Source of the DNA: a virus
IMG/VR virus record: IMGVR_UViG_3300035183_000469
Span: 1 to 64,000 of that record
Length of the DNA stretch: 64,000 nucleotides
Strand: one strand, 5' to 3'
Each line of letters begins with the position of its first letter. The stretch's first letter is position 1. The notes under the pieces were generated by a model. It searched no databases. It saw only the letters and a program-made list of their open reading frames with translations, and had not been told where the DNA came from. Shown here in pieces: positions 1-64,000 of the stretch. Position numbers and translations under genes: made by a program.

Positions 1-1876
1 TTAGTAGATTACTCACCGACCACCCCTCTACACTGCCATCCACAATAAAAATTTCATCGCTAAAGTTTAATACCTCAGTAATCGAAGCGCCGTCGGCATA
101 CGTGAACCGCCATGCCACAATCTTCGGGTTGCCTGTTTCCACCTTTTCTTTCACCGATGGCTGCGCATACATTTCTCCGCGCTTCATACGGATCAGCACG
201 TCTTTGGTCATCGTGGACTTGTTCAGCGTATAAGTCCTTGTCCGGTATTCCTGCGATGACTGAATCATGCCGGATGTATCAAACTGCAAACAATACAACT
301 GATACTCCGTCTGCATGGAGCCAAGAAAACTGAATCCGGTAGCGGATTCATTCGGGTTAGTTCCCATTGTGAGGAAGTTGACCGGTTTACGTCCGAGTTT
401 CGCAAAGACCTTATTCTCCCACTCAGTCAGCCAATACTCAAACTTCAATACCCGGTCAACGGCTTGGCTTTCCGTCTCGCCCGAAGGAATTATTTCGTTT
501 GTGATGTTTTGACTCTCGCCATACGGCGCATAGCCGTCGGCATGTATGCCCGTGATACCGTCGCACCACGTCTTGTTATACCCTTTATTATCCCAGATAC
601 CACTAAACCACACCAGAACAGGTATGCCTGAAAAGTATTTGTGGACGGAATCAACCAGCTTATTAAACTGCTGAACATATTCTGACACGCCACCGGGATA
701 GTAGTAACTATTGGCGTACCATGACGGCACAGCGAGTTCGCATCCATACACTACTCCCGTCACATGAACCCCATAGCTCAACGGGATGTCAATGTACTTC
801 TTCTGCGTCGTCCAATCCTTAACATAGGGATTGATGTTCACCAATAGACTAATCCCGTTCTGTCCATAGAACTGGCACAGTTGAGGATAGTAGTCAAAGC
901 CATGACCATAGCAGCCGTTACCGTCGGCGTTACAGTCTTTGACCGGAGTATTATCACATGTCTTTTGTGTCTGATTCGGGAACGGTGAACATCCGATGAA
1001 GTTCATGCCTGATCCGGTAGATGTTCCCTGATAGATGAAATGCTGGTTGGCAATGCCGTTGGTGAATGTACCGCATTGCGGATGCAAGGCAAGATAGTTA
1101 TTCATGAACGGCAATGAGTACATGCTTATATCCACATGCTGCCTGTCCCACTGGACAAGCTCATTGCAGAAGCCATTGATTAACGGATTGGTCACCCAAA
1201 ATCCATCGTCAATGACCCCGTCGCAGTTATCATCCATGCCGTTATACTGCTCTGCGGCGGCTGGATTGATAGAGTTATTGCTATCGTTACAGTCACCGTT
1301 GAAGTTTGAATACCCTTCCGGCGCAGAAGCCGAACAGAGCCATGTCAAAATGCTGCCGTAGCCATCAAGGTCGCCGTCCACATAATAAGTGAGCGGCGTA
1401 TGGACTAACACATTGTTGTCGTCGCAGTCGCCGGAATTGGTCACTGTGCCGTCGGGTTGCATACAGTCTTGAACCGGATAAGATGGGTTGCCGTATCCAT
1501 CGCCGTCCACATCGGAGTAATATGTTGCAACAGCCAGCCACTCGTCAACCTGTCCATTGCAGTTGTCGTCTATGTCATTGCATACTTCAATGGCTCCATG
1601 ATAGACGGAAGCATCAAAATCGTTGCAGTCAAAGACCGTAATGAACTGCGGTCGAGTATTTGACCACTCACCACCGGGACTATTCTTTTGAAACACAGAA
1701 TCAATAACCTGTGATCCTGCGTCCACATCCTTATCAATGTTCACAACTGTTTCCTTGTACCACCACGATTTCTTGCCACCAAAAGAAACTTTCAGCGGCC
1801 GAAACAACAAAGAAATTGCTTGCGCATCGGCATTTATGAAGATAACAAGAAATAAAACAGACCAAAACAGTCTCAT
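1..1876 (-). CDS. Secreted MopE-motif / TIM-barrel-like protein (C-terminus beyond window)
   Basis: The reading frame stays open from an ATG at 1876 to the window edge, at least 625 residues. It starts with a hydrophobic stretch of about 18 residues ending in Ala-Asp-Ala, a convincing signal peptide. Residues about 100-226 carry repeated Asp/Asn-rich motifs of the MopE metal-binding type (DDNCNG, DGDGYG, DCDDNN, DDNCDG), which are known in exported bacterial proteins and probably bind calcium or copper. Residues about 330-470 alternate strands and helices with a VLVWFSG strand end and resemble a glycoside-hydrolase-like TIM barrel; this is inference. The start is 2 bases after the portal stop, so it belongs to the portal operon. 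An exported protein of this kind is unusual beside a portal gene. It may be a surface glycosidase, an adhesin or a moron. Confidence 0.75.
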   Translation of the reverse strand, partial: MRLFWSVLFLVIFINADAQAISLLFRPLKVSFGGKKSWWYKETVVNIDKDVDAGSQVIDSVFQKNSPGGEWSNTRPQFITVFDCNDFDASVYHGAIEVCNDIDDNCNGQVDEWLAVATYYSDVDGDGYGNPSYPVQDCMQPDGTVTNSGDCDDNNVLVHTPLTYYVDGDLDGYGSILTWLCSASAPEGYSNFNGDCNDSNNSINPAAAEQYNGMDDNCDGVIDDGFWVTNPLINGFCNELVQWDRQHVDISMYSLPFMNNYLALHPQCGTFTNGIANQHFIYQGTSTGSGMNFIGCSPFPNQTQKTCDNTPVKDCNADGNGCYGHGFDYYPQLCQFYGQNGISLLVNINPYVKDWTTQKKYIDIPLSYGVHVTGVVYGCELAVPSWYANSYYYPGGVSEYVQQFNKLVDSVHKYFSGIPVLVWFSGIWDNKGYNKTWCDGITGIHADGYAPYGESQNITNEIIPSGETESQAVDRVLKFEYWLTEWENKVFAKLGRKPVNFLTMGTNPNESATGFSFLGSMQTEYQLYCLQFDTSGMIQSSQEYRTRTYTLNKSTMTKDVLIRMKRGEMYAQPSVKEKVETGNPKIVAWRFTYADGASITEVLNFSDEIFIVDGSVEGWSVSNLL

Positions 1877-1878
1877 GA

Positions 1879-4107
1879 TTATAGCTGATCTTTTTCTTTC
1901 TCTGTTGACATGGAGTCCATTAAACGCTCATCCAATGACTGCTCACGTTTTGCGTCCTGAACATTCTCAATACCCTCCTTGCGGATAATAGCGCTGCGAA
2001 TAACCGCATCAGCAGCAATCTTCCTGCCTTCAATCTCCGACTCGGCCGACCGTTGTGATGCCACGTCTTTCTGCCGTATCTTCTCTGCCTCTGATTGTGC
2101 CATCATCTCCATGTTACGAGATTCCTGCTCGGCACGCATAGCCTGCAACTGACGAATGGCATCAATACCGTTTTCGAGAATTTTTTCAGCTTCAATGGCT
2201 GACCCGGCATTGCTCATTTTAATGATCTCCTTAATCATGGTGGCATCCGTGGCCAGTACCTGTTGACCCATAGACATGTAAAAATTCATCTTCTGCTGGT
2301 CGTCGTATGAATTGCGGCAGAAAACACCATAATCACACAACGAAAACTCTTCGGCGATCTGTAAAATATTCAGCCCCATATCGCCCATAACAAAATTACG
2401 GACATCATTTTCCTTCCACACAATCTTCATCGCTTCGGCTGTTTTCTGTAACGCCTGCTCAATAACCTTAGACATCACAAAGTAAATAGGCTGCAACACG
2501 GTGTTCCCCTGTACCAGATTGCTTTCCGTCGCCCGAGCCGTCTGATACGGGTTGGTGAACCCAAGCTGATCCGGCGACACCCCGGTCATCCGAGCCGCTG
2601 TCTGTTCAATCATAACCTTAAACTGCATCAGATTGATGATGGTACTTGACATACCAAAATCAACCTGCTGATAATCGTCATGGTATCCCGATGGCGGCGC
2701 CCCCTCCTTCCTCTGTTTGACGATAAACCCCTGCACCTTCATCTGATACGCCAGTTCGGTCAGCTTATCTTCCGGACGCCCACCATCTCCAACGGGGATG
2801 TCGTCAAGGTACACTGTGATCGCCTTGCCGCCCGCCTGGTTGACAGCAAACTCAATGTGCGACATGATGATGTTATACAGTATCTGCAACTGATAGCATT
2901 TGGAATACAACCCAAAACGGGTAAATGCCCCGAAATAATCTACCTGTGCCTTCCGGTAATTGCCGGCATCGCGCAGGATATTTTTCTTACGTTGCATCTT
3001 ACAATAAACATCGGCGCCAATTTTAACCCCCTCATACACATCCATGATGTCCACCGACTCGGTGTAACTGCCATCCTCAGACGAAACAGGCTCACCGGTC
3101 GCTTCATTGAACTCGGAAGGAAACGCCACATTGTTTCTTGCTAAAAAATGACCAGACAACACCCTAATCTTGACTCCACTATTGTCTGTGTAATAATACT
3201 TACACGAAGAAGTGTTTCCGAAAAAGCTGTCTCCATACAGGATAAAATTGTTGACGTTGTCCTTGACCTTCTTCTTGTCCTCATCGGTCATGTAATACTC
3301 GTACTCATACAGGACATCCTGGAGATTCATATATCTCTCCTCAAACCCGTACTGCGGATGCCAGTCCTGACCAATGATTGAATAGACAAATTCCTGCGAC
3401 GGACGGTCAATAATCATCACACGCGGATCGCGCCGCATCGGCACCGGGTCACCGTCAATGTACTCGATACACCCAAACGTGTCGCCGGTAATAATAAGGT
3501 CGTACAACATCTGCGCAAACTGACTCTGCACATTATGCTTCGCAAGAATATATTTTAATCCATCGGTAACGGTCTTTTCTTGAAGGTCACGATAGTCATA
3601 TGACATGAACGTCTTAATGTCATCGGGCAACACCTCCATACGCTCGTCCAGCGTCAACTCCATCCCGGTCGCTTCCTGAAACTTATCCCAATAGGGCTTT
3701 ATCATTTTAAGAAACAACAACTCAGCCTCAAGATCAAGCCGCTCACTCACGGCATTGGAATTTACCTTATACGCAGAAAAAGCCAATGGCTGACTCTGAA
3801 ACTGACCTACGATATAGTTGATGATGGGATTCAGTAGCGGATAATTGGTGAACGTCATCGGCTTCACATCGCCAAACGTCGCCCAAACATATTTATACTC
3901 GTCTAAATCAAAAATATCATTGAACAGGTCGTAGTACCTCTGATAAAGTCTTCTGTGTGGACGCGTTAGCGCAATGGCATCATCGCTGCTGATATGGTCA
4001 AGCATCTGCCGAATCCACCGCTTACGATACTTTCGTTCAGGAACATAGTACATTGGAAGCGATGCCCCGCCTATGCCAATAGATGCCGTCTTATTTTCTG
4101 ATGCCAC
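1879..4107 (-). CDS. Portal protein
   Basis: 742 residues starting at GTG. The portal forms the dodecameric ring at the unique capsid vertex through which DNA enters and leaves. The call rests on length, on position after TerL, and on the family pattern: an N-terminal helical region with a conserved YPLLNPIINYIVGQF segment, a mixed core with an ITGDTFGCIEYIDG strand, a long helix region (YQTARATESN), and a charged coiled-coil tail from about residue 640 with many Glu, Gln and Arg. Size and style resemble crAss-like portals (inference). A TATTTTTG promoter element lies 6 bases upstream of the GTG, so the mRNA could be leaderless. The downstream secreted gene follows almost without a gap. Confidence 0.8.
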   Translation of the reverse strand: MASENKTASIGIGGASLPMYYVPERKYRKRWIRQMLDHISSDDAIALTRPHRRLYQRYYDLFNDIFDLDEYKYVWATFGDVKPMTFTNYPLLNPIINYIVGQFQSQPLAFSAYKVNSNAVSERLDLEAELLFLKMIKPYWDKFQEATGMELTLDERMEVLPDDIKTFMSYDYRDLQEKTVTDGLKYILAKHNVQSQFAQMLYDLIITGDTFGCIEYIDGDPVPMRRDPRVMIIDRPSQEFVYSIIGQDWHPQYGFEERYMNLQDVLYEYEYYMTDEDKKKVKDNVNNFILYGDSFFGNTSSCKYYYTDNSGVKIRVLSGHFLARNNVAFPSEFNEATGEPVSSEDGSYTESVDIMDVYEGVKIGADVYCKMQRKKNILRDAGNYRKAQVDYFGAFTRFGLYSKCYQLQILYNIIMSHIEFAVNQAGGKAITVYLDDIPVGDGGRPEDKLTELAYQMKVQGFIVKQRKEGAPPSGYHDDYQQVDFGMSSTIINLMQFKVMIEQTAARMTGVSPDQLGFTNPYQTARATESNLVQGNTVLQPIYFVMSKVIEQALQKTAEAMKIVWKENDVRNFVMGDMGLNILQIAEEFSLCDYGVFCRNSYDDQQKMNFYMSMGQQVLATDATMIKEIIKMSNAGSAIEAEKILENGIDAIRQLQAMRAEQESRNMEMMAQSEAEKIRQKDVASQRSAESEIEGRKIAADAVIRSAIIRKEGIENVQDAKREQSLDERLMDSMSTEKEKDQL

Positions 4108-4157
4108 GGTTCACAAAAATAGATACACAACAAATGTACTGAAATATCTTTGTCCAC
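4108..4157. promoter_or_regulatory. Divergent promoter region for portal and GT25 gene
   Basis: This 50-base gap holds two Bacteroidota-type -7 elements facing apart. TATTTTTG is read on the minus strand (4121 to 4114), 6 bases before the portal GTG. TATCTTTG is read on the plus strand (4145-4152), 5 bases before the ATG at 4158. The -33 TTG is weak for both. The short distances imply very short or absent leaders. Confidence 0.5.
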
Positions 4158-4751
4158 ATGGTTCATTGCATCCACTTCGCCGCCAGAACAGATCGTGAAC
4201 GTCTGTTCAAACAAGAGGCACAGGCACAAGGATTTGATTACCGCTTCTGGGAGCCGATACCGGCACACAAAACATGGATATCCGTCCGCCTGTCACATCA
4301 GCAGATTGTCCGACATGCGAAAGAAACAAAGATGCCGTATGTCATCATCATGGAAGATGACGTGCGGTTTACATGTAAAGGCGCCTATCAATATTACTTG
4401 TCAAAAAAACCGGATACATTTGATATTTATACCGCAGGAATCTACTTTGGAAAAATCAAAAATGGACGACTTGTATCCAGCTTCTCTGGGCTACAATGCT
4501 ACATGGTCAATGCGTGTTTCTATGATGCCTTTCTCAATATCAATACCGACCGGCACCATCTTGACCGCGTGCTTGGCACAGGAGGAACACGTGTCGAGGT
4601 CTGTTATCCTATGGCAGCGATACAATACACCACCTATTCAGACGTCGGAGGAAAATACCGCGACTACTCACGATACCTGAAAGACAAGCTGCTTCTCACC
4701 GAATCATTCATTGCAGCTTCCGATGCGACACAACATGAATTATACACCTGA
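4158..4751 (+). CDS. Glycosyltransferase family 25-like protein
   Basis: 197 residues. The N-terminus (IHFAARTDR followed by a helix and FDYRFWEP) and the motif PYVIIMEDDVRF at about residues 80-91 match the GT25 family of LPS-type glycosyltransferases, where the acidic pair in EDDV helps hold the metal and nucleotide sugar. The C-terminal GGTRVEVCYPMAA segment is also typical. It is shorter than bacterial GT25 enzymes (about 250 residues) but the core appears present. It likely transfers a sugar to a phage or host glycan. It lies alone on the plus strand between minus-strand genes and has its own promoter. Confidence 0.75.
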   Translation: MVHCIHFAARTDRERLFKQEAQAQGFDYRFWEPIPAHKTWISVRLSHQQIVRHAKETKMPYVIIMEDDVRFTCKGAYQYYLSKKPDTFDIYTAGIYFGKIKNGRLVSSFSGLQCYMVNACFYDAFLNINTDRHHLDRVLGTGGTRVEVCYPMAAIQYTTYSDVGGKYRDYSRYLKDKLLLTESFIAASDATQHELYT

Positions 4752-4849
4752 ATCTTAAAATACTTCGCCAGCAGATGCGAGCGTCCCTTTATCGGTTCAA
4801 ACGGAAACGGAATGGTTTCGTCCGTATAAATCCATTGTTAAAAACCACA

Positions 4850-5386
4850 TCATTTGCCGTTATTGCTACCCACCAGAATAACGTACACGCCAACAATGCC
4901 ATTTCTTTCCCCCTTCATCACCTTTACCATTACGTGTTTATCGTATCTCTTTGCAATATTTTTCGCTGCTAAAAGCACGCCGGCACGCACGCTTGCCACC
5001 TGGCTTATTTTTGCAACTGATACAAAAACACATTCACCGTCTTTCATCCCCATCAACAAGGACACCCACCGTCCATAAAGACGATGGCTAAACCGGTCTT
5101 CCGGATACGGCACCCCATACTCCACCTGATACTCTTTGTTCGGGTTGTATACCCATACCCGATACCCGCGCTGTCCGTTTTTGGTCTCCGGCCGAGACAC
5201 CACAGATATTCCAATGCGTGACGCTACAACACGAATATATTGCCGGCTTCGGTCTTTGATAAAAACGGACGCTCCATCCCCACCGCGTAATAATGACTCA
5301 AGAATACGCCTAACGGTGTTCCACTTAGGGTCACTCGCAGGATATGGAACATCATAATCAACTTGACCGGAAGCCTGCATGATCAT
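4850..5386 (-). CDS. Unknown protein with an internal duplication
   Basis: 178 residues. I do not recognise a family. The protein is built of two similar halves: residues about 12-85 begin YDVPYP and continue through a helix and a VFIKDRSRQYIRVVASRIG segment, and residues about 90-170 begin YGVPYP with a matching helix, a VFVSVAKISQVASVR segment and a final VYVILVG strand. Each half is predicted alpha/beta with Arg/Lys-rich strands, so nucleic-acid contact is possible but unproven. A TATTTTTG element sits 14 bases upstream on the minus strand. It converges with the GT25 gene. Confidence 0.6.
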   Translation of the reverse strand: MIMQASGQVDYDVPYPASDPKWNTVRRILESLLRGGDGASVFIKDRSRQYIRVVASRIGISVVSRPETKNGQRGYRVWVYNPNKEYQVEYGVPYPEDRFSHRLYGRWVSLLMGMKDGECVFVSVAKISQVASVRAGVLLAAKNIAKRYDKHVMVKVMKGERNGIVGVYVILVGSNNGK

Positions 5387-5466
5387 CTGTATTATGAAAG
5401 CAAAAATAGAGACTATGTTTTGGCAAAATACATATTACAAAAATAAATATGTGTCTGCTACTATTG

Positions 5467-5607
5467 GAAATAAGAAAGAAAGGCACTTACCTTTGTTTAC
5501 CATACAGCGAGATTATTCGGGCGCCGTAAGGGAAAAGAGCCTACAAGTTGCTCTTTTAATTGTGATTTGCTCGGAAATGAAAGGGGGCGCCCGGATTTTC
5601 TTATTTC
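5467..5607. other. Nested inverted repeats, possible structured RNA
   Basis: Three nested perfect inverted repeats share one centre: GAAATAAGAAA (5467-5477) with TTTCTTATTTC (5597-5607), CGGGCGCC (5518-5525) with GGCGCCCG (5586-5593), and AAAAGAGC (5533-5540) with GCTCTTTT (5550-5557). The middle stem extends to 11 pairs if one G-U is allowed and is followed by GATTTTCTT, like a terminator. A TACCTTTG box at 5488-5495 could start a plus-strand RNA, though its TTG is 21 bases away. No convincing gene covers it. Confidence 0.55.
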
Positions 5608-5637
5608 AGATTGCTTGTCAAAACATGCCGTTCAGCC

Positions 5638-5832
5638 ATGAACAAGACAATCAACTACGACCGAATAATAAAATCAACGCAGTATCAAGATAAAAGGGAA
5701 AGCATTATGCGGGAAATAAATTCCCACAAAATATCCATCAATCCATTGGCTTTCAAAAAAAGTGTCTCTGAAAAATCAAAGCTTGCCAATCTAAAAGCCG
5801 CATGGAAAATGAAACAGCGAATTAAGACATAG
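5638..5832 (+). CDS. Small basic protein, uncertain
   Basis: 64 residues from an ATG at 5638, rich in Lys, Arg and Ser (about a quarter basic). It has no recognised domain. It follows the nested inverted repeats directly and stands alone. Composition is compatible with a nucleic-acid binding peptide, but a chance frame cannot be excluded. The rest of 5387-6228 shows no gene that I trust. Confidence 0.35.
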   Translation: MNKTINYDRIIKSTQYQDKRESIMREINSHKISINPLAFKKSVSEKSKLANLKAAWKMKQRIKT

Positions 5833-6024
5833 CAATCGCATTGCCATATGCAATAGCTGTGGACGCTGTATGCAGCTTGAAAGAACAGTTAAGCCGACTC
5901 AAGGCGAGGCGTATCCTGTTAAATGACGGAGATGGGTTTTTCTAAAACTTGTATTCCTTCCGTCAGCCAAACCGACGGCGAGAAACTCACCGGACGATGT
6001 GATGATGAACATGACGACGACAGA

Positions 6025-6090
6025 GGTCAGAAAAAAGAAGTTAGCATCCTTAAACCGGGGGGTAGGGGGGCTAACTTGTTTTTTCTGACC
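6025..6090. other. Long hairpin with G-rich loop
   Basis: 21-base arms at 6025-6045 and 6070-6090 pair with a single G/G mismatch. The stem reads GGTCAG, six A, one mismatch, then AAGTTAGC. The 24-base loop ends in two runs of six G. The next bases outside (AGA before, ACCTCT after) allow further pairing. An internal A6/T6 tract gives each strand a U-run, so a bidirectional terminator or a stable RNA are both possible. Confidence 0.6.
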
Positions 6091-6210
6091 ACCTCTGGCT
6101 CAAAATCTACCGTCCGATATGTAAAAAAAATAATTGCTGACTATCAACAGCTTATAGAATACAATCAGGTCATCATCACCCAACACGGATACATCAATAA
6201 CCATGTTACA

Positions 6211-6218
6211 TATTTTTG
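6211..6218 (+). promoter_or_regulatory. Bacteroidota -7 promoter element
   Basis: TATTTTTG matches TAnnTTTG and stands 10 bases before the ATG at 6229, the first gene of the three-gene plus-strand operon at 6229-7454. A good -33 TTG is not seen at the expected distance, so this is a partial match. Confidence 0.4.
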
Positions 6219-6228
6219 TTAAAACAAA

Positions 6229-6423
6229 ATGTATATGGAACACAGAACTCCTTGCTGTAATGCAGAGTATAAAAGAGTGTCTGACGGGGTATATGTATGT
6301 TCTTCCTGCAAAAAGAACGTAACCTCATCACTGTTGTCTGTTCTGAAAAAAAAATGGAACATTAAAACAAAATCCATCAACCGTGGGATTAAAAAAGAGC
6401 CGTTTTCAAATCAATTTGAATAA
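6229..6423 (+). CDS. Small zinc-ribbon protein
   Basis: 64 residues. Two cysteine pairs (PCCNAEY near residue 9 and VCSSCKKN near residue 24) are spaced like a zinc ribbon, followed by a lysine-rich tail. No enzymatic domain is present, so a nucleic-acid or protein adaptor is likely. Alternative in-frame ATG is at 6235. Its 3' end overlaps the next gene by 41 bases. Confidence 0.6.
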   Translation: MYMEHRTPCCNAEYKRVSDGVYVCSSCKKNVTSSLLSVLKKKWNIKTKSINRGIKKEPFSNQFE

Positions 6424-6865
6424 CGTGGATATACCCCGTCTGCGTGCCACGAAAACAGACGTTGAGTTTACCACCGAGTTGCATCTGATGCTTTTTGGCA
6501 AGGATGATACCATGGACTATTGGAAAAGTTATGTGGACACCTGGTTCAAATACTATGCACGGGAGAAAGGCACCGCCCCAAGTTTCTCCAATGGTGAAAC
6601 GACTGCGCTCAAACGGCTTATGTGCAAGATACGCAACAAGTGTCGCGAGGCAAACATTGAATGGGGCAAAGACTCATCGGTGGATATGCTCACTATTTTT
6701 CTGAATCATATCAAAACACTGAATCCGTGGGTATATGACCACCTAACCCTAAAAAACATTGACAGTCAATTCGATATTATCTATGCTGCCGCAAAAAGAA
6801 AATCTTCATCCGAAAAAAACAGAATCATTAACCAGGAAATTGAGAGTCGCTTTGGAACAATGTGA
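6383..6865 (+). CDS. Unknown helical protein
   Basis: 160 residues from a GTG at 6383. Mostly alpha-helical with aromatic-rich helices (MDYWKSYVDTWFKYY) and a charged middle, resembling small replication-module proteins of Bacteroidota phages and mobile elements, but no domain is identified. It overlaps the zinc-ribbon gene upstream by 41 bases and the next gene downstream by about 83-107 bases, which is long for two real genes, yet both frames have natural protein composition. Confidence 0.55.
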   Translation: MGLKKSRFQINLNNVDIPRLRATKTDVEFTTELHLMLFGKDDTMDYWKSYVDTWFKYYAREKGTAPSFSNGETTALKRLMCKIRNKCREANIEWGKDSSVDMLTIFLNHIKTLNPWVYDHLTLKNIDSQFDIIYAAAKRKSSSEKNRIINQEIESRFGTM

Positions 6866-7454
6866 TGTCCGGTCGCTGGTAGAAATACGGTCATCGTTGT
6901 CTGCACGATACATCTTACAGAGTGACGAGCCGACGCTGTATTCGATCAAAAAGAAGGTGCCTGTCGGCGACGTCGCACGTGTTGTCGCATCCGTTGCCAG
7001 GACGTGGTTAGAGAACAACGGATTAAAAGGGGATGCCACGCCGGCCGAGTTTGCCTATCAGATTCTCACCGGCGAGCCGACGTGGACGATGTTGGATGTG
7101 GTTCATTTCTTTGACTTCATCAGCAGCCATCAGCACGACGAGCGTCTGAAAGTGTTTGGAGACCGCATCACGCCGTTGCGTCTGATGGAGATGAAGGTCG
7201 TTTATGAAGAATATAAGGCCGAGGAACGGGAGCGGATATATCATGAGCATAAGACAGGCGACGTCATCACCGCCCGTGAGTCTATGGCGCAAGACCTGAA
7301 AAGCATCATGGGCAGAGAGTTTGAGTCGGTCATGATTCGCAATCAAGACAAGGCCATTCCAAAAGGAAACAGCGGCGAATCTTTTTTCCGTAATATGGAA
7401 AAAGAAATCACTTCGTCATTCCGTATCGGCGACGAAGTAAATCCTGCCAAATAA
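6783..7454 (+). CDS. Unknown helical protein, last gene of the small plus operon
   Basis: 223 residues from the ATG at 6783; an ATG at 6759 in frame would give 231. The protein is helical with a charged C-terminal half and no recognised catalytic motif. It shares an operon with the zinc-ribbon and 160-residue genes. Its 3' end runs 47 bases into the 3' end of the convergent terminase gene, with no terminator between them. Function is unknown; a link to replication or packaging is only suggested by position. Confidence 0.6.
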   Translation: MLPQKENLHPKKTESLTRKLRVALEQCDVRSLVEIRSSLSARYILQSDEPTLYSIKKKVPVGDVARVVASVARTWLENNGLKGDATPAEFAYQILTGEPTWTMLDVVHFFDFISSHQHDERLKVFGDRITPLRLMEMKVVYEEYKAEERERIYHEHKTGDVITARESMAQDLKSIMGREFESVMIRNQDKAIPKGNSGESFFRNMEKEITSSFRIGDEVNPAK

Positions 7455-9471
7455 ACTTCCCCTTGTGTGGTGATGTAAAGTTCGGTGCCGGCTTGCCGTT
7501 TTTTATCCCGAAAGAAAAACTGGTGATTGGCTTGCGTACATGCCGGTCGTCCGGCAATACGTTGGATTGTATCAGGTCTTCATTGCTCATCACCTTCGTC
7601 GCAGGACGATAGCTCATGTCCTGGTCATACAACAGGCAGATGCGAAACGCCGAGATAATGTCTGTGTTGGTGTTTGGTCGCCCGCAGATGGCAAGCTGAT
7701 TCAGAAACTGTATGTCGTACACGTTGTTTATCTCGGGAGACGAGATGAAGTCATTCAGCTTTAGGTCGGTTATGGCAATCTCTGAACCCCGAACCTGATA
7801 GCCGAAGGCTTCGGCCGGACGTACTATTTTACCCATGACCAATGGATAGCGTTTCAGGTATCCCAGCGCATTTTTAGACTTAAAGAACTCGTAGGGTGGC
7901 GATAGCTCTGCCTGATTGACGTTCATCTCAAAGGCGACCTCTGCCGAATAGTAACGAGCCGCCTTTAACACATCACTGTAAAACTCCCGCAGGCTGGGCG
8001 GACGGTACCAATACGTCATCACCGGTATCTTACAAGGCTGGTCGGCGCCGATGTAACGGCGATAGACCACGATGGCGCCCTTTGATGGCGACGAGTTCGT
8101 CTTGTCTTTCTGATAGTCATCCACGCCAATGATGTCGGCCTGACGGTACAGATGATTGATCGGATGGAGTGTGATATGAAAACGTCCGGACTGGTCTGGG
8201 ACAAAACGGATGCCGCCGGTGACCTTATATGCCTCCCCGTCATCTTCTTCGAGCCGTCCGTGCTGAACAAAGTTTTTGGCCATCGGGTCATCGGATATTG
8301 CCCGAATCCGTTCATTGACTCTGATGATATCCAATGACCCTTCCGTGGTGACAATGAACATATCACCCGGCGTGCGCGGATGGTTCTGCATGTACTTATA
8401 CAAGTCTGTTTTGTCCGGCAACTGGCTCAATAGCTGTATATGGTGGTCTATATCTTCACTGGCCTCCTGTTCGAGCGACTCGCCCGTTGTAAAGTCAAAT
8501 GCATAATGTCCGTCTTTATTTTGTTTAGACACATAATGCCATTTGGTGTCAGGGATAAAGAACGGACGCAGGTTGAAGGCTTCCGGCTCATACCACATTA
8601 CCTCATAGTCTGCCGTCGGGTTATTGATTTTATCAGAGGTGCCGGCCAGGATGATGATGCCGTTCTGCCGCCCTGCCTCCTGAACACAATCCACCGATTC
8701 CCAATAGGCCTGACGCAGCGTCGGCTTACGAGAAAACTCACCCACCTCGTCAATGAGCAGCGTCTTGAGCCACGATCCCTTTAGCACGCCGGCTTTGGTG
8801 AAAATCTTCTTAAACAGAATAGACTGACTTCCGCCGACAACCTCATTGCCCATCTCGTCCTTGTGGATAAACCCAAACTGCATCTGCTCGGCATTGTCGT
8901 AGAGCATATTTTGATATATCTCTTTGGGAAGGTATTGAAGTCCGGTATACAGCTTTGGCATCGTAAGCAGTTGATATTTCTCCTCCGGCACGGCAAATGC
9001 CGACTGATTCTTTGGATAGAACAACAGGTCATGTGCCAGCCATGACATACATATATCTGTCACTCCGGCGCGCCTGAATTTGCCCACGATGCAGTTCACG
9101 CCATCCGCAAGACACCCCTCAAGATGCTCGGAAAACTCATGGTCAAAACGACGATACAGAGGCAGCGCGACGATTTTATTGGCAGATACGCGTCCGTCAA
9201 ACACAAACGGCTGACGGCTGATCTTCCAAAAGTTGAGATGGAAAAAATACTTGCCGCTTATTTTACTGTGTCCTGGCGGCTGGTATCCGTTCAGACACCA
9301 GTCCCAAACCTGATTCCAATAGTCATCATACGACTTACTTTCCGGGTCGAGGTTCGGGATGCCATCGGTGAGGATCGGCTGATAGGCACGATGCGGCGTC
9401 GCCGGTAAGGGCGGCGGCAACGGCGGCGGCGACGGACGCTCCCGCTTTCTGCGAGCCATTCGCTTGGTCAT
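7408..9471 (-). CDS. terL: Terminase large subunit
   Basis: 687 residues. This is the ATP-driven packaging motor and nuclease. After a Pro/Arg-rich N-terminus, an atypical Walker A (GKFRRAGVTD, about residue 125) is followed by a Walker B (LLIDEVGEF, about 236-244) and a coupling segment IILAGTSD. The C-terminal RNase H-like nuclease shows the acidic residues expected: IIGVDDYQKD (about 446), VAFEMN (about 515) and NTDIISAFR (about 607). Length and motif order match TerL. It overlaps the upstream gene by 4 bases (ATGA), indicating translational coupling, and is followed by the portal across the plus-strand island. Confidence 0.93.
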   Translation of the reverse strand: MTKRMARRKRERPSPPPLPPPLPATPHRAYQPILTDGIPNLDPESKSYDDYWNQVWDWCLNGYQPPGHSKISGKYFFHLNFWKISRQPFVFDGRVSANKIVALPLYRRFDHEFSEHLEGCLADGVNCIVGKFRRAGVTDICMSWLAHDLLFYPKNQSAFAVPEEKYQLLTMPKLYTGLQYLPKEIYQNMLYDNAEQMQFGFIHKDEMGNEVVGGSQSILFKKIFTKAGVLKGSWLKTLLIDEVGEFSRKPTLRQAYWESVDCVQEAGRQNGIIILAGTSDKINNPTADYEVMWYEPEAFNLRPFFIPDTKWHYVSKQNKDGHYAFDFTTGESLEQEASEDIDHHIQLLSQLPDKTDLYKYMQNHPRTPGDMFIVTTEGSLDIIRVNERIRAISDDPMAKNFVQHGRLEEDDGEAYKVTGGIRFVPDQSGRFHITLHPINHLYRQADIIGVDDYQKDKTNSSPSKGAIVVYRRYIGADQPCKIPVMTYWYRPPSLREFYSDVLKAARYYSAEVAFEMNVNQAELSPPYEFFKSKNALGYLKRYPLVMGKIVRPAEAFGYQVRGSEIAITDLKLNDFISSPEINNVYDIQFLNQLAICGRPNTNTDIISAFRICLLYDQDMSYRPATKVMSNEDLIQSNVLPDDRHVRKPITSFSFGIKNGKPAPNFTSPHKGKFIWQDLLRRRYGMTK

Positions 9472-10019
9472 TGGGCGATAAATTTCTTTTCAGCAAACGA
9501 CAGTGTCTTGCCGGCACGGACGCCGGTGATGGCATCCTCACGTTCTACCTTGGCAAAGACAATCTCCTTTAAGGTGGTTTTCATGTCGGTCAGTGTCTTG
9601 AGTGTCTTTCCCGCCTTTTCGAGTAATTCAATGGATTCGGCAGACACCTCTGTTTCGTTGAAGAACCGGGCAATTTCGGCACATTTCTCTTCGAGGGCAT
9701 AGTAGTTATTGAAGTCGGCATCCCGTTGTAGCTGGTCATAAGCATCCATCGCCTCACGCACGACAGGCGTGTCCAGCAGCCGGCTGTCAAATGCGGCGCC
9801 ATATAAAATATCTATGGCTTTTTCGAGGCGGTCTTTCTGCGGATAATGACGCAGGGGGCTTCGGTAGTCGCACACCAGCGACACGAACCGGAAGGCGGTA
9901 TCGCCGAGATGCTCGTCTGCAAGCAGCCGTTCAAACGGCGGGTATAGCATCGCCGCCTCCCGATTCAGGCGGATGCCATTGCCATTTCGTGAAACAATAT
10001 CAAAAAACATAGCACGCAA
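9468..10019 (-). CDS. Unknown helical protein upstream of TerL
   Basis: 183 residues, almost all alpha-helix with heptad-like charged segments from about residue 90 (EEKCAEIARFFNETE). No recognised domain. The position immediately before TerL, with a 4-base ATGA overlap, is the classic place for a small terminase subunit or a packaging accessory, but no DNA-binding helix-turn-helix is obvious, so this remains a positional guess. Confidence 0.7.
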   Translation of the reverse strand: MRAMFFDIVSRNGNGIRLNREAAMLYPPFERLLADEHLGDTAFRFVSLVCDYRSPLRHYPQKDRLEKAIDILYGAAFDSRLLDTPVVREAMDAYDQLQRDADFNNYYALEEKCAEIARFFNETEVSAESIELLEKAGKTLKTLTDMKTTLKEIVFAKVEREDAITGVRAGKTLSFAEKKFIAQ

Positions 10020-10023
10020 ACAT

Positions 10024-10710
10024 TTACATTCTAAGGTGCGCCGGCGCCGGCGTCTCCATCTCCGTCATCTCTTTAATCCACTCATCACTATGGTCACATG
10101 ACGCATAATTAGCAAAACACGGTGCGCCAAGAGTGTAATGCAGGTTTTTAGCCATATCATTATGTTCATATTCACCCACCAGCCAATTCCATTCGAGCGG
10201 CAATGAGCCGATCTTATCCGCCCATACCATACGATGCAGGTCAGATGCAGATGCCCGGTTGACGTAATCGGGAGTGAGCATCCGACACCGTTCATTGTTG
10301 AACAGCATGAATGACGACCAGTTTTTGCGGGGATAGGAAGTCTGCGCTCCCGTGGCCTTGGTGGTCGTCTTGGGCAGATAGTTGTGCTGACAGACATATA
10401 CATCAGCCTGCGGCTGCGAGGCTACTTCGTCAAAGACAGAATGGATGTCTGCACGCATCAACATATCACAATCCATAAACAACGACCATCCTTCGTAGTC
10501 GGACAGGTACGGCACCATAAACCGCGTCATAGAGAATGCCGTCGTCTCCGATGGGCTGCGCTCACGTGTGAATACGCCTGACAGGTGTTCACGCACCAGC
10601 GGCACCATCGTTACCGGACGGCTGGCACGGGTGATGATCGAGTGGATCAGTACGTGCATCGTCACCGACTCCTTCGCATCGTATCCTATGAAAACTTTGA
10701 ATGAGGACAT
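10024..10710 (-). CDS. GT8-like glycosyltransferase
   Basis: 228 residues. The start FKVFIGYDAKESVTMHVL is characteristic of GT-A fold enzymes that act near GT8, and the DXD-type motif is WSLFMDCDMLM at about residues 75-85. Later segments (SSFMLFNNERCRMLTP and EWNWLVGEY) also fit. It would transfer a sugar from a nucleotide donor using Mn2+. It lies 9 bases after the large fusion gene and next to the tail-fibre gene, so the group may decorate the phage fibre or host glycans. No membrane segment is seen. Confidence 0.8.
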   Translation of the reverse strand: MSSFKVFIGYDAKESVTMHVLIHSIITRASRPVTMVPLVREHLSGVFTRERSPSETTAFSMTRFMVPYLSDYEGWSLFMDCDMLMRADIHSVFDEVASQPQADVYVCQHNYLPKTTTKATGAQTSYPRKNWSSFMLFNNERCRMLTPDYVNRASASDLHRMVWADKIGSLPLEWNWLVGEYEHNDMAKNLHYTLGAPCFANYASCDHSDEWIKEMTEMETPAPAHLRM

Positions 10711-10719
10711 GTCAGTTGT

Positions 10720-13383
10720 TCAGCCATTGACTTTCAGGTTATAGAGTAACACATCCCGTGTATGACCGGACGGTTCTACTCCATGAAAAGAATTGTCCGT
10801 CCTAAGAAAAGCAAATAGACTGTTTCTTTTGAACGGTATCGTTTTGACCTTTTTGAACTCGTCAAAACTATAATGTTTTCCGGTCTTACAGACAAATCCT
10901 TTTTTCTTTGGCTTATAGATGTTTGTTCCTTCCTGCTGAATACTGTTGTCCTTCGGAAGATAGAACAGGGCAGTCACCGCCTTTGAGGGGATGTCGGTGT
11001 GCGGGCTGATCTGATAACCCTGCCTGTCACGCACAAGCAATACGTCTTGCTCAAACCGTGACGGGTCGCCTGCACCGAGCTTGCGGCAGAGCGTTTCACG
11101 CAACCCCCCTGATGTGAGTGCGTCCTTCACAGACTGCCACAACGGACTGTTAAGCATGGCGGTGCTGCGCAGCGGGTAGCCATAGGCGCCCCTGGTATTC
11201 TCAATGGATTCATAGTTTTCAGGGAAGTGGTTGATCATCCTGTCATACACATCATCGGGGAAGATGCCTTCGACATACAGGTGTGGGAACGGCGTCTCCA
11301 TCACTTTCGCATCCCTTAGCTTGCCGAGAAGATGCTGTTCTATCGGGCTGCGTTTGATGAAAATATATTCAGCGCATCCCATGAACGTCCCCTCTTTTCG
11401 TGTCGCCCGCCGCACCTGCTCCGGGTCATAGCTGAATCCGATGGACACAAGCAGGTCAATCATCTCCTGATGCTGCTGGATAGACGGGTTCACCTCTACG
11501 AGGATGCTCTGTACGCCGTTGGCAAGCGTCTTTTGCGCCCCCCTGACGACCTTAAACTCAAAGCCATCCACATCAAGTTTGATATGCTTCGGTGATGGCA
11601 GCCCCCGTTCAACGAGCGTGTCGAGCGGTATTCCGAAGCTGCCCTGCGTGAACGGCGACTCCCGAAACTGTAAGTCAAACCCCACTTCTTCATCAAAGCT
11701 ATGGCACGCACCGCCGGCACCCTGCTGTCCTGCGAACAGCGTACCAGCCTTTTCCTCATCGGACAATGCCACGCAGTACGCATTGGGTCTGATGCCATTG
11801 AGTTGCATATTACGCACCAGAAGCGCGTAGTTCTGCGCTTCGGGTTCAAAGGCATATACATTTGCTCCCATCAGTCCGGCGAGGATGGTGTAGCTTCCCA
11901 CATTCGCTCCGATGTCATACACCACGTCGCCTGCCTTGATCGTTTGCAGCCAATCTATCGTGCTCGGTTCTTTGGTGAACAGCGTCTGCGCCCGCCACCT
12001 TGTTGTATCATTCGGTGTGTAGAAGCTCGCCTTCACGCCAATGCCTTCCACCGTCATGGTCGCCTCCTGCGGCTCGGTCTTTGGCGACACAACGATATGT
12101 AATTCGCATTCTTTTTCTTTTTCGATGACCGACCCTATGGTGAAAAATTTGGCAAGTTTCGCTTCCCACCACTTTTTGTCTTTAACAATGAGGTGTGTGT
12201 TCTGTCCGTTGGAATACGTCTTTACCGCAGGGCGTGTGCTGATGACCAGATAACCTACTTTCCTGGTCAGCCGTCGCAGCTCGTCGAGGACAATATTAAT
12301 CTTGTCGGGTTCGATATGCTCCAACACATCGGTGCATACCACGATGTCTGCCGACTTCGGATAGGCACTCTTTTCTGGAATGGCCGGATCATACTCCCAA
12401 ATAGGAAACGGCAACGCCTTGGCGAGCATCCCCTTGCCGCAGCCGAAGTCGAGGATGGACGTGGTTTTAAGCTGTTCGGACAGCTGCTGAACCACCCCGG
12501 CGTGTTTTGCGCCACCCATGCCATAGGTCGGATGGCTCTGATGCAAGAGCCGGTTCAGCCGCCTGTATTCATCTGAAATCAGTTCCGGTTTATTAAAGGC
12601 GATGTTGGTGTTCCTTCGTTTTTTGGGTACATAGTTGCGTGCCATGTGTTGAATCAGCCCATCACCATAGAAGGTCGCCTTCACGTCGGCCATCTGGTCG
12701 AGTTCGCTAAACGTCTCTTTAGCCACGTGAAGCATGGATGGGGTGGTGAGATATTTCACGCCGTCATATTCCGTCTCAAACGCTTTCTTCGGTCGGTTAG
12801 GGTGTTCGGCAGTGTGCGAATCCTTTTCCGTCATCGAGCCGTCCATACCGAAGATGTGCAGGTTGGTGTATCCCAGGAACCGAGCCATCGTCATGCAGCG
12901 TGATCCTACGCTGCTGCCGCCCGCCAGCATCCACTCACCGCGTGGCAACACCCGCGCTGCCTCCTCCTCATTGGCGAAGATATGCCACAGCTTTACGTTA
13001 TATCCATAAAGTGCATCGAGGTAGCTTGGGTGAACGGTCGAAGCGATAAGGTATTCCGTTTCTTTCTGTGGCACGCCCAGCATGGTCACCTTATGCCGGC
13101 GGGGGTCTAAATCAAGGTGGTAGGTGGGTATGATGCCGCGCTCAACGAGGAATTTGTGTGCGCCGGAACAGGTCATCACCACCTTAAAGTTTCTGATCTG
13201 TTCCCATGTCTGTTGCAGCGAGGGTGCAAATCCAACAATGGCTATCGGCTCATCGGTGACGCGTGTCGCTTCTTTCACCCTGCCGCTGACCTTAGCGCAG
13301 TTAATTTTTATCTGTTCATCCCGCAGCTCATCGGGGATGCAATACGCCACATTCTGTTTCGCATCGAAGTCCAGCTTTTCCAT
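10720..13383 (-). CDS. Four-domain fusion: DUF115-like, two methyltransferases, 2OG-Fe(II) oxygenase-like
   Basis: 887 residues in four parts. Residues about 40-240 resemble DUF115/MptE-like proteins linked to glycan transfer (EPIAIVGFAPSL, HLDLDPRRH). Residues about 300-430 are a class I SAM methyltransferase (ILDFGCGKG near 305; IVVCTDVLEHI). Residues about 470-660 are an FkbM-type methyltransferase (VVYDIGANVGSYT near 489; IKLDVDGFE near 604), a family that often O-methylates sugars. Residues about 680-887 resemble a 2OG-Fe(II) dioxygenase, with HTD near 793, a distal His in FHGVEPSGH near 864 and an Arg two residues after the next His. Each core looks intact. It lies between the tail fibre and the GT8-like gene with gaps of 4 and 9 bases. 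I infer modification of a glycan or fibre. Confidence 0.8.
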   Translation of the reverse strand: MEKLDFDAKQNVAYCIPDELRDEQIKINCAKVSGRVKEATRVTDEPIAIVGFAPSLQQTWEQIRNFKVVMTCSGAHKFLVERGIIPTYHLDLDPRRHKVTMLGVPQKETEYLIASTVHPSYLDALYGYNVKLWHIFANEEEAARVLPRGEWMLAGGSSVGSRCMTMARFLGYTNLHIFGMDGSMTEKDSHTAEHPNRPKKAFETEYDGVKYLTTPSMLHVAKETFSELDQMADVKATFYGDGLIQHMARNYVPKKRRNTNIAFNKPELISDEYRRLNRLLHQSHPTYGMGGAKHAGVVQQLSEQLKTTSILDFGCGKGMLAKALPFPIWEYDPAIPEKSAYPKSADIVVCTDVLEHIEPDKINIVLDELRRLTRKVGYLVISTRPAVKTYSNGQNTHLIVKDKKWWEAKLAKFFTIGSVIEKEKECELHIVVSPKTEPQEATMTVEGIGVKASFYTPNDTTRWRAQTLFTKEPSTIDWLQTIKAGDVVYDIGANVGSYTILAGLMGANVYAFEPEAQNYALLVRNMQLNGIRPNAYCVALSDEEKAGTLFAGQQGAGGACHSFDEEVGFDLQFRESPFTQGSFGIPLDTLVERGLPSPKHIKLDVDGFEFKVVRGAQKTLANGVQSILVEVNPSIQQHQEMIDLLVSIGFSYDPEQVRRATRKEGTFMGCAEYIFIKRSPIEQHLLGKLRDAKVMETPFPHLYVEGIFPDDVYDRMINHFPENYESIENTRGAYGYPLRSTAMLNSPLWQSVKDALTSGGLRETLCRKLGAGDPSRFEQDVLLVRDRQGYQISPHTDIPSKAVTALFYLPKDNSIQQEGTNIYKPKKKGFVCKTGKHYSFDEFKKVKTIPFKRNSLFAFLRTDNSFHGVEPSGHTRDVLLYNLKVNG

Positions 13384-13387
13384 ATCA

Positions 13388-15157
13388 CTATATCGAACCT
13401 ATTTTGTATGCTCTGATGTACGACCCCGCCTTTATCAGAAGCGGTGAGGTGTTTACCGACGCGGCTGCCTGCACCTGAAATGTCCCCGTCGCCGAAGTGT
13501 GAAACACCGCATCCAGTTTTATGGGCATCACGTTGGCTGCGGCGGCAATGGAGAAAGTGACCGAGCCACTGCCCGTTTCGTTGAATACGCCGAGCCGCAC
13601 CGACGCATTATTGCCGATGGATAGTGCACCCTGCCAGAAGCCGCCGCCCTCACCAGACACCATCGCAGGCCATGTCGCACCAAGCCGGTAGGTATTAGTC
13701 ACGGACATACGGTTTAGCAGCATGCCTTCTATCTTATAGATTCCTCCTGCCGACAGGGTCAGACTCAGTCCGCTCACATTGGTCAGTGTGGTAGCCGATA
13801 TACCCTGCTCGTTCTGTACCACGACCCAAAGACCGCCACCCGCATCTACGACGCTTTTCACCGAAGTCACATCGGTTGAAACAGCGGACACCCTGTTTAC
13901 CAAAGACAGGTATTCTGCACTCGTCACGCTGGCGCCTCCGGCCGTGACGGATATATCCACCTTCACTGTTGATCCGCTCAGGTAGGCACTCACGGCATTG
14001 CCTGTGAAATCTATCCTTTCCGGATTGGTGTTAATGACGCTGCTGTGATTGGCGACGCTCACGATACGGTTTTTGACGGCGTTCAGCGACGTCACTTGTG
14101 AAGAAAGGGATGATAGCCGCGTGCTGATGGCCGATACCGTAACAGACAGTTGCGACACATTGTTGACAACAGCATTGATACGGCTCGACAGCACCGCCTC
14201 CGTGCTGGTGTTCTGCGCTGAGTTGGCGCCCACCTGTGCCGACACGACGGAGATGGCATTGGACAAGGCATTATCGGCACTCGTCATCTGCGTCGAGTTG
14301 CCGGATACCCTGTCCACCAGCGACAGGTATTCGGCAGAAGTGACGCTGGCGGTGCCTGCTACCGTTGAAATCTGAATCTTTACCGTAGAACCTGACAGAT
14401 AGGTGCTTACCGCATTGCCGGTGAAATCTAATTTTTCAGGATTTGTAACAAGCACACTCCCATGATTAGCAACGCTGATGATCCTGTTTTTTGATGCTGC
14501 CGCCGCACTGACGGCATTATCCGCAGAAGTCATTTGAGCGGAGTTGGCACCGATGGCGGACAAGGCATCAGACAGCAATGCGCTGTTGGCACCTACCCTG
14601 TTTTTCAGGGAGGTCATGTCGGCGGAGTTGGCAATGATTGCAGACCCCTGATCGGATAGCACCGCAGAAATTACGGAGATGGCGTTTGACAAGGCATTAT
14701 CTACACTCGTCATCTGCGTTGAGTTGGCTGCCACCTGCGCCGATACGATGCCGATGGCAACGGACAGGGCGTTGTCGGACGAGATACGCCCGGCTGTCTC
14801 TGCACTCAGGGCGGCCGACACGACGTTGATAGCCGCCGACAGGGCGTTGTCGGCAGAGATGCGGTTGATGACCTCTGCACTTAATGACCCGCTCAGTGCG
14901 CTTACCCTGTTTTGCAGCGAAACAAACTCGGACGAAGTGGGAGTGGCGCTTGTGGAGGTAGCCGATGTGACCGACGTGACCGACGTGACGGCCGACGCCA
15001 CGTCAAATGCCACGCGCCACTTCGCCGGCTTGGCCTTCGGACTCTCATAAAAAAGAGTCGGTTGCAGACACTCATACACATGCCCCTGAAACGAAACAAA
15101 CTGCCCGGTACGATAGCTGCGCGTGTACACATATGGTTCGTAAAGCGGTGCGCCCAT
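13388..15157 (-). CDS. Tail fibre / receptor-binding protein with repeated coiled-coil segments
   Basis: 589 residues. The N-terminus (residues about 8-50, YVYTRSYRTGQFVSFQGHVYECLQ) resembles a CBM5/12-like carbohydrate-binding module. Residues about 75-400 are Ala/Ser/Val/Asn-rich heptads typical of trimeric fibres (repeats of DNALSxAIxVVSA and TSADNA). Two similar small modules begin KNRIISVANH and KNRIVSVANH and end in YLSGSTVK. The last 120 residues form a beta-rich head (LSAGGIYKIEG to YIRAYKIG). Almost no Cys or Trp occurs in the shaft. It is the first large gene of the TerL operon and sits beside sugar-modifying enzymes. Receptor specificity is unknown. Confidence 0.8.
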   Translation of the reverse strand: MGAPLYEPYVYTRSYRTGQFVSFQGHVYECLQPTLFYESPKAKPAKWRVAFDVASAVTSVTSVTSATSTSATPTSSEFVSLQNRVSALSGSLSAEVINRISADNALSAAINVVSAALSAETAGRISSDNALSVAIGIVSAQVAANSTQMTSVDNALSNAISVISAVLSDQGSAIIANSADMTSLKNRVGANSALLSDALSAIGANSAQMTSADNAVSAAAASKNRIISVANHGSVLVTNPEKLDFTGNAVSTYLSGSTVKIQISTVAGTASVTSAEYLSLVDRVSGNSTQMTSADNALSNAISVVSAQVGANSAQNTSTEAVLSSRINAVVNNVSQLSVTVSAISTRLSSLSSQVTSLNAVKNRIVSVANHSSVINTNPERIDFTGNAVSAYLSGSTVKVDISVTAGGASVTSAEYLSLVNRVSAVSTDVTSVKSVVDAGGGLWVVVQNEQGISATTLTNVSGLSLTLSAGGIYKIEGMLLNRMSVTNTYRLGATWPAMVSGEGGGFWQGALSIGNNASVRLGVFNETGSGSVTFSIAAAANVMPIKLDAVFHTSATGTFQVQAAASVNTSPLLIKAGSYIRAYKIGSI

Positions 15158-15190
15158 GACATGGCTAAAGTAACAGGAAATCAGGTCTTG

Positions 15191-15559
15191 TTACAATTCT
15201 TTTATCCATATACCCGTGAGCGCGTGAAGAAGCTTGCGTTTGAGGATATACACGGCCGTCCGCTTCCCCTTCGCATCGGCAATGACCGTCTGCCCATCCA
15301 TGGTGTACTGAAAGTCCGCAATGTATGTGCATACCTTGTGTCCGTTTACCACCAGCGGGATTATCACCTGACGGCGCAGGTCGCTGATGACCCCCTTATC
15401 ACGCAACAGCTTGAGGCGACACCACTCCCCATATTCTTTCTTGGAATCAAAACGCCCCTCGCCGGTGGTCAAGATGGTGTTGTTGTACTTAGACCTCTTG
15501 CGCACGGGCAACGCCTTCCGGCTACGACGGGTAAGATGACGAAATGTTCTGATAGACAT
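15191..15559 (-). CDS. DUF1064 family nuclease-like phage protein
   Basis: 122 residues. The pattern FDSKKEYGEWCRLKLLRDKGVISDLRRQV, then YIADFQYTMDGQTVIADAKG and a basic C-terminus, matches DUF1064, a phage family with a PD-(D/E)XK-like layout (Glu in the first helix, Asp in ADF, acidic-x-Lys in ADAKG). It is probably an endonuclease acting on DNA junctions or ends during replication or packaging. It is the first gene of the leftward operon, with TATTTTTG 4 bases upstream of its ATG. Confidence 0.75.
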   Translation of the reverse strand: MSIRTFRHLTRRSRKALPVRKRSKYNNTILTTGEGRFDSKKEYGEWCRLKLLRDKGVISDLRRQVIIPLVVNGHKVCTYIADFQYTMDGQTVIADAKGKRTAVYILKRKLLHALTGIWIKEL

Positions 15560-15563
15560 AAAA

Positions 15564-15571
15564 CAAAAATA
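15564..15571 (-). promoter_or_regulatory. Leftward -7 promoter element
   Basis: Read on the minus strand this is TATTTTTG, separated from the ATG at 15559 by 4 bases. The -33 position holds a T-rich stretch rather than TTG. It would drive the DUF1064-fibre-fusion-GT-TerL operon from a nearly leaderless start. Confidence 0.45.
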
Positions 15572-15578
15572 AAAAAAT

Positions 15579-15607
15579 TTGTAGTTAATAAAATGTTGCT
15601 ATATTTG
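15579..15607 (+). promoter_or_regulatory. Consensus Bacteroidota promoter for the rightward genes
   Basis: TTG at 15579-15581, an 18-base spacer and TATATTTG at 15600-15607 match the -33/-7 consensus exactly. Only 4 bases separate the -7 box from the ATG at 15612, so transcription would begin at or next to the start codon. Confidence 0.75.
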
Positions 15608-15611
15608 CCCT

Positions 15612-15899
15612 ATGGAATTTGCTGTCAAACTGATTAAAGCCACCGGCGGACGCAGACGAAAGGAAATCCTTGCCCTGCTGTCCAGGCATCCCAAAGGTAT
15701 GTCGGTATCTGAACTGTCCAGGCAATGCAAGATTAGCAACCAAAGCTGCACGTTTCATGTGCGTATCCTGCGACAAGCCGGACTGATTCAGGACATAGGC
15801 GACATCAGTGACGCACGACGGGTGCGATATGTCATTGTACGGGAAGCCTTCGACCGGATAAAACAAATAAATGAAATCGCTAAACAATACTACGCATGA
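15612..15899 (+). CDS. ArsR-like winged helix-turn-helix regulator
   Basis: 95 residues. The order of helices with GRRRKEILALLSRHPKGMSVSELSRQCKISNQSCTFHVRILRQAGLI followed by a short basic wing (DARRVRYVI) and a C-terminal helix is that of ArsR/MarR-type winged helices. It lacks cysteine metal-site motifs, so it is likely a phage switch regulator, not a metal sensor. It is the first gene after a perfect promoter that overlaps a divergent one, so it could control both directions. Its stop overlaps the next gene start (ATGA). Confidence 0.8.
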   Translation: MEFAVKLIKATGGRRRKEILALLSRHPKGMSVSELSRQCKISNQSCTFHVRILRQAGLIQDIGDISDARRVRYVIVREAFDRIKQINEIAKQYYA

Positions 15900-16120
15900 T
15901 TGTCATTAAAGCCTTTAAGAATAAAAAGGGGGAAATCAACTACCGACGCATCGGCCAAAACGGAGAAACCCTGTCCTACACCGGACAAGGATTCCGTTCA
16001 CGAGCCGGACTGATTAAAAACCTTAGAGCCCACTACGGAGGAAATGTCAGCGTCAGAATCCAATGGCTCAAATCAGCCAAAACAAAAACCATCGTAAAAG
16101 AAGAAACCATCGTCACTTAA
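15896..16120 (+). CDS. DUF1508/YegP-like small protein
   Basis: 74 residues. The pattern KNKKGEINYRRIGQNGETLSYTGQGFRSRAGLIKNL follows the DUF1508 repeat (two strands, a GE turn, an SRAG helix start). Such proteins are small and of unknown role. The start overlaps the regulator stop by 4 bases, so the two are translated together. The C-terminal tail is basic. Confidence 0.55.
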   Translation: MIVIKAFKNKKGEINYRRIGQNGETLSYTGQGFRSRAGLIKNLRAHYGGNVSVRIQWLKSAKTKTIVKEETIVT

Positions 16121-16138
16121 AACAAAAAACCAAACACA

Positions 16139-16393
16139 ATGAACAAAGAACAGGAAGTATATGACCGGCTTATTGACCGCGTCCATCAAGTCCAACCCAT
16201 CATCGCAGAAGCCAAAAACAGTCAGGGAACCACCACCTTTGAGGTCATAGAAAAAGTCTATGAAGAACTGAAAGACACCACCAGCCCATTAGACATGATG
16301 ATCATCGCATCATTCGTTACAACGGAAATCTTCCCCATCGAAGAAATTAAAATGGTATATGAAGATATAGACAACCATATGAACCCTAACTAA
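16139..16393 (+). CDS. Unknown acidic helical protein
   Basis: 84 residues, acidic and helical, with no Cys. No family recognised. It follows the DUF1508-like gene by 18 bases with an A-rich spacer and meets the RepL-like gene end-to-end (4-base overlap of stops). It could be a small inhibitor or adaptor, but nothing in the sequence shows this. Confidence 0.5.
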   Translation: MNKEQEVYDRLIDRVHQVQPIIAEAKNSQGTTTFEVIEKVYEELKDTTSPLDMMIIASFVTTEIFPIEEIKMVYEDIDNHMNPN

Positions 16394-16878
16394 TCAGATG
16401 TGCCGGCAACCGATACGCAGCCGGGAAAACTGCGTACCCGGTTGCCGTTGTACACTATCGCCGGATTCACCCAATAAATAGCAGAAGAACGACGCGCAAT
16501 CACATTGTACCGGATAAGATCACCGATCCCACGATAAAACGTCTTACGGGAAATACCCATCGCCTTGCAGCAAACAGACGGAGATAGCCGTATCCGATCC
16601 CGATTCCGCCCCAAATGCATTACCACATAGCCGAATAACACCATGCCACTGCAAGATAACCCGTCAATACAAGCACGGGCTAAATCACCACGATAAACCT
16701 TGCACGATTCACCGGAATCCATCAAATACTGACTGTCTATCACACCGGAAGACCCAGCACCAACCGATAAATAACCATCATCAGAGGAAATACCATCACG
16801 ACGAATAAAAGACTCCCTGCGACTGCTTACAACAGCAGGAATAACCAATGATGATAGAAAGGGATTTGTGTCAGACAT
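16390..16878 (-). CDS. RepL-like winged-helix replication initiator, probable
   Basis: 162 residues from the ATG at 16878; a GTG at 16914 would give 174, but the repeat sites extend into that part, so I prefer the ATG. Residues about 100-150 read MGISRKTFYRGIGDLIRYNVIARRSSAIYWVNPAIVYNGNR, a winged helix followed by the INP-x-xx-GNR tail known from RepL-type initiators of plasmids. The N-terminal 70 residues are Ser/Asp-rich and unrecognised. It is the only minus-strand gene in this region and faces a cluster of direct repeats, as expected for an initiator that binds its own promoter and origin. Confidence 0.6.
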   Translation of the reverse strand: MSDTNPFLSSLVIPAVVSSRRESFIRRDGISSDDGYLSVGAGSSGVIDSQYLMDSGESCKVYRGDLARACIDGLSCSGMVLFGYVVMHLGRNRDRIRLSPSVCCKAMGISRKTFYRGIGDLIRYNVIARRSSAIYWVNPAIVYNGNRVRSFPGCVSVAGTSD

Positions 16879-16898
16879 AAAACGTACACCTCCAAAGA

Positions 16899-17063
16899 GG
16901 GTAAATTTAGACACTCGTAGTCAAAATGTACACCATTTAGACCATAAAGTGGTAAAAAATGACACTTTCAAAAATCACAGGAGGGTAAATTCTGACACAA
17001 GTTTCATAGAGGAAAGTGTCGTATTAAATATGAATACGACACTTCTAAGGGAATATAGTGTCA
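16899..17063. repeat. Operator/iteron cluster upstream of the RepL-like gene
   Basis: Three direct copies of GGTAAAttnTGACAC occur at 16899-16915, 16951-16968 and 16983-17000; the first has an A instead of the T in TGACAC. Inverted half-sites follow, GTGTC at 17016-17020 and 17059-17063 region and GACAC at 17038-17042. Read toward the RepL-like gene the unit is GTGTCAnAATTTACC. The copies are spaced by 52 and 32 bases. Position suggests initiator binding and autoregulation. Confidence 0.6.
17014..17044. other. Perfect 12-bp palindrome with TGTC half-sites
   Basis: AAGTGTCGTATT at 17014-17025 and AATACGACACTT at 17033-17044 pair perfectly around a 7-base AT loop. It contains the same GTGTC core as the direct repeats. 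AT-rich stem and no T-run argue against a terminator, so a dimeric protein site is more likely. Confidence 0.6.
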
Positions 17064-17125
17064 AAAATGACTACAAACCATAAATCATAACAAATAACCA
17101 TCACCGCAAAAAAAAAGAAGATACC

Positions 17126-17203
17126 ATGAGAACATATAAACGCCACAGGAAGCCATTAGAACACGCAAAAGATATTAGACGACTAAAGACACCATTAGAC
17201 TAA
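17126..17203 (+). CDS. Possible 25-residue basic peptide
   Basis: ATG to TAA, 25 residues, with 10 Arg/Lys/His. It follows an A-rich stretch. It is too short to judge and lies within the candidate origin, so it may be a chance frame. Confidence 0.15.
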   Translation: MRTYKRHRKPLEHAKDIRRLKTPLD

Positions 17204-17767
17204 TAAGAACGCATCAGAGGGCATAAAAAGACCTAAAGAAAGCAATACCACGTGTTCCACATGAAACATTAGGATAATACACACCCACACATGGTAAAAT
17301 ATACCCCCCATATTTCCGGAATACCCCCCCACACACACCATACACCATCCTAAGTGTTTTGTGTAAACAATACGTTTTCGGGGTAATACAATACGTTTTC
17401 GGGGTTATCCCGCCGCCGCCGATGTTCGCACCCCCTCTTTTTGTTGCACCCCCCCTCTATATCAATGTTGCATTGTATAGAACCATGCGAAACACATTAC
17501 AAGACATTAGAAAGTATATTTTTGAAAAAGGTACTTTTGTATATTAAAGTACTATGTAAGGCATACTACTACTCATAGAGCTTACCTGCGTCCCGGTGAT
17601 CCGGTGATCTGGTGATCCTGTGTGTTCCATTATGTTCCTGTGCTTCCATTCGTGCAACCTTAACATTACATTAACACAATATGGCACGAAATATTATTGT
17701 CCTTAAAATAGGACACTTTTTATGGCAACTGTCCTAAATTCTTACTTTAGTTTGGCTTCATAACTCC

Positions 17768-17925
17768 CTGATTTTCAAGCACTTACAAATATGTGACATT
17801 CTGTCTGTATAGTATTTTGGACAATAGCACACAACAAACTGATTTTCAGCTACTTGTTAACACCCTGATAATCAACTACTTACAACTGCCAAAATAGAAA
17901 CACTTGATTTTCAAGCAGTTACATA
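17768..17925 (+). repeat. Four imperfect iterons
   Basis: Copies of CTGATTTTCAAGCACTTACA occur at 17768-17790, 17839-17860, 17865-17887 and 17904-17925. They keep TGAT-TTCA and the ACTT/AGTT-A part and vary in the middle. Spacings of 71, 26 and 39 bases are not helical multiples throughout. They may bind an initiator. Confidence 0.55.
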
Positions 17926-18061
17926 TTGGCACGGCGTTTGTAATAGATAATGCACGCAGGGTAACAGACCGGAACGGATGGAACCTCCGGCTGATGCAGA
18001 TTAGACAATGTGCAGCCCTGTGTTGTGCGACTTGTGTGCTGTGAGATGTGCGTTCATTGAC

Positions 18062-18649
18062 ATCGCGGTGGGTTTTTCATTTTTTCAAACCAAAAAACTA
18101 TGAAAAACCAAACACAATCCACTGCACTGGCTCAAGGAGCCGGCAGCGTGGCGGAAATGGTAGAGGAGATCAACCCTTTTTTCATTCCTTCTACCATTGA
18201 CGAAACAACATCGCCTATAAAGGTGATTGTGTACCAGGATGATACGAGGATCGAGTTCAACAACCTGCCAGCCGGGATCGAATCTCAGAATGCTGGAAAA
18301 TTCTTCGGGACGTTGTTGAACGTAGTTCACCAGCAGGCGAAATTCATGCACGAAATGGGCGGGCGAATGTTTAATTGTAAACTCCCGGTTCACATAAGAG
18401 TTGAACTCGGAGAAAACGTCTACGACTCATATCGGGCGATTCGACCTGAATTTCACAAGCGTTTAAGATTCGGTTATTCGCCAAAAGTGTTCAAGCGCTT
18501 TGCGTCAAGACACTTCCGGGTCTTCACGAACGCTTGCACTAATTCAAGAGTGCAGGTGATTACTTTGAGTGAGTTTCTTAAAAGATTAACAGACAACCAA
18601 CTAACAATCAACTAACAATCAACCAACCAATAACCAAACCCACCGCGAT
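18062..18649. repeat. 14-bp inverted repeats flanking the 171-residue gene
   Basis: ATCGCGGTGGGTTT (18062-18075) and AAACCCACCGCGAT (18636-18649) are perfect inverted copies 560 bases apart. They bracket exactly one gene. No target-site duplication is evident next to them and the gene shows no transposase motif, so a long-range RNA or DNA stem is as likely as a mobile element. Confidence 0.6.
18100..18615 (+). CDS. Unknown 171-residue protein
   Basis: 171 residues, no family recognised. The first 40 residues are low-complexity (Gln, Ala, Gly). The centre is alpha/beta with IKVIVYQDDTRIEFNNLPAG, and the C-terminal third is strongly basic (KRLRFGYSPKVFKRFASRHFRVF), which suits nucleic-acid binding. 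The 3' end has the tandem CTAACAATCAA repeated, which supplies its last codons. It sits between the candidate origin and the structured RNA, bracketed by inverted repeats. Confidence 0.6.
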   Translation: MKNQTQSTALAQGAGSVAEMVEEINPFFIPSTIDETTSPIKVIVYQDDTRIEFNNLPAGIESQNAGKFFGTLLNVVHQQAKFMHEMGGRMFNCKLPVHIRVELGENVYDSYRAIRPEFHKRLRFGYSPKVFKRFASRHFRVFTNACTNSRVQVITLSEFLKRLTDNQLTIN

Positions 18650-19410
18650 TTCAGATAACGCACACATTTTATTTTTTTTGGCTACTTGTTTCTTCGATGA
18701 ATAAATAGCCACAATTTTTTTACTCAATGTGCGGTTAATGGCCGCATGGAAACGCTGCCGGGAGCAGCGAATATGCCCGCATCTGCTGACGGGAATCAGC
18801 AGCTCTGCTAACAATCGGCTAATGGCATAGCCGGGCACGGCCATCTTGTCGCATATTGCGTGGGTTGCTGACCAACCCTTCGCCGGTGCGTAAATTCCGG
18901 AGACAACGGTAACCAGCCGGCGGCGAAGCAGGGGAACGGATACTAACTCTGCGCGCGGTGAGAATAAATGGTCGGCGCGCCAATATCCAACCTTTTAGGT
19001 ACATAGAAGGCGCAAAATAGATCGGGTGGACACGATCCCGATCCCGTGAGATGATTGTATAGTCCGCGGGGAGCGGTCTGTGGACGGCGGGGGGTACGCA
19101 AGCCCTCTTAATTCATTTGCCATATGACTGTAAACCGATAGGGAGGGGTCATTTCGTGTGCAGGAAGGTTGCAAAAGGATTGCAACGAGTTTACTTCCTG
19201 ACATTGCCTGGACGTGAGACGAGGCACAAACGCAGTCTCCGACCCCAAACGAAACCAAGACAGCTCCGGGGGACAGTGACATCCCGTAGGGGCTGTAATC
19301 AATATGGGCACCGCGCAGCCCGGATGATGCGCGTATGATGGGAACGGACACCCCGGAAAAACCGAACCTACCGGGGCAAGAAGTATTTGCTTGTCCCGGT
19401 ATTTTTTTTT
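18650..19410 (+). ncRNA. Candidate large structured non-coding RNA
   Basis: About 660-760 bases without a plausible gene, much more GC-rich than the neighbours and full of perfect hairpins: 18753-18769, 18783-18802 (CTGCTGA/TCAGCAG), 18816-18833, 18862-18878, an enclosing CGCCGG/CCGGCG stem 18881-18922, 19020-19043, 19161-19200 (7+5 pair two-part stem), 19290-19321, and finally an intrinsic terminator. The first two loops share CGGGA. Size, ornateness, phage context and 3' terminator recall the GOLLD and ROOL classes, but I cannot match a consensus. The 5' end is unknown; no promoter is evident, so it may be processed from a longer transcript. Confidence 0.7.
19369..19410 (+). terminator. Intrinsic terminator
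   Basis: TACCGGGGCAAG (19369-19380) pairs with CTTGTCCCGGTA (19390-19401), 12 pairs with one G-U, 9-base loop, then nine T. CCCCGG at 19351-19356 could instead pair with CCGGGG at 19371-19376 and would break this hairpin, an antiterminator-like arrangement. Confidence 0.9.
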
Positions 19411-19475
19411 GCCGGCAGGTTAACTGACGAGCGCCGGCCGAAACACAACAGGATGTTGTGTCTTAACCAAAAACT
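19411..19475 (+). promoter_or_regulatory. Structured leader of the 420-residue gene
   Basis: Two hairpins fill the gap between the terminator and the ATG: GCCGGC (19411-19416) with GCCGGC (19433-19438), and ACACAAC (19443-19449) with GTTGTGT (19455-19461). An A-rich TTAACCAAAAACT stretch precedes the ATG. No TAnnTTTG promoter is present, so expression may depend on readthrough. Confidence 0.45.
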
Positions 19476-20738
19476 ATGAGTGAATTAAAAATTGCCTCCT
19501 CATTCAGGAGGTATCTTGAACAAAAATCAAAGGTATCAAAAGTAGCCGAAAGACTCCTAAACCCCGAATTTGTTAACACGAAATTCGGGAACTTTCTCTC
19601 ACTTAAAGCCGGGATGATCGGCTACATGCCGGCCGGAAAAACACAAGAGATAAACGAGGACGGCACGTGGGCGCGTTCCGGTCGCCAACATGCACGGGCG
19701 GCACGTGTGGCACGTAAACTCCTGAATGAAAAAGGACTTGCCGGACTAACAGACAAAGATTTTGAGATATTCAGCAATATTGTTTTTGCCACAGAAGAAA
19801 AAGGAAAAATAAGTATTGTCTGTGGCGAAGATATTAGGTGCTGGTACCATTATCGGAAATATTCCGGCAAAAACACCGGAAGCTTGTCGGAATCATGTAT
19901 GAGGTACGATCGGTGCCAGCCGTACTTAGACATCTATACATCTAATAAAAATGTCGTCTCCATGGTCATCATGACCGATGAAGACGACCTCCTAATAGGA
20001 AGAGCCCTCCTTTGGGAGAGCAAAGGAAAGAAATTCATGGATCGAATCTATGGTGATGACACAACCATAGAGACCTTCCGTAACTACGCATCCGATAACG
20101 GATGGTATTATCGGAAGTACAACACATACCATGACGAAACATGGTGGGTAGACTTCAAGGGGAGGGAGGTGGAAAAAAATGTTGAGGTCAAACTCGAAAA
20201 ATGGGAGTTTGACCAATACCCGTATATGGATACATTCAAGTATCTGTATCCCGGTTGTGTTAAAAATTATGATAATGACGCTATCAGCGTCCTCACCTCA
20301 ACCGACGGCGGTGGCGGTGAAGATCGCGTGTGGTCGGATTACCACGACCGATACATTTTAAGAGAGGATTCGGTAGACGTTCCCGGTTACGGCATTGTGC
20401 ATATAGACGTAACGAGAACGTGCGAATACTGCGGTGACCTCTTCCATGAGGACGACCTTCGCGTAGGAGAAAACGGAAATATGTATTGTTATGACCATTC
20501 AATCAGACTCCACGACGGAAGCGTGTATAGTCAATCAGAAATAGATAACGATAACATTGTATATGTTCAAAGTATGAATGAGTATGCACTCATTGATGAC
20601 TGTATGATATGCGAGCATTGCAACGAGTACTTCTTCGCCGGACAAGAAACAGAGGTCACCGATAGCAACGGGGTGTCGCATCTGTTCTGTTGCGATAATC
20701 ACGCGGATATGTTCTTAAACTCAGATGAAGACAAATGA
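19476..20738 (+). CDS. Unknown zinc-binding protein
   Basis: 420 residues, family not recognised. Residues about 1-110 are basic and helical. The middle is alpha/beta with many Tyr and Trp (CWYHYRKYSG, NGWYYRKYNTYH). The C-terminal third has two treble-clef or ribbon-like clusters: CEYCGDLFHEDDL with MYCYDH, and CEHCNEYFFAG with FCCDNH, so two zinc ions are likely. It is the first gene after the structured RNA and overlaps the peptidase gene by 4 bases (ATGA), implying a joint role. Similar proteins occur in Bacteroidota phages as hypotheticals, to my knowledge. Confidence 0.65.
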   Translation: MSELKIASSFRRYLEQKSKVSKVAERLLNPEFVNTKFGNFLSLKAGMIGYMPAGKTQEINEDGTWARSGRQHARAARVARKLLNEKGLAGLTDKDFEIFSNIVFATEEKGKISIVCGEDIRCWYHYRKYSGKNTGSLSESCMRYDRCQPYLDIYTSNKNVVSMVIMTDEDDLLIGRALLWESKGKKFMDRIYGDDTTIETFRNYASDNGWYYRKYNTYHDETWWVDFKGREVEKNVEVKLEKWEFDQYPYMDTFKYLYPGCVKNYDNDAISVLTSTDGGGGEDRVWSDYHDRYILREDSVDVPGYGIVHIDVTRTCEYCGDLFHEDDLRVGENGNMYCYDHSIRLHDGSVYSQSEIDNDNIVYVQSMNEYALIDDCMICEHCNEYFFAGQETEVTDSNGVSHLFCCDNHADMFLNSDEDK

Positions 20739-21928
20739 AGACAAATAATGAAATGAGAAAAACAGAGAAAGGGGGAAACAAAGTCGTTGTCCCTCCGCAC
20801 ATTCACAACAAGGATAAAATTGAGTTGCCCAGAATGTTTCGCGACATTCTTTTAACTCAATCGGTCACCTATCGCACCGAAGAAATGGTGAATGTGATAG
20901 AAAAGTACGCCGAGTCCTTCGGGTGTGTCACCATGAAGGACGAGGGTAACCTGTACTGCGTAAAGGGGGTATCCGAAATCTACCCGTGTATCGTGGCGCA
21001 TACGGATACCGTGCATAAAATAATTCCACAGCATCATTACCGGCTGATGCAGGCCGACGAAATTGTCTTCGCTTACGATACGGAGCGGAAAGACTACACA
21101 GGCATTGGCGGCGATGATAAGGTTGGCATCTATATCGCCTTGTGTTCGCTGCGCGACTTGCCGGCATGCAAAGCCGTATTCTTCCGTGACGAAGAGTCGG
21201 GATGCATCGGGTCGTCGAAGGCAAAAGAGAACTTCTTCGATGACTGCGGGTTCGTCCTGCAATGCGACCGGCGCGGATCGTCAGACTTCGTAAAGTCAAT
21301 CTACGGAGAACTATACTCTAAAGAGTTCGGAGATACGATTGCTCCGACACTACTCAAGTATGGGTATAGAGAGACATCCGGCATGACTACGGATGTGGAC
21401 GCCCTAAAAGATGTCATTGACATCTGCATGGCGAACATGTCGTGCGGATACTACAACCCGCACTTAAAAGACGAGTTCATCAACCTCCACGAGGTTGAGA
21501 ATTGTCGAAGGATGGTCATGGAGCTGTGTGAAGTGCTGCAAGGGCAGCGATGGGAACATGAACGCCGGATGCCGTCCGGTTTCAGGTACGATGGCCATGA
21601 ATATGGAGGACATGGAGGATATGGAAGATATTACGGCTATGGCACCGACTATGACGCCGGCTACGGCGACGACGGCAAGAACAAACCTACCAAAAAGAAA
21701 TGGTGGGAACACTACCGGAATAAGAAGTATGATGCCGGATTTTACGACGCATCCTCGTGGGAGGATAAAGCCATTGTCGCCGGTAAAAAACCTTCTTCCG
21801 ATCCGGAAGAAAGGTATGAGTCTATGTACCCGACAAATGAAAAGTGTCATCACTGCGGCGAAGAAAGTGTGTGGTACGATAGCGATACGAACCTCGACTA
21901 CTGTACCACATGTAATATGTATTTGTGA
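20735..21928 (+). CDS. M20/PepT-like metallopeptidase with Gly/Tyr-rich region and zinc ribbon
   Basis: 397 residues. Motifs of dizinc M20/M42-type aminopeptidases occur in order: VAHTDTV (about 88), GIGGDDKVG (about 123), FFRDEESG (about 150), and CGYYNPHLKDEF (about 240), supplying the expected His, Asp, Glu and Asp/His ligands. After the catalytic part comes a Gly/Tyr/Asp-rich stretch (about 280-310) and a C-terminal zinc ribbon (CHHCGEES and CTTCNMYL). It probably cleaves small peptides or acyl-amide substrates in the cytoplasm. It overlaps the preceding zinc protein by 4 bases. The added low-complexity and ribbon parts are not usual for the family and suggest a binding partner. Confidence 0.75.
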   Translation: MKTNNEMRKTEKGGNKVVVPPHIHNKDKIELPRMFRDILLTQSVTYRTEEMVNVIEKYAESFGCVTMKDEGNLYCVKGVSEIYPCIVAHTDTVHKIIPQHHYRLMQADEIVFAYDTERKDYTGIGGDDKVGIYIALCSLRDLPACKAVFFRDEESGCIGSSKAKENFFDDCGFVLQCDRRGSSDFVKSIYGELYSKEFGDTIAPTLLKYGYRETSGMTTDVDALKDVIDICMANMSCGYYNPHLKDEFINLHEVENCRRMVMELCEVLQGQRWEHERRMPSGFRYDGHEYGGHGGYGRYYGYGTDYDAGYGDDGKNKPTKKKWWEHYRNKKYDAGFYDASSWEDKAIVAGKKPSSDPEERYESMYPTNEKCHHCGEESVWYDSDTNLDYCTTCNMYL

Positions 21929-21983
21929 AAAAAATCACGACCTTTTCACATAATATTCGTATAATAATTAAAACAACAATCAA

Positions 21984-22757
21984 ATGAAAACAAAAAAACT
22001 TCCGGTATCCCTTTTAACTAAAAAGGGTGCCCCCAAAAAAGACCGGGTCAGTGCCTCATGTATTGAAGCCATCCTGACCGGTACATCAAGAACCGGACGC
22101 TCGAACTATTCAAAGGGTTGGCGGCATAAATCAGTATGGACAGAAGCTACAGTCCGTCAGCTTCGGTTACTTGGATATGACGCCATCGGACTAAACGACA
22201 AGAAAGGAGGAGCTAACGGTGAGTATGTTGTCATCACCCGTTCCGGTGAAAAGACATCACAGAGACAAGCATTTATCCGCGCATGGAGAAAAGAACACCG
22301 GATGAAATGCTATAAAGAAAGAGTCAATGAACCGGAAGCAATCATGGCTGCAGCCCGTGCGGCTGTAATACTGGTTAATCCTTCGGATGCCGCTGATCCG
22401 GAGTATTGGAGGAGTTTATATCGTGGCTGCGGGGTATATCGGGTGGGATGGCGCAATGGTCGTATGACCTGCGCCATACATGGCGGATTCCATAACTCAT
22501 GTCCACACATGGTTGATCCTGACTTATGGCATGATGCAGTAGTCCATGTCATGAAAGAACACAGTGATCATATCGTAAAGATGGATGGAAGCGGTACAAC
22601 ATTCTACTTCCGGAACATGGAAGATGCAGATAAGGTATGCAACGCAACTTCGATATGGTATGTACCCAACCTAAACACTGGTGGGAAACACCTTAATATC
22701 ACGCCTGCTGATGCAATAATCGAAACCAATAAGATACAGGCAAAATCTACTTGCTGA
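21984..22757 (+). CDS. Unknown basic protein
   Basis: 257 residues, not recognised. The N-terminus is very basic (MKTKKLPVSLLTKKGAPKK) and a central segment has His and Cys residues (MTCAIHGGFHNSCPHM) that might bind metal. A 7-bp inverted repeat GTGAAAA/TTTTCAC lies at 21925-21949, between the peptidase stop and this ATG. The gap before the gene is AT-rich. It is the first of a run of small plus-strand genes. Confidence 0.55.
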   Translation: MKTKKLPVSLLTKKGAPKKDRVSASCIEAILTGTSRTGRSNYSKGWRHKSVWTEATVRQLRLLGYDAIGLNDKKGGANGEYVVITRSGEKTSQRQAFIRAWRKEHRMKCYKERVNEPEAIMAAARAAVILVNPSDAADPEYWRSLYRGCGVYRVGWRNGRMTCAIHGGFHNSCPHMVDPDLWHDAVVHVMKEHSDHIVKMDGSGTTFYFRNMEDADKVCNATSIWYVPNLNTGGKHLNITPADAIIETNKIQAKSTC

Positions 22758-22800
22758 ATGAATTGATCAAGATGTTCCTAAACGTTTTAAACTTTAAGCA

Positions 22801-23205
22801 GTGAAATACAAACAGAATCTCCGTATTGAAGGAAACAGGGTATTTTCATATGATACCCACGTAGCCACTATTGTTGGTAAACAGTTAGTCCGTCACGGCT
22901 GGTGGTCGGTGACCACATCCAAGCACATCAATTATGTTGCGTCTGTCTATGGTCTAACGGTCGTGGATGGCAATTTTGATGAGACGCATGAATCAAATGA
23001 CAACCCACTCAGAATAGCAGCTGTAGCGGCTAAAATGGCCGACGTGTTCTGCGATAATGAGGCCGACAAAAACTCTTGGAAACTACGGATGTTAAAAGCC
23101 GGTGCAGGGGACGGTTTTAATGTCCCGGAAGATTGGGATGCTCTCACCGAGAATGAGAAAAAGAAAAGATTAAATAATGTAATAAATGTATTATTAGAAA
23201 AATGA
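22801..23205 (+). CDS. Small protein common in Bacteroidota phages, unknown role
   Basis: 134 residues from a GTG start at 22801. The opening pattern, GNRVFSYDTHVATI then a short loop and WWSVTTSKHINYVASVYG, is one I know from hypothetical phage and mobile-element proteins. A helical C-terminal half ends in a Lys/Asn-rich tail. It contains no enzymatic motif. It is spaced 43 bases from the previous gene. Confidence 0.6.
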   Translation: MKYKQNLRIEGNRVFSYDTHVATIVGKQLVRHGWWSVTTSKHINYVASVYGLTVVDGNFDETHESNDNPLRIAAVAAKMADVFCDNEADKNSWKLRMLKAGAGDGFNVPEDWDALTENEKKKRLNNVINVLLEK

Positions 23206-23317
23206 TTTTGTGAACCAAAAAACAAAAAATGGAAAAGAAGCAAATCACAATGATTCTTTACTATTGAAAGCTCCGATACAGTTAAAGTTGAGTTTGAACT
23301 TTAAAAACCAATTCATA

Positions 23318-23488
23318 ATGAAAAAATTTATTCAGGAAAACAGGCCGCTGATTGACCAAATCATTGCCAAAAGGTTAGGACAACCTAAAAACCCATACCC
23401 AAACGACGCAGAACGACGCCTATGGGTGCTGAATGACGAATATCTTTACAACATGTACCAGTATGAAACACGAAGAAAAGGTAAATGA
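23318..23488 (+). CDS. Small helical protein
   Basis: 56 residues from ATG 23318, chosen because it follows an A-rich spacer; a GTG at 23210 in frame would give 92. The sequence is charged and helical with PNDAERRLWVLNDEYLYNMYQYE. Its end overlaps the next gene by 26 bases. No family known. Confidence 0.5.
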   Translation: MKKFIQENRPLIDQIIAKRLGQPKNPYPNDAERRLWVLNDEYLYNMYQYETRRKGK

Positions 23489-23843
23489 ATTTGCCAAAAG
23501 ACATGGCATAAAACTCCGAGTAATCGGAACTCCTGAGTACAAAAAATACTTCCCGGAAGATTTGTCTCCGAGATACGTGTTCAAAATGTGCCTTTCAAGA
23601 CATGGAAGGAGATATACATTCACCTTCGTAAAAAGTTATGCCAACGGAAAGGTGCCAACAATGTACGAAGTGTTGCATTCTCTTACTAAAAGCGACCCGG
23701 GCTCCTTTCAGGAGTTCTGCTACAGCCTTGGATATGATGCCGACAGCATCACGGCTAATAGAATATATAAAAAGTGTTGCAGGGAATACGCAGCCGTCAA
23801 ACGACTGTTCGGCGACCTGCTTTATATGAAATTTGAGTTTTAG
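23463..23843 (+). CDS. Unknown small protein
   Basis: 126 residues from the ATG at 23463 (an upstream ATG at 23433 lies inside the previous gene). The SPRYVFKMCLSRHGRRYTFTF segment followed by a helical half resembles small hypothetical proteins widely found in phages and conjugative elements of Bacteroidota. No catalytic motif is visible. The 26-base overlap with the previous gene suggests coupled translation. Confidence 0.6.
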   Translation: MKHEEKVNEFAKRHGIKLRVIGTPEYKKYFPEDLSPRYVFKMCLSRHGRRYTFTFVKSYANGKVPTMYEVLHSLTKSDPGSFQEFCYSLGYDADSITANRIYKKCCREYAAVKRLFGDLLYMKFEF

Positions 23844-23881
23844 CTTGATCATAATTTCTCTTAACCAAATAAATTTATCCA

Positions 23882-24199
23882 ATGAAACAAAAAAGAAAGC
23901 GTGGCAGTACTAAGCTGCCTAAAAACGAACTGTTCACAATATCGTATGATTTTGTGCCAAGTAAAATTCGTTCCCCAAAAGACGGCAAGGTGATTGACAG
24001 AATCATTCTCACTCTGAACCATTGTGAGAAGAATGGTCACTTTACTGTACCTATCAATTACTTTAAGTTGTCTCCTACGTCTATCTCGACTATCGTCCGC
24101 CGGGAATTGGCGCGCAGGAAGATGGAAATTGTCTTCGTTTCCGGCTTCCTAAAAAATGAGGGGAAAATAATTTCCATAAGGTTTAAAAGAGTGAACTAA
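23882..24199 (+). CDS. Unknown basic protein
   Basis: 105 residues with a basic N-terminus (KQKRKRGSTK) and alternating strands. Residues about 60-100 (LSPTSISTIVRRELARRKMEIVFVSGFL) could be a short DNA-binding helix pair. Its stop shares an A with the next start (TAATG). Function unknown. Confidence 0.55.
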   Translation: MKQKRKRGSTKLPKNELFTISYDFVPSKIRSPKDGKVIDRIILTLNHCEKNGHFTVPINYFKLSPTSISTIVRRELARRKMEIVFVSGFLKNEGKIISIRFKRVN

Positions 24200-24483
24200 T
24201 GGTAAAACTTTCTTACAAAAAGTCATCGGACGGAAACATTGTCCCGGCCGTCGTCTCAAGGGAAACAAATGAAACGGTTTTATTCGGAAGATACCGTGGC
24301 AAACCGTTTGTCCTTGAACTTGTTGCGCCCAATTTGGTTCAAGTCCGAATAAAAGGGACGCAACAAAAGGAGAGCATTCAGGCAGGCGACCTGTGGCGAA
24401 TGCTAATGATAGCCAGCGCGCCACGTCGCAGAATGGAACGCCGGAAAGCGGCAACACGGAAGAAAAAAGGAGGTGTGCGATGA
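24199..24483 (+). CDS. Unknown small basic protein
   Basis: 94 residues, beta-rich first half and a strongly basic tail (RRRMERRKAATRKKKGG). Both ends overlap neighbours (TAATG at the start, ATGA at the end), so it is translationally coupled in a tight operon. Probably a nucleic-acid associated small protein, which is a guess from charge alone. Confidence 0.55.
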   Translation: MVKLSYKKSSDGNIVPAVVSRETNETVLFGRYRGKPFVLELVAPNLVQVRIKGTQQKESIQAGDLWRMLMIASAPRRRMERRKAATRKKKGGVR

Positions 24484-24710
24484 AGCATATGCGACATCAA
24501 TACACCACCGTGGTCATCAGAGGATGGGACGACAATTCCGAGGCAACGGAATACGCCGTGCAGTTCATCCCGATGCGTCCTACTCCGCCGTATCAGTTCA
24601 AAAATGTGGCCATCGTGTTTGCCAACGGACAAAAAATTGGAGCGTCCAATACCAGACGCATGGCTTCAAAGAGGGAGGCCATCAGGCAAATTAAAATGCT
24701 CACAAAATAA
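24480..24710 (+). CDS. Unknown small protein
   Basis: 76 residues from the ATG at 24480, preceded by GGAGGTG, one of the few clear Shine-Dalgarno sequences in the window. Beta-rich, with YAVQFIPMRPTPPYQFKNVAIVFANG. Overlaps the previous stop by 4 bases. No family recognised. Confidence 0.55.
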   Translation: MKHMRHQYTTVVIRGWDDNSEATEYAVQFIPMRPTPPYQFKNVAIVFANGQKIGASNTRRMASKREAIRQIKMLTK

Positions 24711-24713
24711 CAT

Positions 24714-24929
24714 ATGAAAAACATATTCATCTGTGCATGGTGCGAAACACCGTCTCAGATAGACGAAGACTCAGTAGATGAACGCCGGTATTCCGGTCAT
24801 ATCTTCTGCTCAATGGAATGCCGCAACCGGTATTATCTATACCGGCTCCGGCGTAATCAACCGATTAAAAAAAATATGTGTTGTGAGAGTGTTATCAAGA
24901 ACGGGTGGGATAGTACACGCTTCCTTTGA
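24714..24929 (+). CDS. Small zinc-binding protein
   Basis: 71 residues with CAWCETP near residue 7 and CSMECRNRYYLYRLRR near residue 31, a Cys-x2-Cys and Cys-x3-Cys set like a treble clef or FCS zinc finger. The basic helix after the second pair would fit nucleic-acid binding. Its last 47 bases overlap the start region of the helicase gene in another frame. Confidence 0.55.
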   Translation: MKNIFICAWCETPSQIDEDSVDERRYSGHIFCSMECRNRYYLYRLRRNQPIKKNMCCESVIKNGWDSTRFL

Positions 24930-26481
24930 TTATCAGTCCGACATTTTAGCGCTGGTAAAAAATATCCGTGGGCGGAAGTGGGTGCCAACCAAACGACGAT
25001 GGGACATCCCGTTGGCATCGGATACAGCCGACAAAATACGGCTCCTGATAACCAGGTCTGGATTTCAGGACAACGGAGGAATCATGGCAGAAATTGACCG
25101 TCTGTCAAAAGACGAGTTAATATATCTGCGACTGTCGTCCGCCGCAGACGGCGACTACCATGTTCACGGGTTGCGTCGAGACCTGCGTGGCTATCAGAAG
25201 TCCGGTGTGGAATACGGAATTAAAAGCCGCCGTCTTATCATCGGCGACCCGCCCGGAGTCGGTAAGACGTGGCAAGCCATCGGCATTGTCAATGAATTAC
25301 AGGCATATCCTTGTCTTGTGGTATGCCCGTCCATAGTAAAAATGAAGTGGGCGAAGGAGTTTTCCGAGCTCCTCGAACAGCCACGTACTATTCACGTGGT
25401 TAGCGGAAAAGACTTCCGCAGGGCAGACATCGTAATCATCAACTATGATGTTCTGAGGCAAAACCAGGATGCGATTATGGCTTCCGGGTTTGCGTCCGTG
25501 ATAGGCGACGAATTTCATAGGATAAAAAACCCAAAGTCACAAAGGGGGAAGGCGTTGGTGGCTATTGCTAATGGCATTGAACTGAAAATAGGACTTTCAG
25601 GCACGCCGATTGTCAATGCGCCAAAAGATTTGGTTAACCAACTCAAAGCCATCGGGCGACTGAGTGAATTTGGTGGTGAATGGGGATTCTATAAAGACTT
25701 CTGCGATCTTCGCAAGGAGTTTTATGGATACACCTATGACGGCGCCACCAACCTTGGCGAGTTAGACCGAAGAATGCGTGGCGGTGGCATGTATGTACGT
25801 AGGGAGAAATCCGCGGTTCAAAAAGACCTGCCGGATAAAACTATCGAACGGGTGGACGTGCAGGTACATACTATGCCGGAATACATGGTCGCCCTGTCAG
25901 AGTCAAGGAAGATCATGACATCAAACCTGTCTGCGATAGACAGGGAGCGACAGATGATGACCATGCGGCTGCGGTTGCAGCGCATCACGGCCATGGGCAA
26001 ACTTCCCTTTGTTAAGGAGGCGTTGGACGACCTTGTTTACAATGGAGAAAAGGTCGTAGTATTTGCCTTCTTCCGGCAAGTAATAGCGGAGATCGCATCG
26101 TGGTATCCGTCTATGACGGCAACCCTTACTGGTTCTGATTCGATGGAAGAGAAGTGGCGCAAGAACCAATCCTTCCTGACCGACCCGTCATGCCGCATCA
26201 TTGTATGCAGCACGGAGATAACGGAAGGAATTGATTTGGTAAGCGCCGCCACCAGCATACACTCCGAGCTTGTGTGGACGTATGCAAAACTTGAACAAAA
26301 TATGGATCGGCTTCACCGAATAGGACAACGACAGCCGGTAACAGCTATCATCCCGGTTGCCAATACGTCGTCCGACCGGGCAATGTGGAAAGCAATCCAG
26401 CGGAAGGCAACATATTCACTGTCAGAAAGTGATATGATGCGGCAAATTTTGATGGAAGAAAATTTGGAAATAATAAAATAA
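24883..26481 (+). CDS. SNF2-type DEAH helicase (SMARCAL1/HARP-like)
   Basis: About 532 residues from a GTG at 24883; an ATG at 24778 is in frame but would overlap the zinc gene almost fully. The start ASFDYQSDILALVKNIRGRKWVPTKRRWDIP is a HARP-like domain that binds single/double-strand junctions. The two RecA folds show GDPPGVGKTWQ (motif I), VIGDEFHRIKN (motif II, DEFH rather than DEAH), LSGTPI (motif III), STEITEGIDL (motif V) and MDRLHRIGQ (motif VI). It likely anneals or remodels forks during phage replication. Phage helicases of this size and layout are well known. Confidence 0.9.
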   Translation: MRVLSRTGGIVHASFDYQSDILALVKNIRGRKWVPTKRRWDIPLASDTADKIRLLITRSGFQDNGGIMAEIDRLSKDELIYLRLSSAADGDYHVHGLRRDLRGYQKSGVEYGIKSRRLIIGDPPGVGKTWQAIGIVNELQAYPCLVVCPSIVKMKWAKEFSELLEQPRTIHVVSGKDFRRADIVIINYDVLRQNQDAIMASGFASVIGDEFHRIKNPKSQRGKALVAIANGIELKIGLSGTPIVNAPKDLVNQLKAIGRLSEFGGEWGFYKDFCDLRKEFYGYTYDGATNLGELDRRMRGGGMYVRREKSAVQKDLPDKTIERVDVQVHTMPEYMVALSESRKIMTSNLSAIDRERQMMTMRLRLQRITAMGKLPFVKEALDDLVYNGEKVVVFAFFRQVIAEIASWYPSMTATLTGSDSMEEKWRKNQSFLTDPSCRIIVCSTEITEGIDLVSAATSIHSELVWTYAKLEQNMDRLHRIGQRQPVTAIIPVANTSSDRAMWKAIQRKATYSLSESDMMRQILMEENLEIIK

Positions 26482-26507
26482 AACTTTACTTTTATATCGT
26501 CAAAACT

Positions 26508-26822
26508 ATGACAGAAATCATTCGCAACGGGTTAACCGCTTCATTCAGAAGAAGATACCCTGAGCTGTTTGAGGATTTGGCGGCATTACAACCGCCAAGA
26601 CCTCTAAAAAAAAGAGTGCCAAAGCCGGAGAAAATTTTGCCGGAGGATATGCACAAGTATTATGAGGTGGATAGCACCTTCCATGCTGTTGCTCAAGAGG
26701 TGGCGCGATCGGCGGCGGCACACATAAGTCGCAGGACGAAGGGGAAATATACCCTCCGCTTTGTAACAGAGATACAAAACGGAATTGCTGTGCGCGGGGT
26801 GCGTATTTGGAGAATTAAATAA
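26508..26822 (+). CDS. Unknown small protein
   Basis: 104 residues. The N-terminal half is rich in Pro, Lys and Arg (RRRYPELFEDLAALQPPRP). The C-terminal half is a helix followed by strands (KYTLRFVTEIQNGIAVRGVRIWRI). It follows the helicase by 26 bases of AT-rich sequence. No domain recognised. Confidence 0.55.
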   Translation: MTEIIRNGLTASFRRRYPELFEDLAALQPPRPLKKRVPKPEKILPEDMHKYYEVDSTFHAVAQEVARSAAAHISRRTKGKYTLRFVTEIQNGIAVRGVRIWRIK

Positions 26823-26829
26823 AACGACA

Positions 26830-27057
26830 ATGATATTCAAAAACGAGACCGGAAGCTACCTCTCAAAGGACGAGGTGCTTAGGCATCACATTCGGGACGC
26901 GTTTGATAACACAAACAATGATTTCATGGGCGACATAAATGCCGAAGAAATTATTGCCTATGCAAGATACGTAGGATACGATGATCTTGCCGACGAGATG
27001 GATTTTGATTTGGAGATGAGCAGATTAAATCCTTTCAGAATATCTTTCAATCAATGA
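26830..27057 (+). CDS. Unknown acidic small protein
   Basis: 75 residues from ATG 26830; a frame starting at 26785 overlaps the previous gene. Acidic and helical, with a run of Asp and Glu from residue 30 on. It is the last gene before the promoter-sRNA-terminator unit. An acidic DNA-mimic role is possible but unsupported. Confidence 0.5.
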   Translation: MIFKNETGSYLSKDEVLRHHIRDAFDNTNNDFMGDINAEEIIAYARYVGYDDLADEMDFDLEMSRLNPFRISFNQ

Positions 27058-27092
27058 ATGATTCGCAAAAAAAATACAGTAGTCACTATGAC

Positions 27093-27121
27093 TTGCATGC
27101 TCTCTTATTTCCATATCTTTG
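27093..27121 (+). promoter_or_regulatory. Consensus Bacteroidota promoter
   Basis: TTG (27093-27095), 18 bases, TATCTTTG (27114-27121) match the consensus. No gene start follows closely; instead a stem-loop and a terminator do, so it probably drives a small RNA starting near 27128. Confidence 0.7.
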
Positions 27122-27127
27122 TTTTTT

Positions 27128-27214
27128 ATAGGATCGGCGGAGTTCTGATGTTCTCGCTCTGCCTATATCCTAAAACCCCGCAGTGGTGAGAGGCTGCGGG
27201 GTTTATTTTTTTTT
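27128..27214 (+). ncRNA. Candidate small RNA of about 87 bases
   Basis: Between a consensus promoter and a strong terminator lies one stem-loop: TAGGAT (27129-27134) with ATCCTA (27167-27172), and inside it GGCGGAG (27136-27142) with CTCTGCC (27157-27163), one G-U. The apical loop is TTCTGATGTTCTCG. No frame of more than a few codons fits. A free-standing regulatory RNA is the simplest reading. Confidence 0.6.
27173..27214 (+). terminator. Intrinsic terminator
   Basis: AAACCCCGCAG (27173-27183) pairs perfectly with CTGCGGGGTTT (27194-27204), loop of 10 bases, then A and nine T. It ends the small RNA and would also stop transcripts from the helicase operon before the AT-rich cassette region. 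Confidence 0.92.
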
Positions 27215-27254
27215 ATTGCGGAAATTGGATGCCATTACATGAACCACCAACAAA

Positions 27255-27590
27255 ATGTCAAATAGAAAACTAAACGACCCTTTTGCCTATGTGCTGTTAG
27301 CGGTAATGATTTCAGATGTAGTGATTTCAGCGGTAGTGCTTTTAACTTGTGGAACTCGATTGAAAAATGGCGTTGTTGTTGATAAATGGCACGAGGAAGC
27401 AAGAATTGAATCATACACGTATTACAACTTTATACTAAAAATGCGAATGTCTGGAACTCGTTTGGATGATGAGGATTTTGTATTAATAGTAAAAGGTTTT
27501 AATGGTAAAGACACGGTTAAACAACGTTTTGAAGTGTCTAAAACGGATTATGAAAATATAAATATTGGCGATTATGTCTCCTTTCCATAG
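27255..27590 (+). CDS. Small membrane protein, cassette-like
   Basis: 111 residues. Residues about 10-33 form one hydrophobic segment (FAYVLLAVMISDVVISAVVLL) followed by a soluble, beta-rich part. It is AT-rich unlike the flanking phage genes. It ends 6 bases before the first attC-like site and has no promoter of its own in the 40 bases after the terminator. Typical of an integron-type cassette gene of unknown function. Confidence 0.55.
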   Translation: MSNRKLNDPFAYVLLAVMISDVVISAVVLLTCGTRLKNGVVVDKWHEEARIESYTYYNFILKMRMSGTRLDDEDFVLIVKGFNGKDTVKQRFEVSKTDYENINIGDYVSFP

Positions 27591-27596
27591 CATTAC

Positions 27597-27729
27597 CTCT
27601 AACGGTTCTGGTATTGCCGAATGTGGGAGATACTTGCACAACAGCCCATCAGAAGGATAAAAGTTTAATGTAGTATAATTGCTTATTAGTGGAACGTCAG
27701 CCCCCACTTTTAGCAATACATTGTTAGTG
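27597..27729 (+). other. attC-like recombination site
   Basis: 133 bases with the layout of a long attC site. CTCTAAC (27597-27603) pairs with GTTAGTG (27723-27729) apart from one base, GTATTGC (27611-27617) with GCAATAC (27713-27719) perfectly, and GTGGG (27623-27627) with CCCAC (27703-27707). The central 75 bases form the variable loop. It starts 7 bases after a stop codon and is followed 25 bases later by the next gene, as in integron arrays. Confidence 0.6.
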
Positions 27730-27754
27730 GCTGGCATCTTTAAACAACAAACCT

Positions 27755-28057
27755 ATGTACAAAGAACAAATTAAAGAAAAAGGCTCCGATATGCCTACTG
27801 CAATTCATCAACCCGAATTGAATGTAATTATCGAAAGGCTGGCAAATGCCGTTAATCGTTATGATGATATTTTATCTGAAACAAAGCATAAACTGCAAAC
27901 GATTAAAAAGTATGATGAGCCTGCAACATCAAATGAAGTTTCAAAAGAAACAGAGCCTGATAGTTTAATCGAAGAAATTCATTTTTTGCTATTTAAGTTA
28001 AATGATTTGAATGAAAGGGCAGAAGCCAATTTAAGACATTTGAGAGAAATTGTTTAG
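27755..28057 (+). CDS. Coiled-coil protein, cassette-like
   Basis: 100 residues, almost all helix with Leu/Ile heptads (LNVIIERLANAVNRYDDILSETKHKL and a second segment near the end). No catalytic residues. It starts 25 bases after an attC-like site and ends inside a second inverted-repeat element. Cassette proteins of this type are often unknown. Confidence 0.55.
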   Translation: MYKEQIKEKGSDMPTAIHQPELNVIIERLANAVNRYDDILSETKHKLQTIKKYDEPATSNEVSKETEPDSLIEEIHFLLFKLNDLNERAEANLRHLREIV

Positions 28058-28066
28058 CATTTTCGG

Positions 28067-28117
28067 GTTATGTGGGATGCTACTCATTCGGAGCAGTGTC
28101 CCACGTTTGCCGATAAC
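28067..28117 (+). other. Short inverted-repeat element, degenerate attC-like
   Basis: GTTAT then GTGGGA (28067-28077) face TCCCAC (28099-28104) and ATAAC (28113-28117). The GTGGG core is shared with the first attC-like site. At 51 bases it is shorter than the two clear sites. Confidence 0.4.
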
Positions 28118-28130
28118 AGAAATTAATGAG

Positions 28131-28490
28131 ATGAAAATCAATGCTCCTGACGCATATACTTTGTTGCCTACTGTGCTTTTGGATGATAATGGTTATCCAA
28201 CTGATGAATGGCTGCAATATCTTAAAACCTATAAGCCAGATGAAAGTTTGCCTTTACTTACATTTGTTAAAACGGTTCTGGTTGACGGATGGTATATGTC
28301 TGATTGGGGGTTTAAGCTAAGTAAGAAGTATAAAGGCAAATACAAACTTGAACTTTATACAGGTGGATGGAGTGGCAATGAAGAAATTATTGAAGCAATT
28401 ATGTCAAATATGTGGCTCACTAACTTCAAGATGAAATTTTTGATGTGGCGAACCGGAGGTCATTATTACTTTGAGTTGTCTGTCGGTTAG
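28131..28490 (+). CDS. Unknown protein, cassette-like
   Basis: 119 residues from the ATG at 28131, chosen because the longer frame from 28050 would run through the inverted-repeat element. An alpha/beta protein with aromatic segments (DGWYMSDWGFKLSKKY). No family known. The 72-base gap behind it has a CATTG/CAATG hairpin that may be a worn cassette boundary. Confidence 0.5.
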   Translation: MKINAPDAYTLLPTVLLDDNGYPTDEWLQYLKTYKPDESLPLLTFVKTVLVDGWYMSDWGFKLSKKYKGKYKLELYTGGWSGNEEIIEAIMSNMWLTNFKMKFLMWRTGGHYYFELSVG

Positions 28491-28562
28491 CATTGCTGCC
28501 AATGGTTTCGGGATTTGCGCATGTATTTTTTGCGGATTTAAAAACTTATTAAATAACACAAT

Positions 28563-28796
28563 ATGACAAGAGAAGAACTGATTGATTTTGCAAAATGGCT
28601 TGATGATGGCACAGACTATTTTGGCGAGAGTTACATTCAGGTGAAAACTGATGAATATATTAAAGCCAAAAATATTGTCGTTAAAGCCGATGTTAGCGGT
28701 TCGGTTTGCAATTACTGTAAAGGTAAAGGAAGAATATTTCATTGGGAGTTTGGTCAATTTGTTGAATGTGTGTGCTGTCGGGAAACCGACCGCTAA
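28563..28796 (+). CDS. Small zinc-ribbon protein, cassette-like
   Basis: 77 residues. CNYCKGKGRIFHW followed by CVCC near the C-terminus gives a DnaJ-like Cys-x2-Cys-x-Gly-x-Gly arrangement, a likely zinc site. Its stop lies inside the first bases of the second clear attC-like site, as is usual for cassette genes. Confidence 0.55.
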   Translation: MTREELIDFAKWLDDGTDYFGESYIQVKTDEYIKAKNIVVKADVSGSVCNYCKGKGRIFHWEFGQFVECVCCRETDR

Positions 28797-28924
28797 CGGG
28801 TCGGGTATTGCTGTCAGTAGCGGCAATAGGATTACAAATGTTCATAAAAGCACTAAAGTTAAATTGGAAAACGTAAGCTCAAATATTATTCGTCAGCCGC
28901 CATTGCAACAATCTGCTGTTATAC
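28792..28924 (+). other. Second attC-like recombination site
   Basis: 133 bases, the same length as the first site. GCTAAC (28792-28797) is opposed to GTTATAC (28918-28924), TATTGC to GCAACA, and GTAGCGGC to GCCGCCAT, with scattered mismatches as expected for attC. It spans the junction between a zinc-ribbon gene and the Dcm-type gene. Confidence 0.5.
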
Positions 28925-29811
28925 ACTCGCGCCTTTCACACGGCTCACTTTTTTCGGGAATAGGTGGTTTTGATTTGGCTGCACAATGGATGGGATGGAA
29001 CAATATTTTTCAGGTAGAGATTGACAAATTTTGTCAAAAGGTTTTAGAAAAAAATTTCCCGGACACAAAACGATATTCAGACATTAAAAAATTTAACGGA
29101 ACAGAATATGAAAACAAAATTGACATCCTCACCGGAGGGCTTCCTTGTCAACCATTTAGCACAGCCGGGAAGCGAAGAGGCAAAGATGATGACCGTTACC
29201 TCTGGGAAGAAATGCTTAGAGTTATTACAGAGGTTAAACCGACCTATGTTGTTGGCGAAAATGTTCCTGGCATCATCGGTCTGGCACTCGACACGGTGCT
29301 ATCTGACATGGAGAATCAGAACTACACCACAGAAACGTTTATTATTCCAGCTTGCGCCGTCAATGCTCCGCACCGAAGGGATAGAGTGTGGTTTATTGCT
29401 TACACCAACAGCATCAGATGGAAAGATGGAGAAAAAGAAATCGGAAAACCTTTACATAACGGAAACAGGAACGATGCGATTAAGGAACAAAGCTGGGAGC
29501 AGCAGCAATGCGGGACTGGTAAATCAAATTCATTTTTTGCCGACACCAACTGTGAACACAGGGAAGAATCTCTCGGAGGGGATAAATTGGGATATGAGGG
29601 AAAAGAAACACTACTTGGACGGGGTTTTTATGAACCGGATTGGAATAGAGAATGGACTGCGGTTGCATCCGAACTTTGTCGAGTGGATGATGGGCTACCC
29701 AAAGAATTGGACAAAGCTAAAAGAATAAAAGCGCTTGGAAACGCTATTGTCCCGCAGGTCGCCTATGAACTGTTTAAAGCAATAGATAGTGTCCACCGTC
29801 GTGTGGTATAA
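28903..29811 (+). CDS. DNA cytosine-5 methyltransferase
   Basis: About 302 residues from TTG 28903. This start lies within the attC-like site; the frame is open from 28651 but the earlier ATGs precede the site. Motifs of C5 methyltransferases are all present: HGSLFSGIGGFDLA (I), GGLPCQPFSTAG with the catalytic Cys (IV), VVGENVPG (VI), HRRDRVWFIAY (VIII), and ALGNAIVPQVAYELF (X). The end WTAVASELCRVDDGLP is that of phage Dcm-type enzymes. It likely protects phage DNA. No restriction partner adjoins it. A second open frame covers most of it (29108-29728). Confidence 0.88.
   Translation: MQQSAVIHSRLSHGSLFSGIGGFDLAAQWMGWNNIFQVEIDKFCQKVLEKNFPDTKRYSDIKKFNGTEYENKIDILTGGLPCQPFSTAGKRRGKDDDRYLWEEMLRVITEVKPTYVVGENVPGIIGLALDTVLSDMENQNYTTETFIIPACAVNAPHRRDRVWFIAYTNSIRWKDGEKEIGKPLHNGNRNDAIKEQSWEQQQCGTGKSNSFFADTNCEHREESLGGDKLGYEGKETLLGRGFYEPDWNREWTAVASELCRVDDGLPKELDKAKRIKALGNAIVPQVAYELFKAIDSVHRRVV
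29108..29728 (+). other. Overlapping open frame with methyltransferase-like signature
   Basis: 206 residues in another frame of the methyltransferase gene. Its sequence reads LLLTPTASDG, FLPTPTVNTG and LHPNFVEWMMGYPKNWT near the end, which are signatures I associate with the C-terminal parts of other phage Dcm-family proteins. The bases that give FVEWMMGYP here give LCRVDDGLP in the main frame. This may be an ancient frame relation between two families rather than a translated gene. Translation is not shown. Confidence 0.4.
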
Positions 29812-29862
29812 CAGCATCTGCTTTGCGAAGGCGTGGATTTTAACAACTAAATTTGATATAGT

Positions 29863-30231
29863 ATGCCGATAGATTACAAAAAATATCCTAAAAAATGGAA
29901 AACAGAAATCCGAGATGCAATTTTACAACGTGCTAAAAATTGCTGTGAGTTCTGTGGAGTGGAAAATTATGCAATTGGTTATCGTGATAAAAACGGTTTT
30001 TGGAATGATATAGAAATGTCTTTTGCTGGTGATGTGATTGCCGAAGATGCAAGAGATATGGGCTATAAAGTGATAAAAATTGTTTTGACGATAGCACATT
30101 TAGACCACAATGTGAATAACAATGATTTTTCAAACCTTAAAGCACTTTGTCAGCGGTGTCATAATCGCTACGATGTTGGTTTTAGGAAAGCAAACCGTAA
30201 AAAGAATAATGGTGTCTTGTTGCTTTTTTAG
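29863..30231 (+). CDS. HNH endonuclease
   Basis: 122 residues. CEFCG near residue 25 and CQRCHNRYD near residue 104 supply the structural zinc, and the HNH core reads TIAHLDHNVNNNDFSNLKALC. This is a small stand-alone nuclease of the McrA/HNH class. Preceded by a short gap with a possible attC remnant. May act in packaging, restriction or homing; context in the methyltransferase-rich region slightly favours restriction-modification or cassette cargo. Confidence 0.85.
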   Translation: MPIDYKKYPKKWKTEIRDAILQRAKNCCEFCGVENYAIGYRDKNGFWNDIEMSFAGDVIAEDARDMGYKVIKIVLTIAHLDHNVNNNDFSNLKALCQRCHNRYDVGFRKANRKKNNGVLLLF

Positions 30232-30273
30232 CATGGTTATTTGCGATGGGTAACATTTCTTAAACGTTAAGCA

Positions 30274-30909
30274 ATGGTAAAAAATAATAAAACTTCTAAC
30301 GAAATGACAAAAGATTGGGCAGGAAACAGCAACGGAATATATAAGACTTTAGGTGCAAGTAATCATACTGCCAAGGAAAGGCAGAATGAAGATTATTATG
30401 CAACAGACCCTAAAGCAGCCGATTTGCTTTTAAGACTTGAAACATTTGCACCTGATATTTGGGAGTGTGCTTGCGGTGAGGGGCATTTAAGTAAGGTATT
30501 TGAAAAGGCAGGGCATAGGGTAAAAAGCACCGACTTAATAGATAGGGGATTTGGTGAAACAGGAATAGATTTTTTGAGCATTGATAACTTGGAATGGAAC
30601 GGAGATATAATTACAAACCCACCGTATAAGTATGCACAGGAATTTATTGAGAAGGCATTACAAATTATACCCGAAGGAAACAAGGTTGCAATGTTTTTGA
30701 AGATACAATTTTTGGAAGGTAAGGCTCGAAAAAAGCTATTCATATCAAATCCACCAAAGACAGTTTATGTTTCAAGTTCTCGGCTGCTTTGTGCAAAAAA
30801 CGCTGAATTTGAAAAAATGATTGCTGGTGGTGGAGGTGCTCTTGCTTATGCTTGGTATGTATGGCAAAAAGGATTCAATGGAACGACAGAGCTCAAATGG
30901 TTTAATTAA
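30274..30909 (+). CDS. DNA N6-adenine methyltransferase-like protein
   Basis: 211 residues. It has WECACGEGHLSKVF (SAM-binding motif I), STDLID (acidic motif II), then DIITNPPY (catalytic motif IV, NPPY) and FLKIQFLEGKARKKLF. The order matches small phage adenine methyltransferases. It acts on DNA in the host cytoplasm. AT-rich like its neighbours and preceded by a short gap with a GTTAAGC end that could be a cassette boundary. Confidence 0.85.
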   Translation: MVKNNKTSNEMTKDWAGNSNGIYKTLGASNHTAKERQNEDYYATDPKAADLLLRLETFAPDIWECACGEGHLSKVFEKAGHRVKSTDLIDRGFGETGIDFLSIDNLEWNGDIITNPPYKYAQEFIEKALQIIPEGNKVAMFLKIQFLEGKARKKLFISNPPKTVYVSSSRLLCAKNAEFEKMIAGGGGALAYAWYVWQKGFNGTTELKWFN

Positions 30910-30920
30910 ATAGTAAAAAA

Positions 30921-31430
30921 ATGAAAATCGTAGAAGTAGCAGAAAAGCAAATTGGCTACACAGAAGTTCCACCTGATTCCAACAAAACAAAATACGGCAA
31001 ATGGTTCGGGTTGGATGGTGTTCCTTGGTGCGGGATATTTGTAAGTTGGTGTTACAGTATTGCGGGATTCCCGTTGGGGAATATCGGATTTACAAAGGGG
31101 TTTGCCGGATGTCAAACTGCCGTGGCATTTTTTACAAAGAGAAAAAGAATTGTAACCCTTCCAAAAGAAGGAGACATTGTCTTCTTCGACTGGAACTTAG
31201 ACGGTCGGTATGACCATACCGGAATTTTCGTAAGGAGAATTGATAAGAATTTCTTTGAAACAATAGAAGGAAATACCTCACTAACAAATCAAAGTAACGG
31301 TGGTCAAGTTATGAGGAGGAAAAGAATGTTTGGAAAGGGTGTTGTTTTCGTACATCCCAAATGCTTAGATGAAGCTAAGCATAACCTGACCGCTAACGTA
31401 TTACGATTAAAGAATCCACCAATAAATTGA
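30921..31430 (+). CDS. CHAP-domain lysin / amidase
   Basis: 169 residues. The CHAP fold begins AEKQIGYTEVPPDSNKTKYGKWFG, the catalytic Cys is in PWCGIFVSWC (about residue 37) and the catalytic His in RYDHTGIFV (about 95), followed by EGNTS. It would cut peptidoglycan amide or peptide bonds. No signal peptide or membrane segment is seen, so a holin would have to release it if it is the endolysin. It lies between methyltransferase genes, not with the structural genes, and overlaps the next one by 4 bases. Confidence 0.85.
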   Translation: MKIVEVAEKQIGYTEVPPDSNKTKYGKWFGLDGVPWCGIFVSWCYSIAGFPLGNIGFTKGFAGCQTAVAFFTKRKRIVTLPKEGDIVFFDWNLDGRYDHTGIFVRRIDKNFFETIEGNTSLTNQSNGGQVMRRKRMFGKGVVFVHPKCLDEAKHNLTANVLRLKNPPIN

Positions 31431-32557
31431 ATTTGAAACCAAATACAATATATCACGGCAGTTGCTTGGAAGTTCTAAAGACATTCACAGACAACTCTAT
31501 AAACTGCTGCATCACATCCCCCCCTTATTGGGGATTGAGAGATTACGGAAAAGAGGAACAAATAGGATTAGAGAAAACACCGGAAGATTATGTTGCAAAA
31601 ATGGTTTTGGTATTTGAAGAAGTAAGAAGGGTTTTAAAACCTGACGGAACTTTGTGGCTGAACTTGGGCGATAGTTACATAAGCGGCAAAAGCAGATACA
31701 GCACCAAAGCACAAACACTTGAAGGCGGTGGAGAGAAAGAAGAAAAGTATGGCTCAATGCACAATGGGAATAAACCGGACTTATACTATCATCCATTTTT
31801 TAAAGACAAAGATTTGGCTGGCATCCCTTGGCGTGTTGCATTTGAGTTACAAAAACTTGGTTGGTATTTGAGGCAAGATATTATTTGGCACAAACCAAAC
31901 CCGATGCCGGAAAGCGTTACCGATAGATGCACAAAGGCACACGAATACATTTTCCTGTTGAGCAAGTCAAGTCAATACTATTTTGATTATGAAAGCATAC
32001 AGGAAATTGCAACAGGTTTTGACATGAGAAAGGATACGATGATGAAAGGAAGTAATAAATACAAAAACTCGGTTATTCCAGGACTAAAGGAACACACGAT
32101 GGCATCGAAAGGACATGAGCGTTGGAAGTTCAAGGGAACAGGAACTTTCGGAAATCTGGATGGTGAATTGAATGGCTTGCACTCCGGCAAAAAATACAAT
32201 CCGAAATTTAAGAACTTGCAACCGGATGGGCAGCAATCGAACACAATGCACCTTATACGAGCAGAAGGGGAAGCGGATGAAGTTTACCCTATCAGAAACA
32301 AAAGAAGCGTTTGGACTGTACCCACAAAACCATATTTAGAGGCACATTTCGCAACTTTTCCAGAAGATTTGATAGTTGATTGTATAAAAGCCGGATGCCC
32401 GAAAGATGGATTGATTTTAGACCCGTTCATGGGTGCCGGAACGACTGCTTTGGTATGTCGCAAACTCGGGAGAAATTATGTAGGAATCGAATTGAATGAA
32501 AAATATATCAAGATAGCAAATGACAGATTATACAATGGACTTGGAATGTTTCTTTAA
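31427..32557 (+). CDS. Site-specific DNA methyltransferase (beta class, N4-cytosine/N6-adenine)
   Basis: 376 residues from a TTG start at 31427 that overlaps the lysin stop. The catalytic motif comes first (CITSPPYWGLRDYG, about residue 30) and the SAM motif last (LILDPFMGAGTTALVCRKLGRNYVGIEL, about 325-352), the permuted beta order. The middle, about residues 190-290, is a longer insertion likely to be the target recognition part. SPPY favours N4-cytosine, though adenine cannot be excluded. No cognate endonuclease is next to it. Confidence 0.9.
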   Translation: MNLKPNTIYHGSCLEVLKTFTDNSINCCITSPPYWGLRDYGKEEQIGLEKTPEDYVAKMVLVFEEVRRVLKPDGTLWLNLGDSYISGKSRYSTKAQTLEGGGEKEEKYGSMHNGNKPDLYYHPFFKDKDLAGIPWRVAFELQKLGWYLRQDIIWHKPNPMPESVTDRCTKAHEYIFLLSKSSQYYFDYESIQEIATGFDMRKDTMMKGSNKYKNSVIPGLKEHTMASKGHERWKFKGTGTFGNLDGELNGLHSGKKYNPKFKNLQPDGQQSNTMHLIRAEGEADEVYPIRNKRSVWTVPTKPYLEAHFATFPEDLIVDCIKAGCPKDGLILDPFMGAGTTALVCRKLGRNYVGIELNEKYIKIANDRLYNGLGMFL

Positions 32558-32599
32558 TAAACATAACTTTGTAAAATAAATCAAAAAAATTTCATATAA

Positions 32600-32719
32600 A
32601 TGAAAAAGATTAGGACAAAAATAATCTGGCTACTGACCACCAGCGAAGGCTTCTGCGAGTTAATTTCATGGCTGATTGTTGTGCTGTTGATACTCGGGAT
32701 GTGGTCACTAATTCATTGA
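32600..32719 (+). CDS. Single-pass membrane microprotein
   Basis: 39 residues with a basic start (MKKIRTK) and one hydrophobic helix near the end (ELISWLIVVLLILGMWSL). A typical shape for a small phage membrane protein or holin-like peptide. It is preceded by an A/T-rich stretch. Its proximity to the CHAP gene makes a lysis role conceivable but unproven. Confidence 0.45.
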   Translation: MKKIRTKIIWLLTTSEGFCELISWLIVVLLILGMWSLIH

Positions 32720-32744
32720 TTTCTTTAACAAAAACAAGTATACC

Positions 32745-33371
32745 ATGATTGTAGCAACAAACTCAGGATCGGATTACACTCCGGTCGAATCCGGCAACCA
32801 CATTGCCCGGTGCTATGGAATGATTCATATTGGCACCATTGTGGAAAATTTTAAAGGAGAACCCAAACGCGTAAATAAAGTGCGCATCACGTGGGAGCTT
32901 CCTGAACTTACCAAAGAGTTTCGCCAGGGCGAAGGCGAAAAGCCTTATTCCATCAGCAAGGACTTTACGCTCTCCATGAACGAGAAATCAAACCTTCGCA
33001 AGTTTCTCGAAGGATGGCGTGGAAAGTCATTTACCGAAGACGAGGCGAAGGCTTTTGATGTGGCTACGCTAATAGGCGTGCCATGCATGCTCAACATCAT
33101 TCACAAGGTGTCTGCAAAAGGAAAGACCTACGCCGACATCAGTTCGGCGTCTAAACTGCCGAAAAGTATTACGGCGCCTCCGCCGTTCTATGAACACTTT
33201 GAGCTTAATTATACGGAGGCATGGGATGAGACGCTATTCAACTCCCTGCCAGACTTCATTCGTGACAAGATGAAGGAGTCTGAGGAATACAAACGACTAA
33301 TGTCTAAAGGGGAAGTCATTGACGACCCGGAATTATTAGAAGACGAATCGGAAGATGATCTCCCATTCTAA
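32745..33371 (+). CDS. Single-stranded-DNA-binding-like protein
   Basis: 208 residues. A beta-rich, OB-like body (residues about 10-150) is followed by an acidic tail ending DDLPF, which mirrors the SSB C-terminal tip used to recruit partners. The sequence HIARCYGMIHIGTIVENFKGEPK resembles phage DUF669/SSB-like proteins. It would coat single strands at the fork. It precedes the PD-(D/E)XK nuclease gene by 11 bases, a common recombination pairing in phages. Confidence 0.65.
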   Translation: MIVATNSGSDYTPVESGNHIARCYGMIHIGTIVENFKGEPKRVNKVRITWELPELTKEFRQGEGEKPYSISKDFTLSMNEKSNLRKFLEGWRGKSFTEDEAKAFDVATLIGVPCMLNIIHKVSAKGKTYADISSASKLPKSITAPPPFYEHFELNYTEAWDETLFNSLPDFIRDKMKESEEYKRLMSKGEVIDDPELLEDESEDDLPF

Positions 33372-33382
33372 AACCATGAGCA

Positions 33383-34222
33383 ATGAATGAATCACAAAAA
33401 GCCAGGATGGTCGAATGGTTTGACGACCATTGGTACATCATTACGATGGACAACGGGCAACGAGTGCCGATTGCATCGGTCACAACAAAACTCAGTGCAT
33501 CTCCCAAGCCATTTTTGGCGCGGTGGCGGGGAGATGTTGGCAACCGTGAAGCAGACAGGAGAATGAACGATGCCGCCGAACGTGGTAGCCGCATCCACTA
33601 TGCGTGGTATGTGCTGACCGGCGGCGGTATTATTCTGTATAATCCTCCGCTCCATCCGATCTATTCTATGGAAGATATTGCAATCATTGAGCGACAAAAC
33701 AATGGGAATATCTTTGTTCTGCAACATCAGGAGGAGATGTATGCGGTCTATAAGCTCAAGCAATGGCTTGATGTTGTAAAACCAAAGATCATAGAGAGAG
33801 AAAAAATTGTGTACTCGCTTTCGTTGAATGCTGCCGGAACGATGGATAACCTGATTGAGATTGAAGGCGGCGACTATACTGTAAACGGAAAGACACCGTT
33901 ATCCCTCCCGGGCGGCCTCTATGTTCTCGACCTTAAAACAGGGAATACGATTGATGAAGACGATGCACCTGCACAGGCGGCAGCATACGCACGGATGGAG
34001 ACAGAAATGTCAGGGCGCCAAATAACAGGGACGCTGATTGTACACACGTCTGCAAAGACTAAGACCGGCATCCCGGGTCTTGCCACTCTATACAGGAACG
34101 AAACGGAAATGGCCGAAGACTTTGATTATTACACGGCAGTTGCCGCCGTTTGGGAACGAAAGCTAAAGAAAGAAAAACCGGTAATGTTTGAGTTCCCGTC
34201 ACTGATACAACTTGATCAGTGA
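33383..34222 (+). CDS. PD-(D/E)XK nuclease, RecB/Cas4-like
   Basis: 279 residues. The nuclease core is seen as AERGSRIHYAWYV (helix with His), LNAAGTMDNLIEIEGG (catalytic Asp), and LYVLDLKTGNT (the D/E-x-K motif, about residue 184), followed by DAPAQAAAYARM, the QxxxY-type helix. This set is characteristic of phage exonucleases related to RecB. With the SSB-like gene just upstream it likely forms a recombination module. It lacks the four cysteines of an Fe-S Cas4. Confidence 0.82.
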   Translation: MNESQKARMVEWFDDHWYIITMDNGQRVPIASVTTKLSASPKPFLARWRGDVGNREADRRMNDAAERGSRIHYAWYVLTGGGIILYNPPLHPIYSMEDIAIIERQNNGNIFVLQHQEEMYAVYKLKQWLDVVKPKIIEREKIVYSLSLNAAGTMDNLIEIEGGDYTVNGKTPLSLPGGLYVLDLKTGNTIDEDDAPAQAAAYARMETEMSGRQITGTLIVHTSAKTKTGIPGLATLYRNETEMAEDFDYYTAVAAVWERKLKKEKPVMFEFPSLIQLDQ

Positions 34223-34386
34223 ATACAACGGTTCGTGGCTTTGTGTCTGTTTGCCTATTGAACATAGCACAAAATTGTTATTATACGCTGGCTGCGGTTA
34301 ATTAAAAAATAAACTCAATACGAAGTACCAAACAAAAGAATTAAATAAAAAGAAGAAGTGTAACTTAGAAATAAAATTGGCGAGCG
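34223..34386. other. Intergenic gap, AT-rich
   Basis: 164 bases without a gene. It contains TTGTTATTATACGCTGG near 34276, reminiscent of the right end of a cassette site, but no matching left end was found. It separates the recombination pair from the fourth methyltransferase. Confidence 0.3.
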
Positions 34387-35055
34387 ATGAATATAGATTA
34401 TGGGCAAGAGACATTGTTTGGGAAAAAAATAATCTCAACCATAGGATATAATGAACAGGAAATAATTCGTGACATCCTGTTTTTACATGCCTATGGAAAG
34501 CCGATTGACTGTGACCCTACTTTTTCAATCGGCAATTTTTACAAGAAAGGAATCCCAGAACCAAAGTGGAAATTTGATAAATACCCTCAAAGGGAAGATG
34601 TGGTGTCTGCTTCCTCTGATAACCTTCCGCTCGAAGATGGCAGTTGCAACGTAATCATGTTTGACCCGCCGTTTGTCATGAGTGGCGAAAACTATAATGA
34701 AACCAAAAGCGGGAGTGGCATCATTAGCAAGCGGTTCACAGCGTTCAAAACATTTGAAGAGTTGAAGCAGATGTATTCATCCAGCCTGAAAGAATTTCAT
34801 CGAATACTGAAAGACGGAGGCATTGTAATTTTTAAGTGCCAGGATGCTGTCGTATGCCAGAAAAATCATTTTACACATTGCTGGGTAATATATCAAGCAA
34901 TCCATCAAGGATTCTATCCAAAAGACATGTTCATCCTGTTTGCAAAAAACAGATTGAATGACGGGAGGAAGCAACAGCATGGACGAAAGTACCATAGCTA
35001 TTTTTTGGTATTTGAAAAGCGGATGTGTCCTGTTAATTATCTCGTTAAACCATAA
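34387..35055 (+). CDS. Class I methyltransferase, probable DNA methyltransferase
   Basis: 222 residues. The central catalytic motif is CNVIMFDPPFVMSG (about residue 97), followed by a helix, LKDGGIVIFKCQD and a C-terminal helix-strand pair with HSYFLVFEK. The N-terminal SAM motif I is not clear, so it may be short or divergent. DPPF/DPPY motifs are used by adenine and cytosine-N4 methyltransferases of DNA. It is the fourth such enzyme in 7 kb. Confidence 0.7.
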   Translation: MNIDYGQETLFGKKIISTIGYNEQEIIRDILFLHAYGKPIDCDPTFSIGNFYKKGIPEPKWKFDKYPQREDVVSASSDNLPLEDGSCNVIMFDPPFVMSGENYNETKSGSGIISKRFTAFKTFEELKQMYSSSLKEFHRILKDGGIVIFKCQDAVVCQKNHFTHCWVIYQAIHQGFYPKDMFILFAKNRLNDGRKQQHGRKYHSYFLVFEKRMCPVNYLVKP

Positions 35056-35067
35056 GAAATAACTATT

Positions 35068-35289
35068 ATGAATTACCATGAAAAACTTCGTCTTTTCGCC
35101 ATTGAAGTACAGAAGATGATGATGTTACAAAAAGAATACTTTAAGATAAGTAAACTTGCCAGAGATAACATGGCGGCTCCTGACGAAGTTCGCTCCTCGC
35201 TTAACGAGTCTATGTCGCAAGAACGGAGGGTGTCTAAATTGGTGTCTAAAATTTTAGACTGTCAAGCCTCTCTTTTTAATGACGACTAA
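35068..35289 (+). CDS. Small helical protein
   Basis: 73 residues, helical and charged, with no recognised motif. It follows the methyltransferase by 12 bases and precedes the next gene by 2 bases, so it is in the same operon. Length and composition resemble phage adaptor peptides. Confidence 0.5.
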   Translation: MNYHEKLRLFAIEVQKMMMLQKEYFKISKLARDNMAAPDEVRSSLNESMSQERRVSKLVSKILDCQASLFNDD

Positions 35290-35291
35290 TC

Positions 35292-35690
35292 ATGATAACA
35301 GGACTTGAAATTGCTGTTGATTCCAAAATCCGGTTTGTTGGCAAGGTGGGCAAATGTCCTCCATGTGACATCCCACACCTTGAAGGTCGTATTATTCTAT
35401 ACAAGAAAGACAAATGGACAAATGTTATATCCTATGCGCTCAATGCTTTTGGCATAGACCGTGCTGCATACGAGTACGCCAGAGATAATCTTGGCGCAGA
35501 AGGAGTCGTTTGTTTCTGCCCTGACAGACGATGTACCATTTTAGTCAGCAATGAAAAGATGAAATCCGCATACACGGTGAATCTCGGAGAACGCGGGCAG
35601 CTTCGGGTGCCGGTAAGGGATATAAAAATTGTGGAAAACACAAACGGGATTAACTTTAAATACACAAACCACACTATTTTAATACAATGA
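35292..35690 (+). CDS. Unknown small protein
   Basis: 132 residues, mixed alpha/beta with Cys residues in KCPPCDIPHL (residue about 22) and VVCFCPDRRCTI (about 75), a possible metal site. Shares a 4-base overlap with the next gene. No family recognised. Confidence 0.5.
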   Translation: MITGLEIAVDSKIRFVGKVGKCPPCDIPHLEGRIILYKKDKWTNVISYALNAFGIDRAAYEYARDNLGAEGVVCFCPDRRCTILVSNEKMKSAYTVNLGERGQLRVPVRDIKIVENTNGINFKYTNHTILIQ

Positions 35691-36139
35691 TACTGGCATC
35701 ACCAACCAAAGAACCGCCATCGGTGGAACGGGTAACAAAAACCGCCGAAATGGTGAGAGAATTGACACGGATAGAATCAGAACTCCAGTCTGACACCATT
35801 GAATCCATATCCGATACGGTGTCGTGGATGGATTTTGCTAAGCGGCTTGTGCAATACAACGCCTATGCAGGGGAATGTATGGCTATTTTCAAACGAGAGC
35901 TTCTCGATAAGAAGGCGACTGCCTATGAAACCTTCGTGTTTAACGTGATGGCACGCGAAAAATACGAATGGCTTCCCGCCTCCGTTATTAAAGACTACAT
36001 CAACAGCAAGTGCGCTGAACAAGAATACAATTACCTGTTGGCAGAGCGAGTGTGCAGGGCATGTGTCCATGCCATAGACGTAGCGAGAAGCTGCATCAGC
36101 ACGCTCAAGGAAGAAATGAAAACAATCAATTACCAATGA
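35687..36139 (+). CDS. Unknown helical protein
   Basis: 150 residues, helical; amphipathic helices with Glu and Arg. The start overlaps the previous stop by 4 bases and the stop overlaps the next start by 4 bases, so it is strictly coupled. It is possibly a replication or recombination accessory given its place, without direct evidence. Confidence 0.5.
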   Translation: MILASPTKEPPSVERVTKTAEMVRELTRIESELQSDTIESISDTVSWMDFAKRLVQYNAYAGECMAIFKRELLDKKATAYETFVFNVMAREKYEWLPASVIKDYINSKCAEQEYNYLLAERVCRACVHAIDVARSCISTLKEEMKTINYQ

Positions 36140-36669
36140 CGACTCTACGAAGGGCAAAAAAGTCACGAAATAAAAAATGGAGAACGGTCATGAATGGAGT
36201 TATGGAGCTTCATGGTATCCTTACGCCAATTGAGCGTAAAGAGATTATTTCTGTTATTGATTCCAGCAAAATTCAACAGACCGGGTTGATGGACAATCCG
36301 GACATCGCTTTCCGATACGAAAATATGCTGCTTCATCGTTTGCCTGGTGTTGTCGAGCTATCCGACATGGTCGTGATTCCGACCGGCATTTCTCCGATTA
36401 TCAGGATAGGGAAACTGACACATGCCTCTGCACCGTTTGCATTCAACAAAGTGGCATCAGACCATTACCTTACACTTGAAGTATTTCTCAACAGTATCAC
36501 CGTAGGCGGAGAACTATGTTTCAGAAATGAGTGTGTGTCATGCACCGGAGGAAATGCGGTTATGTACGACCAGAGGAAACAGAGATACGACAAAGAGTTC
36601 TACCCTCCGGACATAAAGTATTATGTGGCGTTCCATGTGATTGGTTCACGAATCCCCATAAAACAATAA
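36136..36669 (+). CDS. Unknown protein, possible 2OG-oxygenase-like fold
   Basis: 177 residues from ATG 36136. The segment SDHYLTLEVFLNSITVGGELCFRNECVSCTGGNAVMYDQR resembles the double-stranded beta-helix strands of 2OG-Fe(II) oxygenases (T-L-x-x-LN, GGEL.F), but a clear H-x-D metal site is not seen. It may be inactive or only fold-related. The N-terminus is basic (RRAKKSRNKKWR). Tight coupling at the start. Confidence 0.45.
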   Translation: MTTLRRAKKSRNKKWRTVMNGVMELHGILTPIERKEIISVIDSSKIQQTGLMDNPDIAFRYENMLLHRLPGVVELSDMVVIPTGISPIIRIGKLTHASAPFAFNKVASDHYLTLEVFLNSITVGGELCFRNECVSCTGGNAVMYDQRKQRYDKEFYPPDIKYYVAFHVIGSRIPIKQ

Positions 36670-36675
36670 CCAGCC

Positions 36676-36891
36676 ATGTTCAGGTTTAACAAAGGATACA
36701 CCAAGGTGTTTGATGACCGCAGGGTGGTTGTAGCCAAAAAAAGGCGAAACGAATCATCCCCACAGTTCGTTCGACGGGTGTTATCTACCATGAATATTAC
36801 GCCACTACGACACAAAGAATGGTTATCTTTGAATAGAAAGAAATTATACGAAACATTTCAATGGAACAGCAGGGTGGCATTCAGAAAGTAA
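36676..36891 (+). CDS. Small basic protein
   Basis: 71 residues, very basic (VVVAKKRRNESSPQFVRRV) and helical. It overlaps the next gene by 31 bases. No domain recognised. Likely nucleic-acid or protein binding. Confidence 0.45.
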   Translation: MFRFNKGYTKVFDDRRVVVAKKRRNESSPQFVRRVLSTMNITPLRHKEWLSLNRKKLYETFQWNSRVAFRK

Positions 36892-37190
36892 AAAACATCA
36901 TCACCGGATGGAAGCATTATATGTCCGGCAATGACATCAATGCAGACATCATGGCTATGGCCGAACATCGGGCAAGCATATGCACATCATGTCCGCACTT
37001 TAAGTCTTCAACCGCTTACACCATCATTGACAAGATTGCCTCTGCGGTCGGCAATACGGCAAAACTCAATAAGAGTGATGTGACCGGGCGAACGTGCAGC
37101 CTCTGCGGATGTCAGTTTCCGGCAAAGCTGATGGTGCCAAATGAAAAATGTCCGGACAACCCGCCAAGATGGTCGGCTATTGAATCATAG
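36861..37190 (+). CDS. Zinc-binding protein, last plus-strand gene
   Basis: 109 residues. Cysteine sets CTSCPHF near residue 42, then CSLCGCQFPAKLMVPNEKCPDNPPRW near the end, fit a small zinc domain seen in hypothetical proteins of Bacteroidota phages. It ends the rightward operon and meets the leftward structural block with a 14-base overlap of the 3' ends; no terminator is visible. Confidence 0.6.
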   Translation: MEQQGGIQKVKNIITGWKHYMSGNDINADIMAMAEHRASICTSCPHFKSSTAYTIIDKIASAVGNTAKLNKSDVTGRTCSLCGCQFPAKLMVPNEKCPDNPPRWSAIES

Positions 37191-37575
37191 ATTCCGGATT
37201 GTCCTTTACGATGAAAAATACTTCATCGCTAAAGTTTGTGGATGGCATATAGATGATGTACTTCTGAGACTTAGACTTATCGTCTATAAATTCACGGTAC
37301 ATCCTGATGTTGTCCTGATTGATTAAGACCCGTTCACCGTTAGCCATATAATACGTGGACAGTTCCGGGAAAGCAAGTGCCACATCTTCAATGGACATAG
37401 GCACCTGCATCGGCTTTCGAGTGATACGAAAATACATTGCACTTGACTTAGGGTCAATGTTGTTTTCCGCATCGCGCCATATCCGTATAAAACTTACATC
37501 CGATTTACGGATATTCACATCCAGCGTTTTGTCCCTGTTCACGATACAGGGTAATGATACCCACTCTTTATCCAT
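37177..37575 (-). CDS. Unknown late protein, last gene of the structural block
   Basis: 132 residues from the ATG at 37575; a longer frame to 37626 runs into the upstream gene, which ends at 37568. Beta-rich with MYFRITRKPMQVPMSI and a YIIYMPSTNFSDEVFFIVK strand pair near the C-terminus. It might belong to a baseplate or appendage. Position at the end of the late operon is the only hint. Confidence 0.5.
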   Translation of the reverse strand: MDKEWVSLPCIVNRDKTLDVNIRKSDVSFIRIWRDAENNIDPKSSAMYFRITRKPMQVPMSIEDVALAFPELSTYYMANGERVLINQDNIRMYREFIDDKSKSQKYIIYMPSTNFSDEVFFIVKDNPESMIQ

Positions 37576-37978
37576 CTGATACCATGTATTTTTCAAAGGT
37601 TTTGAAATCGGAAAAAGACTTGTCAATGACTACCTGCCCAATGTCGTGCGGGTGTACCCGGTGAACAATCACGTTCACCTTCTCAGAAAACAAGGAATCC
37701 ATCGCCATGTTCCGATCCTTCTCGTTTGCGATCACGTACTTGCGATTTCCTTTGTCATCAACTTCAATCTTGGCCGTACCATCCTCATTCTTTTCTGCAT
37801 AAAGGTCGTTGATCTCATTGCTCTTGTTAAGCAAATCAACACTCTTGCTTTTATTTGCCTGCAACGTCCTCTGGCATGCAGTATCAAGACGAAGAGGGAT
37901 CATTTTGTTTGCCGAAAGAATGTAGCTGATCTCGTTTAACAGGCGGAAAAACTCGCCTTTAGTCATCATCTCAGTCAT
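37568..37978 (-). CDS. Helical late protein
   Basis: 136 residues. Helices dominate: the N-terminal 60 residues look amphipathic and a charged loop (EDGTAKIEVDDKGNRK) separates two halves. Resembles internal or chaperone proteins of tail assembly. The next gene starts within its last codons, an 8-base overlap. Confidence 0.5.
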   Translation of the reverse strand: MTEMMTKGEFFRLLNEISYILSANKMIPLRLDTACQRTLQANKSKSVDLLNKSNEINDLYAEKNEDGTAKIEVDDKGNRKYVIANEKDRNMAMDSLFSEKVNVIVHRVHPHDIGQVVIDKSFSDFKTFEKYMVSDG

Positions 37979-37996
37979 AATCTGTATTTATCCGTC

Positions 37997-38341
37997 CTAC
38001 GGCGTATCAAAGGCGTAGGTGTAGGTAGCTCTGTTATTCCAAATCTTATTGGCAACCAAATAGTCCGTTGCCCCGGCGGAAGATTCTGCCCACGACCGGA
38101 CAGTCTGTTCGTTGGCTCCGCCAACATTATCTACAATTACCTTTTGGATAATCCATCCGGTGGCAGCCGGGTCAGTCCCGGCAGGCGCATACCCAATGTA
38201 GCTTTCTTTTACCTGTGGCGACCCTGATGTAACCGAATCAATGCGAAGAGCAGCACTATCGTTGTAGCATTGCTCTTTAAGGCAATTTAGGATATTAAGG
38301 AGAATCTTCTCCATGTCCGTCATTCCTTGTCCTAATGGCAT
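37997..38341 (-). CDS. Tail/appendage protein
   Basis: 114 residues. It begins with a helix (DMEKILLNILNCLKEQC) and ends with a beta-strand domain in which WIIQKVIVDN and IWNNRATYTYAFD are typical of small structural proteins in Bacteroidota phages. Probably an accessory tail or neck component. It follows the 312-residue appendage gene by 10 bases. Confidence 0.5.
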   Translation of the reverse strand: MPLGQGMTDMEKILLNILNCLKEQCYNDSAALRIDSVTSGSPQVKESYIGYAPAGTDPAATGWIIQKVIVDNVGGANEQTVRSWAESSAGATDYLVANKIWNNRATYTYAFDTP

Positions 38342-38351
38342 AGTCGTATGT

Positions 38352-39290
38352 TTACAATGTTCCTAATGCGACGATTCTCCAATTACCGGAATCGCCTATA
38401 AAAGTAATCCAATCTGCAAATTTACCAAAATCATATTCAGAAGAACCCTGTATCGTCTCGCCGCTATACGGATAAATTTTACAGTTAAGCACAACCAACC
38501 CAAGGGACGATGCCGTGAACGTCACCACCGGGTTTGATACATTCATCCCGGATAGCCGAGGAAGATTAACGCTGTTTACCTTTGATTTATCAATAATGTA
38601 ATTACCCAAAAGGGCGTCTTCTGTAAGGGTATTGCTCGCTGAGGTAAGCACACTAAACACATTACGTGTTGCGTTGTACATCTTCACGGGGCTCTGCAAT
38701 GCAATAGGGTTAAGATGCCCTGATGGGTTTAATCCGCCTGCCATCAGCAGTCCAAAAGAGGTGTCGCTGCCAAATCCGGCAATGGTAGCGCCGCTGCTGT
38801 CTTTCCAGAATATAGCCTTCGACGCCCCCATGTAATATGACTGCTGAGGATTAGATGTGCCATTTCCGGCAATGGGCAGGAAAAGCTCAAAACCGGCTGT
38901 ATACAAGTCTTCGCATAACATAGACGTCATCTGGCTCACCTTCTCACCAATGGTCGTCGCAGCCCCGAAACAGTCTGAAAATTCCTGGTTAAGGATATTC
39001 CCAAACCGGGTGTCAATAGCTGTAATCAGATCACACAGCGTCGTATCCGATGTGCCGACAAATTCTATGTTTGAATAAGACCCGGTGATACTCACTTCCG
39101 TGCATTCAACAGACGAATCATCATTAACTAATCCACATACGGCTGCCGCAATCTTTGTCACAACGGTAGCCAACGGTTCTCCTTCTACCGCCCCCAAAGA
39201 CGACAGGCATGACGATACAGCAGAATCCCACTCAATGCCGGAAACGCCGGAACATTCTTTGTTATCAGAACAATCGCTGCAATTAGCCAT
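38352..39290 (-). CDS. Appendage/tail protein with duplicated N-terminal module
   Basis: 312 residues. Residues 1-55 (CSDCSDNKECSGVSGIEWD, then SCLSSLG and EPLATVVTKIAAAVC) are shared with the 481-residue protein upstream, and the two gene 5' parts are recognisably similar at DNA level, so they arose by duplication of an anchor module. The remainder is different, beta-rich, and includes PIAGNGTSNPQQSYYMGASKAIFWKDSSGATIAGFGSDTSFGLL, like a fibre shaft or receptor-binding tip. It probably attaches to a common site through its Cys-rich N-terminus. Confidence 0.65.
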   Translation of the reverse strand: MANCSDCSDNKECSGVSGIEWDSAVSSCLSSLGAVEGEPLATVVTKIAAAVCGLVNDDSSVECTEVSITGSYSNIEFVGTSDTTLCDLITAIDTRFGNILNQEFSDCFGAATTIGEKVSQMTSMLCEDLYTAGFELFLPIAGNGTSNPQQSYYMGASKAIFWKDSSGATIAGFGSDTSFGLLMAGGLNPSGHLNPIALQSPVKMYNATRNVFSVLTSASNTLTEDALLGNYIIDKSKVNSVNLPRLSGMNVSNPVVTFTASSLGLVVLNCKIYPYSGETIQGSSEYDFGKFADWITFIGDSGNWRIVALGTL

Positions 39291-39528
39291 CTGTTAAAAT
39301 TACTTTTGACTTTGTACCAAAATGCTTTTCGTAATAGCAATCCAGAATCATCAACTGGGCGTCAGTCAGACACACATCAAACAGTCGCCACATGTTCAGC
39401 AATGTGACCCTCATCTCCGTTAAATGATGCGACGGCTTTCCGATGCAGTTATACTGCGTCTCCTTGCATGCGATGGAGCAAATTTTGTCCTCGATCGAAC
39501 ACTTCAATGAAGCACGCAGGTCTATCAT
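39283..39528 (-). CDS. Small cysteine-containing protein
   Basis: 81 residues with five Cys and a helical C-terminus. It is coupled at both ends: its start overlaps the 481-residue gene stop by 4 bases and its end overlaps the 312-residue gene start. It sits between the two paralogous appendage genes, so it may be a chaperone or linker for one of them. Confidence 0.5.
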   Translation of the reverse strand: MIDLRASLKCSIEDKICSIACKETQYNCIGKPSHHLTEMRVTLLNMWRLFDVCLTDAQLMILDCYYEKHFGTKSKVILTDG

Positions 39529-40961
39529 AGTTCAACAAACGCAATTAAGTCGGAATCTACCGTTAATGATTCTATCGGATATGTGAACGAGCCGCTTGCC
39601 GGCACATTGGAATATGACCCCGTGATGCGAGCCGTGCTTGCGCCGGAGGTGTATAGCGCAATACCGGACGAAGAACCGGACACCAGATATGCGTTTTTCA
39701 ATATCAGGGACTGGCTCGAATTTGCCATCTCAATAACCCTGTTGCCGGACACCGTGCTGTCGTTTCGTACAACGGCATTATTCAGTTGAATCCATCCAGC
39801 CGTTGCATTACTAAATGATACCGTGGCTGCAACAGATGAATTGTTTGCCACATTCGCATTACAGATGATAATGCCGTCTCCCGGCGGATTATCACATCGT
39901 ATGGCACTATAATCACCTGTCGTCCGCACGCGACCATTCAATACTAAGAACCCACCAACATTTACAGCCCCATGGCAACCGGACGATGTCACCTCACCAT
40001 TGACGGTAAGCTGCCCGCGATTGCACCCAACGGCGCTACAATACGATCCAGGACTATCCGATGATGTGACACTAACATCCCCGTTCCATTCAACAATAGC
40101 GCTACCACCGCTTATGACAAAAACACCTGCATTAACACTGTTTGGGTTTGACGTGGTTTTCTTTACGTTACATATCCACCGATGCGTTCCCGTCCCAAAC
40201 CGAGCTGCCGGCGAACGCGATACCGAAGCCGTATTGTCCATTACGTCTCCTGTGATATACCCTGTTGTAGTATAATTACGGACATCAAGACAGCTTGCGC
40301 CGGTTGTAGTGCATTCACGGAACGTAATTTTGAAAGTTCCATTCTGAAAAGCCATTGCATGACTTAATGTGTCCAACCCCGTTGATTTGATAACCTGAGC
40401 GGTGATGTCATAATTTGCCGCATTCACAGAACTCATGGCGGCAAGAGTACGGTATTGTGACGTAAGAACGCCATAGCCACCGATGACAATGTTCAATGAA
40501 TTGGACGTGTTGTCAATGATGGACTGACCGGCGCCGGCATCAATAGTTGCGCCTAAAGAAAGCCATATTTTTATGTTGTTTTTAACTACACTGTCAGACC
40601 CTATATGAATAGCGTACTCATTATATGTGCCGGGAAACACATAAATGGCTTTCGTACCGCTTGAATCCACGGCAGCTACTGCCCCTTTAATGGTCTTAAA
40701 CATCTTCGTCAGACTGCCCACCTCGGCCGTAGCATCATCACCACATGGCGTAACAAAAGCGGTATTCTGTACACAAATGCCAAAGACGGCGGTGTCCTTA
40801 ACATCACACACCTTAGCCGCAACCTTTGTCACCACGGTAGCCAATGGCTCCCCTTCTACCACCCCTAAAGACGACAGACAGGATGATACAGCGGCATCCC
40901 ACTCAATGCCTGAAACCTCGTCGCACCCCTTGTTTTCGTGGCAATCAGAACAGTTACCCAT
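39525..40961 (-). CDS. Appendage protein with predicted beta-helix body
   Basis: 478 residues from the ATG at 40961, chosen because the paralog starts at the same place (a longer frame begins at 40970). Residues 1-55 are the Cys-containing anchor shared with the 312-residue protein. Residues about 80-470 show short repeating strands with Asn, Gly and Thr (GVLTSQ, GVFVISGGSAIVEWNGDVSV, GVVNSS-type turns), like a right-handed parallel beta-helix of tail spikes. It could bind or cut surface polysaccharide, though no active site can be named. The start overlaps the preceding stop as TAATG. Confidence 0.65.
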   Translation of the reverse strand: MGNCSDCHENKGCDEVSGIEWDAAVSSCLSSLGVVEGEPLATVVTKVAAKVCDVKDTAVFGICVQNTAFVTPCGDDATAEVGSLTKMFKTIKGAVAAVDSSGTKAIYVFPGTYNEYAIHIGSDSVVKNNIKIWLSLGATIDAGAGQSIIDNTSNSLNIVIGGYGVLTSQYRTLAAMSSVNAANYDITAQVIKSTGLDTLSHAMAFQNGTFKITFRECTTTGASCLDVRNYTTTGYITGDVMDNTASVSRSPAARFGTGTHRWICNVKKTTSNPNSVNAGVFVISGGSAIVEWNGDVSVTSSDSPGSYCSAVGCNRGQLTVNGEVTSSGCHGAVNVGGFLVLNGRVRTTGDYSAIRCDNPPGDGIIICNANVANNSSVAATVSFSNATAGWIQLNNAVVRNDSTVSGNRVIEMANSSQSLILKNAYLVSGSSSGIALYTSGASTARITGSYSNVPASGSFTYPIESLTVDSDLIAFVEL

Positions 40962-42175
40962 TATGGACATATTTTTTGGAGCGCCGCCAAATTATTACGA
41001 ACCTTGTTCAGATAATTGGTGGCACAAACACAATCACAAGATGTCTTATTCTGCGATGCAATGACCATCGTGTCGAAATCTGAATCGAGCATGCATATTT
41101 TACCCTGAATATCAGGTGTGCAATCGCAGTCAGAAGCATACTGACTTAGCTTGAAACTGTTAATCTCATTGCGGATATTACAGTAAAGAAAAACAGATTC
41201 GGTCACTGACCCAACAAGCGTCTCGGTATTTGCCGAACTGATGGTCGGCACCACGGATGTTGCCGATGGACTTATCTTGGTAACATCGGGTAAGCAGCCT
41301 GTAAACTCCAATGCTGTGATGTCCGCCGTACCGCAACTATCCACCAATAAAATACCGGTTGACGGCACAGGAACAAACCCACCGGACGAATATACGCCCA
41401 CCCCTACATTGTTTATGGCGGACACTACATCCGTCCAACTCGACACGGAAACATTTATGGTATAAACCGTTACGCCAATGGTCACCGATACCAATGTCGC
41501 CGGAAACGAGAAAGAACTACATGCCGTGAAATCAAATTGATAGGCAACCTGTTCGTCACTGAAACCAATATTGCCATAGGTATGCGTGTAAGACGAAACG
41601 GTGACAATATTGGTTGCGGTGTCCATCGTAAAATACCCCAAACTAAGTGTGTTAAGCCAATCTAACACCTCCGAAGGCGACGAAAGGGGCGTTGTGCTAT
41701 AATGCGTATCGCCGTCTATGACAATAGATGTACAATACGACGGAGTAACCATCCCTGAAATGTTCCACGAATACGTTCCAACGCTTTCGGTGGCATAAAC
41801 ATCGTACTTAAAAACCCAGCATCCATCCGAAAAACATGACGTATTAAAAGCGGTTGCTGAATCGGAAGAGACAGCCCCACACCCACAATCATTATCGGTG
41901 GTATTGGCCGGCGAACCGGCACCGGAAATGGTAAGGTCGGCACACGTTATCGTAAGCGGCGACGGATTCTTTGGCAGGTAGTCTTTTCCCAATACAATCT
42001 GCTCCCCGGCAGGAGTGGTAATAGTAATTTCTGTCCTTGTAACATCCTGCCTGGACACATTCGGCGAATTGTACCCACACGTACACGTTTCCGAATCGTA
42101 AAAACATGTCGTATCCTTTAGATACAATTCGCTGCAATCCTCAGATTGCTGCACGGTTATGGTTGGAACTAACAC
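40961..42175 (-). CDS. Cysteine-rich structural protein
   Basis: 404 residues from a GTG at 42175. The N-terminus (TCFYDSETCTCGYNSPN) and the C-terminus (CDCTPDIQGKICMLDSDF, CDCVCATNYL) are Cys-rich, with beta-sandwich-like Thr/Ser/Val sequence between. It is likely a tail or baseplate protein, stabilised by disulfides or metal. A TAACTTTG box 4 bases upstream and a TTG 17 bases further up make this a second promoter inside the late block, again nearly leaderless. Confidence 0.6.
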   Translation of the reverse strand: MLVPTITVQQSEDCSELYLKDTTCFYDSETCTCGYNSPNVSRQDVTRTEITITTPAGEQIVLGKDYLPKNPSPLTITCADLTISGAGSPANTTDNDCGCGAVSSDSATAFNTSCFSDGCWVFKYDVYATESVGTYSWNISGMVTPSYCTSIVIDGDTHYSTTPLSSPSEVLDWLNTLSLGYFTMDTATNIVTVSSYTHTYGNIGFSDEQVAYQFDFTACSSFSFPATLVSVTIGVTVYTINVSVSSWTDVVSAINNVGVGVYSSGGFVPVPSTGILLVDSCGTADITALEFTGCLPDVTKISPSATSVVPTISSANTETLVGSVTESVFLYCNIRNEINSFKLSQYASDCDCTPDIQGKICMLDSDFDTMVIASQNKTSCDCVCATNYLNKVRNNLAALQKICP

Positions 42176-42179
42176 AATT

Positions 42180-42207
42180 CAAAGTTATTTAGTATTCCAC
42201 TAATCAA
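42180..42207 (-). promoter_or_regulatory. Internal late promoter
   Basis: On the minus strand TTG (42207-42205), a 17-base spacer and TAACTTTG (42187-42180) match the Bacteroidota consensus. Four bases separate it from the GTG at 42175. It would transcribe the appendage genes independently of the capsid end. Confidence 0.65.
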
Positions 42208-42224
42208 CGCATTTTTTATTCACA

Positions 42225-45200
42225 TCACTTGGCCGTGCCAAGTGTGGTTGTCATCGTATAGATTTTGTATGGCAGCCCCATACCCTGTACGGCCACCTTC
42301 ATCGTTTTATCCGCCCCTCTAATGAACCGCTCCCTTGCTTCTGCGCTGTCCTCAAGGCTCGTGGCGCTATAAAAGTCCGCCACCGCATCCATGGACTGAT
42401 TAACCAAATCAAGAGCCGGATTATCAATGTCGTTTCTCCATTTATATTCATCTACCCTTGACCATATCCCGGAGCCAATGGCTCCCATGATAGGAAAGTT
42501 GCCCATAAACTCTCGTCCGGCACCAATGAACAGGCTTTTGACGTCGTCATCATCGTCCTTTTTACGGTATCCGGATATCTGCATATTCAATAAATTGACT
42601 GCCGCAACCCAGAAAGAATTGTAAATGCCAACATTGATAAGATAATTTCTGAACGTTGAGAAATTCTTGGACGTAGGGTTGTTTAGATACCTAAACCACG
42701 ATTCGCTCATTAGGTTGTATTGCTTTTGCAACTGACCGGTAAACAGAAACACGCCACGCATCAAAGGATTATTGCTTCGTTGCAACGGCGTTTTCGTCAC
42801 CGGGTCATAACCATGTTGCGTCCGCAACACCACCTCCTCTGCATAGTACGCCACCTTTTTATTGAACGCCTCCGACCCCGGCTGTAAATCAGGAAACCGC
42901 TTGGCCACATCCAGCTTCACTGACTCCACAATACCAATAATAGTGGCATTGTCTGAAAACCGTATCGGCTTCATCCCCTCGTCTCCTATTCTGCGAACCA
43001 CCCTCTTGGTGTTGCCCCATGTGTCCTTGCTGTATGGTGACGCATCGCCAAATGGATTCATAGACGATGTCGCATTCACTTCATACACAATGCTGTCCGA
43101 CATCCCAAGCATCCTATTGTATAATGCGGGCGAATACTTTTTTATGAACGCAATCGTATTGGCTGCGCCGGCGGCATTCTGCCATTTGGCCACTGATAAC
43201 ACATTCGTCCTAAGTACCAATGGAAGATTATACCATAGGCTGCCTGACGAAACCATCTGATTCGCCATCGAATAGCTGATGCCCTGTTTTAAGAACGCAG
43301 AAAAGTTGAACGCAAGACGAGAAACGCCATAGTTGCGCATGATGGTGCTGAACGTCTTGTTCTGGTCTACCCGCAAAAACTTAAACGACGTGTCTACGGC
43401 ATCACTAATATACCGGTCTATCCAGTCCACCTCCTGACCAAATCCCTTATTGCGCAACTCACGTCCATTGTCGTTGCGGAATTTTATCAGGTTGTCAAGC
43501 GGAACTTTATATGCCACATAATTTGACATGCCGTCAATATACCGTCTGACCAGCGTCAAGGCGTCCACCAACGCCAACGCGTCTTTCGACCGCGTCCTTG
43601 GTTTCAGGAAACTCATGTCACCAACCATCCTCTGCGAAGCCAGATGAAAATTCTCGTGTTCGCCACCAATAATAATCGGGAAATACTCATCCACCAGCCG
43701 TAACGCCATGCCTGTGTCTATCTCGTACTGCCGGCTGATACGGTCAGCAAAGGTATCTCTGAGAGACGCCCACGCTTTGGCAAAAGCACTGTATTCAGGT
43801 GTATTGTCCACGATCTCAGACATGCGCATAAAATCGTCCTCATTAAACCGCATCCGTCTCACCTTGTCACGGTCTATATGATAATCGGCACCACTTCCAT
43901 GAATGGTCACACCGTCATCATCCACCACATCCATCCGCCCATCACGCTGCCCTCTCTGACGAAGAGATAATACCAACGAAAGAAACTCGCCCTTCGTTAT
44001 CTCGTGTTCAACCCCGTCATACGTTGTAAATTTCTGTTTTTCTATATTGGCAAAACTGTCCGGGTTTCCCTCGGTGCTCCCCTTCATAATTGCCTTAAAC
44101 ACCGGCGCCATAATCTCACGCCCAACCATCTGCATCTCATTGGCCACACGCCATCCGTTCATTAAAGGGCGCACCAGCAACTTATACCCAACGGAATCCT
44201 CAGACCCAAACAGACGCACCCCAATGGTGTTTATGTTGCTTCCAAGAAGTGACATTTTCTTTACAGCACGGCGCGCCGCAGAAGAAAGACCAGACAGCCT
44301 TCCATTCATAATGGGCAACAATGCCCTGGCGATAACATTTTTTTTCAGCGTGTTCTGTTGCCTGGCGTGGGTGTCATCTATCTCACCTACCATCGCTGCA
44401 TTTGCTCTCGTGGCATCAACCGCAGTACCGCTTGCTGTAATGTAGTTATTCTGCCGAACTCGCTGCTGCTCAATAAATGCCTGCATCGCCATCAGACGAT
44501 GACGAAGCAACGCGGTCTTTGAATCAAGAGCAACGTCTCTGGGGTTGTTCAAATAATCCATCAGGTTGTTCATGACAACCTTGTCCGCAAGCGCCTCATT
44601 CACTTCCGCACGAAATGTCTTACTGAACTGCTCCGATTCGCCAATAGCATCCATCATACTGGGTACCTCAACAAATGTCCCATCATCCAACCCGACCCTC
44701 CTCCGTGTTCCGTTGACCATGTTGCGTATACCGCGCTCAGGGTCGCCCTTGAACCTGCCCATCTCCTTGCGTAATGCACCGTCCAAATGACTCGACACCT
44801 CTAAAGTTCCGGGTGACATAATAGGCGATTCCATATTACCAAAACTGATCGGGTCGCCATATGCATCCTTTACAAACGAAACCGCCGTAGTGTCCACAAG
44901 GCCAAGACGAGAAGTAATCTCCGGCGACGTCATCGCATTCTTGAAATAAGTAAAAACAGAATAGATGTCACGCTGTATCCCTGTAAACGAAGACGGGTCA
45001 TTACCCCATGTGCCATGCCTCAATTCATCCCACATCGCCTCCGCAAACCTTTCCTTCCCGCCATTCCGGTTAATAATACTTTGTATCTCAGGCTTGACAT
45101 ACAATGCTTCGACTACCTGTGCTGATGCCTCTCTGGTCATAACTCCCATCAAAGCATCTAAGTCATCGGTTTTCATGTTTGCCCATTGCATGATAGATGA

Positions 45201-48200
45201 CAGTTTTTTATCAGGCATCTCGTCAAGGTCAACCCCCTGTGTCGTCTTTAGTATGCTCTTCACATCAGCCGCATCGGATTCCCTTGACATCACCTTTGCA
45301 ATCCTCGATACGTTCTGATTGATACGGAACGGATCGTGAAATACCCCATCCTTGTCCCGCGTCCGCATCTCCTCCGGCTTAATTTCTCCATCTTGTTCTC
45401 TGTGTTTTGCCTGTTCAATTCTAATATCATATCCACTCATCTTCGTGATCTCCTTGCCGGAAAGCATCTTCTTTGAAGCCTTATGTGCAAAATCCTCTAT
45501 TCGCATATAAGCCACATCCTCGCTCCCTTCATATCCAAACGCCTGTTTGATACTGTCCCAAAACTTACGATACCACCGAACAAGACGCTCCATTATGGGA
45601 CGGTTGCCATACAATACGTTCATATAAGACTTGTCTATCACATGCTGCAACGCCTCCTCATAAAGGCGATCCCCATCCAACTCAGGATACATTTTTTTGA
45701 TCTTGGACAAAAATCCCTTAGCCTTTGAAACCAACATCATTCCTTCGCGCCATAGCTTAGGATCGTGTACTTGTATGTACTCCGTCCATATGTGCCCAAA
45801 TTCATGCATGAGCTGCCCCGGATGCATGCGCTCTTTATTCAAATAAATCGCTCCATCCCTTCCAACAAATCCGATAACACTTTCTTCTGTTGCGCCATGA
45901 CGTCTTTGGGCAGCACTAAAATCTTCGGATTCCAATATGTGTGTCCGAACATTCGGAAATGCTTTTCTTAGCAAGAAAAGAACTCTGCCTATTTGCTCGG
46001 TAATCCCACCGGATTGTCTGTCTGTATCCCGACCGGATTGTCTTTCTCTTTTCTCCTCTGGGGGTAAGTCCCTGTCTGGACGTTCCCCTGTATAGTCTTC
46101 TTCCGATGTTTTATCAGGAGACTCTTGTATGGCAGGTGCTTTATCTGCCCCTTCTGTGTTCGTACTATCATTTTCTTTAGGTTTACTTGATGACATTTTA
46201 TTGCTATCGGCAGCTGGCTCGACATGCTTCGCCTTAATAGATTCCGCTTCTGCCATCATCCCACCAATCACTTCCTTCTCCGCAAAAAACATTCTTGAAT
46301 ATATTTCAATAACGTCTTGGTTAAGTTCATTGATGTCTCCAAAGTATTCTATTGCGCTTTCAATCTGCTGCTTGAACCACTTGGCAAATTTTTCAAAAAC
46401 CCTTCCTATGCTTGTTTTAGTGTCAGAAAAATGTCCTTCATATATTACCCTTTCCGCTCCCTTTGCAAAAGCCTCCGAAAATTCAGTTGTGCCTTTCTTA
46501 TGACCGCTCCACTTCTCGACTACTTCAATTTCTTCATGAGTAAGAACGTCTTCAAACTCATGTGCCTTCTCGTGAAAAATCGTGGTTATATCTGATTTTT
46601 TTCCAAATACAGTCAGCGACTTCCCATTCTTCTTGACGATAGCACCTTTACCCTTTTGCTCTAAAAATTGATTACCATGCTTCAATAGCGGCATATAAAC
46701 ATTACCACCAACTGAGTCGAACGCCTTTGTTTCTAATTTAGTCAGGCTATTCATCAAAACATCCCCCCCCGCCTTATCGAACGCCTTTGTTTTTATGGTG
46801 GTCAGATTATTCATCCAAACACTCCCACTGGTTGAGTCGAACGCCTTTGTATTTAGGGTGGTCAGGCTATCCATCGAAACACTCCACCCAGCCGTATCGA
46901 ACGCCTTTGTATTTAGGGTGGTCAGGCTATCCATCGAAACACCACCCACAACCGCTGAGTCGAAAGCCTTTGTATTTAGGGTGGTCAAGCCATTCATAGA
47001 AACATTCCCACCCGCCGTATCAAACGCCTTTGTATTTAATTCAGTCAGGCCATTCATCGAAACATCCAACCCGGCCGTATCGAACGCCTTTGCATTCAGG
47101 GTGGTCAGTTTATTCATCAAAACATCCCCTCCAGCCGTATCGAAAGCCTTTGTTTCTAATTTAGTCAGTTTATCCATATAAACATTCATCCCCGCTGTAT
47201 CGAACGCCTTTGTATTTAATTCAGTCAGGCTACTCATATAAACATTCCTCCCCGCTGTATCGAACGCCTTTGTTTTTAATTTAGTCAGGCTATTCATATA
47301 AACATCCCACCGCACCTTATCGAATGCCTTTGTATTTAGGGTGGTCAGGTTTACCATATAAACACTCCCTCCAGCCGTATCGAACGCCTTTGTATTTAGG
47401 ATGGTCAGGTTTTCCATATAAACATTCTCCCCAGCCGTATCAAACGCCTTTGTATTTAATTCAGTAAGGCTATTCATCGAAACATCCAACTCCACTGTAT
47501 CGAACGCCTTTGTTTTTAATTCAGTCAGACCATTCATAAAAACATTCAACGCTGAGTCGAACGCCTTTGTATTTAGGGTTGTCAGGTTATTCATCCAAAC
47601 ACTCCCTCCAGCCGTATCGAATGCCTTTGTATTTAGGGTGGTCAGGTTTTCCATATAAACAGTCCTCTCAGCCGTATCGAAAGCCTTTGTATTTAATTCA
47701 GTCAGGGCATTCATCGAAACACTCCCTAAAATATGTGATGCGATCTTTCTTGTCAGCACACTTTCTTCTATTTTCACATCCCCTATCACAACAGCATTAT
47801 CGTCCCAATTTTTTTCTGTGAACTCAGAAGAATAAAATACATTTTCTTCTGTCGTATCAAAGGCTTCTGCATAATCTTTTTTTGTTAAACTTTTCTTTGC
47901 ATTTTCTAAATTATCAGTTCTATCCTTGTAATATTTTTTCCCGTAAATAATTGCAAGTTTTTCATCCTTGCTTAATTTAGAAGTATCTCCGTTTGCCTTT
48001 TTCAAACTTAATAAAGCATCTGAGTAGTTCATGTAATTCTCTAATGGAGCAAATGATATTTCTTTATGCGTATTCTTAAACGCAATAAAATCAGGCAAAT
48101 CAATATCCCTTATGCCTTGCCCTTCCAGCAATCCGCCTATCTCTATGGCACTATTGCCGCTAACATGAAGCTGTAATGTCGGATTGTTCTCTTTATTGGA

Positions 48201-51200
48201 ATAGAAAATATAAATGTCCCCTGCATCCAAGTAGCTTTTCGCAGTTTCTTTACTACCTCCGGTACACCAACCACCCTTATACATACCAGATAATGCAGAC
48301 ATTTGATAAAACCTATCCACATCACCAGGAACATCCCGATTGAATTTGTACCATGTTCCTGTTGTCGTTTGATGATCTATATTACCTTCATATTGGCTTG
48401 TGTCTATCTTGGCTCCATTATAGTTGGCCTGTTCGTAGTAGTAATCGTGTATGACATTATTCGATGATTGTGCATATGCAGTGGTTTTGTCAAGAAAAAG
48501 TGAAACAGGTGATTCGTGCATCGAAGCTGTTTCTTTCGTTCGCGGCTTTTTTGAAAACTTATCAGTAGCCTTATCGTAAGAAAAATCAAACTTCGTAATA
48601 TTCTCCAGCACCAAAAGTTTCATCCCAAGCGGATATTCAGATGCTGAACGCAAATAACTTATTGTGCCAACTAAATTATTCTTTTGTAGTTCCCTGTGTT
48701 TTGTGATATATGCATCCTTATCATTTTTAATCCCCTTCCACATTTCAGCCACCATAGAATTACCTGCCGATTCAGACATATCTATCTGTTTATCAATGTA
48801 TGTGTCGGATAGGCTCTGAATGTAAAAATCATCTGTATTCTTTGCCCTATCTTCAAATAGAGCAAGTTCGGATTTCATGGCTTTTATTACACCATCAATG
48901 TCTCTTGCATTTGCTAATATACGCTTGCCAGTTTCAGAACTGACTAAATACTTTATTATCCACTGATGTTCCAGATTCTCCGTATTAAATCCAAAATTCT
49001 TTAGTTTGGGATTATTTTGTGCTGCATTTTTCAAATTATCATTTGGCTGCATAAGAATCTCTGCCTCACCTTCTGTCTTGAGGTCACCGTAAATAGCATT
49101 GAATTGCTGCAATGCTTCTTTCGTGTCTATTGGAGTTTTGACCCTAACGGCACGATTTGATTTGAGATAATCTTCAAACGATACCCCCAACCGCTTTGCG
49201 ATATTCCTGCCTACGTTCATTATCACGGGAATAACTTTACCCCTCTGTTCTTTGTTTGGCAGAACGGATTCTAATACTTTACGTATCCGGGATTCTGCTG
49301 CATTGTCATAAGTTTCTCCAATTTTTCTTCTCGTGTTTGTACTTACATCTATGATACCATCCTTTCTTGATGTGTTGCTACCCAATAGTGTATCGTAAAA
49401 ATTATCATTAACTCTAATGTCAAATTCACCACTCAATCTTGCTTTCAAAAATTCCCTAAAAGCAGATGGTGTATTATTCTCAGAATAAACAAAGCCATTT
49501 TCCCGGAGTAAACTCTGAGTCCTATCTACATCATATCCCTTTTCTTTAGCTTTATTTATTAAGTGTTCAACTTCTTCAATTTCAGATTCTGTTAATTCTC
49601 TATATTCCCCGTCTGGATTATACTTAACAACAGAATTAGCCCTTCTTCCTTCAAATCTTTTTAATATATCCGCTTTTTTATCTTCTATATCTTTATTCGT
49701 ATTCTCCTTAGCCACCCTCGCCCGGTCAATATGATCTTTGGTCATCTCAGACAATGTCTGCAACGGCAATATTTTCCCTTCGCTCGGTCGCGCAACATAC
49801 TTATTAAACGCATTCATGGCATGCTTGGCATCGCCGAATCCGGCATCCCGCGCATAGCCGGACATCGCATCATAATCCTCTTTGCTTAATCCATCGTAAA
49901 GGTTCTTCTTCACCTCTTTGGCCACATTCGGTCTTTCTTTTTCCAATACACTAAACAATGCCGAACTGATCTCTCCCTCAGGCAACACCCCCTCCTTCAA
50001 CACCCTTTCCATTAACCCATTGATGGTATCTATCTGTTTCCCGTAATACGCTGTATCAGACGCCAAATCTCCTTCCACGAGATTCTTTACCACCGGATCA
50101 AGCGTCTTTGTCCGTTCACCGACAACACTTGTCGTATCATCTAAAAGACCATCATAGACCTTTCGGTTGTAAAACAAATCAAACAACTGCTTGCGTGCCT
50201 GTTCATTTGCCGTAGTGTATTGCTTCGGGAAACGCTCATTAAACTCCGTCACTGCACTAATCATTCGGTCTATATTATCGAAAATATTATTTCGCTCAGA
50301 CGCATTCATTTTTCCGGCTTCCACGCGCTCGTTTACCTTCCGTTTGATATACGACACCTGACTATAATCACCCGTCTCAACTGCTTTCTTTATCACCTGA
50401 TGCGCCGAATCGTAAACGATGGGGTGAAGCATCCCAAGGCTGCCGGAAAAAGCCATGCCGGTAAGCGCAGAGAAAAGAACGTCGGAAAACAATTCCTTCA
50501 TCTGCTCCTTACTACCAAACTCAGGGTATCCGAATTTCCCCCGCCCCGGCTCAGACGATACATCAGAAAAATATGAGTCGTATATGTCTGTCGCCGCATC
50601 ATGGACGGCGGCAGATAAACCGGTAAACGTGGCAAACTGTAAACCACCCTCCGCCCCATGCAATATAAACTGCTTCGCATAATCAACGCTACGATCAGCC
50701 ATACCATCTATCACCGGCCTTACATAATCCCTGAAAGCAATATCAGACAGCTTTTTGCCGCCAAACTGCTTCTGCACATCATCAATGGTCGCCCTTGTAA
50801 CACCACGCGCAAAATTTCTCATGGCGGTCTTGTCCAGCAGATTGGATACGCCCCGAAAAGAAACTGCTGCTGCCGCCAACCCAGTCATGGCCATCATCGG
50901 CGCCATATAATCAAAATCTTTTCCGGTAATGCCAGCATTTTTAAGCTCGTCCACCGAAGCCGTAAGAAGCTGTGCACCAAATGTAGCTGTAGATGCTGCC
51001 TTCTGTATAGCAGACGCCCCCTTTGATACACCCAACAATGACGGGATAATACCAGACTCGGAAAAAGTTGAAGAAAGTAATGACAATGCGCCAATCCCTT
51101 CGGTCGCAAACGCAATCGTTACGATAGGCAACACCATTCCGATCAGGCTCCCCATCCCCCGCATAAAATTTCCTGCGGATGGATGCTTCATAAAGTCAAA

Positions 51201-51494
51201 CTCATCCATCCCCCCCATGGTGTATATCGGGAACTGTTTGCTTACCGAATCTGTCCACTTTTGCATTAACGCATGCGCATCGGTATCTTCCGGAAGAAAA
51301 AAATTTGCCGTAACAGGAATAGCCATCTCAAACCCCTTTGCCGTATCAGCAAAGCCCTTTAACACACGATTCCGCACATCCTGCATCACCGTGAGGTCGC
51401 TCGGCTCAATAGGATTGTAATTCAACGGCGGCGTGCCAAATACGTCGTCATATAAGACAGCTCCCCTTTTAGTATTTACTGTTGTTTCAGGCAT
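42225..51494 (-). CDS. Giant polyvalent-like virion protein with two metallopeptidase motifs and a 17-unit repeat
   Basis: 3089 residues. The N-terminus (about 105-165) holds hydrophobic segments (GSLIGMVLPIVTIAFATEGIGAL). After long charged helices comes a domain with YKGGWCTGGSKETAKSYLDAGDIYIFYS, followed by a 340-residue repeat (residues 1264-1603, 17 units). Two zinc-peptidase-like HExxH motifs follow: HEKAH (about 1641) and HEFGH (about 1897). The C-terminal 350 residues (PLMRGVFLFTGQLQKQYN) resemble large polyvalent protein domains. It is probably packaged and injected with DNA. Its gene accounts for one seventh of the window. Confidence 0.75.
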   Translation of the reverse strand: MPETTVNTKRGAVLYDDVFGTPPLNYNPIEPSDLTVMQDVRNRVLKGFADTAKGFEMAIPVTANFFLPEDTDAHALMQKWTDSVSKQFPIYTMGGMDEFDFMKHPSAGNFMRGMGSLIGMVLPIVTIAFATEGIGALSLLSSTFSESGIIPSLLGVSKGASAIQKAASTATFGAQLLTASVDELKNAGITGKDFDYMAPMMAMTGLAAAAVSFRGVSNLLDKTAMRNFARGVTRATIDDVQKQFGGKKLSDIAFRDYVRPVIDGMADRSVDYAKQFILHGAEGGLQFATFTGLSAAVHDAATDIYDSYFSDVSSEPGRGKFGYPEFGSKEQMKELFSDVLFSALTGMAFSGSLGMLHPIVYDSAHQVIKKAVETGDYSQVSYIKRKVNERVEAGKMNASERNNIFDNIDRMISAVTEFNERFPKQYTTANEQARKQLFDLFYNRKVYDGLLDDTTSVVGERTKTLDPVVKNLVEGDLASDTAYYGKQIDTINGLMERVLKEGVLPEGEISSALFSVLEKERPNVAKEVKKNLYDGLSKEDYDAMSGYARDAGFGDAKHAMNAFNKYVARPSEGKILPLQTLSEMTKDHIDRARVAKENTNKDIEDKKADILKRFEGRRANSVVKYNPDGEYRELTESEIEEVEHLINKAKEKGYDVDRTQSLLRENGFVYSENNTPSAFREFLKARLSGEFDIRVNDNFYDTLLGSNTSRKDGIIDVSTNTRRKIGETYDNAAESRIRKVLESVLPNKEQRGKVIPVIMNVGRNIAKRLGVSFEDYLKSNRAVRVKTPIDTKEALQQFNAIYGDLKTEGEAEILMQPNDNLKNAAQNNPKLKNFGFNTENLEHQWIIKYLVSSETGKRILANARDIDGVIKAMKSELALFEDRAKNTDDFYIQSLSDTYIDKQIDMSESAGNSMVAEMWKGIKNDKDAYITKHRELQKNNLVGTISYLRSASEYPLGMKLLVLENITKFDFSYDKATDKFSKKPRTKETASMHESPVSLFLDKTTAYAQSSNNVIHDYYYEQANYNGAKIDTSQYEGNIDHQTTTGTWYKFNRDVPGDVDRFYQMSALSGMYKGGWCTGGSKETAKSYLDAGDIYIFYSNKENNPTLQLHVSGNSAIEIGGLLEGQGIRDIDLPDFIAFKNTHKEISFAPLENYMNYSDALLSLKKANGDTSKLSKDEKLAIIYGKKYYKDRTDNLENAKKSLTKKDYAEAFDTTEENVFYSSEFTEKNWDDNAVVIGDVKIEESVLTRKIASHILGSVSMNALTELNTKAFDTAERTVYMENLTTLNTKAFDTAGGSVWMNNLTTLNTKAFDSALNVFMNGLTELKTKAFDTVELDVSMNSLTELNTKAFDTAGENVYMENLTILNTKAFDTAGGSVYMVNLTTLNTKAFDKVRWDVYMNSLTKLKTKAFDTAGRNVYMSSLTELNTKAFDTAGMNVYMDKLTKLETKAFDTAGGDVLMNKLTTLNAKAFDTAGLDVSMNGLTELNTKAFDTAGGNVSMNGLTTLNTKAFDSAVVGGVSMDSLTTLNTKAFDTAGWSVSMDSLTTLNTKAFDSTSGSVWMNNLTTIKTKAFDKAGGDVLMNSLTKLETKAFDSVGGNVYMPLLKHGNQFLEQKGKGAIVKKNGKSLTVFGKKSDITTIFHEKAHEFEDVLTHEEIEVVEKWSGHKKGTTEFSEAFAKGAERVIYEGHFSDTKTSIGRVFEKFAKWFKQQIESAIEYFGDINELNQDVIEIYSRMFFAEKEVIGGMMAEAESIKAKHVEPAADSNKMSSSKPKENDSTNTEGADKAPAIQESPDKTSEEDYTGERPDRDLPPEEKRERQSGRDTDRQSGGITEQIGRVLFLLRKAFPNVRTHILESEDFSAAQRRHGATEESVIGFVGRDGAIYLNKERMHPGQLMHEFGHIWTEYIQVHDPKLWREGMMLVSKAKGFLSKIKKMYPELDGDRLYEEALQHVIDKSYMNVLYGNRPIMERLVRWYRKFWDSIKQAFGYEGSEDVAYMRIEDFAHKASKKMLSGKEITKMSGYDIRIEQAKHREQDGEIKPEEMRTRDKDGVFHDPFRINQNVSRIAKVMSRESDAADVKSILKTTQGVDLDEMPDKKLSSIMQWANMKTDDLDALMGVMTREASAQVVEALYVKPEIQSIINRNGGKERFAEAMWDELRHGTWGNDPSSFTGIQRDIYSVFTYFKNAMTSPEITSRLGLVDTTAVSFVKDAYGDPISFGNMESPIMSPGTLEVSSHLDGALRKEMGRFKGDPERGIRNMVNGTRRRVGLDDGTFVEVPSMMDAIGESEQFSKTFRAEVNEALADKVVMNNLMDYLNNPRDVALDSKTALLRHRLMAMQAFIEQQRVRQNNYITASGTAVDATRANAAMVGEIDDTHARQQNTLKKNVIARALLPIMNGRLSGLSSAARRAVKKMSLLGSNINTIGVRLFGSEDSVGYKLLVRPLMNGWRVANEMQMVGREIMAPVFKAIMKGSTEGNPDSFANIEKQKFTTYDGVEHEITKGEFLSLVLSLRQRGQRDGRMDVVDDDGVTIHGSGADYHIDRDKVRRMRFNEDDFMRMSEIVDNTPEYSAFAKAWASLRDTFADRISRQYEIDTGMALRLVDEYFPIIIGGEHENFHLASQRMVGDMSFLKPRTRSKDALALVDALTLVRRYIDGMSNYVAYKVPLDNLIKFRNDNGRELRNKGFGQEVDWIDRYISDAVDTSFKFLRVDQNKTFSTIMRNYGVSRLAFNFSAFLKQGISYSMANQMVSSGSLWYNLPLVLRTNVLSVAKWQNAAGAANTIAFIKKYSPALYNRMLGMSDSIVYEVNATSSMNPFGDASPYSKDTWGNTKRVVRRIGDEGMKPIRFSDNATIIGIVESVKLDVAKRFPDLQPGSEAFNKKVAYYAEEVVLRTQHGYDPVTKTPLQRSNNPLMRGVFLFTGQLQKQYNLMSESWFRYLNNPTSKNFSTFRNYLINVGIYNSFWVAAVNLLNMQISGYRKKDDDDDVKSLFIGAGREFMGNFPIMGAIGSGIWSRVDEYKWRNDIDNPALDLVNQSMDAVADFYSATSLEDSAEARERFIRGADKTMKVAVQGMGLPYKIYTMTTTLGTAK
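46686..47705 (-). repeat. Seventeen 60-base units encoding 20-residue repeats
   Basis: The block is 1020 bases: 15 units of 60 and one each of 57 and 63. The protein unit is LTxLNTKAFDxxxxxVxMxx, so L, K-A-F-D and V-x-M are kept and the four residues after KAFD vary most. This is coding, in phase, and resembles a solenoid such as a leucine-rich or beta-helical array. DNA similarity among units makes copy-number change easy. Confidence 0.9.
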
Positions 51495-53020
51495 TATTGT
51501 CCGTATTGAATAACATCGGCAGCATCCTGATCGGCACCGGAGTATGGATACGACTCATTGAGCATATCCTGCTCCATGTAATCCTGAGACACCCCCAACT
51601 TTTGTCCATAATACTTATTGAATACATATTGCTCAGGGAACGTGGATTCAACCGGGATATACAACGGCACCTCCACGCCTCCATGTAAGCCAAGGAAACC
51701 GTATCCAGACCGCTCGCCACCGTACTTGTGTACCCTATACTGCGACAGTCCGAGACGCTCGGCCGCATCCGACGTGAGTTCAAAGGTGCCACGCATCAAC
51801 TGCTGCCCCTGTCCGGGACGTCCGCCACTCACATCACGAGCAACAAACATAAGGTTATAGTCAACATCACTTACACGCCGTATGTCATCAGGATTGATAA
51901 CCACCGGAGTGCCATCGCTTAGGTAAACACGGCGTGGGGCATTGAACGACTGCTGCCATTCAAGTTCTTTTGTTTCATTGTTCTTAACCGGATACAATCC
52001 CAGCCCACTCAAATACCTGCGGCCACGCTCCGGCGATATATCGTAGGTCTCAATACGAACCGGAATCTGACTCGTCGAACCATCGCTGCCATAAACCGTC
52101 CATGGCTGTTCATCGCTAACCGCAGAATACCCGATGTATGATCCCTGCCGTGCATCCCCGCCAAACCGGGCATACGAATCCCACATGTTTAGCATCCTTT
52201 TATCCTCAGCATCTAACCTGTTGCGCAACAATTCGTTCCGCATCCGTTTGTATTCGTCATCAACAGGGTCTGTCCCTCCGTAACGGAAAATAGTCTTGTT
52301 TGGATCAGAAGGATCAAGAAACCCACTACCATAAGATGATAGCCAGTCAGACGCATCCGACGCATTCATCCCATTAGTGAGCATTACATGCTGAATAAAC
52401 TCAGGGGTGCTTACCTGCTGAAATCCCCGCTTAACCTTCGCAAAATCAAGGTCGTTAATTTTTGGCGACTTATATGCCCCATCATATGACACCTGATCGG
52501 TATACCCCTTGCTGAAATCATCCAGGTTATCCATTATTGTTCCTCTCATATTAGTGCCATCCGTCCGCGTCCACGATACACTCCTTGGACGAAGTTCCGG
52601 ATCGGTAATCGCTTTCATCGCAAGCGCAAGATTTTCTTTGTTTTTTAACGCCTGCTGGTACTGCGGAAGTTGCTGATACTTGTTGATATACTGCTGTAAT
52701 TTCATCTGCCCACCCATCAGCAGGAAGCGATTCGGGTCATTGCCAAAACGCTTAATATCGTTGATGATTCCCCTGCGCAACTCATTCTCCGCATATTTAA
52801 GACGTTCCACATCCTGCGGCAACAACTGCGATGTCGCAGCATCTACGGCGCCAAAGTATTGCGATATACCCTGAATGGCGGCAAGACGCTTCTGCTGATC
52901 CTCCTCTATCTGACGTCGTTGCTGCTCAATAACAGACGCCCTGAATGCCGCATCCTGACGACGCTGTTGAAGATTTGGAGACGCATTAAGCGCATTGTAT
53001 ATTCCGAAGTCAATAGGCAT
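51494..53020 (-). CDS. Internal virion / ejection protein
   Basis: 508 residues. It opens with GIYNALNASPNLQQRRQDAAFRASVIEQQRR, a long Gln/Arg-rich helix typical of virion proteins that travel with DNA. The rest mixes charged helices with strands and has no known catalytic motif. Its start is just upstream of the giant protein, its stop shares a base with that start, so both are made together. A role as cargo or as a tail component is inferred from position. Confidence 0.6.
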   Translation of the reverse strand: MPIDFGIYNALNASPNLQQRRQDAAFRASVIEQQRRQIEEDQQKRLAAIQGISQYFGAVDAATSQLLPQDVERLKYAENELRRGIINDIKRFGNDPNRFLLMGGQMKLQQYINKYQQLPQYQQALKNKENLALAMKAITDPELRPRSVSWTRTDGTNMRGTIMDNLDDFSKGYTDQVSYDGAYKSPKINDLDFAKVKRGFQQVSTPEFIQHVMLTNGMNASDASDWLSSYGSGFLDPSDPNKTIFRYGGTDPVDDEYKRMRNELLRNRLDAEDKRMLNMWDSYARFGGDARQGSYIGYSAVSDEQPWTVYGSDGSTSQIPVRIETYDISPERGRRYLSGLGLYPVKNNETKELEWQQSFNAPRRVYLSDGTPVVINPDDIRRVSDVDYNLMFVARDVSGGRPGQGQQLMRGTFELTSDAAERLGLSQYRVHKYGGERSGYGFLGLHGGVEVPLYIPVESTFPEQYVFNKYYGQKLGVSQDYMEQDMLNESYPYSGADQDAADVIQYGQ

Positions 53021-53066
53021 TACCCTGTCTATTTAATTTACGCCAGGCACAACAGCCCGGTAACTA

Positions 53067-55865
53067 CTATCTTGACGAATATCCGGTGCCAGCCGTTTTT
53101 CCGCCAACCCACCAATTGCGAAACCAATCATCAGAATTGCCTAAATCCAATGTTGTCTTAATGTTCGCCGGCTCAAATCCAAAAGTCACATCCTTACCTG
53201 ACTTCGGAGGATATACTTTCTCCGGCGGCATAACCGACTCAACACCAAAATCAATCGGCTGCGACAAATACTTCGTATCCTCCTTATTCTTTTCTATCTG
53301 AGACCGCATCCAATCATCATAGGTGCTTCCCCGCCCATATATCTTGTCAAAATAGTATTGGTCAAACAATCCCTGTAAACCGGAACGAGACAATTCTGAG
53401 GCAGCAATCTTGTCCCTCATCGCTTCTGAATACCTGTCCCCAAACTTCATCCGACCATATTCCACATCCTGCGGTAGCATGCTACCATACATTCCCATGT
53501 TTCTTCGCCGCATGCCGGCATCCAAGGCTTCCATCTCGCCGGCTCCCCTTCTAAACCGGTTGATAGCCGCCCCCTGATTGCCCAGCGCAAACGAAGACTG
53601 CCCGCCGGACACATCACGTATATTGCTCGTATCGTAGGCATATGCCCTGTCGAGGTCATTTTCATATAACGCCCGCTCCTGTGGATACAACCCAATATAC
53701 GACGCATCCCGCAGCCGACCCATGTAATCACGCCATTGTAGCGGTATGTTCCACTCAGGCAGATTCTTACCTGCGCCAGCCATACCGGTCACAGCTTTAG
53801 CAAGATTAAAAAACTGAACAGGATCAAAATACCATCGCTCCTTTGGCTCAGGATGTGGGTCAACACCAACCGTATTGGTTGTGCGCATGGGCGCATCATA
53901 GGATATCCCTTTGGTAATCTTTGTATCAGGGATATGCTGCATGTCAGGCTCAAATGGGGTGATACGAGGCACAGGCAATCGCAACTGCTGATCTATCATG
54001 AACGCGCTGGGGTTATATTCACGACTGCTTTGTAACTTATTATCCACCCAGCTGCCACCAGCCCCGCCACCGCCCATTTCTCCACCGCCCCACAGTCCGA
54101 GAAACTCTTTTTTAGTATCCTTCAAATCAAGAGGATTCTTGATGCGCCGCAACACGTCATCATACTGCGGACGTTTGTCCATCGTCAACAGACTGTTCTC
54201 AAGTGATAACTGCGACTTTGGAGTATCCTTCAAATCAAGAGGATTCTTGATGCGCCGCAACACGTCATCATACTGCGGACGTTTGTCCATCGTCAACAGA
54301 CTGTTCTCAAGTGATAACTGCGACTTTGGAGTATCCTTAGAATAGGTTGACAATTTCTGCAACCCTGTATCGTGATTTTTATTTGGGTCATTGTTTTTCA
54401 CATAGGCCGCCGCCTTTGGAGCAACCTTAGAATAGGTTGACCATTGCTGCCACCCTGTCTCGTGATTTTTATTTGGGTCATTGTTTTTCACATAGGCCGC
54501 CGCCTTAATGTTCGTCTCAGGGTCATAAAGGTCTTTAAGTGAATTTATGATACCAGCCTTTTTAAGAGAATCCTCGTGCGACGAATTGATCTGAAACAAC
54601 CCATAATCAACGGTTTTATTACTGTTTTTATCATTATACGCGTTTGGGTCACCGCCACTTTCCGCTTTAAGAATATCCAAGGCAAACTGCCAATCATCCG
54701 GGAAATACTTTTTGACAAGAGATACATACTCTTCTTTTATATCATGCCCGCCGGCTGAACCGCCAGCCGACATCTCGTATGCATTCTTCGGCTGTGTCTT
54801 TATCTCATTGGCCACAAACCTACCAAGTCCGGCATAGTCCTTCTTCGATGCCAACGACAAAATATTTTTGGTGGCCACCTTATCAAACACATTTTCACCA
54901 TACGATATTTCCCCCTGCGGGATACCAGTCTTTTTGTCAATCATCACCATGTCTTCTTCGACATTACCACCCTTGTCCATCGCCCGTATAACGGCAGGAT
55001 ACACAGTAGGAATATAGCCATCATCGCCACCCACCATACCGCCGGCAGCATACCGATGTGTTCTGTGATTCGGCATCTGCTCACGCACAAGACGCGACTG
55101 GTCATCGTAAGATTCGGCATCAGCCACCATCATGTCTTCATCACCCAAATACAACTTTCCGGCACCTAAGTAGCTCATGATGTCCCTCTTCATTGCAGAA
55201 GGATGAGCCAATGCCACCTTCTCCCACGGCTCAACCCCTTTCGGCTGTTTGGTAGGTTTCACATTACCCCCATTGCCGTATTTACGGAGCGACTTACCGG
55301 AAGCGATAGCACCAAACAGCTTGCGCTGCTTGTCGGTAAGCGGCTTACCATGAACTGTCCCGTCATGTAATATCTCCCTCGCCTTCGCCCTGCTGACAAT
55401 ACCACCCTTCTTATACGACGTGTAGTCATTCATCACATACGACCCCCATTTGTTATAGGATGGCTTCGAGGATGCCACCCCGGTAACACCACTAAGAAAC
55501 GAACCGCCTAAAGTCAAGGCACCCGGGATATTCCCTGTCACCGCGCTGGCAACAGAACCAGCAAGATTCAATGTCGTGCCAAGTTTTTGCATGTCACGCT
55601 TAACCGATTCAGACAGATTCTCCAACGACTGCGTAGCCCCCTGCTGCATAAATTTTCTCTTAGCGGCACCGGAAGTAGTCTGAAACACCGGAACCCACGA
55701 AGCAATCCTGCCAAAAGCATTCCGCTCGCCGGATGGTTTGTATCCCAACATGGCAAGCTCAAACTTGTCGTACATCGTCTTTGGACGATAAAAATTCGGA
55801 GGAACGTATGCCGCCATTCGCGGATTGTCTACTGAGAACAACATAGATAATGTTTTATCCTGCAA
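53067..55865 (-). CDS. Virion protein with lytic transglycosylase domain and tandem duplications
   Basis: 932 residues. Residues about 375-450 form an SLT/goose-type lysozyme-like domain: FALDILKAESGGDPNAYNDKN (catalytic Glu), TVDYGLFQINSSHEDS and DPETNIKAAAYVKNN. It would open peptidoglycan during DNA entry. Before it lies a structural part (about 1-300) with a Gly-rich stretch; after it come near-identical tandem segments of 30 and 36 residues, then a long Tyr/Arg-rich region. It overlaps the start of the tail gene by 11 bases. Confidence 0.78.
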   Translation of the reverse strand: MQDKTLSMLFSVDNPRMAAYVPPNFYRPKTMYDKFELAMLGYKPSGERNAFGRIASWVPVFQTTSGAAKRKFMQQGATQSLENLSESVKRDMQKLGTTLNLAGSVASAVTGNIPGALTLGGSFLSGVTGVASSKPSYNKWGSYVMNDYTSYKKGGIVSRAKAREILHDGTVHGKPLTDKQRKLFGAIASGKSLRKYGNGGNVKPTKQPKGVEPWEKVALAHPSAMKRDIMSYLGAGKLYLGDEDMMVADAESYDDQSRLVREQMPNHRTHRYAAGGMVGGDDGYIPTVYPAVIRAMDKGGNVEEDMVMIDKKTGIPQGEISYGENVFDKVATKNILSLASKKDYAGLGRFVANEIKTQPKNAYEMSAGGSAGGHDIKEEYVSLVKKYFPDDWQFALDILKAESGGDPNAYNDKNSNKTVDYGLFQINSSHEDSLKKAGIINSLKDLYDPETNIKAAAYVKNNDPNKNHETGWQQWSTYSKVAPKAAAYVKNNDPNKNHDTGLQKLSTYSKDTPKSQLSLENSLLTMDKRPQYDDVLRRIKNPLDLKDTPKSQLSLENSLLTMDKRPQYDDVLRRIKNPLDLKDTKKEFLGLWGGGEMGGGGAGGSWVDNKLQSSREYNPSAFMIDQQLRLPVPRITPFEPDMQHIPDTKITKGISYDAPMRTTNTVGVDPHPEPKERWYFDPVQFFNLAKAVTGMAGAGKNLPEWNIPLQWRDYMGRLRDASYIGLYPQERALYENDLDRAYAYDTSNIRDVSGGQSSFALGNQGAAINRFRRGAGEMEALDAGMRRRNMGMYGSMLPQDVEYGRMKFGDRYSEAMRDKIAASELSRSGLQGLFDQYYFDKIYGRGSTYDDWMRSQIEKNKEDTKYLSQPIDFGVESVMPPEKVYPPKSGKDVTFGFEPANIKTTLDLGNSDDWFRNWWVGGKTAGTGYSSR
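54114..54329 (-). repeat. Two identical 108-base tandem copies
   Basis: Units at 54114-54221 and 54222-54329 are identical base for base, in frame, 36 residues each. Identity indicates recent duplication inside the gene, just after the transglycosylase. Confidence 0.93.
54341..54520 (-). repeat. Two similar 90-base tandem copies
   Basis: A 90-base unit (30 residues, with AAAYVKNNDPNKNH) occurs twice with about ten differences. It directly adjoins the 108-base duplication and the muralytic domain. The older, diverged state compared with the 108-base copies suggests repeated expansion here. Confidence 0.85.
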
Positions 55866-58800
55866 ACCTATTTAATCTCCAAAAAGTCTTCATATTCATC
55901 AACTTAGCAAACTTGCCGTCCAAATTAGAAAAAAACATCTTCATCTTCATAAACTTACCGGTCAATCTTTTCCCATCAGTAGTAATAGGTAATGCAATCT
56001 TTAGCTGGCCAAACCGATATTCTTTCCGTGCATAACTCTGAAACGCCGGCTGTGTGAACCCCTGAGTGTCTGTTTCAAACTGTATGGAAACAAGTGAATC
56101 GGCACCGTCTTCGGTTATGTTCAAAATGACGTTGTCAAAATGTTTTGACAAATTGTTCACCGGGTTAATAACCGGCTCTATGTATGAATCGTACACATTT
56201 CCATAATACGAACCCGGATCGCCGGCATTATGCATCCACACAGAAGCCATGTCATTATTGTCCGCACTAAACACAAAATGGCGATAGCTTGAGATAAAGA
56301 CCGGATAAAAACTGTTTTTCGTCGTAAATGCATCAATGTTTTCGTTGAAAACAAGACTGATCGTCGCAGGCTCTTCCGTAGGATTGTCTATGTTGTTTGC
56401 AAACGAATAAATAATCTCTCCGTTATGTTTGTCATAAACCACCGAAATAAATCGGTATTGAAACGGAACAACACTACGCACTTTCACATCATAGAAATTA
56501 AGAATGTAATTACTAAAATCATGCATCTCCTTTGTGTCTGACAGCACCTCCTGACCAGCACCGCCATACCGCATCAATGACCGGTTGATAACATCCACCC
56601 AATAAATGGCACGCTCAGTAGAAACAAGCGAGAAAATATCCTGTGTCCCGTAGTTGTGGGAAAAGTAATCAATGCCATCAAACGTCTCTCCCGCACCAGT
56701 TGTGACCGCCTCCTCATTCTGCGTGGTAATAATGGAACGGTCGTTGATACGAAGCCGCCCCCACCCACTCTGCTGAAACGAATACAGCTGATTATTCCAC
56801 AATATTCCCCCCTGTATATCCCCATACAACCCAATAACATCCCCATAGTTATTTGCAAGCACCCGCCGATAGTTGTCTGTCAACTCGCCGTAAAACTTCA
56901 CCGGGGTGTACACCCACCTGTTCGGGAACTCATTCACTACCACATCCGTCTCGCTGGGCAGTCCAGGGAAAAACTGTACATTTTCCTGATACAGCAATAC
57001 CGAATTTACATTAAACTCCTCCGGCTGATTGACATTGATCCCGGTCAAAGTATTATTTGAAACACCACAGGCATCCTGCTCCGTCTCCACAGCAACCGAC
57101 GCAAAACTCCTACCCTTGCGCATCGCATGATTCAGATTGGATTCAATGGGCGTTACCATGCCCACTGAATAACTCACGTAATAATCACCACCGCATTGCG
57201 TAGCACAATTCCCGTCGTATCTCGGATAGATACGCAGGAAATCAAAAAATTCTACATAACAATCGCCGCCCCACACCTCAATGCCATTGAACAAGTAGGT
57301 GCCGTCCGAACGCTTCACCGACGCCAACACCGATTCGTCAATCCTTTGAAAATGACCGGTGCCGATATATTTACGAGTCCCAATAGACTCTGAATTAAAC
57401 TCATTGTAATATCTGGTAGACGCTGCCACGTAGTTGACCAAATAGTACGTGGACACATTGTTCTGCGCAAACGTCGCCGGCTGCAACCAGTCTTTCGTCT
57501 TAAACAAATACGAATCACGTCCGGCCAACGCATGAAACTCACCGCTACAGATGCAATCATCCATATACAATAGCGTAGAGCCATGAAACTCCAATGTCAA
57601 ATTCTGCGGGTCATACCCAGGTAGGATGAACTGGTCTGGGCTGGATTCACTGTTTGAGAAATCTATCCGATTGATCGTTTCTATGGTTGTCATAGCACCC
57701 ATCGGGTATGTGCCACCCACATCAGAAGAAGTAATATATTGCTTTGAATAAAGCTGGTTGTGTATCGTACCGCCATACAACTCAATGATTCTCCCACTAC
57801 AATCATCGCTCTTCTCATACGCACTCTGTGTTACCGACACAATCTTTAACACATCTGATGAAACAAGACCATCTTGACCCGTCTGCCCGTATACATTGAA
57901 GTTGAAATACAGTTCCGGAGAATGAACGGTGTATGTATTGCCACGACTACCATACCCGACGCCAGCACTGCGAAGAAACCGGTCGTCATACTCAATGGAA
58001 TCGGTGGCAAAAAAACCGCTAAATTTATTGGATGCAATAACCAATGGGAACGTCTTCTTCTCATCGCCGCCGTCCTTGGCATAAACCGTATTAGCCAGCA
58101 CCGCCTGATACAACGTCTTTGGCTTTCGTATGCACCGCACAATAGCAAATCCAGACACTCGCAAATTGCCAAATGAATCGTACAAGAATCCGTCATCTAC
58201 TCGTATGCCGGATACCATGGCGCCCATAATCTTTAGTTTGTAATTATCATCTGTAAGCGTGTACGTCGTCGGCGGAAACCCTCCATCATCATCGTACTGC
58301 TCCGGGAAAGTCACGTCCTTTAGATTCTGTACATAAAACGGAATCCCCTTCCGGTTAAACCATACAATCCCAAACGGATACGTCTCTCCGCGCCAGTACC
58401 CCTTGAACAGATGCTCAAACTGCATCCCCTTGTAGTTCACATAATCGCCGTCAATAACATAGGTGTCCACGACATCTGTGTTGTTTTTATCAATATACTG
58501 CCTAACCGATACCGTCGTCTGCTCGATACTAACCTGCGTCAAGGGCGGCGTAGTCTGCGCCTCCAGATTATCACCGACATACGTTCTGATATACGGCTCA
58601 ATCTTCACCTCTGACACATCAATAAGGTATTCACCGTCCGTTTTCACGTTGGGAAACCACAGCCTCTGGTCTTTCTCTATAATATCCTTAGTACGCTCGA
58701 TAAACACCGGATAAACATTGTACCCGTCTATGTTAACCGGAATCCCACTATGGTCACGATGCGTCACCGTCACATTGTCCCCAATGATCGTAAGGTCAGA

Positions 58801-59742
58801 AATCTTGGATTCAAAAAAGATATTTGACTCCACCGTGGCATTGTAATCAACAGAATAGATATAAGCGACCTGTAAATAATAATACCGATCGTCAATCCCG
58901 TCGAGGTCGAGTTCAATGGCATAAGGCGTGGTCACATTGCTGTTAACCATGTAATAGTCATGACTGTTGGTTGGGGCAAGGTCTATATTCGTAAGCATAA
59001 TCCCCCTTGTCAGCGGAGCGAATGGCGTCCAATATCCCTCTCTTGTCCCATACCGGTAGGCATATTGAAACACCCCGGTCTTCAATGACCCCTCAGGGGC
59101 GGATACCGTTCCAATACGTCTATTGAATTTTATCCGACCCATCCTAACATCGGTGTACCATTGAAACTGCTGCACTGAATAAAACCATGGATAGACGTTT
59201 CCAGGGGCATAGCCGCCAATCGGAAGGTAATTTCCGGACGTAAACTCCGGATTGTTCTGCTGCAACCCGGCCACGACATTGATGGTGTACATCTCCCGAT
59301 TTCCATCAGTCCAATATACCCGCTGTGACTTTTGAGAATCAATTACCGCCCATGCACGTATAGGATAAGTAAAAGAAAAATGAAGACGATCTCCATTGGG
59401 GTCATATAAGTCATTGAAAATCGTTGTGTACGACGCATTATCATTGGCATCTATGACTACAATGGCAATCTCTGAATACGTCTCATTGGTGCTAAATACC
59501 ACCCACTTGTCCGGCATCTCGCAGCCACCAATGATGCGATATCCGGGTTTAATGAAAAACGAACTCTTGTTACCACGGGCAATAACCCATGCATAGTTAC
59601 CAGACTGATTAAACAAAAGGCGACCATTCAATGAATCGCGGTACGAACGAGGGTCTTGAATCAGAGGGTCTCTATCCTGACGAAGCCCAAGCTGAAACGA
59701 ATTAACGATCTCTGGTCTTTGATAATATTTACCCACATTCAC
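55855..59742 (-). CDS. Large tail protein (tail stabilisation / tube-like)
   Basis: 1295 residues, beta-rich throughout with many Tyr, Asp and Gly. The N-terminus GLRQDRDPLIQDPRSYRDSLNGRLLFNQSGNYAWVIARGN looks like the start of the P22 gp10-like stabilisation and crAss-like tail proteins (inference). Later segments show repeating strand patterns (TDGNREMYTINVV, RAIYWVDVINRSLMRYGG), which suggest propeller-type blades. Its stop overlaps the start of the next gene. Likely part of the short tail, sealing the portal and forming the DNA path. Confidence 0.7.
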   Translation of the reverse strand: MNVGKYYQRPEIVNSFQLGLRQDRDPLIQDPRSYRDSLNGRLLFNQSGNYAWVIARGNKSSFFIKPGYRIIGGCEMPDKWVVFSTNETYSEIAIVVIDANDNASYTTIFNDLYDPNGDRLHFSFTYPIRAWAVIDSQKSQRVYWTDGNREMYTINVVAGLQQNNPEFTSGNYLPIGGYAPGNVYPWFYSVQQFQWYTDVRMGRIKFNRRIGTVSAPEGSLKTGVFQYAYRYGTREGYWTPFAPLTRGIMLTNIDLAPTNSHDYYMVNSNVTTPYAIELDLDGIDDRYYYLQVAYIYSVDYNATVESNIFFESKISDLTIIGDNVTVTHRDHSGIPVNIDGYNVYPVFIERTKDIIEKDQRLWFPNVKTDGEYLIDVSEVKIEPYIRTYVGDNLEAQTTPPLTQVSIEQTTVSVRQYIDKNNTDVVDTYVIDGDYVNYKGMQFEHLFKGYWRGETYPFGIVWFNRKGIPFYVQNLKDVTFPEQYDDDGGFPPTTYTLTDDNYKLKIMGAMVSGIRVDDGFLYDSFGNLRVSGFAIVRCIRKPKTLYQAVLANTVYAKDGGDEKKTFPLVIASNKFSGFFATDSIEYDDRFLRSAGVGYGSRGNTYTVHSPELYFNFNVYGQTGQDGLVSSDVLKIVSVTQSAYEKSDDCSGRIIELYGGTIHNQLYSKQYITSSDVGGTYPMGAMTTIETINRIDFSNSESSPDQFILPGYDPQNLTLEFHGSTLLYMDDCICSGEFHALAGRDSYLFKTKDWLQPATFAQNNVSTYYLVNYVAASTRYYNEFNSESIGTRKYIGTGHFQRIDESVLASVKRSDGTYLFNGIEVWGGDCYVEFFDFLRIYPRYDGNCATQCGGDYYVSYSVGMVTPIESNLNHAMRKGRSFASVAVETEQDACGVSNNTLTGINVNQPEEFNVNSVLLYQENVQFFPGLPSETDVVVNEFPNRWVYTPVKFYGELTDNYRRVLANNYGDVIGLYGDIQGGILWNNQLYSFQQSGWGRLRINDRSIITTQNEEAVTTGAGETFDGIDYFSHNYGTQDIFSLVSTERAIYWVDVINRSLMRYGGAGQEVLSDTKEMHDFSNYILNFYDVKVRSVVPFQYRFISVVYDKHNGEIIYSFANNIDNPTEEPATISLVFNENIDAFTTKNSFYPVFISSYRHFVFSADNNDMASVWMHNAGDPGSYYGNVYDSYIEPVINPVNNLSKHFDNVILNITEDGADSLVSIQFETDTQGFTQPAFQSYARKEYRFGQLKIALPITTDGKRLTGKFMKMKMFFSNLDGKFAKLMNMKTFWRLNRFAG

Positions 59743-59748
59743 CTGTGT

Positions 59749-60504
59749 TTATACCCACCATGACGCCCATCCGCCATAGTACCTACCTGGTACTTTTTTG
59801 AACTTCCACGGATCGTTGGATACCGCCGCCGCCGTCGCCATCTCCCGCCGCGTTGGCATATTATCCATACCGCGCGCCTGCACACACAAATCCTTCCACC
59901 TGTCTTCCAATATCTTGTATTTCACATCACTAATCTTGCCCGTCAGCCAGTTCGACCGATTTAACTCCCAAAGACAATATGCACGAATGGCATCGCGATG
60001 ACTCTCCATAATCTCCGGATACCCCGCCTCATCTAATGGTATTGCAAAATAGTTGATCTGAACGGCTCCTGTCCTGAATGGCGCCATGATATAGCACCCT
60101 TCAATACGGAAATCAGGACGTCTGCCCATGTAATAGCCCCATGCGCCATATGACCACGCACCGCATCCACACGACGAGCCAATGGCATTCGCCGATGATA
60201 TGCCGCAATCACAAGAACAGGTACACGGAGATGCACCGCACGAACAGACACCCTGCATGGCACAATACTCAATCTCATCACAATCATAATAATCCTTCGG
60301 CAAAACCGCCCGGTAATTAGATACCGTCAATGTAATCGGCACCGGAGGCTTTATTTCGTCCAACCACCGCCGCGTCTGAATCTTGCGCTCCGCCTCAAGC
60401 GCCATCTCGGCAATTAAATCAGTCATGCCTTCAATGTCCGTCCTGCCCGTGTCAAGCGACAAAAGCGGAACAAGGGTCTGAATGGATACTCTATTACCAC
60501 CCAT
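59749..60504 (-). CDS. Connector (ring) protein with cysteine-rich insertion
   Basis: 251 residues. Helical N-terminus with LIAEMALEAERKIQTRRWLDEI, then a beta body with RAVLPKDYYDCDEIEYC, and a C-terminal basic helix. Residues about 88-115 form an insertion with eight Cys in a short span (CSCGASPCTCSCDCG) and more Cys in the next 15 residues, which could form a metal-binding loop. Position between the 238-residue connector and the large tail gene fits a head-to-tail ring. Confidence 0.6.
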   Translation of the reverse strand: MGGNRVSIQTLVPLLSLDTGRTDIEGMTDLIAEMALEAERKIQTRRWLDEIKPPVPITLTVSNYRAVLPKDYYDCDEIEYCAMQGVCSCGASPCTCSCDCGISSANAIGSSCGCGAWSYGAWGYYMGRRPDFRIEGCYIMAPFRTGAVQINYFAIPLDEAGYPEIMESHRDAIRAYCLWELNRSNWLTGKISDVKYKILEDRWKDLCVQARGMDNMPTRREMATAAAVSNDPWKFKKVPGRYYGGWASWWV

Positions 60505-60625
60505 GATTTGTAACAGCCTGCTTTTGATTCTTATTATCTGTAACCCGGCTCCCCCACCTCACCACACTTCTTACATAAACACGAGGGAACTTAATAAGTG
60601 AATCTTTCTTCTTATTCTTCTTCAT
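60494..60625 (-). CDS. Basic microprotein, translationally coupled
   Basis: 43 residues: an ATG at 60625 overlapping the TGA of the upstream gene and a TAA at 60494 that lies inside the first codons of the next gene. A Lys-rich start (MKKNKKKDS) and an Arg/Val-rich middle suggest nucleic-acid or capsid contact. The tight fit on both sides argues for a real gene. Confidence 0.55.
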   Translation of the reverse strand: MKKNKKKDSLIKFPRVYVRSVVRWGSRVTDNKNQKQAVTNHGW

Positions 60626-61338
60626 ATAGATTGAGAATCATTTACTTCATCAGAAACTGTCTGCAAAAACACGCCGATCTCATTATGCAAAATCGCCTGC
60701 TGAATATCTTCTGCCATCCTGCGCGAAACAGGATAATCGTCATCCGTATAACTAAACCCGCAACTTGACCCATCATCTGAAAAAGAACGTACCGCCGTCG
60801 GGTCTTCAAAAACGCCGGCAATGTTCACCCAACACAATTCCTTGTTTTGAGTGATGACATAAATGGTTTGGCCTACCATCGTCCAAAAAGTAACGGCGCC
60901 GGCAAACCGAAGCGAAAGCCGCCCGCGCAATGTTTCACGAGAAACATAATGAAAATTCTCCGAGTCCAAACTTAACCCCTTGCCTATCGTGCCAACATAC
61001 GTTACCGCAGCCATCCCGGGCAAATCAATAAACTTCGGCACGTTAGATACCTTCTTCACCAAACACCCCCATGGCACATTGGCACATTCCGACTGGTCGG
61101 CTTCTTCCAGCTTCACACACCCCAAGTCCTGAACAGTCTGCGGGTCAATCTCCGGATTAATCGGGTTGTGCATAAACGCATTGGCATAAATAAACTCAGC
61201 ACGATAGTGATGAATAAGATAGGCAATATGCATTGGATTCCATCGCTCGTCATCAGAAGGGACGCCGCCGGCTCTTGCCGTCCGGATAATGGAATCCACC
61301 ATAGACTGTAATGTAAGTTTTGATTTCGAGACCGCCAT
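60622..61338 (-). CDS. Connector (ring) protein
   Basis: 238 residues. The N-terminus is helical (LTLQSMVDSIIRTARAGG, MHIAYLIHHYRAEFIYANAF) and the body is beta-rich with KFIDLPGMAAVTYVGT and WTMVGQTIYVITQN. The combination is typical of the small ring proteins between portal and tail in crAss-like phages (inference). It follows a strong intrinsic terminator by only 11 bases and has no obvious promoter, so it depends on readthrough. Confidence 0.6.
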   Translation of the reverse strand: MAVSKSKLTLQSMVDSIIRTARAGGVPSDDERWNPMHIAYLIHHYRAEFIYANAFMHNPINPEIDPQTVQDLGCVKLEEADQSECANVPWGCLVKKVSNVPKFIDLPGMAAVTYVGTIGKGLSLDSENFHYVSRETLRGRLSLRFAGAVTFWTMVGQTIYVITQNKELCWVNIAGVFEDPTAVRSFSDDGSSCGFSYTDDDYPVSRRMAEDIQQAILHNEIGVFLQTVSDEVNDSQSI

Positions 61339-61349
61339 CTTGCCAACTC

Positions 61350-61385
61350 AAAAAAGGGGCGGGAGAACTCCCAAAACTCCCGCCC
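61350..61385 (-). terminator. Intrinsic terminator within the late operon
   Basis: Read leftward: GGGCGGGAG and CTCCCGCCC (61377-61385 and 61357-61365 on the plus map) form a perfect 9-pair stem with an 11-base loop, followed by CTTTTTT (61356-61350). It lies between the 282-residue structural gene and the ring protein. Confidence 0.92.
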
Positions 61386-61431
61386 AACCAAAGAAACAAA
61401 CACAACGAAACAACAAATATCATAACGGAAA

Positions 61432-62280
61432 TCAGGAACAGAACGTGCTCTGCTTTCCGATGTAATCACCAAGAGTCAGGGCGCCGCTTGTCGAACCGGC
61501 AAGAATAGCCTGGAGCGCATTGGCACCGGTAAGAATATCCGACTCTGCGGCGCCACCATCCTCAACAAAAACCCAACACTCCTTCAACACATAACACTTA
61601 CATTTGGGCTGCTGGGTCGTCGAGTCGGCAGTACCCCAATACGATATACGCACCGCATTGTATGTCGCCGACTGGTCAATAAGGTCTGACGGAACGCCCA
61701 TCGCCTCAAGGTCTTCCGGACGACCAAACGGATTCACGTTAGCCACGGTAACCGCCGTGGTAATGGCGCCGCTGACCGATGCCGATACCGACGTATGGAA
61801 ATCAATTCCTGCCTCGTCTGCAACCAGCGTAATAACCCCGGCCACATTACTTGCTGTAACCGGAATCAACGGGTTGGCATTTATTGCATTTTTCAACCGT
61901 GTGGCAATCGTCGTCACGGTGTCCGGAGCATCCCCCTGACCAATCACCTCAAAGGTTTCCTCTTGCCATTGACCACAGGCGATGTTCCACCGGATCGTAA
62001 TGCCATAGGAAATCGTATTGCCACAGCAAGATGAAGACGGGGCGGTCACAACCGTTACCGTTGACTGCTTGGCAGTACCGGCTGTATAACAAATCTTTGC
62101 CGCACCATCGCCACCGCAAAGAATGTTGGTGTAGCAAATTTTTAACTGATTTGTTCCATCATCCAGCGTAAGCTGCCCGTTTTTGAGAACGGGGGTTTGG
62201 TACTCCGCAGGAGAGGAATCGTTGAATACTAAATAACAGCTTACAGGATTGCAGCTGTTTGGATTAACAAAGGTTGCCAT
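61432..62280 (-). CDS. Abundant structural protein, beta-rich
   Basis: 282 residues, beta-rich with low charge, many Thr, Val, Ala and Cys. Strand patterns (AKQSTVTVVTAPSSSC, TVTTIATRLKNAINANPLIPVTASNVAGVITLVADE) look like a decoration or tail-tube protein. A strong terminator follows immediately, so its mRNA probably ends here much of the time, a pattern seen for abundant late proteins. Seven or more Cys are unusual. Fold and role are inferred. Confidence 0.6.
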   Translation of the reverse strand: MATFVNPNSCNPVSCYLVFNDSSPAEYQTPVLKNGQLTLDDGTNQLKICYTNILCGGDGAAKICYTAGTAKQSTVTVVTAPSSSCCGNTISYGITIRWNIACGQWQEETFEVIGQGDAPDTVTTIATRLKNAINANPLIPVTASNVAGVITLVADEAGIDFHTSVSASVSGAITTAVTVANVNPFGRPEDLEAMGVPSDLIDQSATYNAVRISYWGTADSTTQQPKCKCYVLKECWVFVEDGGAAESDILTGANALQAILAGSTSGALTLGDYIGKQSTFCS

Positions 62281-62305
62281 TTGAAAAAATTTTGTGAATT
62301 AGAAA

Positions 62306-62947
62306 TTATCGCTGCAACGCAATCTCATTCTGCTCTATCGAATACCTGTTGAAATCATCGGCCGCCTCCATGATTTTACGCTTGAAAATTTTACCCACCT
62401 CAAGACATATCGGACGCTTGCTTCCAAATTCAGGCTCCAACCCAAGTTCAGTGGACGACGGAGCATATGGCTGCTTAATGTAATACATCCGATACCCAAC
62501 AGGCACCGTATCACTTATCACCTCTATGGTTCTGACATCCCCGTTTCGATACTCGATATACTGCGGATAATAGTCATCCGGACGCTCAAAGGTATCAATC
62601 AAAGAACGAAAATGCTTGTCCATCTTCTGAGGTTTAATCGGCCTCGTCATCGTCTTCGCCGCATCACATGGATCGGTAAAAACGCCGGCAAGCTCAAACA
62701 CATACAAAAACCCGTCTATGGACGTAAGATTAATAATGTTCGTCCCACCGGACGGCTCGTATGGACGAACAAAATCAATCAAGTCCTGACGTCGCCGCTC
62801 ATTACGCTCCCCCTCCATGTATGCCTGTGACACAAACTCAATGATGGCATCATAAAGGATAACCGCCTCGCGATCCGGGTCAAAAAACGGCATCCGATAC
62901 TGGTCAATCTCAATGTTGGCATAGTCAATGATCTGTTGATACGTCAC
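62306..62947 (-). CDS. Connector / structural protein
   Basis: 213 residues. Helical N-terminus (TYQQIIDYANIEIDQYRMPFF, then AIIEFVSQAYMEGERNERRRQDLIDFVRPY) followed by beta strands (GFLYVFELAGVF, YIEYRNGDVRTIEVIS) and a C-terminal helix. Resembles the sister ring genes in layout and size. It lies between the 248- and 282-residue genes in the late operon. Confidence 0.6.
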   Translation of the reverse strand: MTYQQIIDYANIEIDQYRMPFFDPDREAVILYDAIIEFVSQAYMEGERNERRRQDLIDFVRPYEPSGGTNIINLTSIDGFLYVFELAGVFTDPCDAAKTMTRPIKPQKMDKHFRSLIDTFERPDDYYPQYIEYRNGDVRTIEVISDTVPVGYRMYYIKQPYAPSSTELGLEPEFGSKRPICLEVGKIFKRKIMEAADDFNRYSIEQNEIALQR

Positions 62948-62948
62948 G

Positions 62949-63695
62949 CTACTTCATTGAATTGAGTTCTGTCACAATCCCAACATACTCATTCGGGTTG
63001 TCTCTGCACCACTTGACGGCCTGAGCAAGATTCCCACCGAGATAAACCTGTCCATAATAAAAGACACCGGGGCTCTTCTCTGTGATAACCTTCTTTGCAG
63101 CGCCAACCAAAATGGTTGTCTTATACTCAAAATCTTCATCATCAATAACCTTGAGCACATCTTGCGGACTGGAACGGACACGATCATAAATAGCCGCCTT
63201 TACGTCGTTGCTTCTGGCACCATTGACTTCAATGCCACCAAGATTCAACGCCAGCGCCTGCAACTTGATCGGGTCTGACAGGTACGGGGTAATCTTTGCC
63301 CGAACCATATACTCCTTCTCTTCGGCAGTAACCCGCTCATCTACCTGCTTGGCTCCATCCGTAATCTTCACCTTGCTTCCAAGACGCTTGCGAATGTCAA
63401 AGGCACGGATATAATCCGCTTTTGCCTTGCCCTCTTCTGTTCGCAAATCAAGACGAAATGTAGGCGCCGTAATCACAATGTCCTCCGGCTCATTCGTAAA
63501 CGGAGACCGATACTGAACCAACCTGCCATTGGCATCACGAAACCCGCTTTTGTCAAGATAAATTGGGTTTGACAATCTTGGATTCTCAAATTCAATAATG
63601 TAATACCCGGCATTGCTGTCGTTAATCAACTTAACAGCAGGAATGGGGAGACCGCTTACAACCCCCCCACCCGTAGTCTGTTGTTTACCTGTCAT
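62949..63695 (-). CDS. Head-associated structural protein
   Basis: 248 residues, first gene after the capsid gene in the window. The N-terminus has a Gly/Thr-rich arm, then beta strands (AGYYIIEFENPRL) and a helical charged middle (LRTEEGKAKADYIRAFDIRKRL); the C-terminal strand region ends IVTELNSM. The arm and position suggest a capsid auxiliary or connector. It lies 1 base before the 213-residue gene's start. Function unconfirmed. Confidence 0.55.
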   Translation of the reverse strand: MTGKQQTTGGGVVSGLPIPAVKLINDSNAGYYIIEFENPRLSNPIYLDKSGFRDANGRLVQYRSPFTNEPEDIVITAPTFRLDLRTEEGKAKADYIRAFDIRKRLGSKVKITDGAKQVDERVTAEEKEYMVRAKITPYLSDPIKLQALALNLGGIEVNGARSNDVKAAIYDRVRSSPQDVLKVIDDEDFEYKTTILVGAAKKVITEKSPGVFYYGQVYLGGNLAQAVKWCRDNPNEYVGIVTELNSMK

Positions 63696-63720
63696 CAGCT
63701 TTTATTTATCTGTTAAAAAA

Positions 63721-64000
63721 TCAAACTGAACGAATCCACCGGAACACCCGATTCGGCTTGCGAAGAACAATCATATCCTCGCTAAGGAAATGAAAGGTCT
63801 TACCGTCATACCCGTTTGACGAAATTCCGTTTTTAGTCATAATCCCCGGCTCTTCGGAAATCACCATCGAGCGATTCACTCCGTTGAAGTTGCGAACCAC
63901 ACGCTGCACAGTAGGAATACCATCATCGGTGTCACGAACAATTCCATAGAAATTGAACGACCTCGTCGGGAACCCTGTCTGACCATCGAGTTTTGTATTG
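63721..64000 (-). CDS. Probable major capsid protein, C-terminus only
   Basis: At least 92 C-terminal residues are seen; the frame is open to the window edge. The piece DRSMV-like NRSMVISEEPGI followed by NGYDGKTFHFLSEDMIVLRKPNRVF is the pattern I know from the end of capsid proteins in crAss-like phages, where the last strand and loop close the HK97-like axial domain (family memory, not searched). It is the first gene of the visible leftward structural block. The frame reads NTKLDGQTGFPTRSFNFYGI at its visible start. Confidence 0.6.
   Translation of the reverse strand, partial: NTKLDGQTGFPTRSFNFYGIVRDTDDGIPTVQRVVRNFNGVNRSMVISEEPGIMTKNGISSNGYDGKTFHFLSEDMIVLRKPNRVFRWIRSV

Follow-up and report, generated by a model that had tools for sequence, protein, structure and literature searches.

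The window analysed here comprises 64 kb of a 67,577-bp viral record (G000), which may itself be a fragment; portal and large-terminase genes in the record mark it as a tailed phage. On the plus strand lie, in order, a gene of unknown function assigned to phrog_6716 (gene 1, 27255–27590, 111 aa) with a homologue in another phage contig (L007), an attC-like site (S1, 27594–27732), the cassette gene of S1 (gene 2, 27755–28057, 100 aa), a strong simple hairpin 3′ of that gene (28063–28115), two further genes (gene 3, 28131–28490, 119 aa, unknown; gene 4, 28563–28796, 77 aa), a second attC-like site (S2, 28788–28927) and the cassette gene of S2, which encodes a C5-cytosine DNA methyltransferase (28864–29811; PF00145, E = 1.9e-46). 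A sequence-only reading of this DNA had drawn the two sites slightly shorter (27597–27729 and 28792–28924) and described them as attC-like, with nested complementary ends. We scored both strands of the 64-kb window with R1, a covariance model made from 36 sites of other viral contigs and none from the window. It returned exactly two confident matches, S1 (39.4 bits, E = 1.5e-5) and S2 (46.1 bits, E = 7.2e-7), in agreement with that description, and the third match reached only E = 7.9. These E-values, together with the covariation described below, exclude chance palindromes as the origin of S1 and S2. Rfam had no match anywhere in the window.

In both sites the R″ box ends in TAAC and the R′ box starts with GTTA. 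The boxes read ...CTCTAAC up to 27603 and GTTAGTG from 27723 in S1, and ...CGCTAAC up to 28797 and GTTATAC from 28918 in S2. Their spacing of 120–121 nt falls within the dominant 117–121-nt class of their relatives, and both sites belong to the longest site-length class. Each begins at a stop codon, as the sequence-only reading had noticed: a TAG 13 nt before the TAAC end in S1 and a TAA, that of gene 4, overlapping the TAAC box in S2. These stop-to-box distances are the two commonest in phage arrays. The left arm of S2 (GTATTGCTGTCAGTAGCGGCAAT) recurs in a site of a phage array (L074); the S2 arms contain several mismatches. With RNA parameters, the minimum-energy structure of S1 is the nested attC stem; with DNA energy parameters, the nested attC fold was not the minimum-energy structure for either S1 or S2.

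The genes around the sites retain cassette features to different degrees. The 5′ core of gene 1, GTTAGCGGTAATG (27296–27308), matches the reverse complement of its 3′ core, CATTACCTCTAAC (27591–27603), at 12 of 13 positions; when the window alone was scanned for matching cassette ends, this was one 12/13 pair among background pairs of 11/13, and the scan is only weakly informative. Because the expected 3′ core of gene 2 was sought and not found, the gene 2 unit is probably damaged. Gene 3 keeps the right half of an attC with the crossover point G/TTGCC at 28163, and it recurs as a cassette in other contigs: its relatives are 76–84% identical in unrelated viral contexts (L001; L002–L004) and 78–83% identical in Thermaurantimonas aggregans (L008) and a Bacteroidetes MAG contig (L009). 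Matches in L005 and L006 were weak and unrelated, and were set aside. For gene 4, a 5′ core read from the sequence, GTTAGCGGTTCGGTTT (about 28691), is similar to the reverse complement of the 3′ core GAAACCGACCGCTAAC (28782–28797). The methyltransferase reading frame is open right through S2; its start is likely the TTG at 28864, inside the attC loop, and its 3′ core is GTGGTATAAC (29803–29812). The closest viral homologue of this methyltransferase (L133) is 55% identical and has an 80.6-bit site immediately upstream, with a second such site 0.5 kb before that one.

The 67,577-bp record contains neither an IntI nor a recombinase of the family described below. With two R1 sites 1.2 kb apart, it meets the criterion for a phage CALIN, at least two attC sites within a few kilobases and no integrase in the record. 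Because a family recombinase is missing, genes 2 and 3 have no intact 3′ cores and the arms of S2 are mismatched, we read the window as an integrase-less, partly decayed cluster, part of which may be dead. A search for relatives of the window phage by way of its helicase gene found no close one.

The AT-richness that had been ascribed to the interval 27597–28924 is real and is not specific to it, since it extends over a broad block at 27–36 kb. Beside the cassettes, this block holds a cluster of four DNA methyltransferase-like genes, an HNH nuclease and an endolysin. At 34210–34300, ahead of another methyltransferase gene at 34387, there is a palindrome-like stretch (AACGGTTCGTGGCTTTGTG...CACAAAATTGTTATTATACG) that may be a decayed site. 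Both this palindrome and the hairpin at 28063–28115 were considered as further sites and rejected, as neither gave an R1 match; by the model, the hairpin lies outside the R1 site family.

In L001, the homologue of gene 3 is the last of about six small, hairpin-separated genes and is followed directly by a gene for a 267-aa tyrosine recombinase. At least 193 relatives of this recombinase are present in IMG/VR, and 80 of their loci were fetched. The array units share a simple plan, in which GTT and a core at the 5′ end are the reverse complement of a core ending in AAC at the 3′ end; the recombinase loci hold 295 such linked units, compared with about 9.5 in shuffled sequence. Linked cassettes lie upstream of the recombinase in 38 of the 46 loci that have at least 2 kb of sequence there, and downstream in 2 of 41. 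An attI-like motif, TAAC|TATnaTATATA, stands shortly before the recombinase (within 110 nt) in 44 of the 46 phage loci, which fulfils the integron requirement for an attI adjoining the recombinase at the point from which the array extends. Some of these loci are near-copies of each other, and the counts are not all independent. T4-type portals were found in 7 and terminase-family matches in 10 of 26 array-bearing contigs. The 84 phage cassette proteins are mostly shorter than 100 aa and unknown, the recognisable ones being DNA methyltransferases and an RNA ligase.

The lengths of the phage sites from AAC to GTT (L020–L099) peak at 41, 81–82 and 117–120 nt, and by eye the longer classes look like additions of roughly 39-nt loop units. 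The loop of the 41-nt class is nearly fixed (TCGTTTTAATG). In the 117–121-nt classes an ATG lies inside the attC loop in 26 of 42 cases, and 91 of 93 phage genes share the direction of the R1 strand (2 are opposite). Rearranged arrays bear on what moves. In four pairs (L032/L045, L032/L072, L032/L044 and L029/L053) the upstream site and gene are common to both arrays, which diverge right after the downstream AAC, one continuing into the attI-like site and the other into the next attC; breakpoints in the reverse sense were not seen among the rearranged arrays. Because the shared part is the upstream site with its gene and the divergence follows the AAC directly, the mobile unit in phages is, as judged from these sequences, an attC followed by its gene, cut at the TAAC box. 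The earlier reading had confined the cassettes to the interval between the two sites. The sites themselves stand; the downstream end of the interval does not, since the mobile unit is a site plus its downstream gene and the methyltransferase after S2 is therefore a cassette gene beyond it. The broader proposal, that the phage carries integron attC-type sites with methyltransferase cargo, is supported. It would have failed had there been no model score and no attC-flanked homologues of the cassettes elsewhere; we checked for both and found both.

The site alignment provides the structural evidence. Across the 36 phage sites, 91% of cells pair, versus 66% in shuffles; 16 of 23 pairs have changed on both sides in some sequence, and the covariation score is 0.587, versus 0.148 for shuffled alignments and at most 0.141 with the partner slid. 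The sites comprise two conserved helices, formed by the outer R and the inner L boxes and separated by an unpaired GGTTG/TT spacer, and thereby meet the criterion of an attC hairpin. The R box consensus RYYYAAC/GTTRRRY is not met: a TAAC/GTTA core is nearly invariant, and GTTRRRY fits only 2 of the 36 sites, so that this criterion fails for the class to which the window boxes, GTTAGTG and GTTATAC, belong. One position is a near-invariant wobble, with G opposite T in 33 of the 36 phage sites. Chromosomal sites have G–T at the same position in 72 of 73 and a covariation score of 0.696 versus 0.164, in an alignment fitted to the model. The R1 strand folds more stably than its complement in all 36 phage sites and in 22 of 26 chromosomal sites. 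In classical attC sites, an extrahelical G marks one strand (PMC2727003). By analogy, we infer that the fixed wobble may mark one strand in a parallel way. The wobble argues for a folded single strand; a single-stranded substrate remains an inference from indirect evidence only, namely the wobble and the strand-biased stability, and dyads recognised as double-stranded DNA would covary too.

The array recombinase is a tyrosine recombinase of about 265 aa with a conserved Arg/His/Arg/His/Tyr signature (GLRVSE, HTLRH, GH, IYTH). The integron integrase model TIGR02249 gave it 132–211 bits against a cut-off of 265, in a split match that skipped model positions about 181–239 (about 60 positions), while the control, IntI1 from R388, scored 507 bits without a break. 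As TIGR02249 also matches ordinary Xer proteins, only scores over the cut-off and the domain gap were used. Because of the score under the cut-off and the gap, we conclude from sequence comparison that this recombinase is not an IntI and lacks the IntI-specific region of the catalytic domain. Its best NCBIfam model is NF040815 (XerA / integron integrase), named 'site-specific tyrosine recombinase/integron integrase', and the nearest solved full-length structure is the XerA-like 4a8e, IntI4 aligning only over residues 13–176. In the tree, the phage recombinases form one clade (95/87) and two Xer-like proteins of the same Bacteroidota genome (G003) fall in a separate clade (100/98, long branches); the single IntI1 sits on a long branch and its placement is unsure. 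Among the cultured phages in the collection, no recombinase was more than 60% identical. The N-terminal halves of the phage recombinases vary (e.g. L076 and L083) and the catalytic halves stay very similar, which suggests domain swaps between phages. The link between recombinase and sites rests on neighbourhood, orientation and co-occurrence.

We then consider Bacteroidota chromosomes, represented by 395 genomes drawn from the phylum. R1 sites were present in 180 of the 395, which is probably a lower bound, since scoring was limited to eight candidates per genome. In 117 genomes there were recombinases related to the phage family (E <= 1e-40), and 102 genomes had both site and recombinase (odds ratio 17, p = 1.3e-28, shared ancestry uncorrected); 78 of the 278 genomes without a recombinase match at E <= 1e-40 still carry sites. 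Some chromosomal arrays exceed 30 kb, with a site about every 1–2 kb. Where a listed site lies no more than 50 kb from a recombinase, it points toward that recombinase (52 of 52 sites, in 31 arrays). Of the 61 longest genes between sites in 11 further chromosomal arrays, 60 are oriented against the R1 strand, and stop codons lie next to the site; a cruder count of gene direction (15:35) is superseded by this stricter one (1:60). Chromosomal arrays thus have the classical polarity, gene then attC, and we dropped the phage polarity as a general rule, as the chromosomal arrays show the opposite. The definition of a cassette as a gene followed by its attC is met in chromosomal arrays and not in phage arrays, and the window is of the phage kind. 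The orientation of the sites toward the recombinase is kept in phages and chromosomes alike; the gene alone differs in direction. In chromosomes the recombinase mostly runs the same way as the genes, against the site strand in 24 of 31 arrays.

Two bacterial loci deserve separate mention. The T. aggregans contig L008 carries a cassette of phage polarity, attC then gene, at 5903–6357 among seemingly ordinary host genes. A Bacteroidota array (L120, G107:C1:247600-262000) contains three identical group II introns with reverse transcriptase, near 3501–5241, 5670–7410 and 7968–9708, each close to an R1 site. Group IIC introns prefer attC sites, and the arrangement is reminiscent of that preference.

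Given these data, we consider it highly likely, on the evidence of sequence, that the window sites belong, as attC-type recombination sites, to an integron-like system found in Bacteroidota and their phages; recombination at them has not been directly observed and is only inferred. The most conservative alternative is that ordinary IntI-class cassettes were picked up by the phage from its host and that nothing here is new. attC sites and integrase-less clusters have indeed been published in phages, including a Polaribacter phage (PMC9892861), the general architecture of attC, attI and tyrosine recombinase is the same, and the nearest NCBIfam family bears 'integron integrase' in its name. We nevertheless regard this explanation as unlikely, as the viral record has no IntI match, the recombinases fall short of the TIGR02249 cut-off and leave a gap of about 60 model positions that are occupied in IntI1, GTTRRRY at R′ is confined to 2 of 36 sites, R1 has no match in the class 1 integron plasmid R388, and the polarity of the phage cassettes is flipped.

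The palindromes might instead have been kept as transcription terminators or translation-control hairpins between phage genes, given that they lie directly 3′ of stop codons and that many hold the start codon of the next gene. Such hairpins would not explain why rearranged arrays lose homology precisely at the TAAC box, why cassette ends match in reverse complement, why a fixed motif next to a recombinase closes the arrays or why chromosomal sites are opposite to genes in orientation, and we find this account very improbable. Slightly less credible still is a reading of the units as small, transposase-driven transposons bounded by terminal inverted repeats: the cassette ends are inverted repeats of about 8–16 bp, but the units are in tandem, one site is shared by neighbours and all point in a single orientation toward a tyrosine recombinase, and we noticed no transposase beside the arrays examined, without having made a systematic search.

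Returning to the integron-like system, the recombinase would bind one folded strand of the site, the R1 strand, and cut it at the AAC box, both binding and catalysis being inferred. Cassettes would be inserted at the attI, which adjoins the recombinase's own gene. With the flipped polarity in phages, the array and the recombinase gene downstream of it would be transcribed as a single unit, an expression logic that is likewise inferred, and the longest attC class often holds the start codon of its own gene. The window cassettes were probably mobilised, by inference, by the recombinase of another phage or of the host. With less assurance than for the nature of the sites, we think it probable that Bacteroidota possess an unrecognised integron class of their own, built on an Xer-like recombinase without the IntI-specific domain and present in roughly a third to half of the species; that T4-like phages carry a derived, flipped version in which array and recombinase are transcribed together as a single operon; and that phages and hosts have the site type in common and keep largely separate cassette pools. 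If this is true, a cassette-exchange system apparently overlooked by standard integron surveys exists in a major phylum and its viruses and would let them collect and swap small genes, the IntI-specific domain is dispensable for exchanging cassettes at hairpin sites, and cassette polarity has been altered in phages. It would then also be possible to test directly whether methyltransferases and other small accessory genes spread from phage to phage.

The system is apparently both widespread and undescribed. Integrons are regarded as rare in Bacteroidota; a 2022 survey (PMC9024848) named one complete integron within Bacteroidetes proper, in Salinibacter. Our search of the open-access literature, with preprints and most subscription journals outside its scope, turned up neither a description of this class of recombinase and sites nor one of phage cassettes with flipped genes. 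With IntI integrons (class 1, Vibrio and other chromosomal ones) it shares tandem cassettes, hairpin attC sites with the R″/L″...L′/R′ layout and TAAC/GTTA boxes, an attI beside a tyrosine recombinase, a stop codon at the site and small, mostly unknown genes. It differs in its recombinase without the IntI-specific region, an R′ that is rarely GTTRRRY, another attI-like motif, phage genes flipped relative to attC and a chromosomal recombinase usually co-directional with the genes. In Treponema integrons (PMC3607928) the recombinase is also transcribed toward attI and in the cassette-gene direction, as in most chromosomal arrays here; those integrons, however, use an IntI, belong to a different phylum and have no flipped phage cassettes reported. 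XerC, XerD and XerA resemble the family in their short layout without the IntI insertion, with the XerA-like 4a8e as the nearest full-length structure, whereas the family adjoins cassette arrays and an attI-like site, and the Xer-like proteins of Bacteroidota (G003) form a separate clade. The closest precedent is the work of Qi et al. 2023 (PMC9892861), who described attC clusters without integrase and methyltransferase cassettes in phages, one of them a Bacteroidota (Polaribacter) phage, and found that IntI1 recombined 5 of 6 tested sites. Polaribacter phage P12002L, expected to be a positive control, had no R1 match, and because of this we take its sites to be of another kind. Our phages have attC-type sites and methyltransferase cassettes in common with those clusters; what sets the present arrays apart is that a dedicated recombinase family and an attI-like site accompany them, in many uncultured phages.
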